Source: Isosphaeraceae bacterium (GTDB lineage: Bacteria; Planctomycetota; Planctomycetia; Isosphaerales; Isosphaeraceae). Taken from it: DNA of 64,000 nucleotides. Each line of letters opens with the position of its first letter. Positions within the stretch are counted from its first letter, which is position 1. Below are positions 1-64,000 of this stretch, piece after piece. The stretch lies in assembly GCA_025356475.1 (NCBI GenBank), contig JANXSX010000039.1:1-64000 (forward strand), in the 5' to 3' direction. The notes under the pieces were generated by a model. That model did no database searches. It was not told where the DNA came from and saw nothing but the letters and a program-made list of their open reading frames with translations. Both the position numbers and the translations under genes were made by a program.

Positions 1-102
1 AAGACCACTTTCAAACCATTTCGCCCCGTGGTCTCCGAGCCGATCAGCGCGCCGGTCGACCCACCGGTGAGCGACGAAGGCGAGTCTCCTCGCCAGTGTT
101 GA
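1..102 (+). CDS. C-terminal end of a truncated gene (tentative)
   Basis: Reading frame 1 is open from the window edge to a TGA at 100-102 and gives a 33-residue tail rich in Pro, Val and Ser. Third codon positions are mostly G or C, as in the confirmed genes here. Frame 3 is also open for a similar distance, so the choice of frame rests only on codon bias. No function can be assigned. The tail would converge on the SpoA-domain gene that ends at 178. Confidence 0.35.
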   Translation, partial: KTTFKPFRPVVSEPISAPVDPPVSDEGESPRQC

Positions 103-177
103 TTCGTTAAACTGTCCCGCTCTTTGACAATTCGGAATTCAACACACGCGACCAAGGGGTTATTGCGCCCACCAATT

Positions 178-1320
178 TCAGAGAAACACGCTGGTAATTC
201 GGACACCGAGTTCGGTATCGATCTGAACAAGCTCACCGCGTGCGACGAGTCGCCCGTTTGAGGTTAGCTCGACGGGCTCGCGTGCGTGTCGACCGAGTTC
301 GACAACATCGCCGGTCTTTAAGTCGGCGAGTCGGCGAAGGGGCATGTTCACCCGGCCAAGCTCGACGACCAGGGTAACCGGTACGTCCGCAGGGGTGCTT
401 GGCGGGGCTTCGTTGGGCGATGGGGAACTGGAGGGATTCACGGCCAGGGGCTCCCGAGGTACGACTTGGCGACGAGGGATGTCTGTGATGATCAGGCGAC
501 CGCCCCCCGAGCGTGGGGCGGGCTCGGCAAGGATTGTCAATCGGCCTTCGCGGTCGGTAAGGGTCAAACGTATGGGGCCGGTCGGGCTCGTGGGAGTCCC
601 GCCGAGCGGAGAACCGTCGATCGGTGCAACTCCGCCAACCCGAAGTCGGGCGAGCCCGCGAGGGAAGGTCGAAGTCCCGACTTCCGCTCGCCAAAGCGTT
701 CCTAGATCCGCATATCGTGCTTTTCGCGTCTCTTGATCAAGCTCGCAAACACCAAGTTCGGGCGGGTTGGCCAGAATCTCAAGGACCACGGACTCGGGCA
801 GCCAGAGCCGCAGCGAGCCGAGCTGATCACCGACCTGGACTGGCCAGCGGATTGTGATGATCTCGCCCAAGTCGGTCGGATCGAACGAATCCGGACCCAA
901 GCGGTCGATCAATAGGTCGGTCGGACCCTGTGTGCCCAAACCTGCGATCAACTTTGCGAGCATCGCGGTAAGAATCCCCCACTCCACCGGAGTCACTTGA
1001 CGCCGGGTCAGTGGTTCGAGTCGGGTGTATCCCAGTGCCGCATCCACGAATGCGTGAGCCAAGGCGGTCTCGATCCCAAGGCCAAGCCGGGTCGATCGCC
1101 GAGTCCAGAGAAGCTGGGCGGAGACACTCGATCGGTTGATCCCAGACGCCCTATGGAGGATCTCTGGTGGGCCAAGCTTCAGGACGATTTGATCCTCCGG
1201 CAGCTCGATCAAACGCGCTAGCAACCCTTCGACCTGAAGCTTGTCGAGCCGCGACAAGAGCCCGACTTGGAGTGCGTCGATCCTCGGTAATTGATCAAAC
1301 GGGTGGGAGTTCTGACTCAC
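178..1320 (-). CDS. SpoA-domain protein, FliM/FliN/SctQ-like (C-ring or type III secretion)
   Basis: A 380-residue protein. Residues about 313-380 look like a SpoA (surface presentation of antigens) domain: a hydrophobic start, a LKTGDVVEL turn, then NGRLVARGELV and a closing GVRIT strand. Residues about 65-200 resemble the middle region of FliM/SctQ, with a run ending in ETALAHAFVDAALGY. Residues about 225-305 are a Pro/Ser-rich linker. SpoA proteins build the cytoplasmic C-ring of flagella or the sorting platform of type III secretion. No other flagellar or secretion gene is visible, so the exact machine is open. The start is GTG, overlapping the upstream stop by four bases (GTGA), which implies translational coupling in the kinase cluster. 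CheC/FliY-type phosphatases also contain related folds, but no CheC motif was seen. Confidence 0.72.
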   Translation of the reverse strand: MSQNSHPFDQLPRIDALQVGLLSRLDKLQVEGLLARLIELPEDQIVLKLGPPEILHRASGINRSSVSAQLLWTRRSTRLGLGIETALAHAFVDAALGYTRLEPLTRRQVTPVEWGILTAMLAKLIAGLGTQGPTDLLIDRLGPDSFDPTDLGEIITIRWPVQVGDQLGSLRLWLPESVVLEILANPPELGVCELDQETRKARYADLGTLWRAEVGTSTFPRGLARLRVGGVAPIDGSPLGGTPTSPTGPIRLTLTDREGRLTILAEPAPRSGGGRLIITDIPRRQVVPREPLAVNPSSSPSPNEAPPSTPADVPVTLVVELGRVNMPLRRLADLKTGDVVELGRHAREPVELTSNGRLVARGELVQIDTELGVRITSVFL

Positions 1321-2171
1321 GAGCGGCCTCCTGCCTGTTCGATCGCCCGGTCGAGCACTTTCCGTTCACCTCGCAGCCAAGCTGAGGGGAGAGGGTTCAT
1401 CCACTCGATTTCGGCACGGATCACATTGGCGATCGTGTAGGGCAAATGCTGAAGCGCCCAGCGGACTCGGTAAGGCTCAACCATAGTCAGCAATCGCCCA
1501 ACGGTCACCAAGCCGAGCCGGGCGGTCGAGCGACGATCGCGACCGGGATGGGCGGCCAGATCCGGCTCCGCCACCTTGAGGAATCGACGGTCCGCCGGGT
1601 TTTGAGAATCTTCGTCGTGAACGACGGACCGCTTGATCTCACCTGTCGCTTGGATGATCCGGTAAAGCCTGCGCAGCTTGAGCGCGGAGAGAATTGTAAT
1701 GACGGGCGGGTCGTCACTAGGTCGAGGTAAGCCCGCCACGAACCGCTCGGTCCAGAGGTCGAGGGCTCCACCGAAGTCGCGAGAGGGGCTGCCGAAGTCG
1801 CATTCCAGATCGCCCAAGTCGAGGTTCAACCCCTGGGCGACCGTCGCTTGAAGTCTCCGCGATTCGATTGTTCGAACCACGGCTCGCTGAACGGCGGGCG
1901 ACTCCTCTTTGAGTGCCCGCACCCACCAGGAGACATGAACCCGACGGAGGAGGTCCGGTTCGACCTCACCGGCATGCTCCGTGTAGAGCAGGTCATGGGC
2001 GAGTTCGCGATCCGTCGAGCGAGCCGACCAGTGTGACCAAGCGTTTGACAATCGGGCTCGGAGCTCGGGACTAAACAGGTCCCAGGTCGACTCACCGGCA
2101 GGGAGACCCCAGGTCAGAAAGGCCAGGACGGTCGCCTTGTCGGCTCTCGAAGGGATCTCGCTTTGTTTCAC
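1317..2171 (-). CDS. Conserved-looking protein of unknown function beside the SpoA gene
   Basis: A 284-residue soluble, mostly helical protein rich in Arg, Trp and Leu, with no signal peptide or membrane segment. I do not recognise a family. Its GTG start overlaps the stop of the upstream response regulator by four bases, and its own stop overlaps the GTG start of the SpoA protein by four bases. This tight coupling suggests the three products work together. By position it could be a partner of the C-ring protein, as SctK or FliG are for SctQ or FliM; that is inference from context and not from a motif. Confidence 0.6.
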   Translation of the reverse strand: MKQSEIPSRADKATVLAFLTWGLPAGESTWDLFSPELRARLSNAWSHWSARSTDRELAHDLLYTEHAGEVEPDLLRRVHVSWWVRALKEESPAVQRAVVRTIESRRLQATVAQGLNLDLGDLECDFGSPSRDFGGALDLWTERFVAGLPRPSDDPPVITILSALKLRRLYRIIQATGEIKRSVVHDEDSQNPADRRFLKVAEPDLAAHPGRDRRSTARLGLVTVGRLLTMVEPYRVRWALQHLPYTIANVIRAEIEWMNPLPSAWLRGERKVLDRAIEQAGGRS

Positions 2172-2938
2172 GGAGCAAATCGCTTAGTGAGAATGAGGGA
2201 ACGACCGTCGGTTGACTCGGTTCGCTCGTCAAAGATCTCGGGATTCAAGACAAAGTACCGGATGCCTTCCAGGTCGAGCAACCCTGTGGTCATCCAGCCG
2301 GTTTGATCATGCAACGTCATCACCAGGTGATCGGACTCGACCTGGTATTCCACAGAGGCAGGCTGACGCGAGTGGAGCGCAATGCTGAAGGCCCGGAACT
2401 CTTTGAGGAAACTCCGGGGGGCTTGTACAACGCGTTGGATGGCCTGGAGATCCAGCGAAGTCCGAGCCACAAGGAGGTTTTGCAATCGAGAAAGGTTGCG
2501 GTCGAGGCCATCTTCATCATCAAGGTCGATCGGGAACTGGCCATGGGGAGCATCCGCGCCGGCGGACTTTCGCCAGGCACCGATGTCGAGCATCGTCTCG
2601 TAAATCTGCTGGGGGTGGTAAGGTTTGGGGATATAGTCATCCGCCCCCGCCTTATAACCCTGACGGCGTTTCTCAGCCGCAAGTCCTGCCGTGACAAACA
2701 CAACAGGCACCAGGCTCGTCTCAGGTGCAGCCTTGAGGGTGCGGCAGACCTGGAAACCGTCGATATCGGGCAGCATGAGGTCGAGAAAGACGATATCGGG
2801 AGCACGGACCCGGATCTTCGCGAGCGCTTCGCCGCCGGTGAAGGCCGATTCGGTCTGATATCCCTTAAGCTGGACAAGCCGAGCTAGTAGGGAGTTAGCG
2901 ACAGGCTCATCCTCGACAATCAGCGCGGTGGGGGGCAT
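2168..2938 (-). CDS. Response regulator with an uncharacterised C-terminal domain
   Basis: A 256-residue protein. Residues 5-122 are a complete CheY-like receiver: acidic pair E9/D10, phosphoacceptor D53 in FLDLMLPD, T83 and K105 in PKPY. Residues about 135-256 form a second domain that matches no DNA-binding helix-turn-helix, GGDEF or HD-GYP motif I know. It contains a predicted helix followed by several strands and could be an interaction domain. The stop overlaps the start of the unknown 284-residue protein. A 119-bp gap with a small hairpin separates it from the hybrid kinase upstream. It is likely the output or adaptor protein of the phosphorelay. Confidence 0.85.
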   Translation of the reverse strand: MPPTALIVEDEPVANSLLARLVQLKGYQTESAFTGGEALAKIRVRAPDIVFLDLMLPDIDGFQVCRTLKAAPETSLVPVVFVTAGLAAEKRRQGYKAGADDYIPKPYHPQQIYETMLDIGAWRKSAGADAPHGQFPIDLDDEDGLDRNLSRLQNLLVARTSLDLQAIQRVVQAPRSFLKEFRAFSIALHSRQPASVEYQVESDHLVMTLHDQTGWMTTGLLDLEGIRYFVLNPEIFDERTESTDGRSLILTKRFAP

Positions 2939-3003
2939 CCCTGGTCCTTCCGCTCGAAGGTTTGGGGTGGACGCGTGGAGAGTAGAGTCAGGGATAGTTG
3001 GAC

Positions 3004-3025
3004 AATGCCACCTCGCCGTGGCATT
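3004..3025 (-). terminator. Hairpin between hybrid kinase and response regulator
   Basis: A perfect 8-bp inverted repeat (3004-3011 with 3018-3025) with a 6-nt loop lies in the only sizeable gap of the signalling cluster. No T-run follows on the minus strand, so it may attenuate or process the transcript and not end it. Confidence 0.4.
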
Positions 3026-3057
3026 ACCCTCGCGTCCTCTCTTACCATCTTACGCGT

Positions 3058-4251
3058 TCAGGGTCTCAAGGGCAGCGCCTGATGTCGAGGGAGTTCGATT
3101 GTCACCTCAGTACCTCGCCCAAGTTGACTTTGGACTCCGACGGTCCCCCCGTGCATTTCGACGAACTGCTTGACGATCGCCAGGCCGACCCCAAGCCCTC
3201 GTTTGCCGAACCCGTACTCGCCCGAGGAGTGACATTTGGGGTCGTATTCTGTGAATAACGGCTCGAACAGGTGCTCCAGAGCCTTGGGATCAAGACCGAT
3301 CCCGTGATCGATTACGGCGAGCCTCACCGAGTCGGGACTGGTCAACCGAGCCGAGAGGGTCAGTTCTCCCCCATCGATCGTGAACTTGATGGCGTTTGAG
3401 AGCAGGTTGACCAGACACGCGGCGATCTTGTCGGCATCAACGTCGAAACTGCCCAGATCCCCAGCGATCTCCAGCTTGAGTTGGAGCCCGCGAGCTCGAA
3501 CGAAGGGGGTGATCCGTTCGACCGTTTCCCCAATCAACCTTTCGAGATCGACCGGGGAGACACGAAGGGCCTTCCGGAAGTCGTCGGCATGCAGGAGCGT
3601 CAGGGTATTTCCCACGAGCCGGGCGAGTTGACCGGCCGCGCCACAGATCTGGTTGAGAATCTGCGTCTCAGCCTCCCCCGGCTGGCTCGCGGTCAGCCTC
3701 AGGAGTTCGGAGAGGCCGAGAACCAGGGTAATCGGCGTGTTGAACTCGTGGCTTGCGACCTCGAGAAAGGCCTGCTTGAGTTGGGCTGCTTCCACGAGTG
3801 CTTCGTTGGCGTATGTCAGTTCGGCATTTGTCGCTTGCAAGTCTCGAATCAAGCGGTGGCGATCCGATCGGAGGTCGTGGTAATCGGTTGCTTGTTGAAG
3901 AATTCCGGTCAATTCGTCCGGGTCCCAGGGCTTATTCACATAGCGAAAGATGTGCCCGAGATTGACCGCACGAATGACCGCCTGGAGGTCGGCATAGCCG
4001 GTAAAGAGGATACGAACGGCATCGGGCTGAAGCTGGCGAGCCTGGGCAAGCACTGCGTCGCCGGTCATGCCCGGCATTCGCTGGTCGCAGAGGATCAGGT
4101 GAACATCCTCACTGCGGAGGATCGCCAGGGCGGCTTCCCCCCCTTCGGCGGTCAGGACCCGATAGGTCCGGTGGAAGAGATGACGGACTGACTCGAGCAC
4201 GTCGGGCTCGTCGTCGATCACAAGTAGGTTGTGGCGTTGCGGAACCGGCAT
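3058..4251 (-). CDS. Receiver-histidine kinase hybrid (REC-HisKA-HATPase)
   Basis: A 397-residue cytoplasmic protein. Residues 7-125 are a receiver with D13/D14, phosphoacceptor D56, T84 and K107. A helical linker (about 130-160) leads to the HisKA dimerisation helix with H168 in ASHEFNTP. The ATPase domain follows with an N-box (LVNLLSNAIKF), a G1 box (DHGIGLD) and a G2 box (GLGVGLAIV). With no membrane segment or sensor domain, its activity is probably set by phosphorylation of its own receiver. Its start shares one base with the stop of the upstream receiver protein (TGATG). The receiver closely resembles that neighbour's, including LFTGYADL and KPW motifs, which suggests duplication. Confidence 0.93.
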   Translation of the reverse strand: MPVPQRHNLLVIDDEPDVLESVRHLFHRTYRVLTAEGGEAALAILRSEDVHLILCDQRMPGMTGDAVLAQARQLQPDAVRILFTGYADLQAVIRAVNLGHIFRYVNKPWDPDELTGILQQATDYHDLRSDRHRLIRDLQATNAELTYANEALVEAAQLKQAFLEVASHEFNTPITLVLGLSELLRLTASQPGEAETQILNQICGAAGQLARLVGNTLTLLHADDFRKALRVSPVDLERLIGETVERITPFVRARGLQLKLEIAGDLGSFDVDADKIAACLVNLLSNAIKFTIDGGELTLSARLTSPDSVRLAVIDHGIGLDPKALEHLFEPLFTEYDPKCHSSGEYGFGKRGLGVGLAIVKQFVEMHGGTVGVQSQLGRGTEVTIELPRHQALPLRP

Positions 4252-4760
4252 CAGACGGCGTCCCCAGGGGATACGACTCCACCGAGTCGTCTTACCTCCG
4301 CTTCCAGAACAACGACCCTGCTCTCAAGCCCGGTAATCTCGCGTTGGAGGGTCCGGCTCAGTTCTTCGCTGGAGATCAGTCGGTCGTACTCATCGGCGGC
4401 GAGCCGAACTGCGGCAATCAGATCTTCAGGTTGCCACGGTTTCTTGACGAACTGATAGACATGGCCCTGATTGATTGCGGCGATGATGGACTCGAGGTCG
4501 GCATAGCCGGTGAACAGCATCCGCACAGCGAGAGGATTTTTGAGCTTCACCCGTTCCAGGAGCTCAACGCCACTAATTTTGGGCATGCGCTGATCGGTCA
4601 TAATGATATGAATCTCTTCTTCTTGCATGATCCGATAACCCTCGTTCGCGTCGTGCGCTTTGAGGACACGGAACTCACGGCGAAGCAGGTCATGGACCGA
4701 GTCGCAGACATCGGGTTCGTCATCGACGACCAGCAGGCAATGCTTATGGATCGGGGTCAT
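4251..4760 (-). CDS. Response regulator, receiver plus C-terminal coiled coil
   Basis: A 169-residue protein. The receiver has D13/D14, phosphoacceptor D56 in MTDQRMP, T84 in LFTGYADL and K107 in KKPW. Residues about 122-160 are a leucine-rich helix likely to form a coiled coil, and no output domain follows. It overlaps the kinase upstream by four bases (ATGA) and the hybrid kinase downstream by one base. The receiver subtype is the one often found in front of HD-GYP or kinase domains. It probably shuttles phosphate between the PAS kinase and the hybrid kinase. Confidence 0.92.
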   Translation of the reverse strand: MTPIHKHCLLVVDDEPDVCDSVHDLLRREFRVLKAHDANEGYRIMQEEEIHIIMTDQRMPKISGVELLERVKLKNPLAVRMLFTGYADLESIIAAINQGHVYQFVKKPWQPEDLIAAVRLAADEYDRLISSEELSRTLQREITGLESRVVVLEAEVRRLGGVVSPGDAV

Positions 4761-6748
4761 TCTGCTCCCTTCACTTCGGGCGACCTGGGCTTGAGCGGAA
4801 GCTGAACGATGAACCGCGTCCCTGCACCGGGGCGACTCTCGACGTCGATACGACCACCGTGACCGGTGACGATCCCGTGGCTGATCGACAGTCCCAGGCC
4901 TGTCCCTTCACCGACCGGCTTGGTCGTATAGAACGGGTCGAAGAGGCGAGGTAGCTCCGACGCGTCGATACCTTTGCCATTATCGCCGATCGACAGGACG
5001 ATCTCACCCCCCACCCGGCGCGATTCGATCGTGATTTTGCCCCCCTCGGCGGGCTGGGCCTCTTCGATCGCCTGGATTGCGTTCACAAGCAGATTTAGCA
5101 GGACCTGGCCCATCTGGGCAGCGACACAGGGGAACTTCGGGGTCGGCTCGTGCCGCTGTTCAACCTGAATATTACTGTGCTTGAGCCTCCCCTGAGACAT
5201 CTCGAGCGCGGAGGCGAGCAAGTCGGCGACGGATGCGGGCTCCATCTTGGGGGGAGCCGTCCTTGCCAGGCTTCTCAAGTTACCCACGATGTTGGCAACG
5301 CGGCGAACTCCCTCACGAGTCCGATCGAGCATCCTGGGCAAGTTGGGGCGGACGTACTCCCAATCGAGCTCGGCGGTGAGATCCTGGACCTGTTGATGCA
5401 GCGTCGGGTTGTGGGTCGCGAGCGTCACCTCACCGGCCTTGTACGCATCAAGAAGAGCGAATATGCCCGCCAGGTCGCGTTCCAGAACGGCCAAGTTATT
5501 GGCGACATACGCAAGCGGATTGTTAATCTCGTGGGCCACCCCTGCGCTCAGTAACCCTATTGAGGCGAGCTTCTCCGACTGGGCGAGCATCGCACGCATC
5601 CTCTGGCGCTCGGTCTGGTCACGGAACGCGGCCACAAGCTGACCGGAACCACCGACCAGGACCGCCGAGAGCGAGACTTCAATCGGAAACGGTTCCCCCG
5701 ACTTCTTCTGTCCAGTCATCTCGATCGTGTGGCCAATCACCCCTTCGAGATCGAGACCGTTCGGGATCAAGGTCATCAGGTCTTTGCCCAGAATTTCGTC
5801 CGAGCGGTAACCGAACGTCGTCTCGGCGGCGGTGTTGAAAAGGGTGATGATTCCCTCGCCGTCCGCCACGACGATCGGGTCGAGGCAGCCTTCGGTCAGT
5901 CGGCGGTAGCGTTCCTCACTGGCGACGAGCGCATCTTGAGCCGCTTTGCGTTCGGTGAGGTCTTGGACGGTACTGCGGATGCCGACCACGGCGTTCGCAT
6001 GATTCACTCGGAACCGCTCATGAATGCTGAGCGGGATCTCGTGGCCATCGCGATGGATGAAAGCTCGCTCGAAGACGCGGAGTGGCCGAAGGCCTGCGAA
6101 CTTCTCGCGGACCGCCTGGCGTGCATCTTCCCGCTGGCTGGGGGCCACGAAGTCGAAGATCTCACGACCGAGCATCTCGTTACGCGGGTATCCCAGCAGG
6201 TCGCATTCGGTCCGGTTGATGTTGACGATTCGCCCGTCGCAGTCGATTTCGTGGTACCCGAACGGGGCTTCGTCATAGAGCCGCCGGAACCGATCTTCAC
6301 TTTCACGGAGCGCATTCTCGATCCGCACCCGTTCGCTGATCTCGGTGACGAACGCAAAGAATCCCCGAGGGTGACCGTGATCATCTCGATCAAGGTCAAC
6401 AGCGACCTCGACGGGTACAACCGAGCCATCCTTACGGATGTATTCTTTTTGATACCGGGTCGCATGCCCCGTCTCGCGGACCCGAACGAGAGCTTCATAC
6501 GCTTGGTCACGCCACTTGAGGGGTGAGATATCATCGATCGTCAGTTGACTGAGTTCATCCGAAGAGTAACCTGTGAGTGCCTCGAAGGCCCGGTTGAACC
6601 CTGTCAGACGCCCTTCGAAATCGACTTCGAGAAATGGCTGGGCCGATCGATCGAGTAGCCCCCCAGTTCGTTCGCGCTGAGTGTCGCTGGATGAGATGGC
6701 GACGCCACCTCGACCGTCTCCAGGAACGGGATCGATGGGGGGATTCAC
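4757..6748 (-). CDS. PAS-PAS-PAS sensor histidine kinase
   Basis: Numbered from the GTG at 6748, the protein has 663 residues. Three PAS domains lie at about 29-140, 150-268 and 278-382, each with the typical FN.A...L.GY or NI...E..LLGY pattern and a PAC-like end. The HisKA helix carries H406 in VAHEINNPL. The C-terminal ATPase domain has NLLVNAIQAI, DNGKGID and GTGLGLSI boxes. There is no membrane segment, so it senses a cytoplasmic signal. The frame is open back to 6913, but the extra 55 residues have no domain and cross what should be the promoter shared with the divergent ferredoxin gene. It is the first gene of the signalling cluster. Confidence 0.93.
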   Translation of the reverse strand: MNPPIDPVPGDGRGGVAISSSDTQRERTGGLLDRSAQPFLEVDFEGRLTGFNRAFEALTGYSSDELSQLTIDDISPLKWRDQAYEALVRVRETGHATRYQKEYIRKDGSVVPVEVAVDLDRDDHGHPRGFFAFVTEISERVRIENALRESEDRFRRLYDEAPFGYHEIDCDGRIVNINRTECDLLGYPRNEMLGREIFDFVAPSQREDARQAVREKFAGLRPLRVFERAFIHRDGHEIPLSIHERFRVNHANAVVGIRSTVQDLTERKAAQDALVASEERYRRLTEGCLDPIVVADGEGIITLFNTAAETTFGYRSDEILGKDLMTLIPNGLDLEGVIGHTIEMTGQKKSGEPFPIEVSLSAVLVGGSGQLVAAFRDQTERQRMRAMLAQSEKLASIGLLSAGVAHEINNPLAYVANNLAVLERDLAGIFALLDAYKAGEVTLATHNPTLHQQVQDLTAELDWEYVRPNLPRMLDRTREGVRRVANIVGNLRSLARTAPPKMEPASVADLLASALEMSQGRLKHSNIQVEQRHEPTPKFPCVAAQMGQVLLNLLVNAIQAIEEAQPAEGGKITIESRRVGGEIVLSIGDNGKGIDASELPRLFDPFYTTKPVGEGTGLGLSISHGIVTGHGGRIDVESRPGAGTRFIVQLPLKPRSPEVKGAE

Positions 6749-6957
6749 GGTCAAGTCTCGTTCCGACGAATCAGAGTACCGCGAAAGGCACGACCCACTC
6801 CATGATACGATCACAAATGGTCGAGATGCTAATGGTCGCCGCAAGAACCGTACCAGCGGGCTCCGATTTGCAACGAACTCCCAGTGGATTGGCCCCCTGC
6901 CCCTTTGGATCAATCGGATCTTCCCTTACCCCCGACAGAGTCAAGGTACTCTCACAT

Positions 6958-7314
6958 ATGCCCGCATTCACGCACCAGATCTTTGTCTGCGGCAATGTCC
7001 GCAAGCTCGACCACCCGCGCGGGTGCTGCGACCCCGAGGGGGGTCAAACACTGCGGGAAGCCTTCAAAATCGAGCTGAAGCGAGTCGGACTCGGGCCGCT
7101 CGCGCGTGCGAACCATGCCGGGTGCCTCGAACAGTGCGAACACGGGCCGACGGTGGTGATCTATCCCCAGGGGATCTGGTACGGTAGGGTCACTGTGGAG
7201 GATGTGCCCAGAATCGTCGCCAAGACCATCCTCAATGGCGAGATTCTCAACGATCTTCTCATCGCCGACAATTGCCTCAATAACCCGGGCTGCCCCCATC
7301 GCCTGAAATCCTGA
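6958..7314 (+). CDS. Thioredoxin-fold [2Fe-2S] ferredoxin
   Basis: A 118-residue protein. Cysteines C11, C23 or C24, C56 and C60 match the spacing of thioredoxin-like [2Fe-2S] ferredoxins: a Cys after the first strand, one about 12 residues on, and a C-x3-C pair. PTVVIYPQGIWYG is typical of the family. Such proteins carry single electrons; the partner is unknown. The frame extends upstream to 6634, but that part is antisense to the kinase gene, so I chose the ATG at 6958. It is followed 19 bp later by panC and may be cotranscribed with the pantothenate genes. Confidence 0.88.
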   Translation: MPAFTHQIFVCGNVRKLDHPRGCCDPEGGQTLREAFKIELKRVGLGPLARANHAGCLEQCEHGPTVVIYPQGIWYGRVTVEDVPRIVAKTILNGEILNDLLIADNCLNNPGCPHRLKS

Positions 7315-7333
7315 GCGTTGCGAAGGTCGTTCC

Positions 7334-8194
7334 ATGCTACCGATTGCCTCATCGATCGCGGATGTTCGCCGACGTGTCACCGAAGCCAAGTCCCAGGGAA
7401 AGGTGATTGGCTTGGTGCCCACGATGGGGGCCCTCCACCTAGGGCACGGTGAACTGATCCGCCAATGCAAGCGAGATTCCGGCTTCGTCGTGGTCTCCAT
7501 CTTCGTGAATCCAACCCAGTTTGGGCCCAAGGAAGATTTTAGCCGGTACCCCAGGACGCTTGAGGCCGATGCCCTCCTTTGCGAAGCGTCCGGTGCCGAC
7601 CTGATCTTCCATCCCGAGGTTGAGGCCATCTACCCCGACGAGCGCGAGGCCATGTGCTTCGTCGGCGTCCCCAAGTTGACGACATTGCTCGAAGGGGCGA
7701 GCCGACCAGGCCACTTCCAGGGGGTTGCGACCGTCGTCCTGAAGCTGTTCTCGATCGTCGGGCCGGACCTTGCCCACTTCGGGACGAAGGATTATCAACA
7801 ACTGCTCGTGATCCGTAAGATGGCTACAGACTTCAACTTACCACTCGAAATCCGAGGGGTTCAGACCGTCCGGGAACCCGATGGGTTGGCGATGTCGAGC
7901 CGGAACCGATACTTGAATGCCGAGGAACGGCAAGCGGCAACGGTTTTGTCTCGATCGCTCAGAGCTGCGGTTCAGGCCGTCGATCGGGGCGAGCGGTCTG
8001 CCGATCGGGTTCGACAGATTTTGCAGGCAACGATAGAATCAGAGCCGTTGGCCCAGGTTGATTATGCCGACGTTGCCGACGCCGCGACCTTGGAGCCGCT
8101 TGATCAACTCCGTCCCGGCTCTGGATCGGTAGCGCTCCTGGCCGTGCAAGTCGGCCCGACCCGATTGATCGACAATATGACGTTGCCAGGATAA
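7334..8194 (+). CDS. panC: Pantoate--beta-alanine ligase
   Basis: PanC joins pantoate and beta-alanine using ATP to make pantothenate, the precursor of coenzyme A. The 286-residue length is normal for the family. The nucleotide-binding HLGH (35-38) sits in VPTMGALHLGHGEL, followed by FVNPTQFGP and DF.RYPR, all hallmarks of PanC. A second ATP-binding motif appears as MSSRN near residue 180. The start follows the ferredoxin by 19 bp, and panD follows after 7 bp, so the two pantothenate genes form an operon. Confidence 0.97.
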   Translation: MLPIASSIADVRRRVTEAKSQGKVIGLVPTMGALHLGHGELIRQCKRDSGFVVVSIFVNPTQFGPKEDFSRYPRTLEADALLCEASGADLIFHPEVEAIYPDEREAMCFVGVPKLTTLLEGASRPGHFQGVATVVLKLFSIVGPDLAHFGTKDYQQLLVIRKMATDFNLPLEIRGVQTVREPDGLAMSSRNRYLNAEERQAATVLSRSLRAAVQAVDRGERSADRVRQILQATIESEPLAQVDYADVADAATLEPLDQLRPGSGSVALLAVQVGPTRLIDNMTLPG

Positions 8195-8201
8195 TCGATC
8201 G

Positions 8202-8582
8202 ATGCAGCTCAAGTTCCTCAAAAGCAAGCTCCATTTGGCGACGGTTACGCGGGCAGACTTGCATTACCACGGCAGCCTCACTATCGACCCCCTGTTGATG
8301 GAATCTGTCGGGCTGCTTCCCTATGAATCGATCGTGGTCAGTAATATCGCGACTGGTCTAAGGGCAGAGACTTATGTGTTGCCCGGTACCCCCGGCGAGG
8401 GACAGATCGAGCTGAACGGGGCGATGGCTCGTCTGGGTGCCGTCGGCGACCGATTAATCGTGATGGCCTTCGCTCTCTTGGAACCGCACGAGCTGAACGA
8501 TCACGTACCGCAGGTCGTGGAACTTGACCTGCGAAACCGGATCACGACCCGCATCGATTACCCCGCGGTGGGGAGTCGCTAG
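8202..8582 (+). CDS. panD: Aspartate 1-decarboxylase (pyruvoyl proenzyme)
   Basis: PanD makes beta-alanine from L-aspartate and so supplies the substrate of PanC next door. The 126-residue proenzyme has the self-cleavage site G24-S25 in HYHGSLTID; the new N-terminal serine becomes the pyruvoyl cofactor. K9 in SKLHLATVT, the NGA motif and the VGD...I strand are also conserved. Length and spacing are standard. It begins 7 bp after panC. The residues after the NGA region are more divergent than in enterobacterial enzymes, but no active-site residue appears to be missing. Confidence 0.96.
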   Translation: MQLKFLKSKLHLATVTRADLHYHGSLTIDPLLMESVGLLPYESIVVSNIATGLRAETYVLPGTPGEGQIELNGAMARLGAVGDRLIVMAFALLEPHELNDHVPQVVELDLRNRITTRIDYPAVGSR

Positions 8583-8612
8583 GCGGGCCCGAACTCTTGG
8601 CGAGCCCGTCGG

Positions 8613-9464
8613 ATGCGTCAGATTCTCTTCACGATCCCGATCTTCGGCAAGCAAATCCCCTTGTTCGGCTACGGGGTCATGCTCGTCATCGCCATGCTCT
8701 CAGCCGTCAATCTGGCTGCGTGGCGGGCCCGCCGTGAGAAGCTCGATCCCGAGGTTATCTATGACCTCTCGCTCTGGGCATTGGTCGGCGGATTACTCGG
8801 TGCCCGACTGTTCTATGTCATCCAATACTGGGGAACAGGGGTTCGGTCGTTCGCTGATATCTTCAAGATCTGGGAAGGGGGAATTGTCCTCTACGGAGGG
8901 ATTCTCGGGGGGACCCTGGCCTTCTTCTGGTACTGGTCACGCTATAAATTCCCGTTGAAGCCGATGATGGATGTGATGGGTCCTTCGCTCGCAATTGGAG
9001 TTGCGATTGGACGCGTCGGCTGCTTCTTAAATGGTTGCTGTTGGGGCGATCCGTGCAACCTGCCTTGGGCAGTGCGATTCCCTGCAGAGAGTGCTCCCTG
9101 GAGGGCAGAGCTCAATCGGGGTCTGATTTCAGCCTCAGACCTGACCTCACTTCCCCTCCATCCCACCCAGCTTTACTCAACCATCGATGGCTTGGTCCTA
9201 TGCCTCTTACTGACAGCCTACTACCCACTTCGTCGACGCGATGGGCAGGTCTTTGGCTTGCTGATGCTCACCTATCCGATCACTCGATTCTTGATCGAAT
9301 ATCTCCGCAATGATGAACCAGCCTTTTTTCTTGGAATGACAATCTCCCAGTTGATCAGCATCTTGATCTTCGTGGTTGGACTGGCCTTCTACGCGACAGT
9401 CTCCAGATCGAGCGTCCCTCTCTATGCCGATTCCAAACAGGATCCTATGCCTGAGACGTCCTGA
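8613..9464 (+). CDS. lgt: Prolipoprotein diacylglyceryl transferase
   Basis: Lgt transfers diacylglycerol from phosphatidylglycerol to the lipobox cysteine of prolipoproteins in the inner membrane. The 283-residue protein has about seven hydrophobic segments. The signature region reads GRVGCFLNGCCWG, a cysteine-rich version of the usual GR.GNF.NGE pattern. The early GGLLGARLFYV and GGIVLYGGILGG segments and the late HPTQLY motif are also typical. It lies 30 bp after panD in the same direction. Its substrates would include the lipoproteins encoded at 38542, 44671 and 50579. Confidence 0.95.
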   Translation: MRQILFTIPIFGKQIPLFGYGVMLVIAMLSAVNLAAWRARREKLDPEVIYDLSLWALVGGLLGARLFYVIQYWGTGVRSFADIFKIWEGGIVLYGGILGGTLAFFWYWSRYKFPLKPMMDVMGPSLAIGVAIGRVGCFLNGCCWGDPCNLPWAVRFPAESAPWRAELNRGLISASDLTSLPLHPTQLYSTIDGLVLCLLLTAYYPLRRRDGQVFGLLMLTYPITRFLIEYLRNDEPAFFLGMTISQLISILIFVVGLAFYATVSRSSVPLYADSKQDPMPETS

Positions 9465-9472
9465 TATCAGGA
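9459..9472. other. 14-bp perfect palindrome at the end of lgt
   Basis: A self-complementary 14-mer overlaps the last codon and stop of lgt and lies between two convergent genes. It has no loop or T-run and could be a weak terminator or a protein-binding site. Confidence 0.3.
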
Positions 9473-9508
9473 GATTTCTAGAATCAAGATCTCACCACAA
9501 ATATCGAA

Positions 9509-11344
9509 TCAGTCCGTGACCGCATCAAACGGCTGTGACACCGGGGAGACGGTCGAATGATCATGGACGAGAACGGCGTGACGACCGACGAAGAAGCTGG
9601 CCTGGTGAGCCACTTCGAGGTTGAACACAGGACGAACCGACTGCGGCTCGATCGCCATAAGACGTGACGAGCCATCAAGGGTCCGGACCCGGTCTCCCAC
9701 CTTCAGCTCACGGGCCATCCGCCAACCGATACCTGGGCTCCAGAAGCGGTGAATGCCTGTCGTGATGATCGACTCGCCTCGGTCAAGTTCCAGCCGCAAT
9801 GTCGGGGCTGGTGGATTCTTCAAAGAAGCCACGACCGGCTCGTAGCCGAGCATACCTGTGGTCACATCTTGAGAAAGTACAAGATCGCCGACTTCGATTG
9901 TCTCGATCAACCGCATCCCCCGAAGGGTCAAGACGGGGGTCCCTGCCGCAAAGCAACTGTGATGACTTCGGGCTGGTACATTCAGATTGATCAAAGTGAA
10001 CGCGGGAGCAATGACCGGAGGTACGTAGAGAATGGCCACGTTGTTTACAACCACGGGTTTTGCCGAGGAGTACGAGGTTAACTTGTACGACTCCCCCTTC
10101 TGATTGACCCACCAGGCAGCCCAAGTGATCCGGTTCGGGCCAAATTGGCGGCCGGTGACCTGTGCAAGGACCCGATCAATCTCTTGGTTATTGGCGTTGA
10201 TCGCGGCATTATGTTGGACGAGCTTGGCCACATCACCTTCGAGTTGAGTCTCGGTGGCTGCTACAGTTCTGCGCGTTTCCTGATCGATCGCAGGCTGATT
10301 CGAGCGCCGGACGATGACCTGATTGGGTCCGGCAACCGCCGTCAGAGCACCGACTTGAACGGCTGGCGGCTCATAGATCCGGCGTTCGACCATGGTCGGT
10401 CGATCCACGAGCAAGACGCCCGGGCTTGATGGTCCGACTTCTTTGGCCGACTTATACTTGATGGGGTCGCGGAATCGGGCGATCAGATCGTCGACGAAAT
10501 GGCTGGGATCGTGGCGAAGGAGACCCTCGGTGGCGTCGCGTCGAACGCGTGTGGTCCGCCCGGACACTGCCAGCCCGACCAGGGCCTTGGCGGCTTCCGG
10601 GGCATCGATCGCCGCGAGCATCGACACCGCGTGTGACTGCTCCCAGGAGGTGCCTTTGAGAAAGGTGCGAGTGATCGCGGGAACTGCCCTCGGGTCGCGG
10701 ACCTTCCCAAGTTGCTGGAGCGATTCTTGACGGTGTTCGTCGTCGCGGAGCCAGCGTTTCCAGGTAGCAAGCCGAGCAGTCCATGTCGCATCAGCCGTGC
10801 GCTGGGCCTCGGCTTCGATCGTTTCGTGTGCGATTTGAGTCCGTGTCAGCCAGCGATTGCCGTAATGTTCACATCCGAGTTTCGCCCAGGCTTTCGCGTG
10901 GTTGGGATCGATCCGGGTTACTGCGGAATAGTGACCGACCGCCTCGGCTTTCAAGCCTACGGAATCACACCAATTGGCCAGATTCCAATGTCCTGCGGCG
11001 GTGTCGGGGGTAGCGTCACGACGAGTCTCGTACTGGGCCAAGAGATGAGTCAGGGTCGGGTCTGCCTGAACGCGTTCGGTGATCTCGCGTGGACGTGCCA
11101 ACCGTCCCCCATCCTCGACCAGGCCGAGCAGACCTCGCGCAGTCGTGTGGGTGGGATCCGCTTTGAGAGCAAGTTCCAGGTGGGTCTTTCGTTCGGCGTC
11201 AAGTCCATGCAGCTCGCACCAAAGGGCGAGCCGAACTTGGGCAGCGGCATCGGAACTCGTCCGAATGAGGACGACCTCGTACTCGTGACGAGTCTCGGGC
11301 GTGATCATAAACAAGGCCAAGAATACGATCGAGCTGACGAACAT
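9509..11344 (-). CDS. TPR/HEAT-repeat protein with a C-terminal HINT domain
   Basis: From the ATG at 11344, which is preceded by GAGGG, the protein has 611 residues; an in-frame GTG lies 12 bp upstream. The N-terminus is a hydrophobic, signal-like segment. TPR-like helices follow (about 30-170), then HEAT-like repeats (about 215-305) and a linker. C464 begins a HINT domain of about 130 residues: CFAAGTPV at its start, a VGDLVLS turn, the TGIHRFW block with its conserved His, a LKVGDRV turn and FFVGRHAVLVHD at its end. HINT domains self-splice or self-cleave and are common before toxins in polymorphic toxins (PT-HINT). Here only about 18 residues follow, so no toxin is attached. It lies 28 bp after the DUF1501 gene. 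Confidence 0.82.
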   Translation of the reverse strand: MFVSSIVFLALFMITPETRHEYEVVLIRTSSDAAAQVRLALWCELHGLDAERKTHLELALKADPTHTTARGLLGLVEDGGRLARPREITERVQADPTLTHLLAQYETRRDATPDTAAGHWNLANWCDSVGLKAEAVGHYSAVTRIDPNHAKAWAKLGCEHYGNRWLTRTQIAHETIEAEAQRTADATWTARLATWKRWLRDDEHRQESLQQLGKVRDPRAVPAITRTFLKGTSWEQSHAVSMLAAIDAPEAAKALVGLAVSGRTTRVRRDATEGLLRHDPSHFVDDLIARFRDPIKYKSAKEVGPSSPGVLLVDRPTMVERRIYEPPAVQVGALTAVAGPNQVIVRRSNQPAIDQETRRTVAATETQLEGDVAKLVQHNAAINANNQEIDRVLAQVTGRQFGPNRITWAAWWVNQKGESYKLTSYSSAKPVVVNNVAILYVPPVIAPAFTLINLNVPARSHHSCFAAGTPVLTLRGMRLIETIEVGDLVLSQDVTTGMLGYEPVVASLKNPPAPTLRLELDRGESIITTGIHRFWSPGIGWRMARELKVGDRVRTLDGSSRLMAIEPQSVRPVFNLEVAHQASFFVGRHAVLVHDHSTVSPVSQPFDAVTD

Positions 11345-11372
11345 GGCGGCCCTCACTGGGTGTGAATGTGGA

Positions 11373-12797
11373 TCAGGCGAGCAGCTTGGTCACAACGATA
11401 CCACCAACATCGGTCAATCGAAAGTCACGCCCTTGGAATCGATACGTCAGTTTTAGATGATTTATACCTAAGAGATGCAAAATCGTTGCTTGTATATCGT
11501 GAACATGAACGCGATCCTCTATGGGCGAAAAGCCGAACTCGTCGGTCCTCCCCAAAGTAAGACCTGGCTTGATGCCACCGCCAGCCATCCACATTGTTGA
11601 GGCGTCAATGTGGTGGTTACGCCCCGTCGATTCCCGACGTTCACCCATCGGCGTGCGACCAAACTCCCCTCCCCAGATCACCAACGTGTCATCGAGGAGT
11701 CCGCGCCTCTTGAGATCGGTAATCAGGGCGGCGCAGGGTTGGTCAACATCCCGACAGACTTGATCCAGGCTCGGTCCCAGATCCTGTCCGGTGCCACCGT
11801 GATGATCCCAGTCGGCGTGATAGAGTTGAATGAAGCGGACGCCACGCTCGACCATTCGTCGGGCGAGCAGACAGTTATTGGCGAACGAAGGCTTACCCGG
11901 AACCGCCCCATAAAGGGCCAGTGTCTCCGCCGATTCACCCGCGAGATCAACCAGTTCCGGGGCACTCGACTGCATGCGGAACGCCATCTCGTACGAGGCG
12001 ATTCGTGAACTGATCTCAGGGTCGCCAGTCTCTGCCAGCCTTGCCAGGTTCAGGTCCCGGATCGCGTCGAGCGAGAGCCTTTGCTCGTCGGCGGAAACAT
12101 CTTTGGGAGCTTTGAGATTCAGGATGGGGTCTGGACCATTTCGGAGCGGCACGCCCTGATAATTGCTGGGTAGGAAGCCACTTCCCCAGAGCACCGACCC
12201 TCCCCGAGGGCCGCGCGGGCCCGACTGAAGCACGACGAAACCGGGAAGCTCGCGTGACTCACTGCCGATCCCATAAGTCACCCACGCCCCCATGCTGGGG
12301 CGGCCGAACTGGGTGCTACCCGTGTTGAGAAACAGCTTGGCGGGCGCATGATTGATTGCGTCGGTTGCAACAGACTTCACAAAGGTAAGTTCGTCGGCGA
12401 TGGATGCGGTATGGGGCAAACACTCCGAGACCCAAGCTCCAGATTGGCCATGACGTTGGAACTTGCGGGACGAGGCGAGCAGCTTGGGACGTTCCTTCGA
12501 AAAGGTATCCATGAAGGCGAACCGCCGCCCTGCTGTGAACGACTCGGGAATCGGCTGGCCGTCACGCGCAATCAGTTCTGGCTTGTGGTCGAAGAGGTCA
12601 AGTTGGCTGGGACCACCCGCCATGAACAGGTAGATGACATTCTTGGCTTTGGGGGTGTGATGAAACCCTTGAGAATGGGGTGAATCCGCTGAAGCGCGTC
12701 CCTCGCTCATGAGCGAAGCCAGAGCCATCTGGCCAAGGCCAACGCCGCAACGAGCAAAGAAATGTCGACGCGTTTGGTGCAGAAGAGGATCGATCAT
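11373..12797 (-). CDS. DUF1501 family protein, Tat-exported
   Basis: A 474-residue protein with a twin-arginine signal (RRHFFARCG, residues 10-18) and a short hydrophobic stretch. The body carries typical DUF1501 segments: NVIYLFMAGGPSQLDLFDHKP near residue 55, later LYHADWDHHGG and GGEFGRTP. DUF1501 has a sulfatase or alkaline-phosphatase-like fold and in planctomycetes nearly always sits beside a DUF1549/DUF1553 gene, as here, 15 bp downstream of it. The biochemical role of the pair is not established; a role in degrading complex polysaccharides has been suggested from context. Confidence 0.95.
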   Translation of the reverse strand: MIDPLLHQTRRHFFARCGVGLGQMALASLMSEGRASADSPHSQGFHHTPKAKNVIYLFMAGGPSQLDLFDHKPELIARDGQPIPESFTAGRRFAFMDTFSKERPKLLASSRKFQRHGQSGAWVSECLPHTASIADELTFVKSVATDAINHAPAKLFLNTGSTQFGRPSMGAWVTYGIGSESRELPGFVVLQSGPRGPRGGSVLWGSGFLPSNYQGVPLRNGPDPILNLKAPKDVSADEQRLSLDAIRDLNLARLAETGDPEISSRIASYEMAFRMQSSAPELVDLAGESAETLALYGAVPGKPSFANNCLLARRMVERGVRFIQLYHADWDHHGGTGQDLGPSLDQVCRDVDQPCAALITDLKRRGLLDDTLVIWGGEFGRTPMGERRESTGRNHHIDASTMWMAGGGIKPGLTLGRTDEFGFSPIEDRVHVHDIQATILHLLGINHLKLTYRFQGRDFRLTDVGGIVVTKLLA

Positions 12798-12812
12798 CGC
12801 AGCCTTTCGTCG

Positions 12813-15185
12813 CTACTCCCGGGTAATGAACTCATCGAGATTCAAGAGAACTCGCGACATCAAACCCCACGAGATCGCCTCGTCAGCCGACCGCTGGACT
12901 GTGTGCAAGAGACTCTCCAAACGAGCCGACTCGACCTCGCTAGGGTGCCTCGCCAGTGCTCGACGGAAAGCGGAATCGATTCGATCGCGATCGCTGGCGG
13001 ATTCCGTCAGGAGCGAGGCACCTAGGGCTGTCGCAAACTCATGAAACGCTTGATCATTCAAGAGTGTCAGCGCTTGGAGCGGGGTGATCGATCGAGGACG
13101 GCGGGAACAGGATCGCGTTGGCTCGGGAGCATCAAAAACGGTTAGGCCGGGGTGTGGCGTCGCTCTCCACACATACGTGTAGAGCCCACGGCGGTATCGA
13201 TCCGGCCCGAGATCGGCAGTCCAGTCACGACGCATCTGACCGAGAGCCATCACACCATCGGGTTGAGGAGGGAAGACACTTGGCCCGCCGATCTTGGGGT
13301 TCAGAAGTCCTGAAGCGACCAGGCCCGCGTCGCGGACAACTTCCGCATCGAGTCGCAATCGTGTCTGTCTGGCAAGCAACCGATTATTGGGGTCGATCGT
13401 CGCCAGGTCGGATCGGGTTTTGGAGGATTGCCGATAGGTGGAGGAACAGACGATCAAGCGGTGAAGTTGCTTCTGACTCCAGCCCGTCTCCTGAAATTTG
13501 AGCGCCAGCCAGTCGAGCAGTTCGGGGTGACTTGGAGGTGCCCCCTGGGTACCGAAATCGCTCTCGGTTTCGACCAAACCTCGACCGAAGAACGACTGCC
13601 AGGCCCGGTTCACCGCCACCCGAGCGGTGAGTGGGTTGCGACCATCGACAAGCCATCGCGCAAAATCAAGGCGACTGGGTGTCTGGGCGTCAATCGGGGG
13701 AAGAACAGCCGGGACACCGGGCCTCACCACCTCACCCAGCCGGGTGAAGTCTCCAGCGACCAGGCGGTGACTCACTCGCGGCTTCTTCTGTTCACGAAGT
13801 ACCAAAGAAGTGACGACCTTGGGCATCGACTTCTTGAGCTTGGCCACATGGTCGCGATGGACCTTCACCGAGGGAGTTTGGTCGATGAACGCCGCAAAGA
13901 CGGTGCGTTGCTGAGCTTCCGTCCGCTTATCAAACACAACGTCAAACGAAGTTCGGACCTCCTGCGACTGTTTCTGCCGACCGACCATGTCGAGCTCATC
14001 TTCCCAGGCTTTTTGACGCTCGGCTAAGGTGGGATCTGCCGTCCAGATCTTGGTCAGGTAGCTCTCAATCTCGTTCTGGATCGCGTCGCGTTTGGCAATC
14101 ACATCGGCGGTGGCCAGCGGGGCTTCGGGCTCATCGCAAGTGTTAAGAATCGCGAAGAGTCGATAGTAATCCACTTGGGTCAAGGGATCATATTTATGGT
14201 CGTGGCATTGGGCACAGGCGAGCGTCAATCCCAGAAATGAGGTCGCCGTGGTGTTCACTCGGTCGATGATCGACTCAACTCGAAACTGCTCGACATCAAT
14301 GCCCCCTTCTTGATTGATCGGCGTGTTGCGATGGAAGCCGGTTGCGACTTTTTGGTCTCTGGTCGCGTCAGGACGGAGGTCGCCCGCGAGCTGGTCGATC
14401 ACGAAATCGCTGTACGGGAGGTCGCGGTTCAGCGCGTTGATGACCCAGTCGCGGTACGGCCAGATCGAGCGTGGGGCATCAATGCTATAACCATTCGAAT
14501 CGGCATATCGCGCCAAGTCGAGCCAGGGACGCGCCCACCGCTCGCCGTAGTGAGGGCTCGCCAGAAGTCGATCAACCGCCTTCTCGTACGGATCGACGGA
14601 GCCGTCGGCCAGATACGCATCAATCTCCGCTGGTGTCGGCGGCAGACCAATCAGATCGAGACTGACGCGGCGGAGCAGAGTGACACGATCCGCCACAGGA
14701 GACGGTCGGATTACCTCCCGCTCTAACCTCTTGAGTACAAACGCATCGATCGGATTACGAACCCATCCTTGGTTCTCGATCGCAGGAGGCTCAACGTGCG
14801 CGGGTGAAATGAACGCCCAGTGGGGCGGTGCGGGGTCAGGAGTTTCGTCCTTGGGGGCAACTGCACCGGCATCAATCCATCGACGTAGGGCTGCGATCTC
14901 ATCGTTCGAGAGGGGGGGGCGATTCAATGGCATCCGCTCGATACCATTGATGCCGAGCACGGCGTCGATCAGCGAACTTTCATCGGCATGTCCGGGGACG
15001 ATACTCTCACCCCGGATGGCGGCGGCAGCGGTGTCAAGCCGCAAGCCCGCCCTCGGTTTGGATGGGCCGTGGCAGACGTTACAGTGCCTGGCCAGTATCG
15101 GCTTGACATCGCGGACGTAGTCTACCGGATCGGCACCAGTCAGGCTGAGCGTCAGCAGGGAGAGTCCGAAGGTGGCAATGAGCAT
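12813..15185 (-). CDS. PSCyt1-DUF1549-DUF1553 secreted cytochrome-type protein
   Basis: A 790-residue secreted protein with a signal peptide of about 18 residues. Residues about 22-100 are a planctomycete cytochrome C domain (PSCyt1) with the haem motif CNVCH. DUF1549 (PSCyt2) follows at about 145-350, with HWAFI, NPIDAFVL and ARPWLDLARYADSNGY, and DUF1553 (PSD1) fills about 505-765, with RLDFARWLVD, NPLTARV.VNR.WQ..FGRGLV and NDQAF. These are hallmarks of the family. It is the first gene of a minus-strand set with DUF1501 and the HINT protein. The haem implies a redox role in the periplasm or on the surface; the substrate is unknown. Confidence 0.95.
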   Translation of the reverse strand: MLIATFGLSLLTLSLTGADPVDYVRDVKPILARHCNVCHGPSKPRAGLRLDTAAAAIRGESIVPGHADESSLIDAVLGINGIERMPLNRPPLSNDEIAALRRWIDAGAVAPKDETPDPAPPHWAFISPAHVEPPAIENQGWVRNPIDAFVLKRLEREVIRPSPVADRVTLLRRVSLDLIGLPPTPAEIDAYLADGSVDPYEKAVDRLLASPHYGERWARPWLDLARYADSNGYSIDAPRSIWPYRDWVINALNRDLPYSDFVIDQLAGDLRPDATRDQKVATGFHRNTPINQEGGIDVEQFRVESIIDRVNTTATSFLGLTLACAQCHDHKYDPLTQVDYYRLFAILNTCDEPEAPLATADVIAKRDAIQNEIESYLTKIWTADPTLAERQKAWEDELDMVGRQKQSQEVRTSFDVVFDKRTEAQQRTVFAAFIDQTPSVKVHRDHVAKLKKSMPKVVTSLVLREQKKPRVSHRLVAGDFTRLGEVVRPGVPAVLPPIDAQTPSRLDFARWLVDGRNPLTARVAVNRAWQSFFGRGLVETESDFGTQGAPPSHPELLDWLALKFQETGWSQKQLHRLIVCSSTYRQSSKTRSDLATIDPNNRLLARQTRLRLDAEVVRDAGLVASGLLNPKIGGPSVFPPQPDGVMALGQMRRDWTADLGPDRYRRGLYTYVWRATPHPGLTVFDAPEPTRSCSRRPRSITPLQALTLLNDQAFHEFATALGASLLTESASDRDRIDSAFRRALARHPSEVESARLESLLHTVQRSADEAISWGLMSRVLLNLDEFITRE

Positions 15186-15317
15186 GAGAGCGCCTCAAAG
15201 GAGTTGTTAAACATACGCCATACCACGACGATTCGCCAGCAAAATCTCTCCCCTGGCGAACGCGATCGAGTAGACTGGGATTTCAAACTCGCCGCGACTC
15301 GCCCTAGTGCAACATCT

Positions 15318-16298
15318 ATGTCTGCCCCGACCTCAAGTGTTTTGATTCCAAGCTTTCGAAGACCTGACCACCTCGCGGCTGGCTTGGGCAGCCTTGCAAA
15401 CCAGGAAACGCTACCCGACGAGGTGATCGTTGTCTGGCAGGGAGACGATACCGTCACGTGCGAGGTCGCCGAGCGATTCGTGGCTGACTTCCCTTGCCGA
15501 CTTCGGATCCTACATCATCCCGAGGCCGGCGTCGTACCCGCTGAGAACCTGGCTTTGAGTCACGCGATCGGCGAGATCATCCTCCTGATGGATGATGATG
15601 TGGTCGCCCCTGTCGACTGGGTCGCGCGCCATCTCGGCCATTATGCCGACCCGACGGTCGGAGCGGTCGGAGGACCTGCGATCAACATTAGGCCCGATGG
15701 ATCGCGATTGCCCGAACGCGCCGTCGAGCCCGTGGGCAAGCTCATGTGGTATGGCCGGGCACGAGGCAATCTCTACGACCATATCCCCGAGTGGCGTTCT
15801 CGATCACCACGCGACGTCGACCATCTCGTCGGCTACAACATGAGTCTCCGGCGATCGGCCTTCGACCAGTTCGAGATCCGCATGAAACGCTATTGGCAGA
15901 TGTTCGAGATGGACGCATGCCTGCAAGTGAAATCGCGAGGCTTCCGCGTCCTCTGCGACTTCGCCAACGTGGTCGAGCATTATCCCACCAACACCGCATA
16001 CGTAGCTGGTCGAGGTGGCGACTTGACTGTCAAACTGGACAACTCCGCTTATAATTATGCCTTTGTCTTATCGAAGCACACCCAAGGACCCTTGCGATGG
16101 GTGCGCCTGGGATACTTGCTGGCAGTCGGTACGGTGATGGTGCCGGGTCTGTTGACCTTCCCAGTCGCCTGGCGACGGCATGGCAAATTCCGCCAGGAGT
16201 TGTCGATGCTCGGCCGTGCGTGGAGGCATCACCTGGCAGGGTGGCGGGACGGATCGAGAGCGCGGGAGCAAGCTCCCGCGCGTTCAATTGCCTTATGA
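15318..16298 (+). CDS. Glycosyltransferase family 2
   Basis: A 326-residue GT-A type glycosyltransferase. The N-terminus reads SVLIPSFRRPDHLAAGL, and the nucleotide-sugar site has the DDD triad in ILLMDDDVVAP. The next blocks, VGAVGGPAIN and a GYNMSLRR motif, are typical of family 2. A hydrophobic stretch near residues 255-280 may anchor it to the membrane. The frame is open further upstream but that part runs antisense over the DUF1549 gene, so the ATG at 15318 was chosen. It ends 7 bp before the convergent SGNH hydrolase. The acceptor is unknown. Confidence 0.88.
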   Translation: MSAPTSSVLIPSFRRPDHLAAGLGSLANQETLPDEVIVVWQGDDTVTCEVAERFVADFPCRLRILHHPEAGVVPAENLALSHAIGEIILLMDDDVVAPVDWVARHLGHYADPTVGAVGGPAINIRPDGSRLPERAVEPVGKLMWYGRARGNLYDHIPEWRSRSPRDVDHLVGYNMSLRRSAFDQFEIRMKRYWQMFEMDACLQVKSRGFRVLCDFANVVEHYPTNTAYVAGRGGDLTVKLDNSAYNYAFVLSKHTQGPLRWVRLGYLLAVGTVMVPGLLTFPVAWRRHGKFRQELSMLGRAWRHHLAGWRDGSRAREQAPARSIAL

Positions 16299-16305
16299 AT
16301 GAGGA

Positions 16306-17001
16306 TTACTTCGCGGGTTCATCGAGCATCGACCAGAGGGTCGGCTCGATCGAGTCGGCCCAGATTCGGTAGCCGAGGGGGCTAAGGTGGAGGAAGTCGG
16401 GCATGAGGTCCTTGGGCAGAATTCCTTCAGCCGCCAGGAACTTGTCACCAATGTCCAGATACTTCACCTGTTTGCCACCGTCATCCAGCTTTGAAATCTG
16501 ATCATTCACCGCCTTGAGCTTCTCACGCACTGGCGATGGCTTCTCACCGCGCGGGAAGACTGCCAGCAAGAGGACCTTGCTTTCAGGAAGCTTGCTGTTC
16601 AGCTTCTTGACGATCGCGGTGACCCCTTCAATGATTTCTTCAGCGGAGTTCGAGTTCGAGTTGTTCGTGCCGATCATTAGGACGATGACCTTGGGCTTGA
16701 TGTCATCGATCTCACCGTTGTCGAGCCGCCAGAGCACATGTTGGGTGCGGTCACCACCGATACCGAAGTTGGCCACCTTGCGCGGGGCGTAGTAACGCTC
16801 CCAAACCGCCTTGCCACTTCCTCCCCATCCTTGGGTAATCGAATCGCCCAGGAATAGGAGGTCGATGTCTCCCTTCTTAGCTCGTTCGAGGAACTTCTCG
16901 TGCGTCGTGAGCCAGTTCCCTTCGCGGGGGGCTGGCTCGATCGCACTCTGGCCAAAGGCGTTCGCGGAGAGAACGATCAGGACAAGGAGAGACTTCTTCA
17001 T
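16306..17001 (-). CDS. Secreted SGNH/GDSL hydrolase
   Basis: From the ATG at 17001 the protein has 231 residues with a signal peptide ending near AFGQS. The SGNH blocks are clear: block I LLFLGDSITQGW with the nucleophile Ser, block II FGIGGDRTQHVLWRL with Gly, block III GTNNSNSN with Asn, and block V with the Asp/His pair in DFLHLSPLGY. This layout matches GDSL esterases that act on sugar esters or platelet-activating-factor-like substrates. The open frame before 17001 has no signal peptide and was left out. The substrate cannot be told from sequence. Confidence 0.92.
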   Translation of the reverse strand: MKKSLLVLIVLSANAFGQSAIEPAPREGNWLTTHEKFLERAKKGDIDLLFLGDSITQGWGGSGKAVWERYYAPRKVANFGIGGDRTQHVLWRLDNGEIDDIKPKVIVLMIGTNNSNSNSAEEIIEGVTAIVKKLNSKLPESKVLLLAVFPRGEKPSPVREKLKAVNDQISKLDDGGKQVKYLDIGDKFLAAEGILPKDLMPDFLHLSPLGYRIWADSIEPTLWSMLDEPAK

Positions 17002-17161
17002 CGGATTCTTGGCCTCGCGAGATAGGACCCTGTTCGGCATGATTGCCGCAAGTCGCCATCCTAATGGCAGGTCTCCCTGGAATCCAGGGAGGGCTTGCCA
17101 AACCCGAGCAAGAACACCCTGGGCGATGTCAAAGGCTTCAACGTCTGACCCTTTCGGGAGG

Positions 17162-18511
17162 CTAGAACGCTGTAGGACCGATTGCATTCTTTTTCCGGGA
17201 AGCCAAGGCGACCAGGGCGAGGGCGGCCCTCTCTGCTCCTCGTTCCGCTTGGACCTTGAGACCGACCTCAGAAGCCTTTGCGGTATAACTCGGGACCGTT
17301 AGCAAGGTCCTGAGTTCTGCGGTGGCCCGGGCGGCTGTATATCGGTGTCGGGCGATCGTACGTGACACACCAATCCGACGAACCCGCTCGGCGTTGTCGG
17401 GCTGGTCGTGAGCGAAAGGAACGACCAAGGTCGGTCGACCGGAGCGCAACGCCTGACCGGTCGTGCCCGCACCTCCTTGGTGGACGATCGCGGCAGCACG
17501 CGAGAACAACTCCGAATACGGTGCATAATCGAACGCCACGACCCCTTCGGGGAGCTCGATTGGTTGATTCTTGAGGATCTCTGGACCGACGAGCAAGACA
17601 GCGCGACGACCAAGTTGCTCCGCAGCCTTGGCACTCTCGGCGTAGAACGTGCCTGGATTGATCACAGCGGATGAGCCGAGCGTAAAGACGATCGGTGGCG
17701 GCCCTGCATCCAGGAAGGCTGAGAGTTCTTGGCTGAGTTGATTCACTTTATGCTTGTCATAGAATGCAAAGCCTGTCACTTCGGTATTCGCAGGCCAATC
17801 CGGTTGAGGTGCCCCGAGGACCTCGCTGTAGATCGCCAGGACCAGCTCCGGCGAATGCTGGCCACGGAACAAAGGGTTCGCGCTGCGAGGCAACCCCAGC
17901 TCGGCCCGAAGTTGGTGGACAGGGTTCGTCCAGTGTGCGACGCTCCACGCCGCCATGCCGAGTGCTGCTTTCATGAAGCTCGGGCCGAGCCTGCTCAAAG
18001 TGATCGATCCTCGGACGGGAAGGACGGGGGGATCATAAGCCGACATAAAACTGAGCGGCGCGAGGACCGACGAGGCCCAGGGAATCCCACGATGCTCGGC
18101 GACGATCCTGGTTCCAAAGGTCAGTGGGTGGGCGACCAGTAAATCCGCGCCAGGGGCGCTGGCATCGATATCGGCATACGCATCGCGAAAGCTTGGCATG
18201 GCCCAGCCACGGATCACATGTTCCGGACCCTTCCGGGGGTGCATTAACTTCTCGATCATCTCGCGATTCTCTTCCGGCGGCGTGAATTCGGGCCGCATCG
18301 GGAAGAAATCGATCTCCAAAGCTTCGACCTTCTCGCGATAGAACGGTGAGCTCACGATCGCTGGTCGATGACCGAGCGCCTTCAATTCAAGGGCGACCGC
18401 GATATAGGGGTGCAGGTCCCCCAGTGAGCCCAGTGTGGTCAACACAATCCGCAAGCTCGCGGAATCCTGGGCGCTGGATTTCGAGTCGATCGTCTCTGCC
18501 AGAGCGGTCAT
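17162..18511 (-). CDS. GT1-family glycosyltransferase (UGT/MGT type)
   Basis: A 449-residue GT-B glycosyltransferase. The N-terminal TTLGSLGDLHPYIAVALEL is the classic acceptor-domain start of family 1 enzymes. The donor-site motif near residues 335-380 reads VHQGGAGTTGQALRSGRPT and PFAHDQPDNAERV. Such enzymes put a sugar on lipids, sterols or polyketides; close relatives make glycolipids or rhamnolipids. The start is preceded by GGGAGAA at good spacing. No biosynthetic cluster surrounds it. A putative small protein gene lies 74 bp upstream on the same strand. Confidence 0.92.
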   Translation of the reverse strand: MTALAETIDSKSSAQDSASLRIVLTTLGSLGDLHPYIAVALELKALGHRPAIVSSPFYREKVEALEIDFFPMRPEFTPPEENREMIEKLMHPRKGPEHVIRGWAMPSFRDAYADIDASAPGADLLVAHPLTFGTRIVAEHRGIPWASSVLAPLSFMSAYDPPVLPVRGSITLSRLGPSFMKAALGMAAWSVAHWTNPVHQLRAELGLPRSANPLFRGQHSPELVLAIYSEVLGAPQPDWPANTEVTGFAFYDKHKVNQLSQELSAFLDAGPPPIVFTLGSSAVINPGTFYAESAKAAEQLGRRAVLLVGPEILKNQPIELPEGVVAFDYAPYSELFSRAAAIVHQGGAGTTGQALRSGRPTLVVPFAHDQPDNAERVRRIGVSRTIARHRYTAARATAELRTLLTVPSYTAKASEVGLKVQAERGAERAALALVALASRKKNAIGPTAF

Positions 18512-18585
18512 CGGTAGTTCTCCCTTTCGGGCAATCCTACCGAGACTCCGACTGAGTTGTCACCCTGGCATGAAACCGGTCGAGG

Positions 18586-18759
18586 TCAGGCTGCGACCGC
18601 TTTCGTCGTCGCTAGCTCGGTGTCAGCCTTCTGCATGGTGTCGCAGACCATGGACGCGACCAAGAGCTCGATCGAGACATCCAGCCGAAGGGACTCGGCG
18701 ATCAGGTGTCGGTAGAGGGCCTTCGACAATGTCACCGCGAGTTCTTGAGGTGCGTTCAT
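18586..18759 (-). CDS. Small helical protein of unknown function
   Basis: A 57-residue protein from the ATG at 18759, which has a strong AGAGGA Shine-Dalgarno sequence nine bases upstream. An extension to 18810 lacks such a site. The sequence has a strand-like start (QELAVTLSKAL) and two helices, a size and pattern loosely like ribbon-helix-helix proteins, but no defining motif is visible. No toxin gene lies beside it. It may be a small regulator. Confidence 0.5.
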   Translation of the reverse strand: MNAPQELAVTLSKALYRHLIAESLRLDVSIELLVASMVCDTMQKADTELATTKAVAA

Positions 18760-18828
18760 CCGTTGAGTCCTCTTCGTTGGGCCAAGCAACATGACGTTGC
18801 AACGAGTCATCTCTTGGTGACCCTATGT

Positions 18829-18870
18829 CGTGAAATCGTGCTTGTCGAACCGGACACGCACGATTTCGCG
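18829..18870 (-). terminator. Hairpin downstream of metG
   Basis: Arms 18829-18841 and 18858-18870 pair over 13 positions with one wobble. The hairpin lies just after the metG stop on the minus strand and before the small gene at 18759. No T-run follows, so it is a factor-dependent or weak terminator candidate. Confidence 0.5.
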
Positions 18871-18916
18871 ATCGGGGCTACTTTCGATCTGAGGTCCCCT
18901 GAGGATTACCGGAACG

Positions 18917-20497
18917 TTAAACGTCCACTGCCGTAGGGTTGAGCTCGATCTTGGGAAAGAGCGGGGTTGGCTTGCCATCCTTGAGTGGGGCGGTCACCGT
19001 CAAGTTCGCGATTGTTGGGCGATTGGGGATGTCGGCATATCCGACATCGGACCAAGCGCGGGCGTCGCCAAAGTTGAACGAACGGTAAAACGTTTCCGCA
19101 GTGGAAGGCAGGAATGGCTTGATCAAGATCGCCACGACCCGCATCGCTTCGGCCAAGTTGACGAGCACGACCTTGGTGGCCTCGGGATCGGTCTTGATCA
19201 GCTTGAAGGGTTCGGTCGATTGGATGTAGCGGTTGAAGCAATCGAGGATTTCGAGCCAGATCTTCAGCAACGCCGCGCTATAGGAGAAATTACCGATCAA
19301 GGTACGAAGCTCCGCCACCAGACGATCGAGGTCGAGCCCCGACCTCCACGCCGTCGGATCGATCGACCCTGCGCCTTCGAGCGTTCCGCCAAAGTAGCGG
19401 ACACACATCGAGAGCGTTCGGCTGTAGAGATTGCCTAGATTATTCGCGAAGTCGGCATTATAAACCTCGGCAAACCGCTCGTCGGAATAGTTACCATCCC
19501 CACCAAACGGACACTCTTTCATAAAGTAGTATCGAAATGGATCAGCGCCGTGAATCCGGAAGACCTCCATGGGGTCGATCGCCGTCCCTGCGGACTTGGA
19601 GATTTTGGCACCCTTGTTATAAACAAAGCCGTGTCCAAAAATCCGCTTAGGTAGCGGCAGCCCGGCCGCCATGAGCATTGCCGGCCAGAGTGCGCAATGG
19701 AATCGGGTAATATCTTTGCCAATCACATGAACATCGGCGGGCCATAGTCGGTTGAAGCGTTCTTCATCCGTGCCATAGCCAATGGCGGTGATATAATTGA
19801 GTAAGGCATCGAACCACACGTAGATAGTCTGATCGTCATCGAACGGAACGCGAATACCCCAGGTGAAGCCCTTGCGACTGATGGAGACGTCGTACAACCC
19901 TTCTTTCACCAGGCTGATGATCTCGTTCCGCCGGCTCTCGGGCTGGATAAAGTCTGGGTTGGCTTCGTAGTGAGCCAGCAGGCGGTCGGAGAAGTCGGTA
20001 AGTCGGAAGAAGTAGTTCTCTTCGGCGATCTCTTTGAGCGCCAGGTTCGGGTGATTCGGGCACTTTCCGTCGGCGATCTCTTTGTCGGTCTTGAACGCCT
20101 CACAGCCGGTACAATACAAGCCTGTATACGCTCGTTTGTCGATATGACCGGCGTCGTAGACGGCCTGGATAAACTTGCGGCAGCCCAGATGGTGTCGTTC
20201 CTGACTGGTCTGGATGAAGTCGTCGTTGGAGATTTCGAGCGCCTTCCAGACATCCTGGAACTGGCGGGCCATGTCGTCGACATACGCTTGGGGCTCAACA
20301 CCAAGTTCCTCAGCGCGCTGGGAAACCTTGATGGTGTTCTCGTCATTGCCCATCAGGAAATGGACCGAGCGACCTTCCATGCGCTGAAAGCGAGCCTGGA
20401 CATCGGCCCCGATCTTCTCGAAGGCCGTGCCGATATGCGGTCGGCTATTGGGGTAGTCGATCGCCGTGGTGATGTAGAAGACCGCTGGGTCGCGCAT
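18917..20497 (-). CDS. metG: Methionyl-tRNA synthetase
   Basis: MetG charges tRNA-Met with methionine. The 526-residue protein has the class I HIGH-type motif at residues 21-24 (HIGT), a zinc knuckle with C129, C132, C146 and H149, and the KMSKS-type motif KISKS at 298-302. The anticodon-binding helical domain fills about 380-510. It ends there, so the optional C-terminal tRNA-binding (EMAP-like) domain is absent. The start codon is an ATG followed by RDPAVFYITTAIDYPN, the expected N-terminal strand. Confidence 0.97.
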   Translation of the reverse strand: MRDPAVFYITTAIDYPNSRPHIGTAFEKIGADVQARFQRMEGRSVHFLMGNDENTIKVSQRAEELGVEPQAYVDDMARQFQDVWKALEISNDDFIQTSQERHHLGCRKFIQAVYDAGHIDKRAYTGLYCTGCEAFKTDKEIADGKCPNHPNLALKEIAEENYFFRLTDFSDRLLAHYEANPDFIQPESRRNEIISLVKEGLYDVSISRKGFTWGIRVPFDDDQTIYVWFDALLNYITAIGYGTDEERFNRLWPADVHVIGKDITRFHCALWPAMLMAAGLPLPKRIFGHGFVYNKGAKISKSAGTAIDPMEVFRIHGADPFRYYFMKECPFGGDGNYSDERFAEVYNADFANNLGNLYSRTLSMCVRYFGGTLEGAGSIDPTAWRSGLDLDRLVAELRTLIGNFSYSAALLKIWLEILDCFNRYIQSTEPFKLIKTDPEATKVVLVNLAEAMRVVAILIKPFLPSTAETFYRSFNFGDARAWSDVGYADIPNRPTIANLTVTAPLKDGKPTPLFPKIELNPTAVDV

Positions 20498-20543
20498 CGC
20501 TCAAAGTTCCTGATCTGACAGACGTTCCCGTGTTCAACAGCGC

Positions 20544-20592
20544 AACGCCCGGAAGTGGCAGGCCTCATTACTAGGCCGACACCTCGGGCGTT
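20544..20592 (-). terminator. Compound hairpin after the PEP-CTERM gene
   Basis: An outer stem (20544-20551 with 20585-20592) encloses an inner GGCCT/AGGCC stem. It lies between the PEP-CTERM gene and metG on the minus strand, so it probably ends the former. Confidence 0.45.
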
Positions 20593-20659
20593 CCATCCGT
20601 TCGCATTATCCTAAGCCAACGTCGGCCCTGTCGAGAAGACGTGCCGCTCTAATCGGGAC

Positions 20660-21223
20660 TTACCTGACCATCATTCGCCGCTTGTTCCAGGCAAACACGC
20701 CTACCAAGGCGACTGCGATTAGCGAAGTCGAGGGCTCAGGGACTCTGGATGGAGTCACACCTTGGCCACTCACGACCTTGGCCGGGGTCACGGATGGGGT
20801 CTTTCCAGGACTGGCCGGGGTCACAGATGGCGTTGGTAACTTGACGTTGAACGTCGGAGTATTAACGTCATTATTGAGGATTTGACCAAGAAAGGGGTGG
20901 TAGTGATTGAACCGGGTGGGGTTCAAGCTCTGCCGCCAGCGCAAGTACTGGGCGATTGTCGGCTCATTCCCGGCGACGATCTGGGTTGCGGCTTGGAGAA
21001 GCAGACTTTTGGGGAAAATGGGAGGCGGGGTCGTTGACCAGACCGCTTGCCCACCGTCCAGAAAGGTCTGGATTTGCAGCAGTTGCGCTTGTTGCTGCGC
21101 AGAATTCAGATGGTGAATCCGAGAAGCACGCGCGGGTGTCGTCCCCACAGTGATGACAGCGACTACGACCAACGGAACAAACAACCGTTGGGCAATCGAT
21201 CGGCAATTTCGGGAGACATCCAT
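20660..21223 (-). CDS. PEP-CTERM sorting-domain protein
   Basis: A 187-residue secreted protein. An N-terminal signal peptide ends near ARAS (about residue 34). The C-terminus has the full PEP-CTERM layout: VPEPS, a hydrophobic segment (SLIAVALVGVFAW) and a basic tail NKRR. Such proteins are processed by an exosortase and anchored or released at the cell surface. The middle is short and contains a Thr/Pro/Val-rich stretch with repeated TPSVTP-like units. No exosortase gene is in this window. The function of the mature protein is unknown. Confidence 0.85.
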   Translation of the reverse strand: MDVSRNCRSIAQRLFVPLVVVAVITVGTTPARASRIHHLNSAQQQAQLLQIQTFLDGGQAVWSTTPPPIFPKSLLLQAATQIVAGNEPTIAQYLRWRQSLNPTRFNHYHPFLGQILNNDVNTPTFNVKLPTPSVTPASPGKTPSVTPAKVVSGQGVTPSRVPEPSTSLIAVALVGVFAWNKRRMMVR

Positions 21224-21496
21224 ATCAGTACGACCCCAGTCCTTGGGGAATGAGACACGAATTCGCGATATACCAAGGGTGCAGATTCAAAGTGGAGTAG
21301 TGAAGGGATCGGTCGAAGGGGATATGCGGCTTGAAGGTTTTGTGCGAATCGTAGTGAAAAGAGGCCCGGAGTTGCTTGGGGAGTCGAGCTCGTGCAGGCT
21401 CCTCGTGGCATCTGGCGGGGCCGGTTGTTAGACTGAACTCGTTGAACTGCACCGAATAAGGTTCGGTGGGACCAGAAATGGCCGGAGCTTCGATTC

Positions 21497-22951
21497 ATGG
21501 CTACGTCGACAAGTGATTTTGGCCGGATGTACATTGGTGGCGGCTGGGTTGAGGCCGATCGTGGTGGCACGATTCCCGTGATCAACCCCGCCGACGAGAC
21601 AACGATCAAGGTTGTCGCATTCGGTGGCCGAGCCGAGGCCGACCGCGCGATCGAGGCTGCCGCCAAGGCATTCCCCGCGTGGCGAGCCCTCACCGCATAC
21701 GACCGGGCCAAGATCCTCAAAGGGACTGCGGACCTGATGCGACAGCGGGCCGACACCCTGGCACGCACCTTGACCATGGAACAGGGTAAGCCTCTGGCCG
21801 AAGGCAAGGCCGAGATCCTGCATACCGCCGACACCTTCGAGTGGTTCGCCGAAGAAGGGAAACGCGCCTACGGGCGGATCATCCCTCCCTCGAACAGCCT
21901 CAAACGGCATTATGCGATCAACCACCCGATCGGTGTCGTGGGTACGATCACCCCTTGGAACTTCCCAGCCGCTCTCGTGAGCCGCAAGATCGCTCCGGCT
22001 TTGGCGGTGGGTTGTACCGTGGTGAGCCGACCGGCCGAGCAGACTCCCCTTACGATGATCGGAATCTTTGAGTGTCTGGCCGATGCCGGCATCCCTCTGG
22101 GGGTCGCCAACCTGGTCATTTGCGAGGCGATTCCGTTCGCCGATGCCCTTTTCGAGCATGCGGCTGTCCGAAAGATCAGCTTTACGGGGAGTACCAAGGT
22201 CGGCAAAGAGTTGATTCGCCGTTCGGCGGATCAGGTCAAGCGACTCAGTCTGGAACTGGGCGGTCATGCTCCGTTAATCGTCTTCCCCGACGCCGACGTC
22301 AACCAGGTCGCTCAGGCGGCGGTGATCGGCAAGTTTCGCAATAATGGACAGGTCTGCATTGCACCGTCACGGTTCTATGTCCATGAGTCGATCATCAAGG
22401 ATTTCACCGAGGCCGCTGTCGAATTGACCAAGAAACTCAAGATGGGAAGCGGCCTTGATGATGGAGTCCAGCTCGGGCCCATGATCGAAGGACGTGCACT
22501 CGACAAGACGACCGGTCTGATCGAGGATGCGCGCAGCCACGGGGCCGAGATCCTGACGGGCGGCAATCGATCTACTCGCTTCGACAAGGGATTCTTCTAC
22601 GAGCCGACCGTGATCCGCCATGTGGATGGCTCAATGCGGATCATGACCGAGGAGCCGTTCGCCCCAGTGATGCCGATTCTCGACTTCGCCAACCTCGACG
22701 AGGTGATCGCCAAGGCGAACGCCACTCCCTATGGATTGGCTGCGTACGTCTTTACGAACGACTTGACGGTCGCCACCCGGATGGCCGAGGGGCTTGAAGC
22801 CGGCATCATCGGCCTCAACGATCCTGTCCCAGCGACCCCACAATGTCCGTTCGGTGGCATGAAAGAGTCGGGGCTCGGGCGCGAGCTTGGTATGGAAGGC
22901 CTCCAAGCCTATCTCGAAACCAAATATGTCTCAGTCGGCCTACGACCGTGA
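21497..22951 (+). CDS. gabD: NAD(P)-dependent aldehyde dehydrogenase, succinate-semialdehyde type
   Basis: A 484-residue member of the aldehyde dehydrogenase superfamily. The catalytic Cys is C287 (GQVCIAP) and the general base is E253 in LELGGHAPLIVF. ITPWNFPA and FTGSTKVGK are cofactor-site motifs, and the pattern LELGGHAP is typical of the succinate-semialdehyde dehydrogenase group. A usual Lys in the KPAEQTP motif is Arg here (R178), which may alter cofactor binding. The gene stands alone, so the substrate is a family-based guess. Long open frames on the other strand are shadows. Confidence 0.88.
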   Translation: MATSTSDFGRMYIGGGWVEADRGGTIPVINPADETTIKVVAFGGRAEADRAIEAAAKAFPAWRALTAYDRAKILKGTADLMRQRADTLARTLTMEQGKPLAEGKAEILHTADTFEWFAEEGKRAYGRIIPPSNSLKRHYAINHPIGVVGTITPWNFPAALVSRKIAPALAVGCTVVSRPAEQTPLTMIGIFECLADAGIPLGVANLVICEAIPFADALFEHAAVRKISFTGSTKVGKELIRRSADQVKRLSLELGGHAPLIVFPDADVNQVAQAAVIGKFRNNGQVCIAPSRFYVHESIIKDFTEAAVELTKKLKMGSGLDDGVQLGPMIEGRALDKTTGLIEDARSHGAEILTGGNRSTRFDKGFFYEPTVIRHVDGSMRIMTEEPFAPVMPILDFANLDEVIAKANATPYGLAAYVFTNDLTVATRMAEGLEAGIIGLNDPVPATPQCPFGGMKESGLGRELGMEGLQAYLETKYVSVGLRP

Positions 22952-22965
22952 TGGAAGGTCGGGGT

Positions 22966-22989
22966 GAGAGGGGATGGAATACCCCTCTC
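22966..22989. terminator. Bidirectional hairpin between gabD and ispG
   Basis: A perfect 8-bp stem (22966-22973 with 22982-22989) is flanked by further partly pairing G/C-rich bases. It lies between two convergent genes and can serve both. Confidence 0.6.
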
Positions 22990-23003
22990 TTGCCCCGGCT
23001 TGT

Positions 23004-24170
23004 TCAGTTGAGGACGTGCAGAGCGTTCCCTGCCTTAGCCTTCTGTTTGGCTTGATAGGATTCGAGGGCCGGGGTCTCTTCGGCGAATCGCCCGACCTCT
23101 TCGAGCAGGGCCTCGACCATATCGGCTTCCAGGACGTTGCGGATCGGGACACCTCGCTTGAAGATGACCCCCTTGCCCGCGCCTGCCGCGATGCCGAGGT
23201 CGGCTTCCTTGGCCTCACCGAAGCCGTTGACCAGGCAGCCCAGGATGCTGATCCGAAGTGGATCTTTCAGGTGAGCCATCTTGGCTTCGACCTCGGCGAC
23301 GATCCGCTCCAGGTCAATGTCGAGCCGTCCGCACGTCGGGCATGCAACGATCTCGGGGCGATTGACGCGTCGATCGCAGGCGCGAAGGATGTCGAACCCG
23401 ACCGCGATCTCAGGGACAGGGTCCCCCAGCAACGAGACGCGAATCGTGTCGCCAATACCCCTTAGAACGATCGCACCAATCCCTGCAGCGCTCTTGAGGG
23501 TGCCGTACTCGCGAGAGCCAGCCTCCGTGATTCCCACATGGGTTGGGTAGTCGGCCTTGGATGCGTACAGGGTGTAACACTCAAGGGCCGTCGGAACGTG
23601 GCTTGCCTTAAGGCTAATAATCATGTCGTGATAGCCGAGCTTCTCAGCGGTCTCGATATGCCGAAGTGCGCTCTCGACCATCGCTTCAGGACAAGGGAAG
23701 CCGTACTTCACGATCAGGTCTTCTTCGAGACTCCCCGAATTGACGCCGATTCGCATCGGCACGCCTTTATCTTTGGCCTTGCGGACAATCTCTTTGAAGC
23801 GTTCTGTGCTGCCGATATTGCCCGGATTGATCCGAATCTTGTCGAGCGCCCGCTTCCCGCTGGATGTCACAGCGTCGAGGCAGGCGAGAGCCATCCGATA
23901 GTCATAATGGATGTCGGCAATCAAAGGGATATTGATCTGATCGCGGATCAGCTTACAGGCTTCGACATCCTCTTTCTTGGGAATGGTGACCCGGATGATC
24001 TCGCAGCCGGCTTCTTCGAGGCGATGAATCTGGGCGATCGTCTCGGCCACGTCGAAGGTGTTGGTCGTGGTCATCGACTGGACCCAGATCGGGTTCTCAC
24101 CGCCGACCACATGATCCCCCACAGCGACTTCACGCGTTTTGTGCCGGGTAACCGTCGTACTATAGGCCAT
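23004..24170 (-). CDS. ispG: 4-hydroxy-3-methylbut-2-enyl diphosphate synthase (flavodoxin-type)
   Basis: IspG (GcpE) carries out the penultimate step of the MEP isoprenoid pathway with a [4Fe-4S] cluster. From the ATG at 24170 the protein has 388 residues, the usual bacterial size. The barrel domain has WVQSMTTTNT and IPLIADIHYDYRMAL, and the cluster domain has CPTCGR and GCLVNGFGEAKEADLGI, which supply the cluster cysteines. The frame extends 45 residues upstream but reaches over the divergent promoter region, and QSM motif spacing favours 24170. No other MEP gene is nearby. Confidence 0.95.
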   Translation of the reverse strand: MAYSTTVTRHKTREVAVGDHVVGGENPIWVQSMTTTNTFDVAETIAQIHRLEEAGCEIIRVTIPKKEDVEACKLIRDQINIPLIADIHYDYRMALACLDAVTSSGKRALDKIRINPGNIGSTERFKEIVRKAKDKGVPMRIGVNSGSLEEDLIVKYGFPCPEAMVESALRHIETAEKLGYHDMIISLKASHVPTALECYTLYASKADYPTHVGITEAGSREYGTLKSAAGIGAIVLRGIGDTIRVSLLGDPVPEIAVGFDILRACDRRVNRPEIVACPTCGRLDIDLERIVAEVEAKMAHLKDPLRISILGCLVNGFGEAKEADLGIAAGAGKGVIFKRGVPIRNVLEADMVEALLEEVGRFAEETPALESYQAKQKAKAGNALHVLN

Positions 24171-24293
24171 CGTCGCCGTCCAATGTCGTTGAGGCCGTGG
24201 ATCTTTGGGCGAGACTTTCCCACCGGTCGGCCCACCCGCTATGTTAGTTCGCTCAGTCCCAAGGGTCAAGGCGATGCGAAAGGTCAACAGACG

Positions 24294-25187
24294 ATGGCAA
24301 CCCACCAGGATTGGAAGCGGCGGCTACTCCCTACCTATAACGCTCTGGTCCACTCGGCAAGGTGGGCGGGCCGGGTTGTCGAGGCCCTCTGTCGGGGGCG
24401 GCTGGCCCGTTGTACCGTCTGCGGACGGGTCTCCCTCTTGATCCTGCGGCGGGACGTCCTCGCCCGAGAACTCCTCCGCCGTTGGGAGATACCTGACCGA
24501 CTCGTCGCGGCGTTCACTCGCAAGGAATCGCTGGAATGCATCAGTTGCGGGGCCTCCCTTCGGGTCCGACGACTCGCCGAGGTCATGCTGAACCTCTACC
24601 CCGCTGGTCCGTCACGGTCGATCGCCGAGTGGGTCCACGCCCCCGAGGTTCAGGGCCTTCGGATCGCCGAGATCAACGGGATCACCGGCCTGACCCTACT
24701 CCTAACCAGCCACCCTCACCATCGTTACTCAGAATACCAGGATCGTGAGAGTTCCCAGGTCCGTCATGAGGACCTAACTAAGCTTACCTACCCAAACGAC
24801 TCGTTTGACCTCGTTCTGACCTCAGAAACCTTGGAGCACGTCCCAGACCTGAATAAGGCTCTTGCCGAAATTCACCGGATCCTGATCCCAGGGGGTCGGC
24901 ACATCTTCACGATTCCGTGGAGGCCAGACGTGCCTTGGACTTTCGCTCGGGCCACCATTCACGATGGGCGGATTGAGCCACTCGTGGCCTTGATTCATCA
25001 TCCGGGAGGTAATGTGGGTTATCCTGTGTTCACCGAGATCGGCCAGGACTTTCCGGAAGTCTTGGCGGCCGTTGGCTTTGAGGTTCAGGTCGAGTTTGGC
25101 CCAGCGACTCTCGACGACGTGGCACAGGTTATCATCACGCAAAAACGAACTGATGGTCCCTACCTTCAACCCCAAGAGTCTGGATGA
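24294..25187 (+). CDS. SAM-dependent methyltransferase with a cysteine-rich N-terminus
   Basis: A 297-residue protein. Residues about 35-90 carry a CTVC and a CISC pair, which could bind zinc. The rest is a class I methyltransferase: YPNDSFDLVLTSETLEHVPD is the motif before the sixth strand, and IHRILIPGGRHIFTIPW the following one. The open frame before 24294 overlaps ispG on the other strand and is ignored. Similar proteins methylate sugars or quinones; the acceptor here is not evident. It is transcribed away from ispG. Confidence 0.85.
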   Translation: MATHQDWKRRLLPTYNALVHSARWAGRVVEALCRGRLARCTVCGRVSLLILRRDVLARELLRRWEIPDRLVAAFTRKESLECISCGASLRVRRLAEVMLNLYPAGPSRSIAEWVHAPEVQGLRIAEINGITGLTLLLTSHPHHRYSEYQDRESSQVRHEDLTKLTYPNDSFDLVLTSETLEHVPDLNKALAEIHRILIPGGRHIFTIPWRPDVPWTFARATIHDGRIEPLVALIHHPGGNVGYPVFTEIGQDFPEVLAAVGFEVQVEFGPATLDDVAQVIITQKRTDGPYLQPQESG

Positions 25188-25421
25188 GGTTTTTAAGCTT
25201 CGTACCGACGAAAACTTCGGGGCAGATCGAAAACAGAATTTCGAGGGTCTTGCGGCAAGATCAGGCCCTGTGATAGGCTTCTATTGTCCACACATCTCTC
25301 GCTGTCCTCGATGTCAACAACACGAAATTCACACCGCTGGGTCGGGCGGGTCGGGTTGTCGCACGTCTCCTGCGGTCCCTCATCTTCATTCGTTGTCCCT
25401 GTCACACAGGGGGAGGCTCCG

Positions 25422-26507
25422 ATGCGTCGTCGTGGTTTTACGTTGATCGAGCTACTGGTCGTGATCGCCATCATCGCGGTTTTAATCGCCTTGCTATTGC
25501 CTGCGGTTCAAGCGGCTCGTGAGGCTGCTCGCCGGATCCAGTGCGTCAACAACCTGAAGCAAATCGGCCTGGGCCTGCACAACTACCACTCAGTCCATAA
25601 CGTTTTCCCAATGGGTTGCAGCAGTGGTGCTTGGACCGATCCGCTCACCTACAGTACCAAGCAAAACATGAGCGCCTTGGCACAAATGCTTCCCTTCATC
25701 GAGCAGACCCAGGTCTACAACGCGATTAACTTCAACTGGGGTTGCGAAGACTCCACCACCGTTCTCTGTTACTTGATCAACCAGACGGGGACGAATGCAC
25801 AGATCAAGGCGTTTATCTGCCCGTCCGATCCGAGGGCGGGGAAACCCGACCACAATGACACCACCAACACCACCAACTATTACGCCTGCGTTGGCACCAC
25901 GATGACCTGGGGTTTGCTCGGCAACCAGGCCCCTTGGGCAAACCTCAACGTCCTTTCGATTAACATGCCGAGCAATGGCCTGTTCACATGGCAGGCCTCT
26001 TACGGGATCAATAGCTGCACCGACGGGACGTCGAATACGATCGCGTTCGCTGAGGCTGCGGTCGGCAGTCAGAACCTCTCCCCACGCGGCAGGTTGATTG
26101 GACTTCAGGGCGTCGGTATCTCCCTCTCGGACATGGTCTTCGATGCCGCGAGCAACCCCAACGCCGTCGCCCGAGTCATTCAGCAGTGCTCAACCGCGTG
26201 GAACTCGACCGGAACTGGTTATATCGACCTCCAGCGTGGTGAGAATTGGGCTCACGGAAGCATGGCTATGGCGATGTTCAATACCGTCGTGACACCCAAC
26301 GCGTATAACGATACCTGGACCCACTGCGGCCTGAACGCATCGTCACGAGCTGTCCTGAGCAACGCCGACGGTTACCACCCAGGCGGAGTCAACACGACGA
26401 TGGCCGATGGATCGGTCAAATTCATTAAAGACACGGTCAACCAGCGCACCTGGTGGGCTCTCGGAACTCGTGCCGGTGGCGAAGTGATCAGCTCTGATAG
26501 CTACTGA
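25422..26507 (+). CDS. DUF1559 prepilin-like secreted protein
   Basis: A 361-residue protein from the ATG at 25422, which has GGGAGG eight bases upstream. Residues 4-30 are a type IV prepilin signal: [20 protein letters not shown], cleaved before the Phe by a prepilin peptidase. Then [15 protein letters not shown] and [15 protein letters not shown] mark DUF1559, an expanded planctomycete family. The C-terminal [21 protein letters not shown] is also diagnostic. These are minor-pilin or surface proteins of unknown role. A strong hairpin follows the stop. A paralogue is at 37327. Confidence 0.97.
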
Positions 26508-26532
26508 TCATAGGTTAAATTTAGAGGGATTC

Positions 26533-26563
26533 GAGCAAGCCCGACTCACCGTCGGGCTTGCTC
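26533..26563 (+). terminator. Strong hairpin after the first DUF1559 gene
   Basis: A perfect 13-bp inverted repeat (26533-26545 with 26551-26563) and 5-nt loop, starting 26 bp after the DUF1559 stop. The T-rich stretch after it is short (ACTTTG). Confidence 0.75.
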
Positions 26564-26633
26564 ACTTTGCCCTCGGGGCGGATGATGGGGCAAAGTGGTT
26601 CTTCAGACCCGTCCCGCTTCCGGATGCTCCGTC

Positions 26634-27233
26634 ATGCTCGCTGGACCTCTCGTCTTCGTCGATGTCGACACCCAGCGCGACTTTCTGGAACCGGGTGGAT
26701 CCCTGTTCATCCCCGGCAGTGGGACGATCCTAAGACAGCTCGCCAGGCTGACCATTTTCGCACGATCGCGAGCCATTCCAGTTCTCGCCACAGCCTGTGC
26801 GCACGCTGAGGATGATCCTGAATTTGACACCTTCCCACCGCACTGTTTGATCGGGACGTCAGGTCAGCAGCGGATCGTCGAGACCGCTTGGCCTGGTTCT
26901 CGGGTGCTTACGATCTCGGACCGGCTTTTGGCTCCCCCGCCCGCCCATTTGACTGTGGAGAAGGTCAGTTACGACCTCTTCAGCCGAGTCGATGCCAGTG
27001 AGATTGTCGCGAGCTACGCTCAGAACGACCCGACATTCGTCGTCTATGGAGTCGCGACTGATTACTGTGTGGGCTGTGCGGTCCGGGGGTTCCTTGAGCG
27101 TGGGCTGCGGGTTGCTCTCGTCGTTGACGCGATCTGGGCGATCGATCGTGAAGCCGAGCCGAAGGTTCTGACCAGCTTCGCTCAGGCAGGCGCGGTCTTG
27201 ACCATGACCGATGTCGTCTGCGACGATCGATAA
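26634..27233 (+). CDS. Isochorismatase-family hydrolase (nicotinamidase-like)
   Basis: A 199-residue cysteine hydrolase from the ATG at 26634. The catalytic triad is D12 (DTQRDF), K110 (VEKVSYD) and C145 (ATDYCVG). The TDYCV block is the form seen in nicotinamidases, which turn nicotinamide into nicotinate for NAD salvage. His residues that would bind a metal, as in PncA, are not in the expected DWH pattern: the segment there reads TACAHAEDDPEF. So a different amide or isochorismate-like substrate is possible. The next gene starts one or two bases after its stop, suggesting a two-gene operon. Confidence 0.85.
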   Translation: MLAGPLVFVDVDTQRDFLEPGGSLFIPGSGTILRQLARLTIFARSRAIPVLATACAHAEDDPEFDTFPPHCLIGTSGQQRIVETAWPGSRVLTISDRLLAPPPAHLTVEKVSYDLFSRVDASEIVASYAQNDPTFVVYGVATDYCVGCAVRGFLERGLRVALVVDAIWAIDREAEPKVLTSFAQAGAVLTMTDVVCDDR

Positions 27234-27234
27234 C

Positions 27235-28035
27235 ATGCACGACCAATTCAAGAAGCGTTATCAACCGACCCGAGGCCCGAGTGCCCGCCTTCGCCATCAG
27301 ATTGCCGTCGAGGCTGCGCGAAGGATGTTCGATCAGATCGCTCCCGAACCAGGTGAAACGCACCTGCGCGACGCCAGCGAGGCCGATTACTACGCCGCCA
27401 AACGACGGGCTGCGGCTGTTCTTGGTCACAAGGTCCGTCCGGGTGACTTGCCCTCCGATAGCGAGGTCCGCGAGCAAGTCCTCGAACTGATCCAAGCCGA
27501 GGAGACTGAGCCTGGCGACGACGAGCAGCCTCAGCCTGATGATGACGAGCCGATCGAACGCATGGCCGACCATGTCGATCGCTTCATCCTCTACAAGCTC
27601 CGTCTCGCACCATTGGAAGCGGTCAAACTGAATCCGATGACCCATCCCGAGGGGGATGCGCTTTACCATAGCCTCCAAGTCTTCGACCGAGCCCGCGACC
27701 TTCGTCCTTACGACGAAGAGTTCCTACTAGCCGCACTCCTGCACGAAGTCGGCAGGGCGATTACCCCGACCGACAGTCTCGCCGCATCGATCGATGCTCT
27801 CAGGGGTTCCGTCACAGAACGCACTCTCTGGTTGGTCGCACACCACAGGACAATGGGCGAGAACTCCACAAAGCCACCGACACCACCGATCGAGTCACCC
27901 GAGTGGCTTGATGACTTGTTGGCGCTCCGAGAGGTTGATCTGGCCGGTCGTGTTGCGGGTGCGGTCGTAGGGACGATTGACGAGGCCCTTGATTATCTCA
28001 AGAGTCTCGAAACCGAGGAGTATCTCGACGTCTGA
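27235..28035 (+). CDS. HD-domain-like protein of unknown function
   Basis: A 266-residue protein. Residues about 140-225 contain HSLQVFDRA, then LLAALLHEVGRAI and WLVAHH, the order of an HD hydrolase core. The second His/Asp pair is HE and not HD, so metal binding may be weakened. The first 80 residues are basic and helical, and an Asp/Glu/Pro-rich linker lies at about 85-105. An alternative start eight codons upstream (27211) overlaps the isochorismatase-like gene. HD proteins usually hydrolyse nucleotides or phosphate esters; no substrate can be named. Confidence 0.72.
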   Translation: MHDQFKKRYQPTRGPSARLRHQIAVEAARRMFDQIAPEPGETHLRDASEADYYAAKRRAAAVLGHKVRPGDLPSDSEVREQVLELIQAEETEPGDDEQPQPDDDEPIERMADHVDRFILYKLRLAPLEAVKLNPMTHPEGDALYHSLQVFDRARDLRPYDEEFLLAALLHEVGRAITPTDSLAASIDALRGSVTERTLWLVAHHRTMGENSTKPPTPPIESPEWLDDLLALREVDLAGRVAGAVVGTIDEALDYLKSLETEEYLDV

Positions 28036-28065
28036 ATCCCGAATGACCGCCGGTCTTGTCGAGAT

Positions 28066-28449
28066 TCATCGGGGCTGGAGAATCGCCTGCTCGAGCGCCA
28101 CGAGGGGCTGGGACCCTCGGATGTCCGATTTTCCAAAGCCTTTGAGAGCCCCGAGATTCATCGCGGCTTGCTGAGCTTCGGGATAGTTACTCACCAGCAT
28201 CACAGGCACATCAGCGAGGGTGGAATCCGACTTGATGAGGCGGATCAGCTCGACGCCAAGAGATCCATCTTCATCGGTGACTCGATTGACCAGCACGAGG
28301 TCGACCGGATTGGCATGGAGTTCAGCCAGCGCCTTCTCGTGGGAGTCGGCCTTGATCGTCATGGCACCGAAGTGCTTCTGGAGGTGACGTGAGATCGAGC
28401 CGTGGTCAAAGCTACACTGACCGACCGAGAGAATCCGTAGTGCACTCAT
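28066..28449 (-). CDS. Degenerate receiver-domain protein
   Basis: A 127-residue stand-alone receiver fold from the ATG at 28449. The pattern of strands and helices fits CheY, and the conserved Lys is kept in GFGKSD near residue 107. However the phosphoacceptor position reads LVLVNR, with Asn where Asp is needed, and the N-terminal acidic pair is absent (ILSVGQCSFDHG). It is therefore unlikely to take up phosphate in the usual way and may be a constitutive or ligand-bound pseudo-receiver. No kinase is adjacent; the phosphorelay at 1-6.7 kb is distant. Confidence 0.78.
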   Translation of the reverse strand: MSALRILSVGQCSFDHGSISRHLQKHFGAMTIKADSHEKALAELHANPVDLVLVNRVTDEDGSLGVELIRLIKSDSTLADVPVMLVSNYPEAQQAAMNLGALKGFGKSDIRGSQPLVALEQAILQPR

Positions 28450-28640
28450 GGCGCGTCTTCCCATCCTGAGAGAGCAAAGCAAAGCGGGTCGTCTCATTCT
28501 AGTGTGCGGAGCCCTGGAAGCTTCGTCAAGTCAATTTACACGAGGATGCTGACCCGATTGATTCTTGACCGGGGAACGCCCGTGTCTATATCAGCCTGTT
28601 CGTTGGGAGGGCTCGAACCCACCTCTCGCGTCGTCGATCC

Positions 28641-30101
28641 CTAAAACGGATAGACCACTTGGATCAGAGTCTGAAGGATCAGGGTCTCTAGCCCGACCAG
28701 GCCCACCGTGCAGAACAACATCCATGGCCCGCCCAGGCGGACCACTCCCGCGCCGGAAGCGAGGAGAAGTGGAGGGAACAGCGGCAGCCAGAGCCGAGCA
28801 ACCTCGCTCAGGTTCCGACCACTGAAGTTGAGCAGCATCAGGACCCCAAAGGCCGCCCATGTCGAGCGTGAAATTGAGGTGCGCGCCGTCGCCCATCCTA
28901 CGATTCCCAAGAGGGTCGAGGGCAACCCGATCCCAATCGCCGTCTCGATCGGATTGGCAACGACCCAGGCGAGATAGCTCTTGGGATACTCAACATAGAA
29001 CCGCGCATGATTCGCTTGATTTGTCCACCAGATCGCAAGTGGATTCGCTTTCATGAGCAATCCCGAGAGCAGTGTGAACCCCACAAAGCCGACACCTGTG
29101 GCTGCGATGCTCGCGATTCGATTCCGCCAGCCCTCCTGGCCGAACAAAATCACTGCCACGACCAGCCCCACCGGCAAATAGGCGAGCGTGAAGAACAGAC
29201 CCAGGCCGAGGACCGCTCCCGCAACCCCCGCCAGGATCAACGACCCTCGTGTGCCTGACCGGGCCGCCAAGGCGATCGCGATCGTAGCGAGGAAAGGAAA
29301 TGCGGTGTCCGCCGCAGGCTGAAAGAGGATTGCCGAGGGGACGAGCGGCCAGAGCGAAGCCGCACCCCACGCCGTCGCAGGGGGCAAGGTCGATCGACCT
29401 AAGATGTAGAGAGGCACGACGGTCAGGGCGCACAACATCAGAATCGCCAACCCTGTCAGCGCCATCGACGCCTGATCTGCGGCGGGTAAGGGATCTTTTC
29501 GGCTCAGTTCGCGGAATCCCCCGGCCACCGACTCGGGCAGGCTCGTCACGACCGATTTCGCCAGCTCAGGATGCGATTCCATCGTTTTGAGGGCAATCGC
29601 TGAGGTCACGAAGAGACCTGGTGGGTGCGTGCCAATGTGCAAGGCGTCCTGGGTCTTAATCCAGTCGGGGTACGCTGAGAGGAAGTCCGGCAAATTGGTG
29701 ATTTGCTTGCGAGCGACCGTGTAATACCCACTCGAACCCGGCTGATAGAGAGCGAACGCCCACTTCGTGAGCCCGTACCCATAGGGTGCTCCCGCCATTA
29801 CTGTGAACTGGACGCCGATGGCACAGAGACCCAAGCCGATCAGCCAGAGCGTTTCGCGCTGCTTTCCTGCGCGTTGACCTAACGACTTCATCCCCACCGC
29901 TACGAATCCGGCGTAGAGCAAGATCCCTATACCGGCGAGTCCCAAGTCAAGGATCGAAACGGCCGCACCTTCCGGGAGCCTTGCCCATTCCCACTCGCCG
30001 GGTACACCACGGGGTAGCCAGCCTGCGTGAAGAGCGACCATCGCGATTACGAGAAGAAGTACCTGGCCAACGACAACCAAAATGAGGTGAATTCGTGTCA
30101 T
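28641..30101 (-). CDS. Multi-spanning membrane protein, GT39/PMT-like
   Basis: From the ATG at 30101 the protein has 486 residues and about 10-12 hydrophobic segments. An early loop contains DALHIGTHPPGLFV, similar to the HPP-type motif in the first periplasmic loop region of polyprenyl-phosphate-sugar glycosyltransferases. A later SEVARLWLPLFPPLL is also seen in such proteins. This suggests transfer of a sugar from a lipid carrier at the membrane. The acidic residues that normally bind metal are not obvious, so the class is tentative. It diverges from the MFS gene at 30226. Confidence 0.7.
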   Translation of the reverse strand: MTRIHLILVVVGQVLLLVIAMVALHAGWLPRGVPGEWEWARLPEGAAVSILDLGLAGIGILLYAGFVAVGMKSLGQRAGKQRETLWLIGLGLCAIGVQFTVMAGAPYGYGLTKWAFALYQPGSSGYYTVARKQITNLPDFLSAYPDWIKTQDALHIGTHPPGLFVTSAIALKTMESHPELAKSVVTSLPESVAGGFRELSRKDPLPAADQASMALTGLAILMLCALTVVPLYILGRSTLPPATAWGAASLWPLVPSAILFQPAADTAFPFLATIAIALAARSGTRGSLILAGVAGAVLGLGLFFTLAYLPVGLVVAVILFGQEGWRNRIASIAATGVGFVGFTLLSGLLMKANPLAIWWTNQANHARFYVEYPKSYLAWVVANPIETAIGIGLPSTLLGIVGWATARTSISRSTWAAFGVLMLLNFSGRNLSEVARLWLPLFPPLLLASGAGVVRLGGPWMLFCTVGLVGLETLILQTLIQVVYPF

Positions 30102-30225
30102 AGAGAAATCATACCGCGAGGTTCGTTTCAGATCAGCCCTGCGGTTTTCGCCCTGAAGGGTTGCAGTGAGGCGTCCGCGCTGGTCTGATCGGGCTCCTGC
30201 GACCGTTCTCCTGGAGATACTCTCG

Positions 30226-31644
30226 ATGCATTTCGATTTGCCCTCAGCGCCCCCGAACGGGGTCGTGTCTGAGACTGGGCCCTGGTACAAAGACCTGACC
30301 CGCTACCACTGGTTCGTCTTAGTCGTAGCCTCACTCGGCTGGCTGTTCGACACGATGGATCAACAACTCTTTAACCTTGCCCGACGACCAGCAATCACTG
30401 AACTCTTGAAATCGGGCGCAGGGGGTGTGGCCCCATTGCCCGAGGATGTGACCTGGTATTCCGGCGTAGCAACGATGATCTTCATGATCGGCTGGGCCAG
30501 CGGTGGCCTGGTCTTTGGTGTACTTGGCGACAAGATCGGTCGCGCCAAGACAATGATGTTAACAATCGTGCTTTACTCAATGTTTACCGGGTTATCCGCC
30601 CTGTCGATTGGTATTTGGGACTTCTCGTTCTACCGCTTCTTGACCGGTTTGGGGGTCGGTGGCGAGTTCGCTGTCGGGGTGGCACTCGTGGCGGAGGTCA
30701 TGCCCAATCGCGCACGGCCTTACGCGCTCGGACTCTTACAAGCTCTCTCGGCGTTCGGCAATATGATGGCCGCCGTGATTGCGATGATCTTGGGCGAGCT
30801 CGAACGATCCGAATCGATCAATAGTGCCTGGCGAATCATGTTCGTGATCGGCATGGCCCCCGCCCTGCTCGCGATAGTGATCCGCCGACGATTGAAGGAG
30901 CCCGAACGCTGGAAGGCCGCTGTCGCCGATGGACCCGGAGGTCAAGTCGCCGGTGCCACCGCGAAGGCCGGCTCAATTTCCGACCTCTTTGGTACCCCCG
31001 AACGAAGGCGGAATACGATTGTTGGTATGCTCATGGGCTTTTCCGGAGTCGTCGGTCTCTGGGGCATCGGCTTCTTTAGCTTCGATGTCCTTCGCCCAAT
31101 CATGACCAAAAGTTTTGCAACCCAAGGGATCACCGGCGGGCCCGAACTCGCAGGTAAGCTCACGTTCTGGACCGGGATCATCTCGCTACTACAGAACTTT
31201 GGCGGGTTCTGGGGCGTGCTCGCATTCACGCGGGTGACCGGGATAATCGGTCGACGGCCCTCGTTCCTGATCGGCTATATACTCGCGATGGTTTCGACGG
31301 CGTTCACTTTCTGGTACATCAACGAGTTCTGGCATATTTTTGTAATGATCCCAATCATGGGATTCTGCCAGATGACTCTGTTTGGTGGTTTCTCAATCTA
31401 CTTCCCCGAGCTGTTCCCGACTCGGCTCAGAAGTACGGGGACATCGTTCTGTTATAACGTGGGTCGATACCTCGCGGCCTTCGGTCCGCTGACCCTGGGA
31501 TACTTAACGAAGCAGGTCTTCGGCGGGTACGGTGAGATCCTCTCACTACGTTACGCCTGCTTGACGATGTGTTCTGTCTTTCTGATCGGAATCTTCGCCC
31601 TGCCCTTCGCGCCCGAGACGAAGGGGAAACCCTTGCCGGAATAA
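30226..31644 (+). CDS. Major facilitator superfamily transporter
   Basis: A 472-residue inner-membrane transporter with 12 predicted helices. GDKIGRAKTMM is the cytoplasmic motif A between helices 2 and 3, and the block RFLTGLGVGGEFAVGVALVAEVMPN matches helix 4 of the sugar/acid-symporter subgroup. The end reads PETKGKPLPE, the sugar-porter C-terminal motif. The start has GGAG about ten bases before ATG 30226. The likely substrate is an organic acid or sugar. A hairpin shared with the convergent desaturase follows. Confidence 0.92.
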   Translation: MHFDLPSAPPNGVVSETGPWYKDLTRYHWFVLVVASLGWLFDTMDQQLFNLARRPAITELLKSGAGGVAPLPEDVTWYSGVATMIFMIGWASGGLVFGVLGDKIGRAKTMMLTIVLYSMFTGLSALSIGIWDFSFYRFLTGLGVGGEFAVGVALVAEVMPNRARPYALGLLQALSAFGNMMAAVIAMILGELERSESINSAWRIMFVIGMAPALLAIVIRRRLKEPERWKAAVADGPGGQVAGATAKAGSISDLFGTPERRRNTIVGMLMGFSGVVGLWGIGFFSFDVLRPIMTKSFATQGITGGPELAGKLTFWTGIISLLQNFGGFWGVLAFTRVTGIIGRRPSFLIGYILAMVSTAFTFWYINEFWHIFVMIPIMGFCQMTLFGGFSIYFPELFPTRLRSTGTSFCYNVGRYLAAFGPLTLGYLTKQVFGGYGEILSLRYACLTMCSVFLIGIFALPFAPETKGKPLPE

Positions 31645-31661
31645 GTCGATCGCTCCCCCGG

Positions 31662-31687
31662 GAACGCCACTCGCGTCAGTGGCGTTC
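31662..31687. terminator. Bidirectional hairpin between MFS and desaturase genes
   Basis: A perfect 10-bp stem (31662-31671 with 31678-31687) and 6-nt loop between two convergent genes. Confidence 0.7.
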
Positions 31688-31721
31688 TCGGTCGATGCGA
31701 TGACCACGATCTCTGTGGGAA

Positions 31722-33008
31722 TCAGCCAGTCGCGCGCTGGGTTGTCATCACGTCCAGGATTGTCGGGTGGCCGACATCGTTGGCAAACGTTCCATGGCAT
31801 TCGACAACCTGATCGGCGTACTGCTCATTCCATCGCTTGAGGATCTTGTGCAGCTTGGGGAGTCGGTAATGCGGCACAGCCGGGAACAAGTGGTGCGGGA
31901 CATGCATGTCCTGGCCATACACGAACACCGCCCAACGGGTGAAAGGGTCGCAATAAAAGACCCGCGTGTTTGTGAGTCGACCGTCATCCGCGTTTGTATG
32001 CTGATACGTGTCTCTTAGTAGCATATAAAAAGGAAATGTTGTCATGATGGGTAGAGACCAGAGCAAGTTGTAATAGACTGCGCTTCGTCCTGCGGTTTCG
32101 ATTCGCAAGAGGCCTAGAACGGTGAACAGCACCGTATAGAAGGCAAGCCGCATCAGGCCGGCGACCCGCTCGGAATAGGGCTGGCGGAACGGCGAACGGA
32201 AGATCGCCCAGTCGGGCAAGAGCCAGATCACCAAACCGGACACCGTAACCCCGGCAATCCCCAAGGGAATCAACCACGCCGAACGACCCGTTTGTGTGAG
32301 ATAGAACTGGGCGACGACGAAGCTGATCACATAGAGGAACCCGAGCGAAGTGCCCAGCCGAGGCAGCGCATAATGGGCATCGCCATTGGGCACCCGCTTC
32401 ATGTAGACGTTGCTCCCCTTGCCGAGCACATTGACATAAAAGTACTCAAACTGGTAACGCGTGAACGTGACCGGAGCGGTAACGAATACGAAGTAGACCT
32501 GAGAAATAAACTTCTGTCGGGTCATGGGAAACTGATCAACGCGCTTCCCCTTCCCCAGATTGATCAGGTCGGGGTCCTGATGGGGATCATTCGTGTACTG
32601 ATGATGCGCCATGTGGAAGAGACGGTAAAAGTGAACATTTGATAAAATGGGCATCATGCAAAAGAGATCGCCCACCAGGTCGTTCGCAAACTTGTTCTTT
32701 AAGAGGCTATAGTGCGACGCCTCATGTCCAAGACCGGCCAGGCGATGTTGAACACCGCCGACCACGGCGATCGCCACCGCAAAGACAGGCAGATTCCAGG
32801 CCCAGGCGAATCCCCAGCCCGAACGGAACTCGGCAAAGCCGATCGTCAGGCCGATCACCAAGGCTAGAGTTGCGTATTCAAGACCCAACCAGCCCAGGTT
32901 GGTCACATTATCCACCTCGCGTAGACGAGCAATCTCCGCCCGGAGCGCGGGCTCGGTAAACGTTGCTCGCTTGGCCTCTGTCGCCGACATCGCCGTCGCC
33001 ACGGACAT
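31722..33008 (-). CDS. Membrane fatty acid desaturase
   Basis: A 428-residue integral membrane di-iron enzyme. The three histidine boxes are GHEASH, HMAHHQYT and HVPHHLFP, in the right order and with long hydrophobic segments between them. These mark the membrane fatty acid desaturase superfamily, which inserts double bonds or hydroxyl groups using oxygen. HHLFPAVPHYRLPKLHKIL matches the end of acyl-lipid desaturases. Some carotenoid-modifying enzymes share the same boxes, so the lipid substrate is inferred. It is transcribed away from the decarboxylase gene. Confidence 0.92.
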   Translation of the reverse strand: MSVATAMSATEAKRATFTEPALRAEIARLREVDNVTNLGWLGLEYATLALVIGLTIGFAEFRSGWGFAWAWNLPVFAVAIAVVGGVQHRLAGLGHEASHYSLLKNKFANDLVGDLFCMMPILSNVHFYRLFHMAHHQYTNDPHQDPDLINLGKGKRVDQFPMTRQKFISQVYFVFVTAPVTFTRYQFEYFYVNVLGKGSNVYMKRVPNGDAHYALPRLGTSLGFLYVISFVVAQFYLTQTGRSAWLIPLGIAGVTVSGLVIWLLPDWAIFRSPFRQPYSERVAGLMRLAFYTVLFTVLGLLRIETAGRSAVYYNLLWSLPIMTTFPFYMLLRDTYQHTNADDGRLTNTRVFYCDPFTRWAVFVYGQDMHVPHHLFPAVPHYRLPKLHKILKRWNEQYADQVVECHGTFANDVGHPTILDVMTTQRATG

Positions 33009-33180
33009 AAGAACACTCCCTCCGGAGGGCTGAGCAAGGCAGGGTGGATGCGCAGTTTAGGTAAACTAGATCCCGAATCTACTTAGCCTACCCAATTTAT
33101 CGTACGGAGGCGAGCGGTCCTCAAGTCAAATTTTCTCGTTTGATCAAGTTCGGGGGAGGGACGACAGGCGGGAGGGGTCG

Positions 33181-33186
33181 TATAAT
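33181..33186 (+). promoter_or_regulatory. Candidate -10 element upstream of the keto acid decarboxylase
   Basis: A perfect TATAAT lies 75 bp before the decarboxylase start within the 252-bp divergent spacer. No good -35 hexamer at 16-18 bp was found, so this is only a candidate. Confidence 0.3.
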
Positions 33187-33260
33187 GCCTCATAAGGGGG
33201 GGCGATCTCCTCCTGCTCTGATCATGTCGAGTTTGACACTTCGTTCGGGAGATCGTTCCC

Positions 33261-34943
33261 ATGGCAACCGTGGCCCCTGCTGTTCCCTCGCGCAATCACG
33301 ACACAGCGCCCGAAGCCACGACCATCGGCAAGTATCTGATCGATCGCCTTCACGCCCTGGGCGTGGCCCACATCTTCGGAATCCCAGGCGACTACGTGCT
33401 CGGGCTCTATAAGATGCTCGAAGCGAGTCCGATCGAGCTGATCGGTATGACCCGGGAGGACTCCGCCGGTTTCGCCGCCGATGCCTACGCCCGAGTGCAT
33501 GGTCTGGGCTGCGTCTGCGTCACTTACTGTGTCGGGGGGCTCTCAACCTGTAACAGCGTCGCCGGTGCCTATGCCGAAAAGAGCCCGGTGGTCGTCCTGA
33601 CAGGCTCGCCCGGCATGTCGGAGCGAGACCATAACCCCTTGTTGCATCACAAGGTACGCGATTTTTCCACCCAATTCGAGGTCTTCGAGAAGATCACGGT
33701 TGCCTCGGCTGTGCTGGACGATCCCCTCACGGCCTTCAAGGAAATTGACCGGGTTCTCGAAGCAGCCATGCGCTACAAGCGACCGGTTTACCTGGAAGTC
33801 CCTCGCGATATGGTCCTGGCCCAGCAAGTCCACCCCCACCGGCCCCCGGCAGGCCTCCCACCGAGCGATCCCGATGCCCTCCGCGAATCGATCGAAGAAG
33901 CTTCGCACCTCCTCCGTTCTGCCAAGCGACCGATGATCTTGGCCGATGTCGAGGTCCATCGCTTTGGACTCCAAGACGACCTACTTCACCTGGCCGAATC
34001 TGCCGGCTTGCCAATCGCGACGACGATTCTTGGCAAGAGCGTCATCCCTGAGAATCACCCCCTCTTCGTTGGGATCTACGAAGGAGCGATGGGCCGCGAT
34101 GAGGTGACCCAGTACGTTGAGGAGTCGGACTGCCTCCTGATGGCGGGTTGCTTTCTGACGGATATTAACCTGGGGATCTTCACGGCGAAGCTCGACCCTT
34201 CGAAGTGCATTGACGCTACCAGCGAAGACCTCCGTATCCGCCATCACCATTACCGCAACGTCCGTCTCGACGATTTCTTGCGAGGGTTAGCCGCGAAGGG
34301 GATCAAGGTCAACCCTCCGCCTATTCCCAAGCGTCCGGATTCCCAGTTTGCAGCGTGGGTTGCGGTTCCTGACGCCCCGATGACCTCAGCCCGGCTCTTT
34401 GCTCGGTTGAACAAGCTCCTGGATCAGTCCATGACGGTGATTGCCGATATTGGCGATAGTCTCTTTGGCTCGGTAGATTTGAACATGAGTCGGCGTACTG
34501 AATTCATCAGTCCGGCCTATTACACATCAATGGGATTCGCCGTCCCCGCTGCCGTGGGGGCCGGAGTCGCGAACCGCGAGTCCCGTATGCTCGTGATTGT
34601 GGGCGATGGAGCGTTCCAGATGACGGGTATGGAACTCTCGACGATCGCCCGTCAGAAGCTCAACCCGATTGTGATTGTCATGAATAATCATGGCTATACC
34701 ACCGAGAGGTTCCTTCTGGAAGGATCGTTCAACGATATCCACGAGTGGCAATTCCACAAGATTCCCGAGGTTCTTGGCGACGGCAAGGGCTGGGAGGTCC
34801 GAACCGAAGGGGAACTCGACGCCGCATTGAACGAGGCGATCGCCAACACCGCGAGCTTCAGCTTGCTCAATGTCCATCTCGATAAGATGGACAGGAGCCC
34901 AGCCTTGGAACGGTTGGCGAATCGGTTGTCGAAGATCATTTGA
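33261..34943 (+). CDS. Thiamine-diphosphate-dependent 2-keto acid decarboxylase
   Basis: A 560-residue enzyme of the pyruvate/indolepyruvate decarboxylase group. E66 ([15 protein letters not shown]) is the conserved glutamate that activates the cofactor. The HH pair typical of decarboxylases is H129-H130. The cofactor-binding motif starts at [13 protein letters not shown] and ends near [10 protein letters not shown]. These decarboxylate 2-keto acids to aldehydes. The exact substrate (pyruvate, phenylpyruvate or indolepyruvate) cannot be decided. An aldehyde dehydrogenase gene is present but 10 kb away. Confidence 0.93.
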
Positions 34944-34957
34944 GGTGGCGGAGAAGT

Positions 34958-34980
34958 GGGGTAGTCCCAGCGTCTACCCC
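34958..34980. terminator. Short hairpin between convergent genes
   Basis: A 7-bp GGGGTAG/CTACCCC stem with a 9-nt loop separates the decarboxylase and the serine hydrolase. It is a modest candidate. Confidence 0.4.
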
Positions 34981-34989
34981 TACTCCGAA

Positions 34990-36324
34990 CTATTCTTGCA
35001 CACGAGTTCCTTTTGTATCTCGTCCGTTCTGATGCAAAATCACGTGAGTTACTTTGCCATCGTCTTTCACAAACGTGAGCTGCGCGTCGATCACTTTGAG
35101 GAAGAATTCGGTCTCCGACTCGGGGAAAATCTCAAGTTTCCCTTGTCCTGTAGCCTGGGTGATTAGCTTGTCCCCATCCCGAGTTACAGTTAGGGCGAAC
35201 GTTGGCGCGATCTGGTATTTGCCAACGTAGTCGTCGTAGAGTTTGGGATCGACTTTGGCGATGATGCGGGTCTTGGGCGGGGTAATGGTCTCGCCGAATA
35301 CGATCGCCGCGAGGTCGCTTGTCACCTGGCCAGGGTTTGCCGGCAGAACGTTGCAGAGGACAACCAAACAGACATCGTCTGCAGGGAATCGGACGAAGTC
35401 GGTCACAAACCCGTTAATACCTCCGCCGTGCCCCACTCGAGAATGTCCATTCCGTTCGTCGACCATCCAGCCATAGGCGTAGTTATCCTTGAAGGGCTTG
35501 AACATTGCGGTCATGCCCTCCTTCGAGAGGGGCTTGCCCGCTTTGAGTGCTTGGTCCCACTTGAACATGTCGCCCACTGTCGAATAGAGCGAACCGGCTG
35601 CATAAGGCTGATTCATGTCAAGATACGAAGCATTGACGAGTGCGTCGCCACGACGTTCATAGCCTGATGCACGCTTCGCGAGGACCGTCGCGTAACGATC
35701 GTAGCCAGTATCTTTCATGTCGAGAGGTTCAAAGATCGACTGCTTGAGAAACTTCTCGTACGATTTTCCCGACGCCTTGTCGATGATTGCACCCAGGAGA
35801 AAGTAACCCGAATTGCTGTAGTGGAATTTCGACCCCGGCTCGAAGTCGAGAGGCTTGTCCTTAAACCGGGAGATCATCGAGTAGACTGTCTCCGATTTTG
35901 ACATCGACAAGCCATACACAGGGTCCTCGGTGTAGCTATGGATCCCAGAGGTATGGGTGAGCAAGTGGTGAATTGTGACCTTCTCCCATGCCTTCGGGGT
36001 GTCCACCAAATACTTACTGATGAGGTCTTCTACAGCAAGTTTGCCTTGATCTTGCAGGATTAAGATCGCTGTGGCCGTAAATTGCTTTGTGATCGAGCCA
36101 AGACGAAACTTGGTCTCGGGAGAGTTTGCAATCTCATGCTCGGCATTCGCCAGACCGTAGCCCTTCGCGAGCAGAACCTTGCCGTCCTTTGCAACCAGGA
36201 CGGAACCAGTGAAATCGCTACTTTTCGCGAGGGAGTCGAGATAGCTGGAGAGTCGATCAGCGATCTCATCCGAGCGAGCGCAGGTGGGCAAGCAAACGAC
36301 CAAAGCTAGAAGAAACCATTTCAT
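34990..36324 (-). CDS. Class C beta-lactamase-like serine hydrolase, secreted
   Basis: A 444-residue protein with a signal peptide from the ATG at 36324. The catalytic motifs are S77-I-T-K80, Y169-S-N171 and a GHGG block near residue 315. This is the class C beta-lactamase, esterase EstB and D-alanyl-D-alanine peptidase fold. About 100 extra residues at the C-terminus resemble the beta-rich domain found after many such peptidases. It is probably an esterase or peptidase acting on the cell surface and is not a proven antibiotic resistance gene. Confidence 0.92.
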   Translation of the reverse strand: MKWFLLALVVCLPTCARSDEIADRLSSYLDSLAKSSDFTGSVLVAKDGKVLLAKGYGLANAEHEIANSPETKFRLGSITKQFTATAILILQDQGKLAVEDLISKYLVDTPKAWEKVTIHHLLTHTSGIHSYTEDPVYGLSMSKSETVYSMISRFKDKPLDFEPGSKFHYSNSGYFLLGAIIDKASGKSYEKFLKQSIFEPLDMKDTGYDRYATVLAKRASGYERRGDALVNASYLDMNQPYAAGSLYSTVGDMFKWDQALKAGKPLSKEGMTAMFKPFKDNYAYGWMVDERNGHSRVGHGGGINGFVTDFVRFPADDVCLVVLCNVLPANPGQVTSDLAAIVFGETITPPKTRIIAKVDPKLYDDYVGKYQIAPTFALTVTRDGDKLITQATGQGKLEIFPESETEFFLKVIDAQLTFVKDDGKVTHVILHQNGRDTKGTRVQE

Positions 36325-36511
36325 GACGAAAATCCTCAGGATTGTAAAGGAGAGAATCACTCAGAGAGGTTTCGTACGAGACTCACGAATATAAACGCTG
36401 AAATCCGGACTAACAACCTGATACTGAAGGGATCGGCGTCGTAATTAAATCGCCAAGATATGAATAAACAAGAATTCAAGAGGTTGCATGAACGATTGCT
36501 GGAATTTGCGC

Positions 36512-37075
36512 TCAAGGTGTTTTGAACTCAATGAGTTCGAGCGTAATGACGGCCTTGACCTTCGGCACGGTGGTCACCGATTTGAGAAGCATGCCAGGGA
36601 CATCGTCAGACATCCAGGTCCGAGTGGTTGAGGGTCCGGCATCGGTCCTGCCTTTGAAGGTGTACCACTGAGCCTTGAACTCTTTGCCTGCCAACTTCAG
36701 AGTTTCGTCTCCCTTTTCGAGAGCATCGTTCGGTCGACCGATATCTTCTTTCTTGATGCCAGGCAGGAGTGGAAATGCGCGCCTGATTGTAAATTCCTGA
36801 GGTGAATTCGTAACGGTTTTCCCAGTTTGGTCCGTAGTCGTGACCATATCGATGATCGCTTTGTCGGGGTTGAGCTCTCGGAGTTTATAAACCATCGTAC
36901 TCGTGATTGGGGTCGGGTCATCTCCCATCACAGTGGTGGACTGCAAGGTGACCGAAGCCCCTTTGCCCGCTTTGGCCCAGCTTAAATACTGGGGACTGTC
37001 AACGATCTGAGCGGATGTAAGGGCCGGGGTGCCGAGCGTGGCGAAGATCGCAACCACGATGATTCGTGTCGTCAT
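36512..37075 (-). CDS. Secreted protein of unknown function
   Basis: A 187-residue protein. The first 22 residues are a signal peptide ending near SAQ. The mature part is beta-rich with few aromatic residues and has a TWMSDDVPGML segment and a C-terminal VITLELIEF strand. I do not recognise a family. It may be one of the small planctomycete secreted proteins. It lies 187 bp upstream of the serine hydrolase, on the same strand, separated by an AT-rich spacer. Confidence 0.7.
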   Translation of the reverse strand: MTTRIIVVAIFATLGTPALTSAQIVDSPQYLSWAKAGKGASVTLQSTTVMGDDPTPITSTMVYKLRELNPDKAIIDMVTTTDQTGKTVTNSPQEFTIRRAFPLLPGIKKEDIGRPNDALEKGDETLKLAGKEFKAQWYTFKGRTDAGPSTTRTWMSDDVPGMLLKSVTTVPKVKAVITLELIEFKTP

Positions 37076-37326
37076 TGGGGTCTCTCTTGAGGATCGGAGC
37101 CGATTCGTGCGTAACCGCTACGGATCCATAGTATGGTCAAAACGACCTGCCACCGAAACAATCTTCATCGTTTATTTATGTTTCGGGAATCTTGCTGCGA
37201 TCATAACGCGACAAGATCTTTTCCCATAATTTTCCAAGCCTTCATAAAGCAAACATAATGTTTCCTTATGCTAAATGGTGTGGCTAGATGGAGTTCTTGG
37301 TTCGGTTCCACCTTGAGGAGTTTTCC

Positions 37327-38508
37327 GTGCTTGACCGCACTCGGCTTGAAACCCGTCGATCGGGTTTTACGCTCATCGAATTACTTGTTGTGATCGCGAT
37401 CATCGCCGTGCTTATTGCGTTGCTGCTGCCGGCCGTACAAGCCGCGAGAGAGGCCGCCCGCCGCGCCCAATGTGTCAACAATTTGAAGCAGATTGGTCTT
37501 GGTTTCATGAACTTCGAAAGCACCTACAACCACTTTCCCCAAGGCCCTCACGACGGCCATCCCCAGGCCGTGACCGCAACAGGGGCCCCTGCCCCGAACG
37601 GTTACCAGTACGACGAACGAATTGGTGTCGATTACGAAGGTGTCTCGACCTGTTGTCGCGCAGCGAACGCCGACGGGTGGAACCAGTTCTTCAAAATTCT
37701 CCCCTACATTGAGCAGACGGTTCTCTACAACATCACGAATTTCACCGCGCCTCCGATCTGGAATGGCGGTGTCAGCGGATCACCGGCGGTCAATAATGCG
37801 AATGAAGATGTGGTCGCCCAAGCGGTGATTGCAAGCTATTACTGTCCATCCCGTCGTGGCCTCATCGCTTACGACACGAGTGTTGCAGGGGTGCCGGTCC
37901 GTTTCAGTCGGAATGACTATGCAGGCTGTGCCGGATATCTTCAAGGTGAAATCTACGAATGCATCAATAATGGTGGCAATGGCAGCCTGACGGGTGGCAG
38001 TACCTTTGTACCCCCGCCCCCCAACGGTTCTGTCCCGATCACCAACGAGCGAAATCCGATCGACTGGGGAAATACCAGCGGTCGAAAAGGTGCGATCGTC
38101 CACCCGGGTCGTGGTGCCAAGCGTCGTCTTGCTGACTTTACCGACGGCACCTCGAACTCGATCGTTGCTGGAGAGAAATGTCTTCCCCCGTCGCGTCACT
38201 CGACAGATGGTGGAGACAACGAACGTTGGCAGAACTCGGGCTGGGATGAGGACAATATTCGCTGGCACTTCGTACCGCTCCCCGATGCGACTGCGCCGGC
38301 CAAGAGTGGCGTTTGCTTGACACCGGCATCGCCGGACTCGGGCGGCACACTCTGGCGACGTATGTTCGGCTCATCTCATCCTGGTGGTGCCAACATGGTC
38401 CTGGGTGATGGTTCGGTGCGATTCGTCAAATTCACGGTCAACGCCTCAGCCTTCCGCAAGTTGGCCTGCATTGACGATGGCGAAGTGCTGAGTGCCGACG
38501 AATATTGA
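37327..38508 (+). CDS. DUF1559 prepilin-like secreted protein (second copy)
   Basis: A 393-residue protein. I prefer the GTG at 37327 because AGGAG sits six bases before it; the ATG at 37288 has no such site. The prepilin signal [20 protein letters not shown] and the block [12 protein letters not shown] match the paralogue at 25422 nearly exactly. The middle has extra loops with several Cys ([16 protein letters not shown]). [21 protein letters not shown] ends the DUF1559 domain. The next gene, 33 bp downstream, encodes a small lipoprotein; this pairing is common in planctomycetes. Confidence 0.96.
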
Positions 38509-38541
38509 CAAGACGCAAATGTTACTCAGAGGGTATTGAAG

Positions 38542-38751
38542 ATGCGTTTGAGGTTGAGGTCACTCCTGTGCGTTGGTCTTCTTGGTTTGATCGGCTGTTC
38601 CCAATCTGACAGTGGTCCAGTCGATGTCACCAAGATCAAGGCTCCCGACGCCGAGCAACAAGAAGCGATCAAGAAGTTCGACACCAAGATCAACGAAGAA
38701 GAGTTTGGAAGTCCGATGCCTGGAAGTAAGCCCGCAACGAAGAAGCGTTAA
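38542..38751 (+). CDS. Small lipoprotein following the DUF1559 gene
   Basis: A 69-residue protein with signal sequence and lipobox LIGC, so the mature protein is a lipid-anchored peptide of about 50 charged residues. GAGGG lies eight bases before the ATG at 38542; an alternative TTG two codons earlier is less likely. The tail is rich in Lys, Asp and Glu with no domain. It forms an operon with the DUF1559 gene and is followed by a hairpin. Confidence 0.82.
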   Translation: MRLRLRSLLCVGLLGLIGCSQSDSGPVDVTKIKAPDAEQQEAIKKFDTKINEEEFGSPMPGSKPATKKR

Positions 38752-38782
38752 AGCAACTTCGCAACTGAACGCAAGTTAATCG

Positions 38783-38820
38783 AGAAGCCCGGCAGCGGTG
38801 CAAACCCCTGTCGGGCTTCT
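38783..38820 (+). terminator. Hairpin after the small lipoprotein gene
   Basis: A 12-bp stem with one wobble (38783-38794 with 38809-38820) and a 14-nt loop, 31 bp after the stop. A short TC-rich tail follows. Confidence 0.65.
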
Positions 38821-39149
38821 ATTCGTTCTCGACGAGACGTCGAACAGAGCGTGTTTTGTCCTCAATGATAAAGTAACGGCAACCCAGGAGCAGCGAACTC
38901 GACGGTCAACGCAAGACTCTGCCAAGTTGATCTGTTACTGTAAAATAACGGCTGCGCTAAAACTGCCAAGCATTTTCGGGTCGAGTTATTGTTGTTAAAA
39001 TCTCGCGAAATCAAGGATGCAGCCTCTGGGAGAAATCGAATCGGCGATTTCGCATTTGTAAAATAACGTATTTTGCCTATAAATGATAACGTTTACAGAA
39101 AAAAGTATGATTTGTTTACTACGTTATTCACTTTCGAGCCAAGTCCCAG
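38821..39149. promoter_or_regulatory. AT-rich spacer with repeated ATAACG-type motifs
   Basis: This 330-bp stretch holds no convincing gene; a 66-codon open frame reaching into it from 38798 has no ribosome site and odd composition. It contains (T)AAA(A/G)TAACG at 38869-38878, 38941-38950 and 39059-39068, a related GATAACG at about 39084-39090, and a reversed copy (CGTTATT) at 39122-39128. Base composition is far more AT-rich than the genes around it. It may be a regulatory region for the pseudouridine synthase gene. Confidence 0.45.
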
Positions 39150-39830
39150 ATGTCGCTGCAAATTCTCTTCGAGGATCTCCATTGTTTGTGCGTTGCCAAG
39201 CCTTCCGGCTTACTTACCCAGGGGGTCGTTGGGGGTGAATTGACTCTTGAGGATGAGGTGCGTGGCCATCTTTCTCGGGGAGAACCAGGGAGGTCGGTGT
39301 ATCTCGCGACGGTTCATCGGCTGGATCGGCCTGTTTCGGGTGTTGTCTTGTGGGCGAAGACGCCGAAGGCCGCGCGCAGACTGGCCGATCAATTTGCGCA
39401 AAGGGTTGTGAAAAAGACCTACTGGTCGCTTGTTGAGAGCCACGTTCCAACCACATCCTGGGCCCGCTGGGACGATTGGCTTAGCCCGGTTGGAAGCGAT
39501 GGGGTTGCCAGGTGTGTCGGATCGGGGTTACCTGATACGAAGCAGGCAATTACCGAGGCGCAGGTCATTCGGACGTGTCGAGGGCTTCCTGAAAAGACGC
39601 TGCTTGTGATTCTCGCCCCCCAAACCGGGCGCACGCACCAACTTCGAGCCCAGGCGGCCAGCCACATTGGCCCCATTTTGGGCGATGTCGCCTATGGGTC
39701 AACGCTGGCGTGGGCTCATGGGGAGATCGCCCTCCACGCCCGTCAGCTCGAGGTGGAACACCCGATTCTGCGAACTCCGCTGGTGGTGATAGCCCCACTC
39801 CCAGAACGCTGGCCGGCCATCGATTTCTGA
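39150..39830 (+). CDS. RluA-family RNA pseudouridine synthase
   Basis: A 226-residue enzyme that isomerises uridine to pseudouridine in rRNA or tRNA. The catalytic motif is HRLDRPVSGVV, with the Asp that attacks uracil. The first strand ILFEDLHCLCVAKPSGLLT and the later QTGRTHQLRAQAASHIGPILGDVAYG are diagnostic for the RluA/RluC/RluD group. No S4 domain is present, which fits the short RluA or TruC-like forms. It converges on greA with only 22 bp between stops. The target uridine is unknown. Confidence 0.93.
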   Translation: MSLQILFEDLHCLCVAKPSGLLTQGVVGGELTLEDEVRGHLSRGEPGRSVYLATVHRLDRPVSGVVLWAKTPKAARRLADQFAQRVVKKTYWSLVESHVPTTSWARWDDWLSPVGSDGVARCVGSGLPDTKQAITEAQVIRTCRGLPEKTLLVILAPQTGRTHQLRAQAASHIGPILGDVAYGSTLAWAHGEIALHARQLEVEHPILRTPLVVIAPLPERWPAIDF

Positions 39831-39852
39831 TCTGGCCAGGGAGTTCGCGACC

Positions 39853-40332
39853 TCATTCCGCGCCGATCGCGATCACCTTGAGCTTGAGGGTTCCCTTGGG
39901 GATCGGCACCTCGACAATGTCGCCGATCCGCTTGCCAACGAGGCCCTGACCGATCGGGCTTGAGAGCAGAATCTTATTCTGGTCGTAGTCTTCTTCACCG
40001 GGTCCGACAAGGATAAAGTCTTCCTCGTCGTGCATATCGAGGTCGAGGACCTTGACCTTGGAACCGAACACAACACGGTCGGTCGGCAAGTTGGTTCGGT
40101 CGACGATCATGGCCCGGGCAAGCTTGTCTTGAAGCTCGTTGATTCGAGCTTGAAGCATCCCTTGCGCTTCCATCTGGGCATCGTATTCGGCGTTTTCAGA
40201 GAGATCCCCTTCGCCGCGGGCCTGAGCGATAGCCTCGGCGATGCGGGGCATGTCATCGTTCTTCATCTTGTCGAGTTGGGCTTTGAGTTTCTCATAGCCT
40301 TCTTTCGACATCGGGATCCGGTCGATGGTCAT
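39853..40332 (-). CDS. greA: Transcription elongation factor GreA
   Basis: GreA rescues backtracked RNA polymerase by stimulating transcript cleavage. The 159-residue length is standard. Residues 1-80 form the coiled coil with the tip acidic motif in GDLSENAEYDA, and the C-terminal FKBP-like domain contains SPIGQGLVGKRIGDIVEVPIPKGTL. The start is an ATG at 40332 followed by TIDRIPMSKEGYEKL. It stands alone, downstream of the hairpin that ends the efflux operon. Confidence 0.97.
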   Translation of the reverse strand: MTIDRIPMSKEGYEKLKAQLDKMKNDDMPRIAEAIAQARGEGDLSENAEYDAQMEAQGMLQARINELQDKLARAMIVDRTNLPTDRVVFGSKVKVLDLDMHDEEDFILVGPGEEDYDQNKILLSSPIGQGLVGKRIGDIVEVPIPKGTLKLKVIAIGAE

Positions 40333-40469
40333 CCCTTGATGCTCCCCAGTTCAGTCGGAGTGCGCCGGAGCACGATCGAGCGACAGGTCGCGAGCCTGAG
40401 TTTTCAGGGCGACGAGTCGGGTCGGTCGGTGTGTGGCGTTCCAGTTTGCACAAGCGTTCTAGGAAGCGA

Positions 40470-40511
40470 GCACCGCGATGTCGGGTGGAAACTCACCCGA
40501 CATCGCGGTGC
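40470..40511 (-). terminator. Very strong hairpin at the end of the efflux operon
   Basis: A perfect 17-bp inverted repeat (40470-40486 with 40495-40511) with an 8-nt loop that can pair further. It lies 60 bp after the permease stop and 138 bp before greA, on the minus strand. There is no T-run. Confidence 0.7.
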
Positions 40512-40572
40512 AACGTCAATAAGTAGCCTAGTCGCCAAATCGCATCAATGCAAGGCCAACCAGACTCCAGCA

Positions 40573-41850
40573 TTACTCATGCCGAAGTGCATCGATCGGG
40601 TCCATCTTGGCGGCTCGCATTGCAGGATAGATTCCGGCCGCAATTCCAATCAGGACTGAGATAAAGAATGCCATCGCAACTGAGGCTCCGGTCACGATTG
40701 CCTTCTGCTCAGGCAGAGCAAGGACGATCAGGAACGGCACGGCGAAGCCCACGAACACGCCTAGGATTCCACCGACGCCTGAGAGCACGACCGTCTCGAT
40801 CAAGAATTGTTGAATGATGTCTTTTCGCTTCGCGCCGAGTGCGCGTCGGATGCCGATTTCGCGGGTCCGCTCAGTCACGGTGGCGAGCATGATATTCATG
40901 ATCCCGATCCCACCGACGATCAGTGAGATCGCCGCGATCGTGCCAAGGATGATCGCGAACTGACGGGCGGTCCGCTGAGCTTCGAGCAAGAGTTCGTAAG
41001 GAACCGTCATCTCAACATCTTTGCGCGGGTGGTTGGGTCTGACGGCTGCTTCAATGATCGGGGCCGTGGGCCGAACCATATCTGTGCTAGCGACTTGAAA
41101 GGTGATCTGGCTCAGTTGGGTCTCCTCGACCGACTGTGAACCGGATCGGGAGTCGATGGTCCGCTCACCAAAGCGAAGCTTGCATGTGTTCAGCGGTATG
41201 TAAACATCTTTGTTGAAGTCCTGTGCAGCAAGACTACCGCCGATCCCGGCGGAGCTGGCCCGTTCTTTGGTTACGCCGATGACTGTGTAATAATCCGCGC
41301 CTAGCTTGACGGATTTGCCAACAGGATCTTCGAACGGAAAGAGGGTCCTGGCCGTTTCGTGGGCGAGCACTGCGTAGTTTTGGTACTTCTCGTTATCGCT
41401 CTGCGAGAGGAATCGACCGCGGGCGATTTCCAGCCGGTTGAAGTCGTCGTACTCTGCGGTAGTACCCACAACGCGACCATCAAGGAAGCGGTTCAAGTAG
41501 CGAATCTGTTTGCGGATCTCGCGGATTGGGAGTGCTTTCTTGATGGTTGGTACGGTCGCCATGATCTTGTCGAAGTCATCGTACTTGAGCCCGAAGTTGA
41601 GCACGCGAGCGGGTCGACCGCCGGTGGCCTGGGCTTCGTCGCTCGGCTTGACGGATCGGTAGATGATGTTCGTCGCACCAAGGGCGGCGATACGCTCCTG
41701 GGCGTCGCGGCTCGAGCCTTCAGCGACTGCGAGCATCGAGATGACCGACGCCACCCCGAAGATGATCCCCAACACCGTCAAACCCGAGCGGAGCTTGTGG
41801 AGCAGCAAGCTCTTCATGCCCATTTTCAAGCTACGCCAGATGCGTCCCAT
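40573..41850 (-). CDS. MacB-type ABC transporter permease
   Basis: A 425-residue permease with four membrane helices. Residues 1-45 hold the first helix with LRSGLTVLGIIFGVASVI, followed by a large periplasmic domain (about 60-290, MacB_PCD). The C-terminal FtsX-like block has three helices and contains TERTREIGIRRALGAKRKDI. Together with the ATPase, adaptor and TolC-like protein upstream it forms a MacAB-TolC type pump that exports macrolides, peptides or lipids. It starts 210 bp after the ATPase gene ends, with a hairpin between. Confidence 0.94.
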   Translation of the reverse strand: MGRIWRSLKMGMKSLLLHKLRSGLTVLGIIFGVASVISMLAVAEGSSRDAQERIAALGATNIIYRSVKPSDEAQATGGRPARVLNFGLKYDDFDKIMATVPTIKKALPIREIRKQIRYLNRFLDGRVVGTTAEYDDFNRLEIARGRFLSQSDNEKYQNYAVLAHETARTLFPFEDPVGKSVKLGADYYTVIGVTKERASSAGIGGSLAAQDFNKDVYIPLNTCKLRFGERTIDSRSGSQSVEETQLSQITFQVASTDMVRPTAPIIEAAVRPNHPRKDVEMTVPYELLLEAQRTARQFAIILGTIAAISLIVGGIGIMNIMLATVTERTREIGIRRALGAKRKDIIQQFLIETVVLSGVGGILGVFVGFAVPFLIVLALPEQKAIVTGASVAMAFFISVLIGIAAGIYPAMRAAKMDPIDALRHE

Positions 41851-42012
41851 GGCAGCGAATCTCCAAAATCAGATATTCCGTAAGATGACAAGGCTGAGAG
41901 ATGCACCGGTTGGATTCTCGGGATGCCCTGCCCTGATCCGCCCGTTGCGAGGGCGAATCGGGTCAGGCAAACGACTCTGGAACAAGCTTCCGTTCGCTCT
42001 CTAGAAGATCCG

Positions 42013-42050
42013 CTGTCCTGGGGAAGGGCGATATCCCTTTTCCAAGACAG
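42013..42050 (-). other. Hairpin between ATPase and permease genes
   Basis: Arms 42013-42028 and 42035-42050 pair over 16 positions with three mismatches or wobbles. It lies between two genes of the same operon and could set relative expression by attenuation or RNA processing. Confidence 0.4.
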
Positions 42051-42060
42051 GACGCCTGCC

Positions 42061-42861
42061 TCAACCGACGGTCGCCAGGTTTCCTTCACTTTGCGCCACG
42101 AGCATTCGTTGGCTGGGTCCATCACTGATGATCTGGCCGTCTCGCATTCGGATGATCCGCTTTGAGTGCTCGGCGATATCATCTTCATGGGTAACCATGA
42201 TGATGGTTTTGCCCGCGTCGTTGAGCCGACCGAGCATCATCATAATTTCATGACTTGTCGTGGTGTCAAGGTTGCCGGTCGCTTCGTCGGCGAGGATGAT
42301 ATACGGGTCATTGATCAGCGATCGAGCGATGGCGACCCGTTGTTGCTGACCTCCAGAGAGTTGGTTGGGCCGGTGGTCGAGTCGATCACCAAGGCCAACC
42401 ATTCCCGCAAGCTTGGCGGTCCGCTCTTGCTGTTCAGCCGAGATATCACCGCGCCCCTGATAGGTCAGGGGAATTTGAATGTTCTCGGTGACCGTATACT
42501 GCTGGACGAGGTTATAGGACTGGAAGATGAAGCCAATGTATCGGCTTCGCACGTCGGAGAGTTCGTCGTCGGAGAGCCGAGCGACATCGCGCCCTCCGAG
42601 GAAGTAGGAGCCGCTCGACGGTCGATCGAGGCATCCGAGCAGGTTGAGCATGGTGCTCTTACCCGATCCCGAGGCCCCCATAATCGCGACGTACTCGCCC
42701 GGGTAGAAATCGACCGACACTCCTTTCAGCGCGTGAACGATTACGCGCTGATCGGGGCCCTTCCGGCGGCTGAAGAGGCCGCCGGAGGATCCATGTCCCA
42801 TGACATACGTTTTACGAATGTCAACGATTTTGACGATTGGCTGTGAAGGGTGAACGATCAT
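42061..42861 (-). CDS. MacB/LolD-type ABC transporter ATP-binding protein
   Basis: A 266-residue ATPase. Walker A is GASGSGKST (62-70), the signature LSGGQQQ (168-174), and Walker B IILADEAT with catalytic Glu (about 187-194). The subtype with a long N-terminal strand and LSDDELSDVRSRYIGFIFQSYNL is that of MacB/LolD exporters. It starts with ATGA, overlapping the adaptor stop by four bases, so the two are translationally coupled. In the classic MacB, ATPase and permease are fused; here they are separate genes. Confidence 0.96.
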   Translation of the reverse strand: MIVHPSQPIVKIVDIRKTYVMGHGSSGGLFSRRKGPDQRVIVHALKGVSVDFYPGEYVAIMGASGSGKSTMLNLLGCLDRPSSGSYFLGGRDVARLSDDELSDVRSRYIGFIFQSYNLVQQYTVTENIQIPLTYQGRGDISAEQQERTAKLAGMVGLGDRLDHRPNQLSGGQQQRVAIARSLINDPYIILADEATGNLDTTTSHEIMMMLGRLNDAGKTIIMVTHEDDIAEHSKRIIRMRDGQIISDGPSQRMLVAQSEGNLATVG

Positions 42862-44786
42862 GGATTCGGCCCTCCGGGTCCACCGCCGCCCGGTCGCCCA
42901 CCACCTGGAGGTCCTCCGCCGCCACCAGGACCGCCGCCGGCACCCATTTGGGCTCGCATCTGTGCCATTTGCTCGATCTCGGCGTCGGTTAGGCCAGCCT
43001 TCTTGAGGAGTCCCTTCCGTTCCTCGTCTGAGCCGGTGCGGAGTTGGGCGCGTTCGTCCTCGCTGAGACTGCCGAGTTTTTGGAACATGGCGGGGTTTAG
43101 CCCACCACCAGCGCCACCGGCCCGCTTGCCCTTGGCTTTGGGCTTACCTTCGGCATCTGTCGCGCCCTTGGTGTCTGCACCTTTGGCGGCGTCCTCAGCC
43201 TTACCCTTAGCCTTGGGTTTGGCTTCGGCACCCTCACCCTCTTTCTTGGGGGTGTCGCCGCCGAAGTCTTTCTTAGTGGCTTCTTTGGAGGACTTGAGGG
43301 CTTGGCGTTCCGACTCGTTCAGCAGAGTCTCGGGAGCAAGGGCGACCATCTCGCCGACCTTGACCCCCTTCTTGAGTTCGATCAGTTTATCGTTGGTCGT
43401 GCCCAGTTCGACTTCATGTCGGTCATAGGTGCCGTCGGCCATCTTGACGAAGACATAATCTTTCCCCTTGTCGGGCAAGATCGCTTGGACGGGAACGGCC
43501 ATGACGTTCTCGAGTTCGGTCACGAGGATCTCGACCTGGGCGGTCATGCCTGGCCGCAGCGACGTTGAGCCATTATCAATTGAGATAAAGGTGCTATAGA
43601 CCTTGATATCGGAGGAGAAGAAGCTGTTAGGGTCGGGAAGAGGGGCAACGCTGTCGACCTTGCCCGTCATGACTTCACCAGGGAACGCATCGACCCGAAT
43701 CAAGGCCCGCTGGCCAGGGACGACTCGGTCGACCATCGACTCATGAACCTTGGTATTCACCCGCATGTGACTGATATCGGGGAGGCTGAAGATTTTCTGT
43801 CGCTCGCGAACCGAGGCCCCTTCTTCAATCTGTACCGAGTTGCCGCCACCGAACCGGTTGGGGTCGTTCGCATAGACGATCAGTCCATCACCCGGAGCGA
43901 ACATCTTGCATTGGTCGATCTGGCGGATGTATTTGTCGAGCTTCTGCGTCTCGAGCTTCCAGGTCGATTCTTTGGACTTCTCGTCGGAGATCGCCTTCTC
44001 AACGTCAGCTTCGAGTTCCTTGATCGTCTTACCTTTGGTGTAGGTCTCAAGGACGTGGAGTTTGGTCTGGGACTGTTCAAGGTTGAACTTGCACTGCTGG
44101 AGTGTGAACCGGTCGGAAATCTTCTGGGTCTCGGGGATATACTTCTTGGCGGCCATTTCGACCGAGTAATCGTAGCGCTGTTCGGCGCGGGTGAGGTTGG
44201 CCTTGGCCAGCTCGATTTCCGACTTGATGTTTTCGTACTCTTGCTTATAGGTACCTTCTCGATATTCGATCACGGCGACCTGCGTGACTTCGCGGGTCAG
44301 CTTGGCTTGTTTGAAGAGGGCTTCTGCGCTTTGGGTGGTGATTTCCTGGGTGGTCCGATTGTCGCGAAGCGTGGCGCTATCAAGTTCGCAGACCAGATCA
44401 CCTTTGCCGACTTTCGAGCCTTCGGGCTTGATAGAGATGATCGTGGTCTGTCCTTCGACCTGGCTATAAACGTCTTCGTTCTTCGAGCTTTCGAGGCCAC
44501 CGCGCTCGACCACGGTGACGGGCAGTTTGCCCGACTTGACCTCGTACGTAATGACATCCGAGGTCGTGGATGCGAACAGCCGGCTGGTGAGTGGCTTGCG
44601 AGCGTCGGGGCTGACGACCAGCACCACGACGCCTGCAGCAATGGCCATGAAGGTTAGCAGGAGGAACGCTCTAGCGGGCGATCCCCGGCGGTGTGACGAT
44701 GGGCTCGACCGGTCCGGCAGGTCGAACGCCGGTGTCTGGGGAGCTTGCTCCCCCGGTGCCGGCTGATTTTGCAGGGAAAAGTTCAT
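42858..44786 (-). CDS. HlyD/MacA-like efflux adaptor with a charged, glycine-rich tail
   Basis: A 642-residue periplasmic adaptor from the ATG at 44786, which has GGGAGG six bases upstream. Residues about 38-60 are a membrane anchor. The lipoyl/barrel region has VEGQTTIISIKPEGSKV followed by a long coiled-coil hairpin (about 150-300) and beta-barrel strands. The last 140 residues are a lysine/alanine/glutamate-rich linker, a short helical segment (LSEDERAQLR, LTDAEIEQM) and a Gly/Pro-rich tail, not part of normal adaptors. The start lies inside the 3' end of the TolC-like gene. Confidence 0.93.
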   Translation of the reverse strand: MNFSLQNQPAPGEQAPQTPAFDLPDRSSPSSHRRGSPARAFLLLTFMAIAAGVVVLVVSPDARKPLTSRLFASTTSDVITYEVKSGKLPVTVVERGGLESSKNEDVYSQVEGQTTIISIKPEGSKVGKGDLVCELDSATLRDNRTTQEITTQSAEALFKQAKLTREVTQVAVIEYREGTYKQEYENIKSEIELAKANLTRAEQRYDYSVEMAAKKYIPETQKISDRFTLQQCKFNLEQSQTKLHVLETYTKGKTIKELEADVEKAISDEKSKESTWKLETQKLDKYIRQIDQCKMFAPGDGLIVYANDPNRFGGGNSVQIEEGASVRERQKIFSLPDISHMRVNTKVHESMVDRVVPGQRALIRVDAFPGEVMTGKVDSVAPLPDPNSFFSSDIKVYSTFISIDNGSTSLRPGMTAQVEILVTELENVMAVPVQAILPDKGKDYVFVKMADGTYDRHEVELGTTNDKLIELKKGVKVGEMVALAPETLLNESERQALKSSKEATKKDFGGDTPKKEGEGAEAKPKAKGKAEDAAKGADTKGATDAEGKPKAKGKRAGGAGGGLNPAMFQKLGSLSEDERAQLRTGSDEERKGLLKKAGLTDAEIEQMAQMRAQMGAGGGPGGGGGPPGGGRPGGGGPGGPNP

Positions 44787-47472
44787 AGAAGGCCTCCCAT
44801 TCGTCGTAAGGCAGGATGCCGAGGTCGCGGTAAAGCGTGATGCGTTGAATTTGGAACTGCAACCACAGATTCGTGAGATTGACTTCGGTTGCGACCACGC
44901 CGCCCTGAGAGCCGCGGACGTTTTGTACCTGAATCGCAGCCTGGTTGGCTTGGCCCTGACCGCCGGCACCGCCACCTGCTCCCGGAGGTGCAGAGACCTG
45001 CAAGAGCGACTGGTCACGCTGACGAATGTTCAGCACGAGGTTACGCTGTTGGGTCTTGTAGTTCCGGTACTGGGTCTGCATGCTCCGGACTTCCTGGCGA
45101 ACCTGATACTTAATGTTGTCTTCGGTGTTTTGCAGGGCACGTCGCTGACGCTGGTAGTTGATCAGAGCGGTCTTGAATGCGTTCCGCTCCGCAACTCTGA
45201 CCAAGGGAAGCTCGGCGTTGATCACCGCGTTGAACTGTTTGGCCTGATCGACGAATCCAAATGGGTTACTCGTGGTGGGTGGGGTCACCATCTGGTTCGT
45301 GACCGTCACATTGAAGAATCCCTTCAAGGCGTTGGCCGTGACCCGAATCTGCCTCCAGGAGTCGTAGAGTTGGGCACGAGCGTTCATTAGATCCAGGCGA
45401 TTTTCCATCGCCAGGCGTTCGGCTGCCAGTAACAACTCCTCTAGCTTACTCGAATCCTCCTCCCCTGCGCTAACGATGCCCAGAACGGACCGTCCGTCGA
45501 TCACCAGATCTTCAAGCTCGGGCAGACCCTTTTCAATGATCTCGGGGAGTTCCTCAAGCTTACGATCGATGCGCTTCGACCATCGCTCAATCTCATCATA
45601 GACCTTTGAGAAGGCATCGAATGGTCCACGGGCGAGGACGATCGGCACATCGGGCGGCAGGCCAAGCTGCTGCTTATATTGGTCGAGTGTGTTGCGGTAG
45701 ATCAACAAGTCGCTCGCCAGCGTAATTCGAGCCGACTGAACGCTATTGTCGAATTGGTCGACCTGGAGCTGAGTGAGCCCCGAGGAATCACCCTTCGATA
45801 GTTCGCTATAGACCCGCAAGTAGATTTCAAAGGTCCGAAGGTTGCGGATATCGATCTCGACATCCTGCAAGTTCTGGGCAACTGTCAGGTAGCCGATCGA
45901 GGGATCAACTACGCCTGGAGCCGTAACTGGCGTCCCGACCAAGATGTTCGCGATAAACTCCTGGCGGAACCGAGCGAAGGTGCGGACCGTGTACAGTAGG
46001 GTACGTTCCGCCTGGGTCAGGAGCTCGAGCGTGACAGCGCGACCGCCGCCTCGCAGAAACGGCTGGACGAAGGTGAGCGGGAGGAAGCCCTGCACGGTCG
46101 GTTGACTGGGCGTACTGCTATTCAAGTTGAAGACGGTCTGTGCCGCGAAGGCACCAAGGATTTGACCACCGGTTCCTAATACCTTGCCGACACCGGCCAC
46201 CTGCCCCAAGGTCAACTGTGAGACTTGATTGCCGGTCTCGCGAGTACGGTAGAGGAAGCTATTCGCGGGGTTGACCGGCAGGCCGATGTTGTTGGCGGGC
46301 GTAGTCCTGGGGCTAATACCCGCGACAAACTGCGGCTGGAAGGCGAACCTTTGGAGCGTGACGGCGAGAGCGTTGATGTAGATTGTTTCGAGCTGGAACT
46401 GATATGCACGGCTGTTAATAAGCCCGAGAGCGAACGACTGTTCGAGGGTGATCCGGTATGGGCGTGAGTTAGGCGGGAGGCCGGCAGCCTCAGCCTCGTT
46501 GTACACCAGGTCATCCGGGATCAGCATCGCGATCAATTCATTGGCCTCTTCGGCAAGTCGTGCGAGGTCACTCTGATTTCTGAGATCCCCCATGGGCTGA
46601 CCGAGGTCGAACTCAGGCGACCGTGTCCGACCGACGGGCGGTCGGGAGAGATCCTCATTGATCGGGTTAGGATCAAGGGGGACTCGGGGGCTCCTCAGTC
46701 CATCGGGGGGGTTAATTTGGAGATTCGTCCCATCAGGGGATGCCGGCGGTACTTGGGGAGGGTTTGGCGGTGGAATCGACGGCGTGACAGGTCCCTGGGT
46801 CCGCACCACTTGCCGGTCAATGTTTGAAGGCTTCGCAGCCGTCTTGACGCGGGTACCTGGGGCGGGTGGGGGAATCTTGGTTTCCTGGTGGGCGGCACGT
46901 GTCAGCCGAGTGTCACGTGCTTCACCGACCCCAAAGACCTTCGCAACCACTGGCACGACTGCACTATTGGAAGGAGGCGACAATGTCTGGGGACCCGTCC
47001 CTGAATTCCCGTCTGGCGTGAAGGGCGAGGGCGCACTCGCAGGAGGAGGCACCGGCGCGTTTGCAGGCTGGCGGGGAGTCTCGGGAGTCTGGCTCTTCCA
47101 GAACTCCAGCATATCCAGGTAACCGGTCCCTTCAACAGGGGTCACTAGCCGGTGCTCGGGCCACTGAGGAACTGGGGAAAGTGCCTGGGCCGCATAGTCG
47201 TCGGGCGGGGCGGGCGGGCGATCCTTGTCATAGGGGTCGACATGTCGCGAGAGCGACGGCGGCTCCGTCGAGAACATATCGAGGCGATTGCGCGGGTCGC
47301 GACTCTTCTCGAAAACCGCTTCCGACACGTCCTGGTCGGCCCATTCCCGAAAGAACTCACGACCGCAACCAGTCATCGCAACGAGAAGAAGCACCACAGC
47401 TTGCGCTGTAACGCGAGGGGTCGGACGAAATCGCCCGCTCAGAGGCGTCAAGGCGGGTGGGGTACCGGACAT
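44671..47472 (-). CDS. TolC-like outer membrane lipoprotein, very long
   Basis: A 933-residue protein, about twice the length of usual TolC family members. A signal peptide ends at the lipobox MTGC (C36), so it is lipid-anchored. Residues about 70-290 are a Pro-rich, disordered region. The outer-membrane-factor repeats follow, with long helices from about 330 to 850. The end contains YDEWEAFYELFP, seen in related planctomycete proteins. It is the first gene of the efflux operon, and its last 116 bases also encode the adaptor's N-terminus in another frame. Confidence 0.88.
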   Translation of the reverse strand: MSGTPPALTPLSGRFRPTPRVTAQAVVLLLVAMTGCGREFFREWADQDVSEAVFEKSRDPRNRLDMFSTEPPSLSRHVDPYDKDRPPAPPDDYAAQALSPVPQWPEHRLVTPVEGTGYLDMLEFWKSQTPETPRQPANAPVPPPASAPSPFTPDGNSGTGPQTLSPPSNSAVVPVVAKVFGVGEARDTRLTRAAHQETKIPPPAPGTRVKTAAKPSNIDRQVVRTQGPVTPSIPPPNPPQVPPASPDGTNLQINPPDGLRSPRVPLDPNPINEDLSRPPVGRTRSPEFDLGQPMGDLRNQSDLARLAEEANELIAMLIPDDLVYNEAEAAGLPPNSRPYRITLEQSFALGLINSRAYQFQLETIYINALAVTLQRFAFQPQFVAGISPRTTPANNIGLPVNPANSFLYRTRETGNQVSQLTLGQVAGVGKVLGTGGQILGAFAAQTVFNLNSSTPSQPTVQGFLPLTFVQPFLRGGGRAVTLELLTQAERTLLYTVRTFARFRQEFIANILVGTPVTAPGVVDPSIGYLTVAQNLQDVEIDIRNLRTFEIYLRVYSELSKGDSSGLTQLQVDQFDNSVQSARITLASDLLIYRNTLDQYKQQLGLPPDVPIVLARGPFDAFSKVYDEIERWSKRIDRKLEELPEIIEKGLPELEDLVIDGRSVLGIVSAGEEDSSKLEELLLAAERLAMENRLDLMNARAQLYDSWRQIRVTANALKGFFNVTVTNQMVTPPTTSNPFGFVDQAKQFNAVINAELPLVRVAERNAFKTALINYQRQRRALQNTEDNIKYQVRQEVRSMQTQYRNYKTQQRNLVLNIRQRDQSLLQVSAPPGAGGGAGGQGQANQAAIQVQNVRGSQGGVVATEVNLTNLWLQFQIQRITLYRDLGILPYDEWEAFYELFPAKSAGTGGASSPDTGVRPAGPVEPIVTPPGIAR

Positions 47473-47858
47473 GCGAAAGACCTCCGTGACGGATGGGAGC
47501 CGGCCTAGGATCAGCCCGCGCGACGGTTCGGCGCGATCGGCGGGCCGTCATCGCCGGGCTCGGCGACCATGGCATGGTTTTGGTATCGGTCGCAAGGGAT
47601 TTGCGGGTTGAACCGAAGAGTCGGAATTCAGCGAAGACCGTTTTGGCAGGATTTCCCCTTTCGATGGAGTCAAGCCCATCTTTAGGTCGAAAAGCATAGC
47701 GACGAAGACTTCCCTCGGCGGCGGCGGGGACGCGCCGGGCACGACCGGCTCCAAACGGAGCGAGCCGGGCCCGTTCCGAGGGACGATCGAGTGGGCGAGG
47801 CAAAGCTCGTCACTTGGTCGCGACACGACTTGGGTGGCTTGTGAGGAGGGAGTCTCCG
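47473..47858. other. Divergent spacer between TolC-like and FG-GAP genes
   Basis: No gene is supported here; overlapping open frames on both strands look like GC-rich shadows. A 7-bp inverted repeat (47745-47751 with 47762-47768) is present. The spacer should hold promoters for the efflux operon and for the FG-GAP gene, but no clear -35/-10 pair was found. Confidence 0.5.
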
Positions 47859-50492
47859 ATGCTCTGGGGTAATCGCGATCCGCAAACGCCTGGCGGCCAA
47901 GCCAAGCGACGGGCTGGTTTTCAACCGAAAACCGAAGGCCTCGAAGGCCGTCTCTTGATGGCCATCGACCTGGCCAACACGCCCACCGCGCCTTACGGGG
48001 TGCAACTCGCCGGCAGCACGGTGGCAAGTGGCATCGGTTACTCGGTGGCCGATCTCGGCGATGTCAACGGCGACGGTTACGACGATTTTCTCGTCGGAGC
48101 ACCAACGGTGGTTCGCTCGGGTACCGGCAATACCGGCATTGCCCTGGGCAACGGAGCCAACGCCAAAGCCTTCCTGGTCTTCGGATCACTGTCTGTGACG
48201 GCAGGCAATGTCGATTGGGGGAATCTCGTCCAGCAACAGCGGACCGGAACCCTCGATGCAACGACATTGAACTCTGCCACGCAGACAAACCCTCTGAACG
48301 GAAGCGCAGGTTTTACCTTCGCTGGGTTGACCTTCACGGCTAGCAAAAGTGCGAACAGTCTCCTGGGCGCTTCGGTCACTGCCGTCGGGGACATCGCAGG
48401 GACCGGCTTCAACAGCTTCATGATCGGAGCCCCCGGGGCCACCGACGCCAACGGTCTCAACCCTGGAACGGGTCGTGCCTACCTCGTTTATGGCACCACG
48501 TCGCTGGTCGTGGCGAGCACCACGAGCTCAACCATCGACCTGGATAACCCTCCTTCGGGTATCAATGTCGTGACCTTTGTCAACTCGGGAAGTAACTCGA
48601 GCAACTGGCAAACGGGTGCTTCGGTCGCTGGTGTCGGCGACGTGATTACCGATGGGATTCCAGATATTGCTATCGGTGCGCCTGGGGCGTCGATCGGTAA
48701 TCAGGCCAACTCGGGCGCTGTCTATGTTGTTTCCGGTGCGACCCTCCGCACGCCGACCACCAGGACCGTTGACCTGACCACGGTTGGTGCCACCAGCAAC
48801 ACGACCACCGGCGTAATTTTCGCGGGCGAGAACCCCAATGCCCGGTTCGGTTCGTCGCTGTCGGCCGCTGGAAACATCGACGGCGCAAGAACTACCGGCA
48901 ACTCACCGATCGCCGACTTCTTGATCGGGTCGGTCGGTCAGGGGCTCGCTCAAGGGGCTGCCTACCTGGTCTATGGTTCGCCCACCTTGCCTGCGTTCGC
49001 AACGGTCACCAACACGGTGAACTATGTGAACGCCGGTCGGATCGGCGTCGCGACCGGGACCAACGTCGTCGTTCCCGGTGTCTATTTCCAGGGATCGAGT
49101 GTGAGCGGACAGGCTGGCTTTTCGGTCTCCTCGGCAGGGGACTTCAATGCCGACGGCCTGAGCGACATCCTCATCGGTTCGCCCGGTGCCTCGCTTAACG
49201 CTGGCAAGGCGACCCTGATTTTCGGTAAGTCCATCGTCTCTGGACACCTTTCGGGTCAGTTCGACCTCGACAACCTGCCCTCGACCCTGGCCTTTGCCAC
49301 GTTCACTGGAGCCAACTTCGGCGACGTCGTCGGCTACTCGGTTGGGCTGGTTGGCAGGATTACTCCGGGTCAGCCGAACCCGATCTTGGTCGGTGCTCCC
49401 GGCTTTAATAACGGTGATGGAGCCGCCTACCTGATCCCCGGTAATCCAGACCTTCAGGGTCCATATTCCCTGACTGCGTCTGAGAGCCAGCCCATTGCTG
49501 CCACCCGGATCAATGCCAGTGGTTCCGCTGGCGGAGGTGGCTTCTTTGGCTCTGCGGTCGCGAGTCGCCTCGTTCCCACCGGGGCGAGCCGGACCATCGA
49601 TAACGATGCGATTGGTGACTTCGTGATCGGCGCACCCGGTTATGGGCTGACTACTTCGAACTTGACAGCCGGAACTGTCTTTGCCCTCCAAGGTAGGTTC
49701 ATCCCGTTGCAGCTTCCGATCAGCACCGCGATATCAACATTCATCGGTGTCGGCAGCGCCAAGCCGCCGTTCTCGATCAATGCCACGACGCCCACCAGTC
49801 TCGATATCTTCGTCTACAGCAACAACACGATCACTCCGGCCTTCCGACCGGCAACCCAGATTAACCCGGCCACGGTTGTGATCAATGGCGTCGCGTATCC
49901 AACCGCGACCATCCGCGCTGACCCGATCGATGAGAATGGTGACGGGATCACGGATGCAATCATCACGATCACTCCGCGCGGCAACTTGAACCTGCCCAAC
50001 GGTACGAGTTCAATTACGGTGAGTGGCCGAACGTTCAACAGCGGCACGAACCCCAACGTGCGCTGGACCGGGACCGCGACGGTCAGTGTGACCGGGAGCA
50101 ACTCCAATAACGGTGGTGGCGGAGGTACGACAGCCGGATCAACGGGTGTCGCGGGCTCGAACCCGGCCGCGTTCTCAGCATTGCCCCCCTATGGCGGTCG
50201 CCTCGTGCCGACCCTCCAAGCGTTGTCACGGCTCAACTACAAGGCGATCCCGCAAACGGTGGCCTTGCAGCAGTTCAAGCCGGCGGTCGGATGGAGAGCT
50301 CGTCTGACCGGAACCGGTCGTCTCCATACCGCACTGACTTCCGCCAATAGCCTTTGGGGTGCGAAGTACTCGCACATCCAATTGGCTCACCACGTCTTCA
50401 CCCGTGGGCTCTACAAGAAGGGCGAGGTGATCCGGTTCACCCATAAGGCACCGGTGGTCCCCACCCAGTACCAGAGCCAGCCACAGCGTTAA
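47859..50492 (+). CDS. Large FG-GAP repeat surface protein
   Basis: An 877-residue protein from the ATG at 47859, with GAGGAGGG eight bases upstream. There is no normal signal peptide; residues 20-35 contain GLEGRLLMA, a motif like that in other planctomycete surface proteins. About seven FG-GAP (integrin alpha-type) repeats follow, such as DVNGDGYDDFLVGAP and DFNADGLSDILIGSPGA, with calcium-binding DxNxDG patterns. A Gly/Asn-rich spacer and a basic C-terminal region of about 90 residues end the protein. It is likely secreted and used in adhesion. A rho-independent terminator follows. Confidence 0.9.
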   Translation: MLWGNRDPQTPGGQAKRRAGFQPKTEGLEGRLLMAIDLANTPTAPYGVQLAGSTVASGIGYSVADLGDVNGDGYDDFLVGAPTVVRSGTGNTGIALGNGANAKAFLVFGSLSVTAGNVDWGNLVQQQRTGTLDATTLNSATQTNPLNGSAGFTFAGLTFTASKSANSLLGASVTAVGDIAGTGFNSFMIGAPGATDANGLNPGTGRAYLVYGTTSLVVASTTSSTIDLDNPPSGINVVTFVNSGSNSSNWQTGASVAGVGDVITDGIPDIAIGAPGASIGNQANSGAVYVVSGATLRTPTTRTVDLTTVGATSNTTTGVIFAGENPNARFGSSLSAAGNIDGARTTGNSPIADFLIGSVGQGLAQGAAYLVYGSPTLPAFATVTNTVNYVNAGRIGVATGTNVVVPGVYFQGSSVSGQAGFSVSSAGDFNADGLSDILIGSPGASLNAGKATLIFGKSIVSGHLSGQFDLDNLPSTLAFATFTGANFGDVVGYSVGLVGRITPGQPNPILVGAPGFNNGDGAAYLIPGNPDLQGPYSLTASESQPIAATRINASGSAGGGGFFGSAVASRLVPTGASRTIDNDAIGDFVIGAPGYGLTTSNLTAGTVFALQGRFIPLQLPISTAISTFIGVGSAKPPFSINATTPTSLDIFVYSNNTITPAFRPATQINPATVVINGVAYPTATIRADPIDENGDGITDAIITITPRGNLNLPNGTSSITVSGRTFNSGTNPNVRWTGTATVSVTGSNSNNGGGGGTTAGSTGVAGSNPAAFSALPPYGGRLVPTLQALSRLNYKAIPQTVALQQFKPAVGWRARLTGTGRLHTALTSANSLWGAKYSHIQLAHHVFTRGLYKKGEVIRFTHKAPVVPTQYQSQPQR

Positions 50493-50523
50493 TCACGCCG
50501 AGTGGATCCGGGAATATCAACTA

Positions 50524-50560
50524 AAGGCTGGACCCTCCGATCGGGGGTTCAGCCTTTTTT
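50524..50560 (+). terminator. Rho-independent terminator of the FG-GAP gene
   Basis: Arms 50524-50535 and 50545-50556 form a 12-bp stem with one wobble, followed directly by six T residues. It is the clearest classical terminator in the window. Confidence 0.85.
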
Positions 50561-50578
50561 GTGATCGTTGGCAAGCAC

Positions 50579-51034
50579 TCAGAAGGGAGAGGGAGGTGCC
50601 GATCCTGCGATGGCCTTCTCCGACATCTGGACTCGATCCAGAGGCGGCGGGACATCGCCGAGGTCGGGCGGCGTCCTGGACATCCCGCCGAGGTCAGAAG
50701 GACCACTCGCGGGTGTCACTGAGGGATCTCCGAACTTCCCTTTATTGCTGCTACCGGGGGGACCATAGGTGTTGTCGGTCGGTGTCCCGTAGTTCTGCAT
50801 GGCGGTCGACGGTCGTCCTTTACCGTACATCGAAGTACCGGGTTGAGGGGTCGTCGCCATCGCACCGGCGGGGATCTGTGGATCCGTGCTAAATCCGACG
50901 GGCGGAATCTGCTTACCCTCGTTGGTATAGCCACGCCCTGACGGCACTTCCGGCTTTGTGCTCTTGCAGCCGGTTGTCAGGGCCAGGATTGTCACGCCCA
51001 AGAGGGCGACAGATCTTCGAGCGAGCCGATCCAT
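50579..51034 (-). CDS. Small lipoprotein, Pro/Gly-rich
   Basis: A 151-residue protein. The signal sequence ends at the lipobox LTTGC, after which the mature part is Pro, Gly, Ser and Thr-rich and looks disordered. No domain is recognised. Several GxxP-type motifs repeat irregularly. It converges with the FG-GAP gene; the terminator between them may serve both. It is probably a lipid-anchored surface or periplasmic protein. Confidence 0.75.
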   Translation of the reverse strand: MDRLARRSVALLGVTILALTTGCKSTKPEVPSGRGYTNEGKQIPPVGFSTDPQIPAGAMATTPQPGTSMYGKGRPSTAMQNYGTPTDNTYGPPGSSNKGKFGDPSVTPASGPSDLGGMSRTPPDLGDVPPPLDRVQMSEKAIAGSAPPSPF

Positions 51035-51561
51035 CGGCAGGGTCTCCTCATAACGAACAGCCGCCGCAAAGGATTCTCTCTACGGCGTCTGTACTTTAAG
51101 GATTCTGACAAATCGGTCAAGGTCGGCTCAATGGTGGCCTGCTCCTACTGCTCAGATGCCATAGGAATGCTGACGAAACAACTTCCCGATTTCTCGCCCA
51201 TTCACGAATGACTCTGCCTTACGAATCATGCACCAAAACTCGTTCCCACGGAGGACCGTGGGAACGAGTCTCGTGAGCAGATCGGCTCAAAAAGAGGGAG
51301 GTTATTTTGGCGGCGTTCCGTGGGAGGAGGGACGGACTTTGCAATGCTCGTGCAAGCGGCACCGCTCGAGATAGACTCACGACCGTCAGGCCCACCAACC
51401 CGTCCGCAAATGAGTATGAAACGATCCCGGTCTGGTCTTGATCTCCCAAACAAAACCATGTCATGATAGAACTTCTCAGGAAGAGGCCCACCTGCATCAC
51501 AACGTGTCCAGAGCGTTTCCCACAACGCGCGCTGGTCCCCCAGTTCGTTCAGGACCTCGCC
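51035..51561. other. Spacer upstream of the peroxidase gene
   Basis: A 527-bp stretch with no supported gene. It carries one REP-like hairpin, listed separately, and a long open frame on the minus strand without family features. Promoters for the lipoprotein (minus) and the peroxidase (plus) should be here but are not recognisable. Confidence 0.5.
51238..51269. repeat. REP-like hairpin with CTCGTTCCCACGG core
   Basis: A perfect 14-bp inverted repeat (51238-51251 with 51256-51269) with a 4-nt loop, not close to a gene end. Similar CGTTCCCAC/GTGGGAACG hairpins occur as dispersed intergenic repeats in many bacteria. Confidence 0.65.
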
Positions 51562-52167
51562 GTGCCCCGCCGAATCGCCTCCCGTAAGTCCGTCTCTGCA
51601 ATTTTGTCTTGCTTGAGTTTTGCCTTGGTTGTCGCGACCTTAGCGTACGCGAGCGATCCGATCAAGAAACCTGCAACGGTTCTTGAGCATCAAGTGAAGA
51701 CCATTGATGGCGAGGAGATCTCGCTTAAAAAGTACAAAGGCGATGTCCTGCTGATCGTTAACACTGCCAGCCAGTGTGACTATACGTCACAATACGAGAC
51801 GCTTGAAGCTCTCCACCAGAAATTTAAGGTGAAGGGCTTTCAGGTCCTGGCCTTCCCCTCGAACGACTTCGGTCGACAAGAGCCGGGAACTGAGGCCGAG
51901 ATCAAGGCCTTCTGCCAGTTCCAGTATCATGTGACGTTTCCCCTTTTCGCCAAGACGATCGTCAAGGGGGAAGGGATTCATCCGCTTTATGTCTATTTGA
52001 CCGCCAAAGAGACCAACCCGAAATTTGGGGGCGAAGTCACCTGGAACTTTGCCAAGTTCCTGGTGAATCGCAAGGGTGAGGTGATCGCCAGGTTCGAGCC
52101 GGGCGAGATGCCCGACTCGGAAGTCCTGTTCAAGGAAGTTGAAGCGGCTTTGGCGGTTGAGAAGTGA
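51562..52167 (+). CDS. Glutathione peroxidase-family thiol peroxidase, secreted
   Basis: A 201-residue protein from the GTG at 51562, with AGGA about ten bases before it; the N-terminal 30 residues are a signal peptide. Catalytic residues are C72 (NTASQCDYT), Q106 (FGRQEPG) and W161-N162 (TWNFAKFL). C72 replaces the selenocysteine of animal enzymes. The usual resolving Cys in the FPMFxK region is replaced by PLFAKT, so it may act as a one-Cys enzyme or use another partner. It reduces peroxides outside the cytoplasm. Confidence 0.92.
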   Translation: MPRRIASRKSVSAILSCLSFALVVATLAYASDPIKKPATVLEHQVKTIDGEEISLKKYKGDVLLIVNTASQCDYTSQYETLEALHQKFKVKGFQVLAFPSNDFGRQEPGTEAEIKAFCQFQYHVTFPLFAKTIVKGEGIHPLYVYLTAKETNPKFGGEVTWNFAKFLVNRKGEVIARFEPGEMPDSEVLFKEVEAALAVEK

Positions 52168-52184
52168 GCCGTATTGATCGGCTC
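52166..52184. terminator. Small hairpin between peroxidase and adaptor genes
   Basis: A 6-bp GAGCCG/CGGCTC stem (52166-52171 with 52179-52184) at the end of the peroxidase gene, before the convergent adaptor gene. It is weak. Confidence 0.35.
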
Positions 52185-52196
52185 GTAGGTTCCTGT

Positions 52197-54203
52197 TCAG
52201 TCGGCCTCAACGGTCGCGGGGGCGGTCGGGACTAACGGGTTCGACTCTTTGGGGTTGGTAAACTTGTCGGGAACCGCGATGACGTTGTCGCCCGACTTGA
52301 GCCCTTTCAGGACCTCCGCATAGTTTTCATTGACGAGCCCGAGCTTCAGGGGCTGCCACGACCAGGTAATGCCTCGATCTGGAGTGATTGCAGCGTAGGT
52401 CTTCATGCCAACCCAACGGACTGCCTCCACGGGGATGCGAACCACATCCTCATGGGACTTGACGTGCATCATGACCTCGGCGGAAAGACCAGGTCGAAGC
52501 TCGTCGAATCCATTCTCAATCGTAACAACGGCTGAATAGGCCTTCGTGTCGGACATTGGACCGCCACCGGGGGTCGGGATCGGCACGATCTCGGCAACCT
52601 TGCCGGTGAGCGGACGATCGGGGAAGGCATCGATCTTGATCGTGACGGGCATACCGCTCTCGACGAACGAGATTCGCGATTCGTTGATCTTGGCCTTCAC
52701 TCGCAGATTCTTGGGGTCCGGCAGGGTGAAGATCGGTTGCCCTTCACGAACAGTAACCCCTTCTTGGATGCGAGCTTCGTTGCGGCCCCAACCGTTCGAC
52801 TGAACGTAGTAAACCACGACCCCATCACGAGGGGCACGAATCGTGCAGAAATCGACCATGCGGTTGAGTCGCTTGAGCCGATCCTCCTCGCGCTGGACGG
52901 CGAGTTCTTGAGCGAACATATCCGCCCGGCTGGCTTCAAGTTTGGATTCGAGGGTCTTGATCAGTCGGTTGTGCGTGTATTTTTCGAGTCGCTCGTACAT
53001 CCGCTCAGCCCCTCTGAGGTTGAGTTCAGCGGAGTCGAGGGTTGCGACGTCGGACTCGTATTGGAGCGTGGTCCTGAGCTTGGCATCACGCATTTCGCGG
53101 GACCAAACCGAGGTTTTTTGCGCCCGATCTGCTTCGAGTTCGCAGCTCATGATGTACTGGCGGATCAAGCCAAGGTCTTGGGGATAGATTCCATCGCGAT
53201 ACTCGGCCTGGGTAATTCCATTCACTTCGACCAACGTCTTGGACTGCTCCAACCAAGCACGCGCCTGGGCGACTTTGATTTCTTGTGCGGCCAATTCGTC
53301 GCGGAACGCGGAAGAGTCGAGTTCGCAGACAATCTCGCCACCCTTGACTCGGGTTCCTTCATCCACAATCCTAATGATGCGTGTAGAACCTGATTTTTCG
53401 TCGCCACCCATCCCGCCACCGCCGCCTCCGCGACCACCTCGACCGCCGCCTCCACCAGCGCCTCCGCCGCTCATCCCTCCGCGACCACCGCCAGCCGTCT
53501 GGGCATTCGTCATTGCCGCCTGACTCGCGCCCCGGAGCGGATTATGAGGTGCAACTTGATACGAGAAGCTGCGTATCGACGGTTTCTTGGTGGCGACTGC
53601 CGTGCCATCACCACTCGCCGCTGCCGCAGCTCCACCACCCGCTGCGCCTTTGGCACTAGCAGCGCTGGCACCTCCAGCGTTGGCGTTGGCCGCTGAGGAC
53701 TTACCCTTCGCCGAAACTTTTCCGCGACCGCCAGCCTTGGTCTTAGTCATACCACCACCGCCCGCTGCTCCTCCGCCGCCCTTTGCCATCCCACCAGCAC
53801 CACCACGCCGATTACCTCCAGCGCCACCACCTCCGCCACCAACGCCTCCACCACCCCCGCCGCCAACGCCACCCATGGCTGCCCCGCCTACCGTGCCTAA
53901 CAAGGCTTCGACCTGGCACTTGATGGGCGGATCGATCCCCGTGTCGAGTGAGCCCGACTCGTTGATAAACACGGCGATCTCGCCTCGATCGATCGTCAGG
54001 TATGCCAGGCGATCAACTGTTGGCTTGAAGAATTGGTCGGCGTGCAGACCTTTGTTCCAGGCAAGGAACCCTCCACCCAGGACCAAGCCGGCAACCCCCA
54101 GCGTCAGTAACCATAAAGGGTTCTTGGATCCTTCCTGAGGAATGACCAAGATCGGCTGAACCCCGGTACTTGACGCCGGTTTGACTTCGGGCGAGGTCGA
54201 CAT
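52197..54203 (-). CDS. HlyD-like adaptor with a glycine-rich insertion in the lipoyl domain
   Basis: A 668-residue adaptor from the ATG at 54203. Residues 30-47 are a membrane anchor. The lipoyl domain starts with PPIKCQVEALLGT (residues 93-104), is interrupted by about 170 residues rich in Gly, Ala and Arg (103-273), and resumes with STRIIRIVDEGTRVKGGEIVCELDSS. A long coiled-coil hairpin (about 300-430) and a barrel domain follow. No ABC transporter or outer membrane protein is adjacent, so it is an orphan, with a possible partner in the efflux operon 8 kb away. The insertion lies in the first loop of the lipoyl fold. Confidence 0.9.
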   Translation of the reverse strand: MSTSPEVKPASSTGVQPILVIPQEGSKNPLWLLTLGVAGLVLGGGFLAWNKGLHADQFFKPTVDRLAYLTIDRGEIAVFINESGSLDTGIDPPIKCQVEALLGTVGGAAMGGVGGGGGGGVGGGGGGAGGNRRGGAGGMAKGGGGAAGGGGMTKTKAGGRGKVSAKGKSSAANANAGGASAASAKGAAGGGAAAAASGDGTAVATKKPSIRSFSYQVAPHNPLRGASQAAMTNAQTAGGGRGGMSGGGAGGGGGRGGRGGGGGGMGGDEKSGSTRIIRIVDEGTRVKGGEIVCELDSSAFRDELAAQEIKVAQARAWLEQSKTLVEVNGITQAEYRDGIYPQDLGLIRQYIMSCELEADRAQKTSVWSREMRDAKLRTTLQYESDVATLDSAELNLRGAERMYERLEKYTHNRLIKTLESKLEASRADMFAQELAVQREEDRLKRLNRMVDFCTIRAPRDGVVVYYVQSNGWGRNEARIQEGVTVREGQPIFTLPDPKNLRVKAKINESRISFVESGMPVTIKIDAFPDRPLTGKVAEIVPIPTPGGGPMSDTKAYSAVVTIENGFDELRPGLSAEVMMHVKSHEDVVRIPVEAVRWVGMKTYAAITPDRGITWSWQPLKLGLVNENYAEVLKGLKSGDNVIAVPDKFTNPKESNPLVPTAPATVEAD

Positions 54204-54431
54204 GCGACAAGTCCCTAAGGGATCTAAGAGGTTCGAGCGAATCCAGCCCAACACTTGCGGAGAAATCGAGGCTGGGCACGCTCTGACCGGCGGAGGAATA
54301 TGTAATCTAACATTATCGACGCAGATCGTGGGCAATCAAGCAGGCTTTCCCGCCGGATCGTCCCAATACTCTATCGGCGACAAGGGGTACGAGTCTGTCC
54401 CACGATTCCCCAACATTCGAACGAGACGACC

Positions 54432-56426
54432 TCACGAGTGTCCAGGTCCCAATCGAAGTCGGTCGCCAACGCCCAAGAGGTCATAAATCGCCTGGGTGGG
54501 AGCGAAGATCGATTTCAATTTGGTCTCAGTCACTGGTGTTCCTTCCGACTCGACCGCTTCGAGGATCTCGAGTGGACGAGGGGCGACCAATGCTGCGAGT
54601 TGGGGGATATCTCCCACGCGAAGAATCCCAGGGGCAAGTCCACCCATCCCGCTGGTTGCGCCATAATCCTGAAAACTCGTGGGGGCCTGAACCGTTTGGA
54701 CACTCGCAAGTCGGGAATCCAAGGCCGCCGTGATGAGTGCCACCGCGCCAAACGGCCCGTAACCTCTTACGGTATAAGGCCCGGCTCGACCACGCTCCTC
54801 CAAAGTGTCAAGCCAACGCATCACATCCCACACCCACTGACCTAGAAGCGGTCGACCGATCCAGAGACTCCACTCCGCCTCGGTATGATCGACGACTTTA
54901 TGAATCGGCGAGGTCTCCGGTTTGCCAAACCCAGTCGCTCGAAGCTCGGCAACCAGAACGCGATGACCCTTCGAGAGAATCTGACCAAGCTCGTCGCCGA
55001 GGCCCGCCAGCCCCGAAGGCATCAAAAGGATCTGCACTCCCTTGGGCTTCACCTTTGGGTCTGGCTCGGAAAGGAGTCCCCTGAGTCGCAGGCCCGTTTC
55101 TGTCGTGATCTCAATCGGTTCGCTTCCCTTGGGGACCGCGAACGCGTTGCTTGATGCGAAACCTGTCACGTCCAGGGGAACCCGTTTGGGAAAGCCCCCG
55201 AGGATCTGGTCCTGAAGTAACGAACGCCGGTAGCGCGAATCCGCCTCCCAACGCTGGACATGATCGGGCGAGGGAGGAAGCTCTTGGAGACGCGCTCGTG
55301 CCTCCGACCGCACGAACTCGGGGATTGTCACAATCGTTTTAGGACGAGACGCACCATCTGGGTAACAGCGGAGAGTCGCCACATCTTCAGTTTGGTATTG
55401 AGGTTCGGGCACGGGTGTACCGTCCCCCTCGTCTTTGAGCCAACGGTTCATCCAGCCGTACATGGCCTCACGCATCGGCTGGTTATAGTCGTGGCCCGAG
55501 TCGATCACCGTTTGGCGGATTTTCTCGGCAACGCCCAGGAGCCGGTATCGCTCGTGAGCATAGGTCATACTTTTTTTCGCTTCACCGGCACTGAACTGGG
55601 GAGCATCTTTGGACGCGCTGATGATCAAGAGACCACGGGGAGCCATCATCGCCAGGAGGTCGCCGGTTGTCGTGTAGCGAAGGGCTCCAGGCAGAACCTC
55701 GCAGACACAGCAAGCCGCGCCCAAATAAGACTCAAGGCTCCCGATCCCGCAGACCGGGACAACGGCCTTGAGCCGGGTGTCGGTTGCCCCCGAGTAGAGC
55801 GACTGGTTTCCACCCCCTGAGGCTCCGGTGATCCCCAAGGAACGTGCGTCGACTTCGGGACGGGAGGCGAGATAATCCACCGCTCGACGGTTGTCGTAAA
55901 CCTGGAGACCTAGCAATGTTAAGCCGCAAGGCCAGAGGCTCGCCCCCGTGAAGGCCCCATGATAGGTCCCCGATGCAGGTTCGATTGCACGCTCACCCGC
56001 ACCAAACGCATCAACCGCGAGGCAGACGTAGCCGAGCTTGACCAGCCCCAGGCAGCGTTGCTGGACGTGTTCGTCCATCCGTGCCCAGGCCCAGTGACCA
56101 TGAACATGGAGGACTCCCGGGAGCTTCCGCTCCCGAATGGGGTCAGGGCGATAGAGATTGGCGGTCACCCGCACCCCTGGGCGGCTTTGAAAGGTGAGTC
56201 GCTCGATCACATAGCCGTCGCGCTGGATGATTCCCAGGATTTCCGGGTCGAGGGGCGCGTCCACCTCCGGCATCCGTCCCATTGATTCCTTGAGGCCATC
56301 GGCGACCCTTTCCAGGCGATTGTCCCAGCCGGAAAGGGTCGCGGGTGCTGTGACGTGAGGGACTTGAGCCTTGATGAATTCGAGGAAGGCTAAGTTAGGC
56401 GGGACCGCGCGCGACCTCATAACCAT
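54432..56426 (-). CDS. Tandem alpha/beta-hydrolase, acetyl xylan esterase-like
   Basis: A 664-residue protein with no signal peptide. The first hydrolase domain (about 65-330) has HVHGHW as oxyanion region, the nucleophile elbow GITGASGGG with S203, and a later DSGHDYN with the catalytic His. It resembles acetyl xylan esterases and dienelactone hydrolases. The second half (about 430-650) repeats the fold, but its elbow reads GYGPFG, without Ser, so it looks inactive. It is likely an ester hydrolase acting on polysaccharides. Two start codons lie two codons apart. Confidence 0.82.
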   Translation of the reverse strand: MVMRSRAVPPNLAFLEFIKAQVPHVTAPATLSGWDNRLERVADGLKESMGRMPEVDAPLDPEILGIIQRDGYVIERLTFQSRPGVRVTANLYRPDPIRERKLPGVLHVHGHWAWARMDEHVQQRCLGLVKLGYVCLAVDAFGAGERAIEPASGTYHGAFTGASLWPCGLTLLGLQVYDNRRAVDYLASRPEVDARSLGITGASGGGNQSLYSGATDTRLKAVVPVCGIGSLESYLGAACCVCEVLPGALRYTTTGDLLAMMAPRGLLIISASKDAPQFSAGEAKKSMTYAHERYRLLGVAEKIRQTVIDSGHDYNQPMREAMYGWMNRWLKDEGDGTPVPEPQYQTEDVATLRCYPDGASRPKTIVTIPEFVRSEARARLQELPPSPDHVQRWEADSRYRRSLLQDQILGGFPKRVPLDVTGFASSNAFAVPKGSEPIEITTETGLRLRGLLSEPDPKVKPKGVQILLMPSGLAGLGDELGQILSKGHRVLVAELRATGFGKPETSPIHKVVDHTEAEWSLWIGRPLLGQWVWDVMRWLDTLEERGRAGPYTVRGYGPFGAVALITAALDSRLASVQTVQAPTSFQDYGATSGMGGLAPGILRVGDIPQLAALVAPRPLEILEAVESEGTPVTETKLKSIFAPTQAIYDLLGVGDRLRLGPGHS

Positions 56427-56900
56427 CGCCCCCGAAATTGAGTCGACTCGACCAGAAGATGTTCAGCAAACGTTCAACGAGGATAGTCCGGGGCCTGACT
56501 GGCCGCAAGAGTCGCTCGCCGAAGGGATCATCTGGCAAATGCGGCCACCTGGCGTCAACTTGGTGAACCCCTGAGGGTTGTGCCGGGAGAGATTGTCGAG
56601 CCTAAGGGGAGGGATCTCGCGGAATTGTCTCTCATTTTGAAAAAACCGTCGCCGCGACCAAAAATAGGTTAAAGTCTAGTTGTTCGCCGGACGAGGGCGT
56701 TCATCTCAAGCCGCAAAACTTGCGGAACCCATGTGGTTATGGGTTATCGACACGGCTTTGTGGCCACGACGTCTACGTCGCGTCCCTGGGTCGATCACGG
56801 AGGAGTTTGACGGTTACGAGCGCCCCAGCCAGGGGCTGGCGCTCGCTGTACGCGCCTCTCAACCTGATCATCACCCGGATTGTGGCGGAGCGATTGAATT
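56427..56900. other. Divergent spacer between esterase-like and metalloprotease genes
   Basis: A 474-bp stretch without a supported gene. An AT-rich patch at about 56635-56680 could hold a promoter, but no proper -35/-10 pair is visible. A hairpin-forming stretch near 56818-56844 is listed separately. Confidence 0.5.
56818..56844. repeat. REP-like imperfect hairpin upstream of the metalloprotease
   Basis: Two arms with GAGCGCC..AGCC and GGCTGGCGCTC pair with a 2-nt bulge. It lies 57 bp before the metalloprotease start and resembles dispersed repeats, though I cannot confirm copies. Confidence 0.35.
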
Positions 56901-58460
56901 ATGCCGTTGACCCCGACGCCTCGCGGCCCGGGGCGGCTTCCTCGTCGGCCCTGGCGGCCGATCTGTGAGTCGCTGGAAGGCCGCGCCTTGATGGCTGATT
57001 TTACCCTCTATGGCACTAAGTGGGCCGACCCCTCTCGCATCACTTACAGTATTGCCTCTGATGGCGCATCTTGGGTTGGAACACCTAACGTCATTTCCAG
57101 CTTCCTGAACGGAGTGACCAACACCAGCATCTGGCAACGTGACCTGGCTCGAGCCCTCCAAACCTGGGCGTCCATTTCCAATATCAACGTCGTCCGGGTG
57201 GGTGATGGCCTCTATACCGAGGATACCGGCGGCTACGCTCAAGGTGATTCTCGGTTTGGTGATATCCGATTCGGAGCGATCAACCTCCTGACCTCAACGA
57301 CGTTGGCGCAGACCTACTTTCCGCCTCCGAATGGTGTCACTGCCGCTGGCGACGTGACCATCAACACCGAGATGCACTGGTCGATCGGCGACGTCCCCGG
57401 CAAGTACGACCTCTACAGCGTGGTTCTGCATGAGACGGGTCACTCATTAGGTCTGGACCACTCCCACAATCCCGGCCCAGTGATGTATGCCGACTATGGT
57501 GGCTATCGCTTGGGGCTCACCGCCGATGACATCGCTGGCATCCAAACTCTCTATGGAGCAAGGACTCCCGACGCCTACCACGCGATCGGCCAGGGTTCGA
57601 ACTTCGGAAGTTCGATCGACCTGACGGGCGGGCTCGACGCATCAAGCTCAGGCACTCTGCGTGGGTTGAGCCTCTCGACCATCGGCGACACGGAGTATTT
57701 CACGGTCGTCGCCCCTGCGAACGCCGATGGAGCCTCGATTCAGGTCCAAGCCGTGGCCTCGGGCGTGAGTTCGCTCAGCCCGAAGATCACGCTCTACGAC
57801 CCTCAGGGGAACGAACTGAGCAGCAACGCGAACCCCAACGACTGGGGCGACACGGTCACTGCCCAAGCCTCCGGGGTTACTGCGGGTAAGCGGTACTTGG
57901 TCGCTGTCACGGGCGCGACGAGCGACGTTTTTGCAGTCGGCGGCTACTCGCTCAAGTTCAGTTTCCCTGGGTCGACTCCCCCTCCGCAGCTTCCTCCCAC
58001 TCAACCACCTCCCCAAGAAACCCCTCCGGCGGTCCCTCACGTTGGCAACAACTCGTTTGCCAACGCGACCAACCTCGGCACGACCTCTACGAAGGTGACC
58101 GTCGGCCCGCTGAGTTTACCTTACGGAACAGACGTGGCGTTTTTCGCGGTGACGACCGGCAAGGCGGGGACTTACCAGGCGACGGCTTATGGGCTGGCAG
58201 TCCAGATTTTTGACAGCCAAGGGCGTCTCGTGACTCAAGGTCGAAATGGTGCTGCGGTCAAGGTGAGTCGCGCCGGCGTGAGGCTTTATGTGGCTGTTGA
58301 CTCCATGAACGGAGCTCCCGTCACGAACTACACCCTGAACATCACGACGCAAACTCAGACCAAACTGAGCAGGTCCGTGACACCCAAGAAGGCGAGACAG
58401 CTCGCAAATCCGGAGAACCACTGGTCGAGGACTGCGTTGAAACGAGCAGGACACAAATAG
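56901..58460 (+). CDS. Matrixin-type zinc metalloprotease with two PPC-like domains
   Basis: A 519-residue protein. Residues 20-32 carry the motif SLEGRALMA. The protease domain (about 32-225) has the metzincin zinc site HETGHSLGLDH at 177-187 and the Met-turn VMYADYGG; GLTADDIAGIQTLYG closes the matrixin fold. Two domains of bacterial pre-peptidase C-terminal type (PPC) follow at about 240-350 and 385-485, with a proline-rich linker between. The basic tail may hold a sorting signal. It is likely a secreted protease. It has no pro-peptide of the usual cysteine-switch type. Confidence 0.92.
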   Translation: MPLTPTPRGPGRLPRRPWRPICESLEGRALMADFTLYGTKWADPSRITYSIASDGASWVGTPNVISSFLNGVTNTSIWQRDLARALQTWASISNINVVRVGDGLYTEDTGGYAQGDSRFGDIRFGAINLLTSTTLAQTYFPPPNGVTAAGDVTINTEMHWSIGDVPGKYDLYSVVLHETGHSLGLDHSHNPGPVMYADYGGYRLGLTADDIAGIQTLYGARTPDAYHAIGQGSNFGSSIDLTGGLDASSSGTLRGLSLSTIGDTEYFTVVAPANADGASIQVQAVASGVSSLSPKITLYDPQGNELSSNANPNDWGDTVTAQASGVTAGKRYLVAVTGATSDVFAVGGYSLKFSFPGSTPPPQLPPTQPPPQETPPAVPHVGNNSFANATNLGTTSTKVTVGPLSLPYGTDVAFFAVTTGKAGTYQATAYGLAVQIFDSQGRLVTQGRNGAAVKVSRAGVRLYVAVDSMNGAPVTNYTLNITTQTQTKLSRSVTPKKARQLANPENHWSRTALKRAGHK

Positions 58461-58506
58461 GCGTACTCGACCAAGCGCTTCTGCCCCGCATCGACAGGAC
58501 AAACCA

Positions 58507-58537
58507 TTCAGCCCCCTCGCAAAACGTGGGGGCTGAA
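58507..58537 (+). terminator. Hairpin after the metalloprotease gene
   Basis: A perfect 10-bp stem (58507-58516 with 58528-58537) with an 11-nt loop, 47 bp after the stop. The tail is C/T-rich and not a T-run. Confidence 0.55.
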
Positions 58538-58579
58538 TCTCATCTCCACGTTCTTAGTATTTATAAAAGTTTGTTGGTA

Positions 58580-58598
58580 ATTGAGACATGTTCTCAAT
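58580..58598. promoter_or_regulatory. 19-bp palindrome upstream of superoxide dismutase
   Basis: ATTGAGA and TCTCAAT form a perfect 7-bp inverted repeat with a 5-nt spacer. It lies 190 bp before the dismutase start in an AT-rich patch. Size and symmetry fit a dimeric regulator site of Fur/PerR or similar type. Confidence 0.4.
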
Positions 58599-58787
58599 CT
58601 ACGACCGAGAAAACAACGGATCGAGATCTCAAGGAAAGGTTTGAACCTCTGTATGCTCTTGTGGTAGCTTACTCAATCGGTGACACCGAGGGTTTGGCTT
58701 CGTAATTGCTGCATTTCTCGGTGGTTGAACGATACGAGTCCTGGCAACTTCGCACAGACTCTCCCAAGTTCGCAGGAGCAACGTCCC

Positions 58788-59405
58788 GTGGCCGATTACA
58801 CCTTGCCTCCCCTGCCGTACGACTTCGCCGCCTTGGAACCGACCATCGACGCCAAAACGATGGAAATCCATCACGACAAGCATCACCAAGCGTACATCAC
58901 GAACTTGAACAACGCCCTGAAAGATCACCCTGACCAGCAGGGTAAGACGATCGAAGCCTTGATCTCCAACCTTGATGCTGTCCCCGAGGCCATTCGCACC
59001 GCAGTGCGCAACAATGGGGGTGGGCACGCAAATCATAGTCTGTTCTGGCAGGTCATTGCCCCCAAGGCCGGTGGCGAACCGACCGGTAAGGTCGGCGCGG
59101 CGATCACTGCCGAACTCGGTGGCTTCGCCCCTTTCAAGGAAGCGTTCGGCAAGGCGGCAACCACCCGGTTCGGGTCAGGTTGGGCCTGGCTCGTCGTCGG
59201 CAAGGATGGCAAACTTGCCGTCACCTCGACCCCCAATCAGGACAGCCCGATCATGGAGGGAACCACCCCCATCCTCGGTCTTGATGTCTGGGAGCATGCC
59301 TACTACCTCCACTACCAGAATCGCCGACCGGACTACATCGCCGCATTCTGGAACATCGTGAATTGGCCCGAAGTCGAGCGCCGGTACTGCCAGGCCAAGG
59401 GTTGA
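58788..59405 (+). CDS. sodA: Superoxide dismutase, Mn/Fe family
   Basis: A 205-residue enzyme that converts superoxide to peroxide and oxygen. Metal ligands are H28, H83, D166 and H170 (DVWEHAYY). Y36 in HHQAYITNL is also conserved. The pattern [11 protein letters not shown] and Q151 in NQDSP are typical of the manganese type. The start is a GTG at 58788 with AGGAG nine bases upstream; the open frame before it has no family features. The cytosolic dismutase complements the secreted peroxidase at 51562 in oxygen defence. Confidence 0.95.
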
Positions 59406-59445
59406 GCTGACCAGGTTCGTTTCATTGACACGATGGGCCGGGCAA

Positions 59446-59487
59446 TGGGGACAGGTTCTGGGGTGTACTGCCCTGTGCCTGTCCCCA
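59446..59487. repeat. REP-like hairpin with TGGGGACAGG arms
   Basis: A 10-bp inverted repeat (59446-59455 with 59478-59487) and 22-nt loop between sodA and the thiamine gene. GGGGACAGG/CCTGTCCCC hairpins are recurrent in planctomycete intergenic regions. It could end the sodA transcript. Confidence 0.55.
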
Positions 59488-59633
59488 ATCGTTTCGCCCA
59501 TTCTGTTTTGGTAAGTCGGGAAGGACGGGGCGGCGTTTTGAGCGAGTCTCCGATCCCGACATGAGCCAACCATGAAGCCTCGCCGCTCTGAGGACCGGAC
59601 CGTGGTGTTCTCGAAGATTGTGGAGTGTCCGGA

Positions 59634-61184
59634 ATGCGTGAGAGTTACACCGCAGGCGCGTCGCGGGCGATCCAACGAGCCGAGGTTCGAGCCCGGCGGC
59701 GTGGTGCCACTGTTGTCGAGCCTGTAGACCTGCTTGCTGCGCTCGCGGATGAGCCCGAAAGCCGCGCCTCAACCTGGCTCACCGAGTTCGGACTGGATCC
59801 CGATTCCTTGCTCGATTCGCTGGGATTCGAGGTCATCGACCCGGAAGAAATCGAAGCGGAACCGGATGAGATTGGCCTCCCTTCGTCGGAAGAAACCCGC
59901 GCCGTGTTCGCAGAGGCGACCCTCCAGGCCAAGGCCTTTGATCGCGGTCAGGAGGTCGGTACGGAGCACCTGCTCGCGGGACTCGCGACCAGAGGCGGCG
60001 AGACTGTGATGGAGTTGCTCTCCAACGCGGGGATCGATCCCGACATCTTGGCCGAAAAGCTTGGCAATGCTCCCTCATCGGAGCACTCGCCGATCCCACT
60101 CGCGAGCGACTTTACCCCCCTGGATCTGAGCGAACCAGGACAAGGGGCCGACCTCGGTCGGATCATGGACGCCTCGGCCAATCGTGCTCGCGAGGGCCTC
60201 CGGGTCGTTGAAGATTACGTTCGGTTTGCCCTAAACGATCCGGGTCTGACCCGACGGCTTAAGCTGGTTCGCCACCGATTGGCCGATGCTCTCGCCGGGC
60301 TCGACCCGGCATTCTTGATCGCTGCACGAGACACGACCGGAGATGTCGGCACCCATATCATGACCGCCAATGAACAGGCACGTGAGAACCCCCGAGCGGT
60401 CGTCACCGCCAACTTCAAACGAACTGCCGAAGCGCTCCGTTCGCTTGAAGAGTACGGAAAGCTCATCAATGTCTGGCTCTCCGGTCGATTCGAAGTCTTG
60501 CGTTATGATGTCTACACACTTGAAAAACTTGTGTTAACCGCCATCGCTTCCAACCGGCTTCTCGGCGACGCGAGATTGATGGTACTGGTCGGAGGCTTGG
60601 CGACCTTGGGAGACCTGACCTGGGTCGTTGGAGAAGCCCTCCAAGGGGGTGCGCAGGTGATCCAACTTCGCGAGAAGAACATTGACGATCGAGAATGGCT
60701 CCGGCGTGCGCGCGAGGTCCGGATCCTCACTGCCCAGGCGAAAGCCAAATTCATCGTCAATGATCGCGTGGATATGGCCCTTCTCTCCCGCGCTGATGGT
60801 GTCCACCTCGGCCAGGACGATATCTCGGTGCGAGATGCCCGACGAATCGTGGGGCCATCGGTGTTGGTCGGCGTTTCCACCCATAACCGAGCACAGATCG
60901 AACGCGCGGTCCTTGATGGAGCGAGCTACCTCGGGGTGGGACCCGTCTTCCCCAGCACCACCAAGAGCTTCGACGATTTCGCCGGCCTCCAACTCGTCAG
61001 CGAAGCGTCCGAACTGACCAATATTCCCTGGTTCGCAATCGGTGGAATCAACACAAGTACCGTTGATGAAGTGATCGCTTCCGGAGCAACTCGCGTCGCC
61101 GTCAGCGCAGGAGTCGTCCAGGCGGAGTTCCCCCGTCGTGCCGCTCGGGCGATTCGTGATCAGCTTGAGGCTATTGAGATTTGA
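59634..61184 (+). CDS. thiE: Clp_N-ThiD2-ThiE fusion (thiamine phosphate synthase)
   Basis: A 516-residue fusion. Residues about 1-145 look like a double Clp N-terminal repeat: SRAIQRAEVRARRRGATVVEP...LLAAL and, later, ATLQAKAFDRGQEVGTEHLLAGL. Residues about 172-300 match ThiD2, an HMP-phosphate kinase domain often fused to ThiE (IMDASANRAREGLRVVEDYVRF). Residues about 315-510 are ThiE, with QLREK (344-348), ND (376-377), HLGQDD (391-396), GVGPVFPSTTKS and IGGI. ThiE couples the pyrimidine and thiazole units into thiamine phosphate. The ATG at 59634 has GGAG eight bases before it. The Clp_N part is unusual here. The 3' end overlaps the convergent gene by 25 bp. Confidence 0.9.
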   Translation: MRESYTAGASRAIQRAEVRARRRGATVVEPVDLLAALADEPESRASTWLTEFGLDPDSLLDSLGFEVIDPEEIEAEPDEIGLPSSEETRAVFAEATLQAKAFDRGQEVGTEHLLAGLATRGGETVMELLSNAGIDPDILAEKLGNAPSSEHSPIPLASDFTPLDLSEPGQGADLGRIMDASANRAREGLRVVEDYVRFALNDPGLTRRLKLVRHRLADALAGLDPAFLIAARDTTGDVGTHIMTANEQARENPRAVVTANFKRTAEALRSLEEYGKLINVWLSGRFEVLRYDVYTLEKLVLTAIASNRLLGDARLMVLVGGLATLGDLTWVVGEALQGGAQVIQLREKNIDDREWLRRAREVRILTAQAKAKFIVNDRVDMALLSRADGVHLGQDDISVRDARRIVGPSVLVGVSTHNRAQIERAVLDGASYLGVGPVFPSTTKSFDDFAGLQLVSEASELTNIPWFAIGGINTSTVDEVIASGATRVAVSAGVVQAEFPRRAARAIRDQLEAIEI

Positions 61185-61804
61185 GAGGGAAGTTGTGCCG
61201 AGTTCCCTCCAATGGACCTCGGATCCTCGCCAATCTCTGCTGCGAACCTTGTCCGATCGACAGGTTCCAGGAATTTCAAGCGTTCTTCTGTTAACGTGAT
61301 CAAGCGATCAAGAGTCGCACCTGTGCCTCGTGCGATGGCGACGATCTTGCCTTCTTGATCGATCAGGTAGTGGAGCATCTGGACTTCCTGCCCGGACCTC
61401 ATGAATGTCTGGCGCGTGACTTCGCTCGCCAACGCGATCGGTAATTCGAGCGCTTCGGGAATCGCGCCGTCATCGCAGACAATCGCCAAGGCCGAGAACG
61501 ACTCGCGAGCTTGGAACTTCCGCCAGCATCGGTCGAGCGTCGCCAGATCGGCCGCCCCTTGCTTGTGGTTGAGGCGGACGAAGCTCAGCCAGGTGATCCG
61601 GCCCCGCGGAGCCATCCAGAATTGCGGCTCATTCGTTGAGCGATCACGCAAGCGAAGTGCCGGAGCGCTCATCCCGACACTCGGTGGCGGAGGGGGCGGA
61701 GTCGGCCCGAACGCGTGCCAGGCAACCGCACAAAGCACCACCGTGGTCACACAGGCCATCAACGCGCTGACGGGATCGAAGCCGCGAGCTGTAGGCTGGT
61801 TCAA
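61160..61804 (-). CDS. Membrane-anchored thioredoxin-fold protein without a CxxC
   Basis: A 214-residue protein with a TTG start at 61804 that overlaps the fucosidase stop by four bases (TTGA). An N-terminal hydrophobic segment (about 12-32) is followed by a Pro-rich stretch. The rest has the order of a TlpA/AhpC-like thioredoxin fold (APALRLRDR, ITWLSFVRLNH, FSALAIVCDDG, YLIDQEGKIVAIARG), but the position of CxxC holds no cysteine, so it cannot exchange disulfides. It may bind a partner or be a pseudo-enzyme. Confidence 0.68.
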   Translation of the reverse strand: MNQPTARGFDPVSALMACVTTVVLCAVAWHAFGPTPPPPPPSVGMSAPALRLRDRSTNEPQFWMAPRGRITWLSFVRLNHKQGAADLATLDRCWRKFQARESFSALAIVCDDGAIPEALELPIALASEVTRQTFMRSGQEVQMLHYLIDQEGKIVAIARGTGATLDRLITLTEERLKFLEPVDRTRFAAEIGEDPRSIGGNSAQLPSQISIASS

Positions 61805-63075
61805 GGTCGGTTCCCTGCGGGCTTGATCGAGTCGGACATCGGTCGGATCACGATGATCGTGTCCACAGCGGGCTTGGGTTGAGAGGGTCGTTCAATTTTG
61901 ACCCCCTGGGCGTTGACCGTCAATGTCAAGCGGTCCGTCCCCCCGAGGAGGCGAATGTCGCAGTCCGCATACTTCGCGGGGATGATGACAGAATCGGCAG
62001 AATTGAGCACATGAAGGTAAATGGTATCCGCCTTTGTGAGGGAATATCCCCAAGGTTGTGGCAGGATGGCTCCTGGTCGGGTACCTCGGACAGACTCGCC
62101 GTTGGCTTCCATCCATTGGCCCAACGAGGTGAATCGCTCGACCGCCTCAGCAGGTAAGCTGCCGTCGGGCTTGACCCCGACATTGATCAGTAGGTTTGAA
62201 CCCTTGGCGGCTGTAGTCACTAGCAGTCGAATCAAGGCGTCAGACGATTTGTACGTCTGGTCCCGAGTGGTATAGCCCCACGATTTGTTGAGCGAGACTA
62301 CAGTCTCTTGGAGCGAGTCGTCAGTTGGGCTTCGAGCGGAGGTCTCTTGTTCGAAGATCCGGAAATCCTCGCCAGGGTTCAAGGTCCGGTGGTGGTTGTT
62401 ACCGATCAAAGCTTGCGGTTGCAACTCGTGGATCATCTTGTACGTCGCATCAAGAGACCACGACGCGTTGGGTCGGTCTGTCATCCCATCGAGCCACAGG
62501 CCGGCCAACGGTCCGTAACCGGTACATAGCTCACGGATCTGGCCTTGGTAGTAGGCGACGTAATTCGACCACTCACCAGCTTCGGGTCGGCTTGCCCCCT
62601 TCCCCGTCTCGCCAAGGGGGAAATAGTCCGGGTGGTGCCAGTCGAGCAAGGAGTAATAGACCACCAATCGCAGGCCCGCTCGATGGCAAGCGTCGGCCAG
62701 GGCTTTCAGGGTATCCTTGGCATAAGGGGTCGCGTCGACCACGTCGAAGGTCGTCAGCTTCGAGTCGAACATACAGAAGCCGTCGTGACTCTTGGCGGTG
62801 AACACGACATAGCGGGCCCCTGCCCCTTTGGCCGCCTTGACCCAAGCTTCCGCATCGAACCGGCTAGGGTTAAACTGGCCGGCGAGCTTGGCGTAGTGGG
62901 CGATCGGGACGGAGTCTGTCTCCATCATCGATTCCCCCTTGCCCACGAGCGAATAAATCCCCCAGTGGAACATGAGACCGAACTTGTCGCCGTCAAATTG
63001 CCGACGGGCCGTGTCGTGGGGTGAGTCGGCACCGAGACTGAGCATCAACACAACGATCGCAATCCAGAAGCGCAT
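61801..63075 (-). CDS. Alpha-L-fucosidase (GH29), secreted
   Basis: A 424-residue protein from the ATG at 63075, with GGAG nine bases upstream; the first 20 residues are a signal peptide. The N-terminal catalytic barrel has FGLMFHWGIYS, KSHDGFCMFDSK and YYSLLDWHHPDYF, and the nucleophile Asp in GLWLDGM. The C-terminal 100 residues form a beta domain. GH29 enzymes release L-fucose from glycans, fitting a life on complex polysaccharides such as fucoidan or mucin. The thioredoxin-fold gene follows with a 4-base overlap. Confidence 0.95.
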   Translation of the reverse strand: MRFWIAIVVLMLSLGADSPHDTARRQFDGDKFGLMFHWGIYSLVGKGESMMETDSVPIAHYAKLAGQFNPSRFDAEAWVKAAKGAGARYVVFTAKSHDGFCMFDSKLTTFDVVDATPYAKDTLKALADACHRAGLRLVVYYSLLDWHHPDYFPLGETGKGASRPEAGEWSNYVAYYQGQIRELCTGYGPLAGLWLDGMTDRPNASWSLDATYKMIHELQPQALIGNNHHRTLNPGEDFRIFEQETSARSPTDDSLQETVVSLNKSWGYTTRDQTYKSSDALIRLLVTTAAKGSNLLINVGVKPDGSLPAEAVERFTSLGQWMEANGESVRGTRPGAILPQPWGYSLTKADTIYLHVLNSADSVIIPAKYADCDIRLLGGTDRLTLTVNAQGVKIERPSQPKPAVDTIIVIRPMSDSIKPAGNRP

Positions 63076-63260
63076 CGGCGAGTTCTCCATCACGTCGCGT
63101 CGCATCCCAGGGGATAACGTCCACCATGGCCACGTCCGGGCGATAGGTCAAGTCGTCAACCAAGTTCCTCCTGGGCAGATTCCGTTTGGCGACCGCTGAC
63201 CGACCTGGCACAATCATCAGGGTCAAGCCGGAATCCTTCCCATCCTCGAGAGCTGCCACG

Positions 63261-64000
63261 ATGAACCGACTCGCAGGACTCGTCATGACCTTGAGCATCG
63301 CCTCCTCGGCCATCGCCGCCGAGCCTACCTTGGAGTCGAAGCTCATACCGCTCGTCAACGGTCACAAAGGGGAGGTTGCGGTCGCAGTCAAACACCTGGT
63401 CACCGGAGAGACCTGGCTCTATCACGCCGATGTGCCAATGCCCACCGCCAGCCTGATCAAGTTTCCCGTGATGGTTGAGGCCTATCGCCAGGCCGAAGAA
63501 GGGAAGCTCGACCTCACGAAGATGATTTCCCTCACGAAAGAGGATAAGGTCCAAGGCTCGGGGGTGCTGACCCAGCACTTCTCCGATGGGGTCACCCTCT
63601 CGGTGCGAGACGCGATCCGGTTGATGATCACCTATTCCGACAATACCGCGACGAACCTGGTCGTCGATCAGATCGGCTTGAAATCGACCGCAGAAACCAT
63701 GGAGAAGATGGGCTATCCGAACACCAAGCTCCACTCAAAGGTCTTTCGCAGAGACACCTCGGTCTTCCCCGAACGGTCCAAGGAATTTGGCCTGGGGAGC
63801 ACCACCGCCGGTGAGATGATCAAGCTCTGCGAGCTTTTGAACAAGAAGGAACTTGTCAGCGCCAAGGCGAGCGAAGCGATGATCGAACATTTGAAGACCT
63901 GCGATGATGCCGACAAGTTCCCCAGGTTCTTACCGGCTGGGATCAAGCTTGCGTTCAAGACTGGGAGTGTCAACGACGCTCGAACGGCGGCTGGCATCAT
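63261..64000 (+). CDS. Class A beta-lactamase-like protein, truncated by window end
   Basis: A 246-codon open reading frame starting at ATG 63261 and running off the window. The N-terminus is a signal peptide (about residues 1-20). Catalytic motifs of the class A fold are S64-L-I-K67, S126-D-N128 and K233-T-G235. The usual ExxLN motif is not clear; the omega-loop region reads FPERSKEFG. It may be a beta-lactamase or a related penicillin-binding or esterase-like protein. It diverges from the fucosidase gene. Confidence 0.88.
   Translation, partial: MNRLAGLVMTLSIASSAIAAEPTLESKLIPLVNGHKGEVAVAVKHLVTGETWLYHADVPMPTASLIKFPVMVEAYRQAEEGKLDLTKMISLTKEDKVQGSGVLTQHFSDGVTLSVRDAIRLMITYSDNTATNLVVDQIGLKSTAETMEKMGYPNTKLHSKVFRRDTSVFPERSKEFGLGSTTAGEMIKLCELLNKKELVSAKASEAMIEHLKTCDDADKFPRFLPAGIKLAFKTGSVNDARTAAGI

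Follow-up and report, generated by a model that had tools for sequence, protein, structure and literature searches.

A three-domain thiamine enzyme

The window, the whole 64,000-nucleotide stretch of Isosphaeraceae DNA that we analysed, carries on its forward strand a single uninterrupted frame of 516 residues, from an ATG at 59634 to a stop at 61184 (Table 1). A preliminary description had read two Clp N-type repeats, a ThiD2 domain and a complete ThiE in this frame, and Pfam confirmed the names and coordinates, with every domain above its cut-off: Clp_N at 52.4 bits in two stretches (E = 6e-14, cut-off 20.7), significant within residues 1–145; ThiD2 at residues 176–298 (141.8 bits, E = 1.9e-41, cut-off 23.5); and TMP-TENI (PF02581) at residues 326–493 (196 bits, E = 4.6e-58, cut-off 27). 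The protein also passed the NCBIfam models PRK02615 (369 bits, cut-off 335) and TIGR00693 for thiE (188.3 bits, cut-off 145.1). Pfam showed only these three domains in the protein and no AAA+ ATPase domain after the N-domain, so we rejected its assignment as a Clp ATPase (ClpA, ClpB or ClpC).

Table 1. Features of the fusion gene in the window
Feature	Position	Strand	Basis and remarks
Whole ORF, Clp_N-ThiD2-ThiE	59634..61184	+	516 aa, stop included in range; Pfam and NCBIfam; relatives share the full-length architecture
Clp_N repeat 1, residues 7-63, four helices	59652..59822	+	Pfam stretch 59679-59819; AF2 helices H7-22, H30-39, H44-51, H56-63
Clp_N repeat 2, residues 86-150, four helices, GTEHLL motif (E111 = ClpC E106)	59889..60083	+	Pfam stretch 59949-60062; AF2 helices H86-102, H110-120, H122-131, H136-150
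Clp_N/ThiD2 tether, residues 151-169, low confidence, presumed flexible	60084..60140	+	AF2 pLDDT about 50, blocks 151-170
ThiD2 domain (HMP-P kinase), residues 176-298	60159..60527	+	Pfam
ThiE domain (thiamine phosphate synthase), residues 315-512	60576..61169	+	Pfam 326-493, NCBIfam, fold match to solved ThiE structures

A frame error or a separate start near residue 172 had been named as evidence that would refute this reading, and we found neither. The only other early start is a GTG in frame, 9 nt before the ATG; relatives line up with the ATG, which rules out an alternative start or a frame error. The identical continuous frame recurs in dozens of independent assemblies, isolates included, and the Clp_N part had dN/dS values below 1 in 14 of 14 pairs, leaving a frame error, a chimeric contig or a misplaced start a practically negligible explanation. 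We conclude that the fusion is real and old. Two fusion genes (L153 and G414:C126) have a frame broken between Clp_N or ThiD2 and the remainder, which could be an assembly error or genuine decay.

The ThiE barrel motifs QxRxK, ND, STH, GPVF..TK and GG, which we take to be the catalytic ones, are all present in the fusion, and residues R346, K348, N376, D377, S415, T416, G434–P437, T443, K444, G470 and G471 were invariant across 48 sequences. The host genome encodes ThiC, holds a single ThiD2 and gave no PF08543 match to canonical ThiD above the cut-off, so the ThiD2 domain is probably the sole HMP-P kinase. On these gene contents, the fusion protein probably supplies both ThiD2 and ThiE activities in its host. 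ThiD coexists with ThiD2 in three other genomes (G410, G428 and G167). In a further genome, G429, the gene encodes Clp_N-ThiE without ThiD2 (L093, G429:C155:39236-40489), adjoins a divergent clpC and is accompanied by a canonical ThiD scoring 277.8 bits. As read from its genes, G429 represents a domain swap at the HMP-P kinase step, in which ThiD2 was lost and Clp_N was kept on ThiE.

Upstream of the fusion in the window lie genes for a matrixin-type metallopeptidase and an Fe/Mn superoxide dismutase (at 56901-58460 and 58680-59405), and no thiamine or Clp genes flank it. No TPP riboswitch or other regulatory RNA exceeded the threshold at the window gene; the same was true of 17 related loci, which gave two tRNAs only.

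Spread and origin of the fused Clp N-domain

In a comparison with 59 related genomes, the fusion protein aligned over its full length in nearly all members of the window's family. Within the window's family, the Isosphaeraceae (f1; named relatives Singulisphaera, Tautonia, Aquisphaera and Paludisphaera), the fused Clp_N was present in 36 of 37 sampled genomes from more than 20 genera. Three of these 36 genes are truncated at a contig end or have a split frame (G394, G414 and G422), and no ThiD2-ThiE was recovered from G400, an 81%-complete genome of the family. Outside the family, the tree sample contained the fused domain in 38 of 48 genomes of the class. A Clp_N profile built from families f1 and f2 found the domain ahead of the enzyme also in f4 (one of two), f5, f101, f102 and f103, none of which was in the building set. 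Pfam Clp_N reached an E value of 0.01 in 40 of 48 relatives, the rest being detected with the family profile only. Clp_N was missing, with the enzyme kept, from all eight f3 genomes, from G357 (f4) and from G361 (f2). None of 31 loci examined outside the class carried Clp_N on ThiD2-ThiE, many of them with frames open long enough to hold it. Across the phylum, 205 of 392 genomes contained ThiD2. When 84,980 species were scanned, the best 80 matches were all titled planctomycetes or unnamed bacteria; they include titles of Candidatus Kuenenia metagenome-assembled genomes, which we suspect are mislabelled.

In a tree of N-domains, the fused Clp_N domains grouped in a single clade (support 98/99) that excluded ClpC and ClpB from their own hosts, a pattern that speaks for a single origin. 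Mapped onto the ThiD2-ThiE tree, the presence of Clp_N needs five changes; deep branches of this tree are weak and the outgroup does not fall on one side of a branch. The simplest reading of the tree would be a single early gain followed by losses, and the Clp domain joined once, probably in an ancestor of the class Planctomycetia. As to the donor, which may have been ClpC or ClpB, a PDB profile search favoured ClpC; planctomycete ClpB and ClpC scored alike. An AU test did not reject a clade of the fused domains with ClpC (p = 0.17), in a tree with long branches. The N-domain tree gives no support to a recent duplication of the neighbouring clpC as the source, since the fused clade falls outside planctomycete ClpC.

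Sequence change in the fused domain is several times as fast as in ThiD2 and ThiE. Over 14 close pairs, dN/dS was 0.10–0.66 for Clp_N (mostly 0.1–0.5) compared with 0.006–0.074 for ThiD2, so that selection on the fused domain is purifying but relaxed. ClpC's own N-domain, in contrast, is nearly invariant.

Fold, residues and genomic neighbourhood

AF2 modelled the full protein as two four-helix repeats at high confidence, a helical ThiD2 and a ThiE barrel; the overall pTM of 0.65 leaves domain placement open, with pLDDT near 50 in the tether. Predicted in isolation, Clp_N reached a pLDDT of 91 and a pTM of 0.88. Its best fold matches were the ClpC1 and ClpC N-domains (TM about 0.75, about 20% identity), with mycobacterial ClpC2 and plant ClpT1/ClpT2 ranking lower. 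The models predict a ClpC-type N-domain on a flexible tether.

We surveyed 121 fused domains at the positions of known ClpC residues, with repeat 1 numbering shifted by one relative to Bacillus subtilis ClpC. R9 and E32 are important for phosphoarginine site 1 of ClpC, and K85 anchors its resting state (PMC12583610). In the fused domains, R9 is replaced by G in 83 of 118 and E32 is variable; T7 is T or S in all 117, E106 of site 2 is retained in 106 of 119, and the K85 position holds R or K in 63 of 119. Most ClpC N-domain surface residues are not retained. R11 (115/118) and E42 (114/121) are nearly fixed, and the S43 (86/121) and R44 (89/121) that follow E42 are typical of the fusion only.

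The preliminary description had stated that no ClpC or ClpP gene is nearby. This is correct for the genes adjoining the window ORF, and clpC is not adjacent to the fusion in the window's own family; in many relatives, however, clpC is its divergent neighbour. It lies head-to-head upstream of thiD2-thiE in families f2, f3, f4, f5 and f103, with or without the fused domain, and the spacing can be as short as about 220 bp (L174 and L184). Across all loci we counted 42 divergent cases, 36 of them with a fused Clp_N, and no same-strand case; this tally is not a rate, since overlapping loci double-count some genes and some loci are too short to include clpC. The N-domain of the neighbouring clpC is mostly 93–99% identical to a planctomycete reference. 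The simplest reading, not a firm one because the tree needs 11 changes for adjacency, would be that the pair is ancestral and that thiD2-thiE moved off in Isosphaeraceae.

Immediately upstream of clpC, several planctomycete families have a conserved small gene with a hydrophobic N-terminus and a TPR match (L130 6322-6972, L017 2194-2856, L134 7058-7744). In f3 and f5 this small TPR-match gene stands between the pair, in the direction of clpC, and a homologue with 30.8% identity precedes clpC in the window's genome (L001). We had considered whether in f3 Clp_N had moved into an independent gene next to thiD2E; what lies between clpC and thiD2E there is the TPR protein, not Clp_N. ClpC, ClpB, ClpS and the arginine kinase McsB are all encoded in the window's genome; the McsB-like gene (L137, G000:C81; PF00217, 242 bits) is not beside clpC. 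Elsewhere, L266 (G410:C1:408400-410200) and L267 (G333:C9:514200-516000) encode standalone double Clp_N proteins of about 155 residues without an ATPase, closer to ClpC than to the fused domain in the N-domain tree. L268 (G399:C4:253200-255400) encodes a protein of about 395 residues in which Clp_N is followed by apparent hydrophobic membrane segments; Pfam recognises only the Clp_N.

Possible roles of the Clp N-domain

We tentatively favour a role for the fused Clp_N as a protein-docking module, with its likeliest partner in the Clp network. The enzyme itself we read as bifunctional: ThiD2 would convert HMP-P to HMP-PP and ThiE would join HMP-PP and thiazole phosphate into thiamine phosphate, as the presence of ThiC and the absence of a canonical ThiD also support. 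The pseudo-duplicated, presumably non-catalytic Clp domain would, on its flexible tether, be held near ThiE and, presumably not being a working copy of ClpC's phosphoarginine reader, would most likely bind ClpC itself, ClpS or another ClpC adaptor; binding may then tune how stable or soluble the enzyme is, or where it is located. Support for docking comes from the retention of Clp_N in 36/37 family genomes and 38/48 others of the class, from purifying selection (dN/dS 0.10–0.66), from the single clade with its confident Clp N-domain fold and from the persistence of Clp_N on ThiE in G429 after the loss of ThiD2. The divergent clpC beside the gene in f2–f5 and f103, never on the same strand, the fusion-specific S43-R44 after the conserved E42, and the presence of ClpC, ClpS and McsB in the same genome point the same way. 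The role is weakened by the faster evolution of Clp_N relative to ThiD2 and ThiE together with the disappearance of most ClpC surface residues, by the losses of Clp_N in f3, G357 and G361 without loss of the enzyme, and by the non-adjacent clpC in the window's family; adjacency is in any case no proof of contact.

The same rapid evolution, the loss of most functional residues of ClpC and the several clean losses would suit a tolerated relic, an inherited appendage with little present function whose fold is kept by selection because misfolding would harm an essential enzyme. We consider this possible but somewhat unlikely, as Clp_N has been kept over more than 20 genera of the window's family and in f101–f103, f4 and f5, has R11 and E42 nearly fixed with a fusion-specific S43-R44, and outlasted ThiD2 in G429. 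That Clp_N stays with ThiE even without ThiD2, on a flexible tether, would also fit an assembly role unrelated to proteolysis, in which the domain would determine how the protein oligomerises or bring in a second enzyme of thiamine synthesis, for instance so that HMP-PP or thiazole phosphate can be passed on. However, the model does not predict that Clp_N packs against the enzyme, given the low-confidence tether and the pTM of 0.65, and the other thiamine genes are not neighbours of the fusion in the window, which makes this alternative improbable.

A more specific possibility is that Clp_N reads McsB marks as ClpC does, sending marked proteins or the enzyme itself to ClpCP. McsB and ClpC are encoded in the genome, and T7 and E106 are kept; but E106 belongs to a motif that Clp_N domains commonly share, and its presence therefore has no diagnostic value, and R9 and E32, both of which matter for site 1, are lost. 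As a ClpC-type reader (T7, R9, E32, E106) the domain was therefore rejected, and with the ClpC phosphoarginine residues largely lost, a phosphoarginine-reading degradation handle is very unlikely.

The earlier suggestion that Clp_N links thiamine synthesis to a Clp protease gains circumstantial support from the divergent clpC in five related families and from the ClpC, ClpS and McsB genes. In its strongest form, Clp_N would anchor thiamine phosphate synthase to ClpC or one of its adaptors, coupling vitamin B1 synthesis to ClpCP proteolysis in Planctomycetia, with the head-to-head pair of clpC and thiD2-thiE as its genomic trace; we regard this proposal as doubtful. Regulated turnover of the enzyme is possible as only one of several roles, given the loss of R9 and E32, the fast evolution and the losses in several lineages.

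ThiD2-ThiE fusions and Clp N-domains are each already known, the latter chiefly as parts of Clp ATPases or as small proteins on their own. The window protein resembles the known ThiD2-ThiE fusion (PF17792 plus PF02581; PRK02615) in both enzyme domains, their order and their family scores, and differs in about 170 additional N-terminal residues, which form the Clp N-domain and its tether. It shares with the N-terminal domain of ClpC and ClpB (PF02861) the fold, the two repeats, the length and the position at the protein start, whereas the fused domain lacks an AAA+ module, forms its own clade, has most phosphoarginine-site residues changed and is about 20% identical to solved ClpC N-domains. 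Mycobacterial ClpC2 (PMC10030653) and plant ClpT1/ClpT2, among the sequence and fold matches, are likewise Clp N-domains without an ATPase, but none of them is joined to a metabolic enzyme as in the window protein. For the fusion we imply no role like that of ClpC2, which binds cyclomarin A and acts as a repressor of its own gene (PMC10030653). Our search, which covered the open-access literature, found no published description of Clp_N-ThiD2-ThiE; sequence databases may already display the triple architecture.

In the fusion, a Clp N-domain has become a fixed part of a metabolic enzyme in much of a bacterial class, and clpC is often its neighbour. Should the domain dock on the Clp system, cofactor synthesis would be hard-wired to protein quality control; if it does not, it would represent long-lived reuse of a well-studied binding domain.
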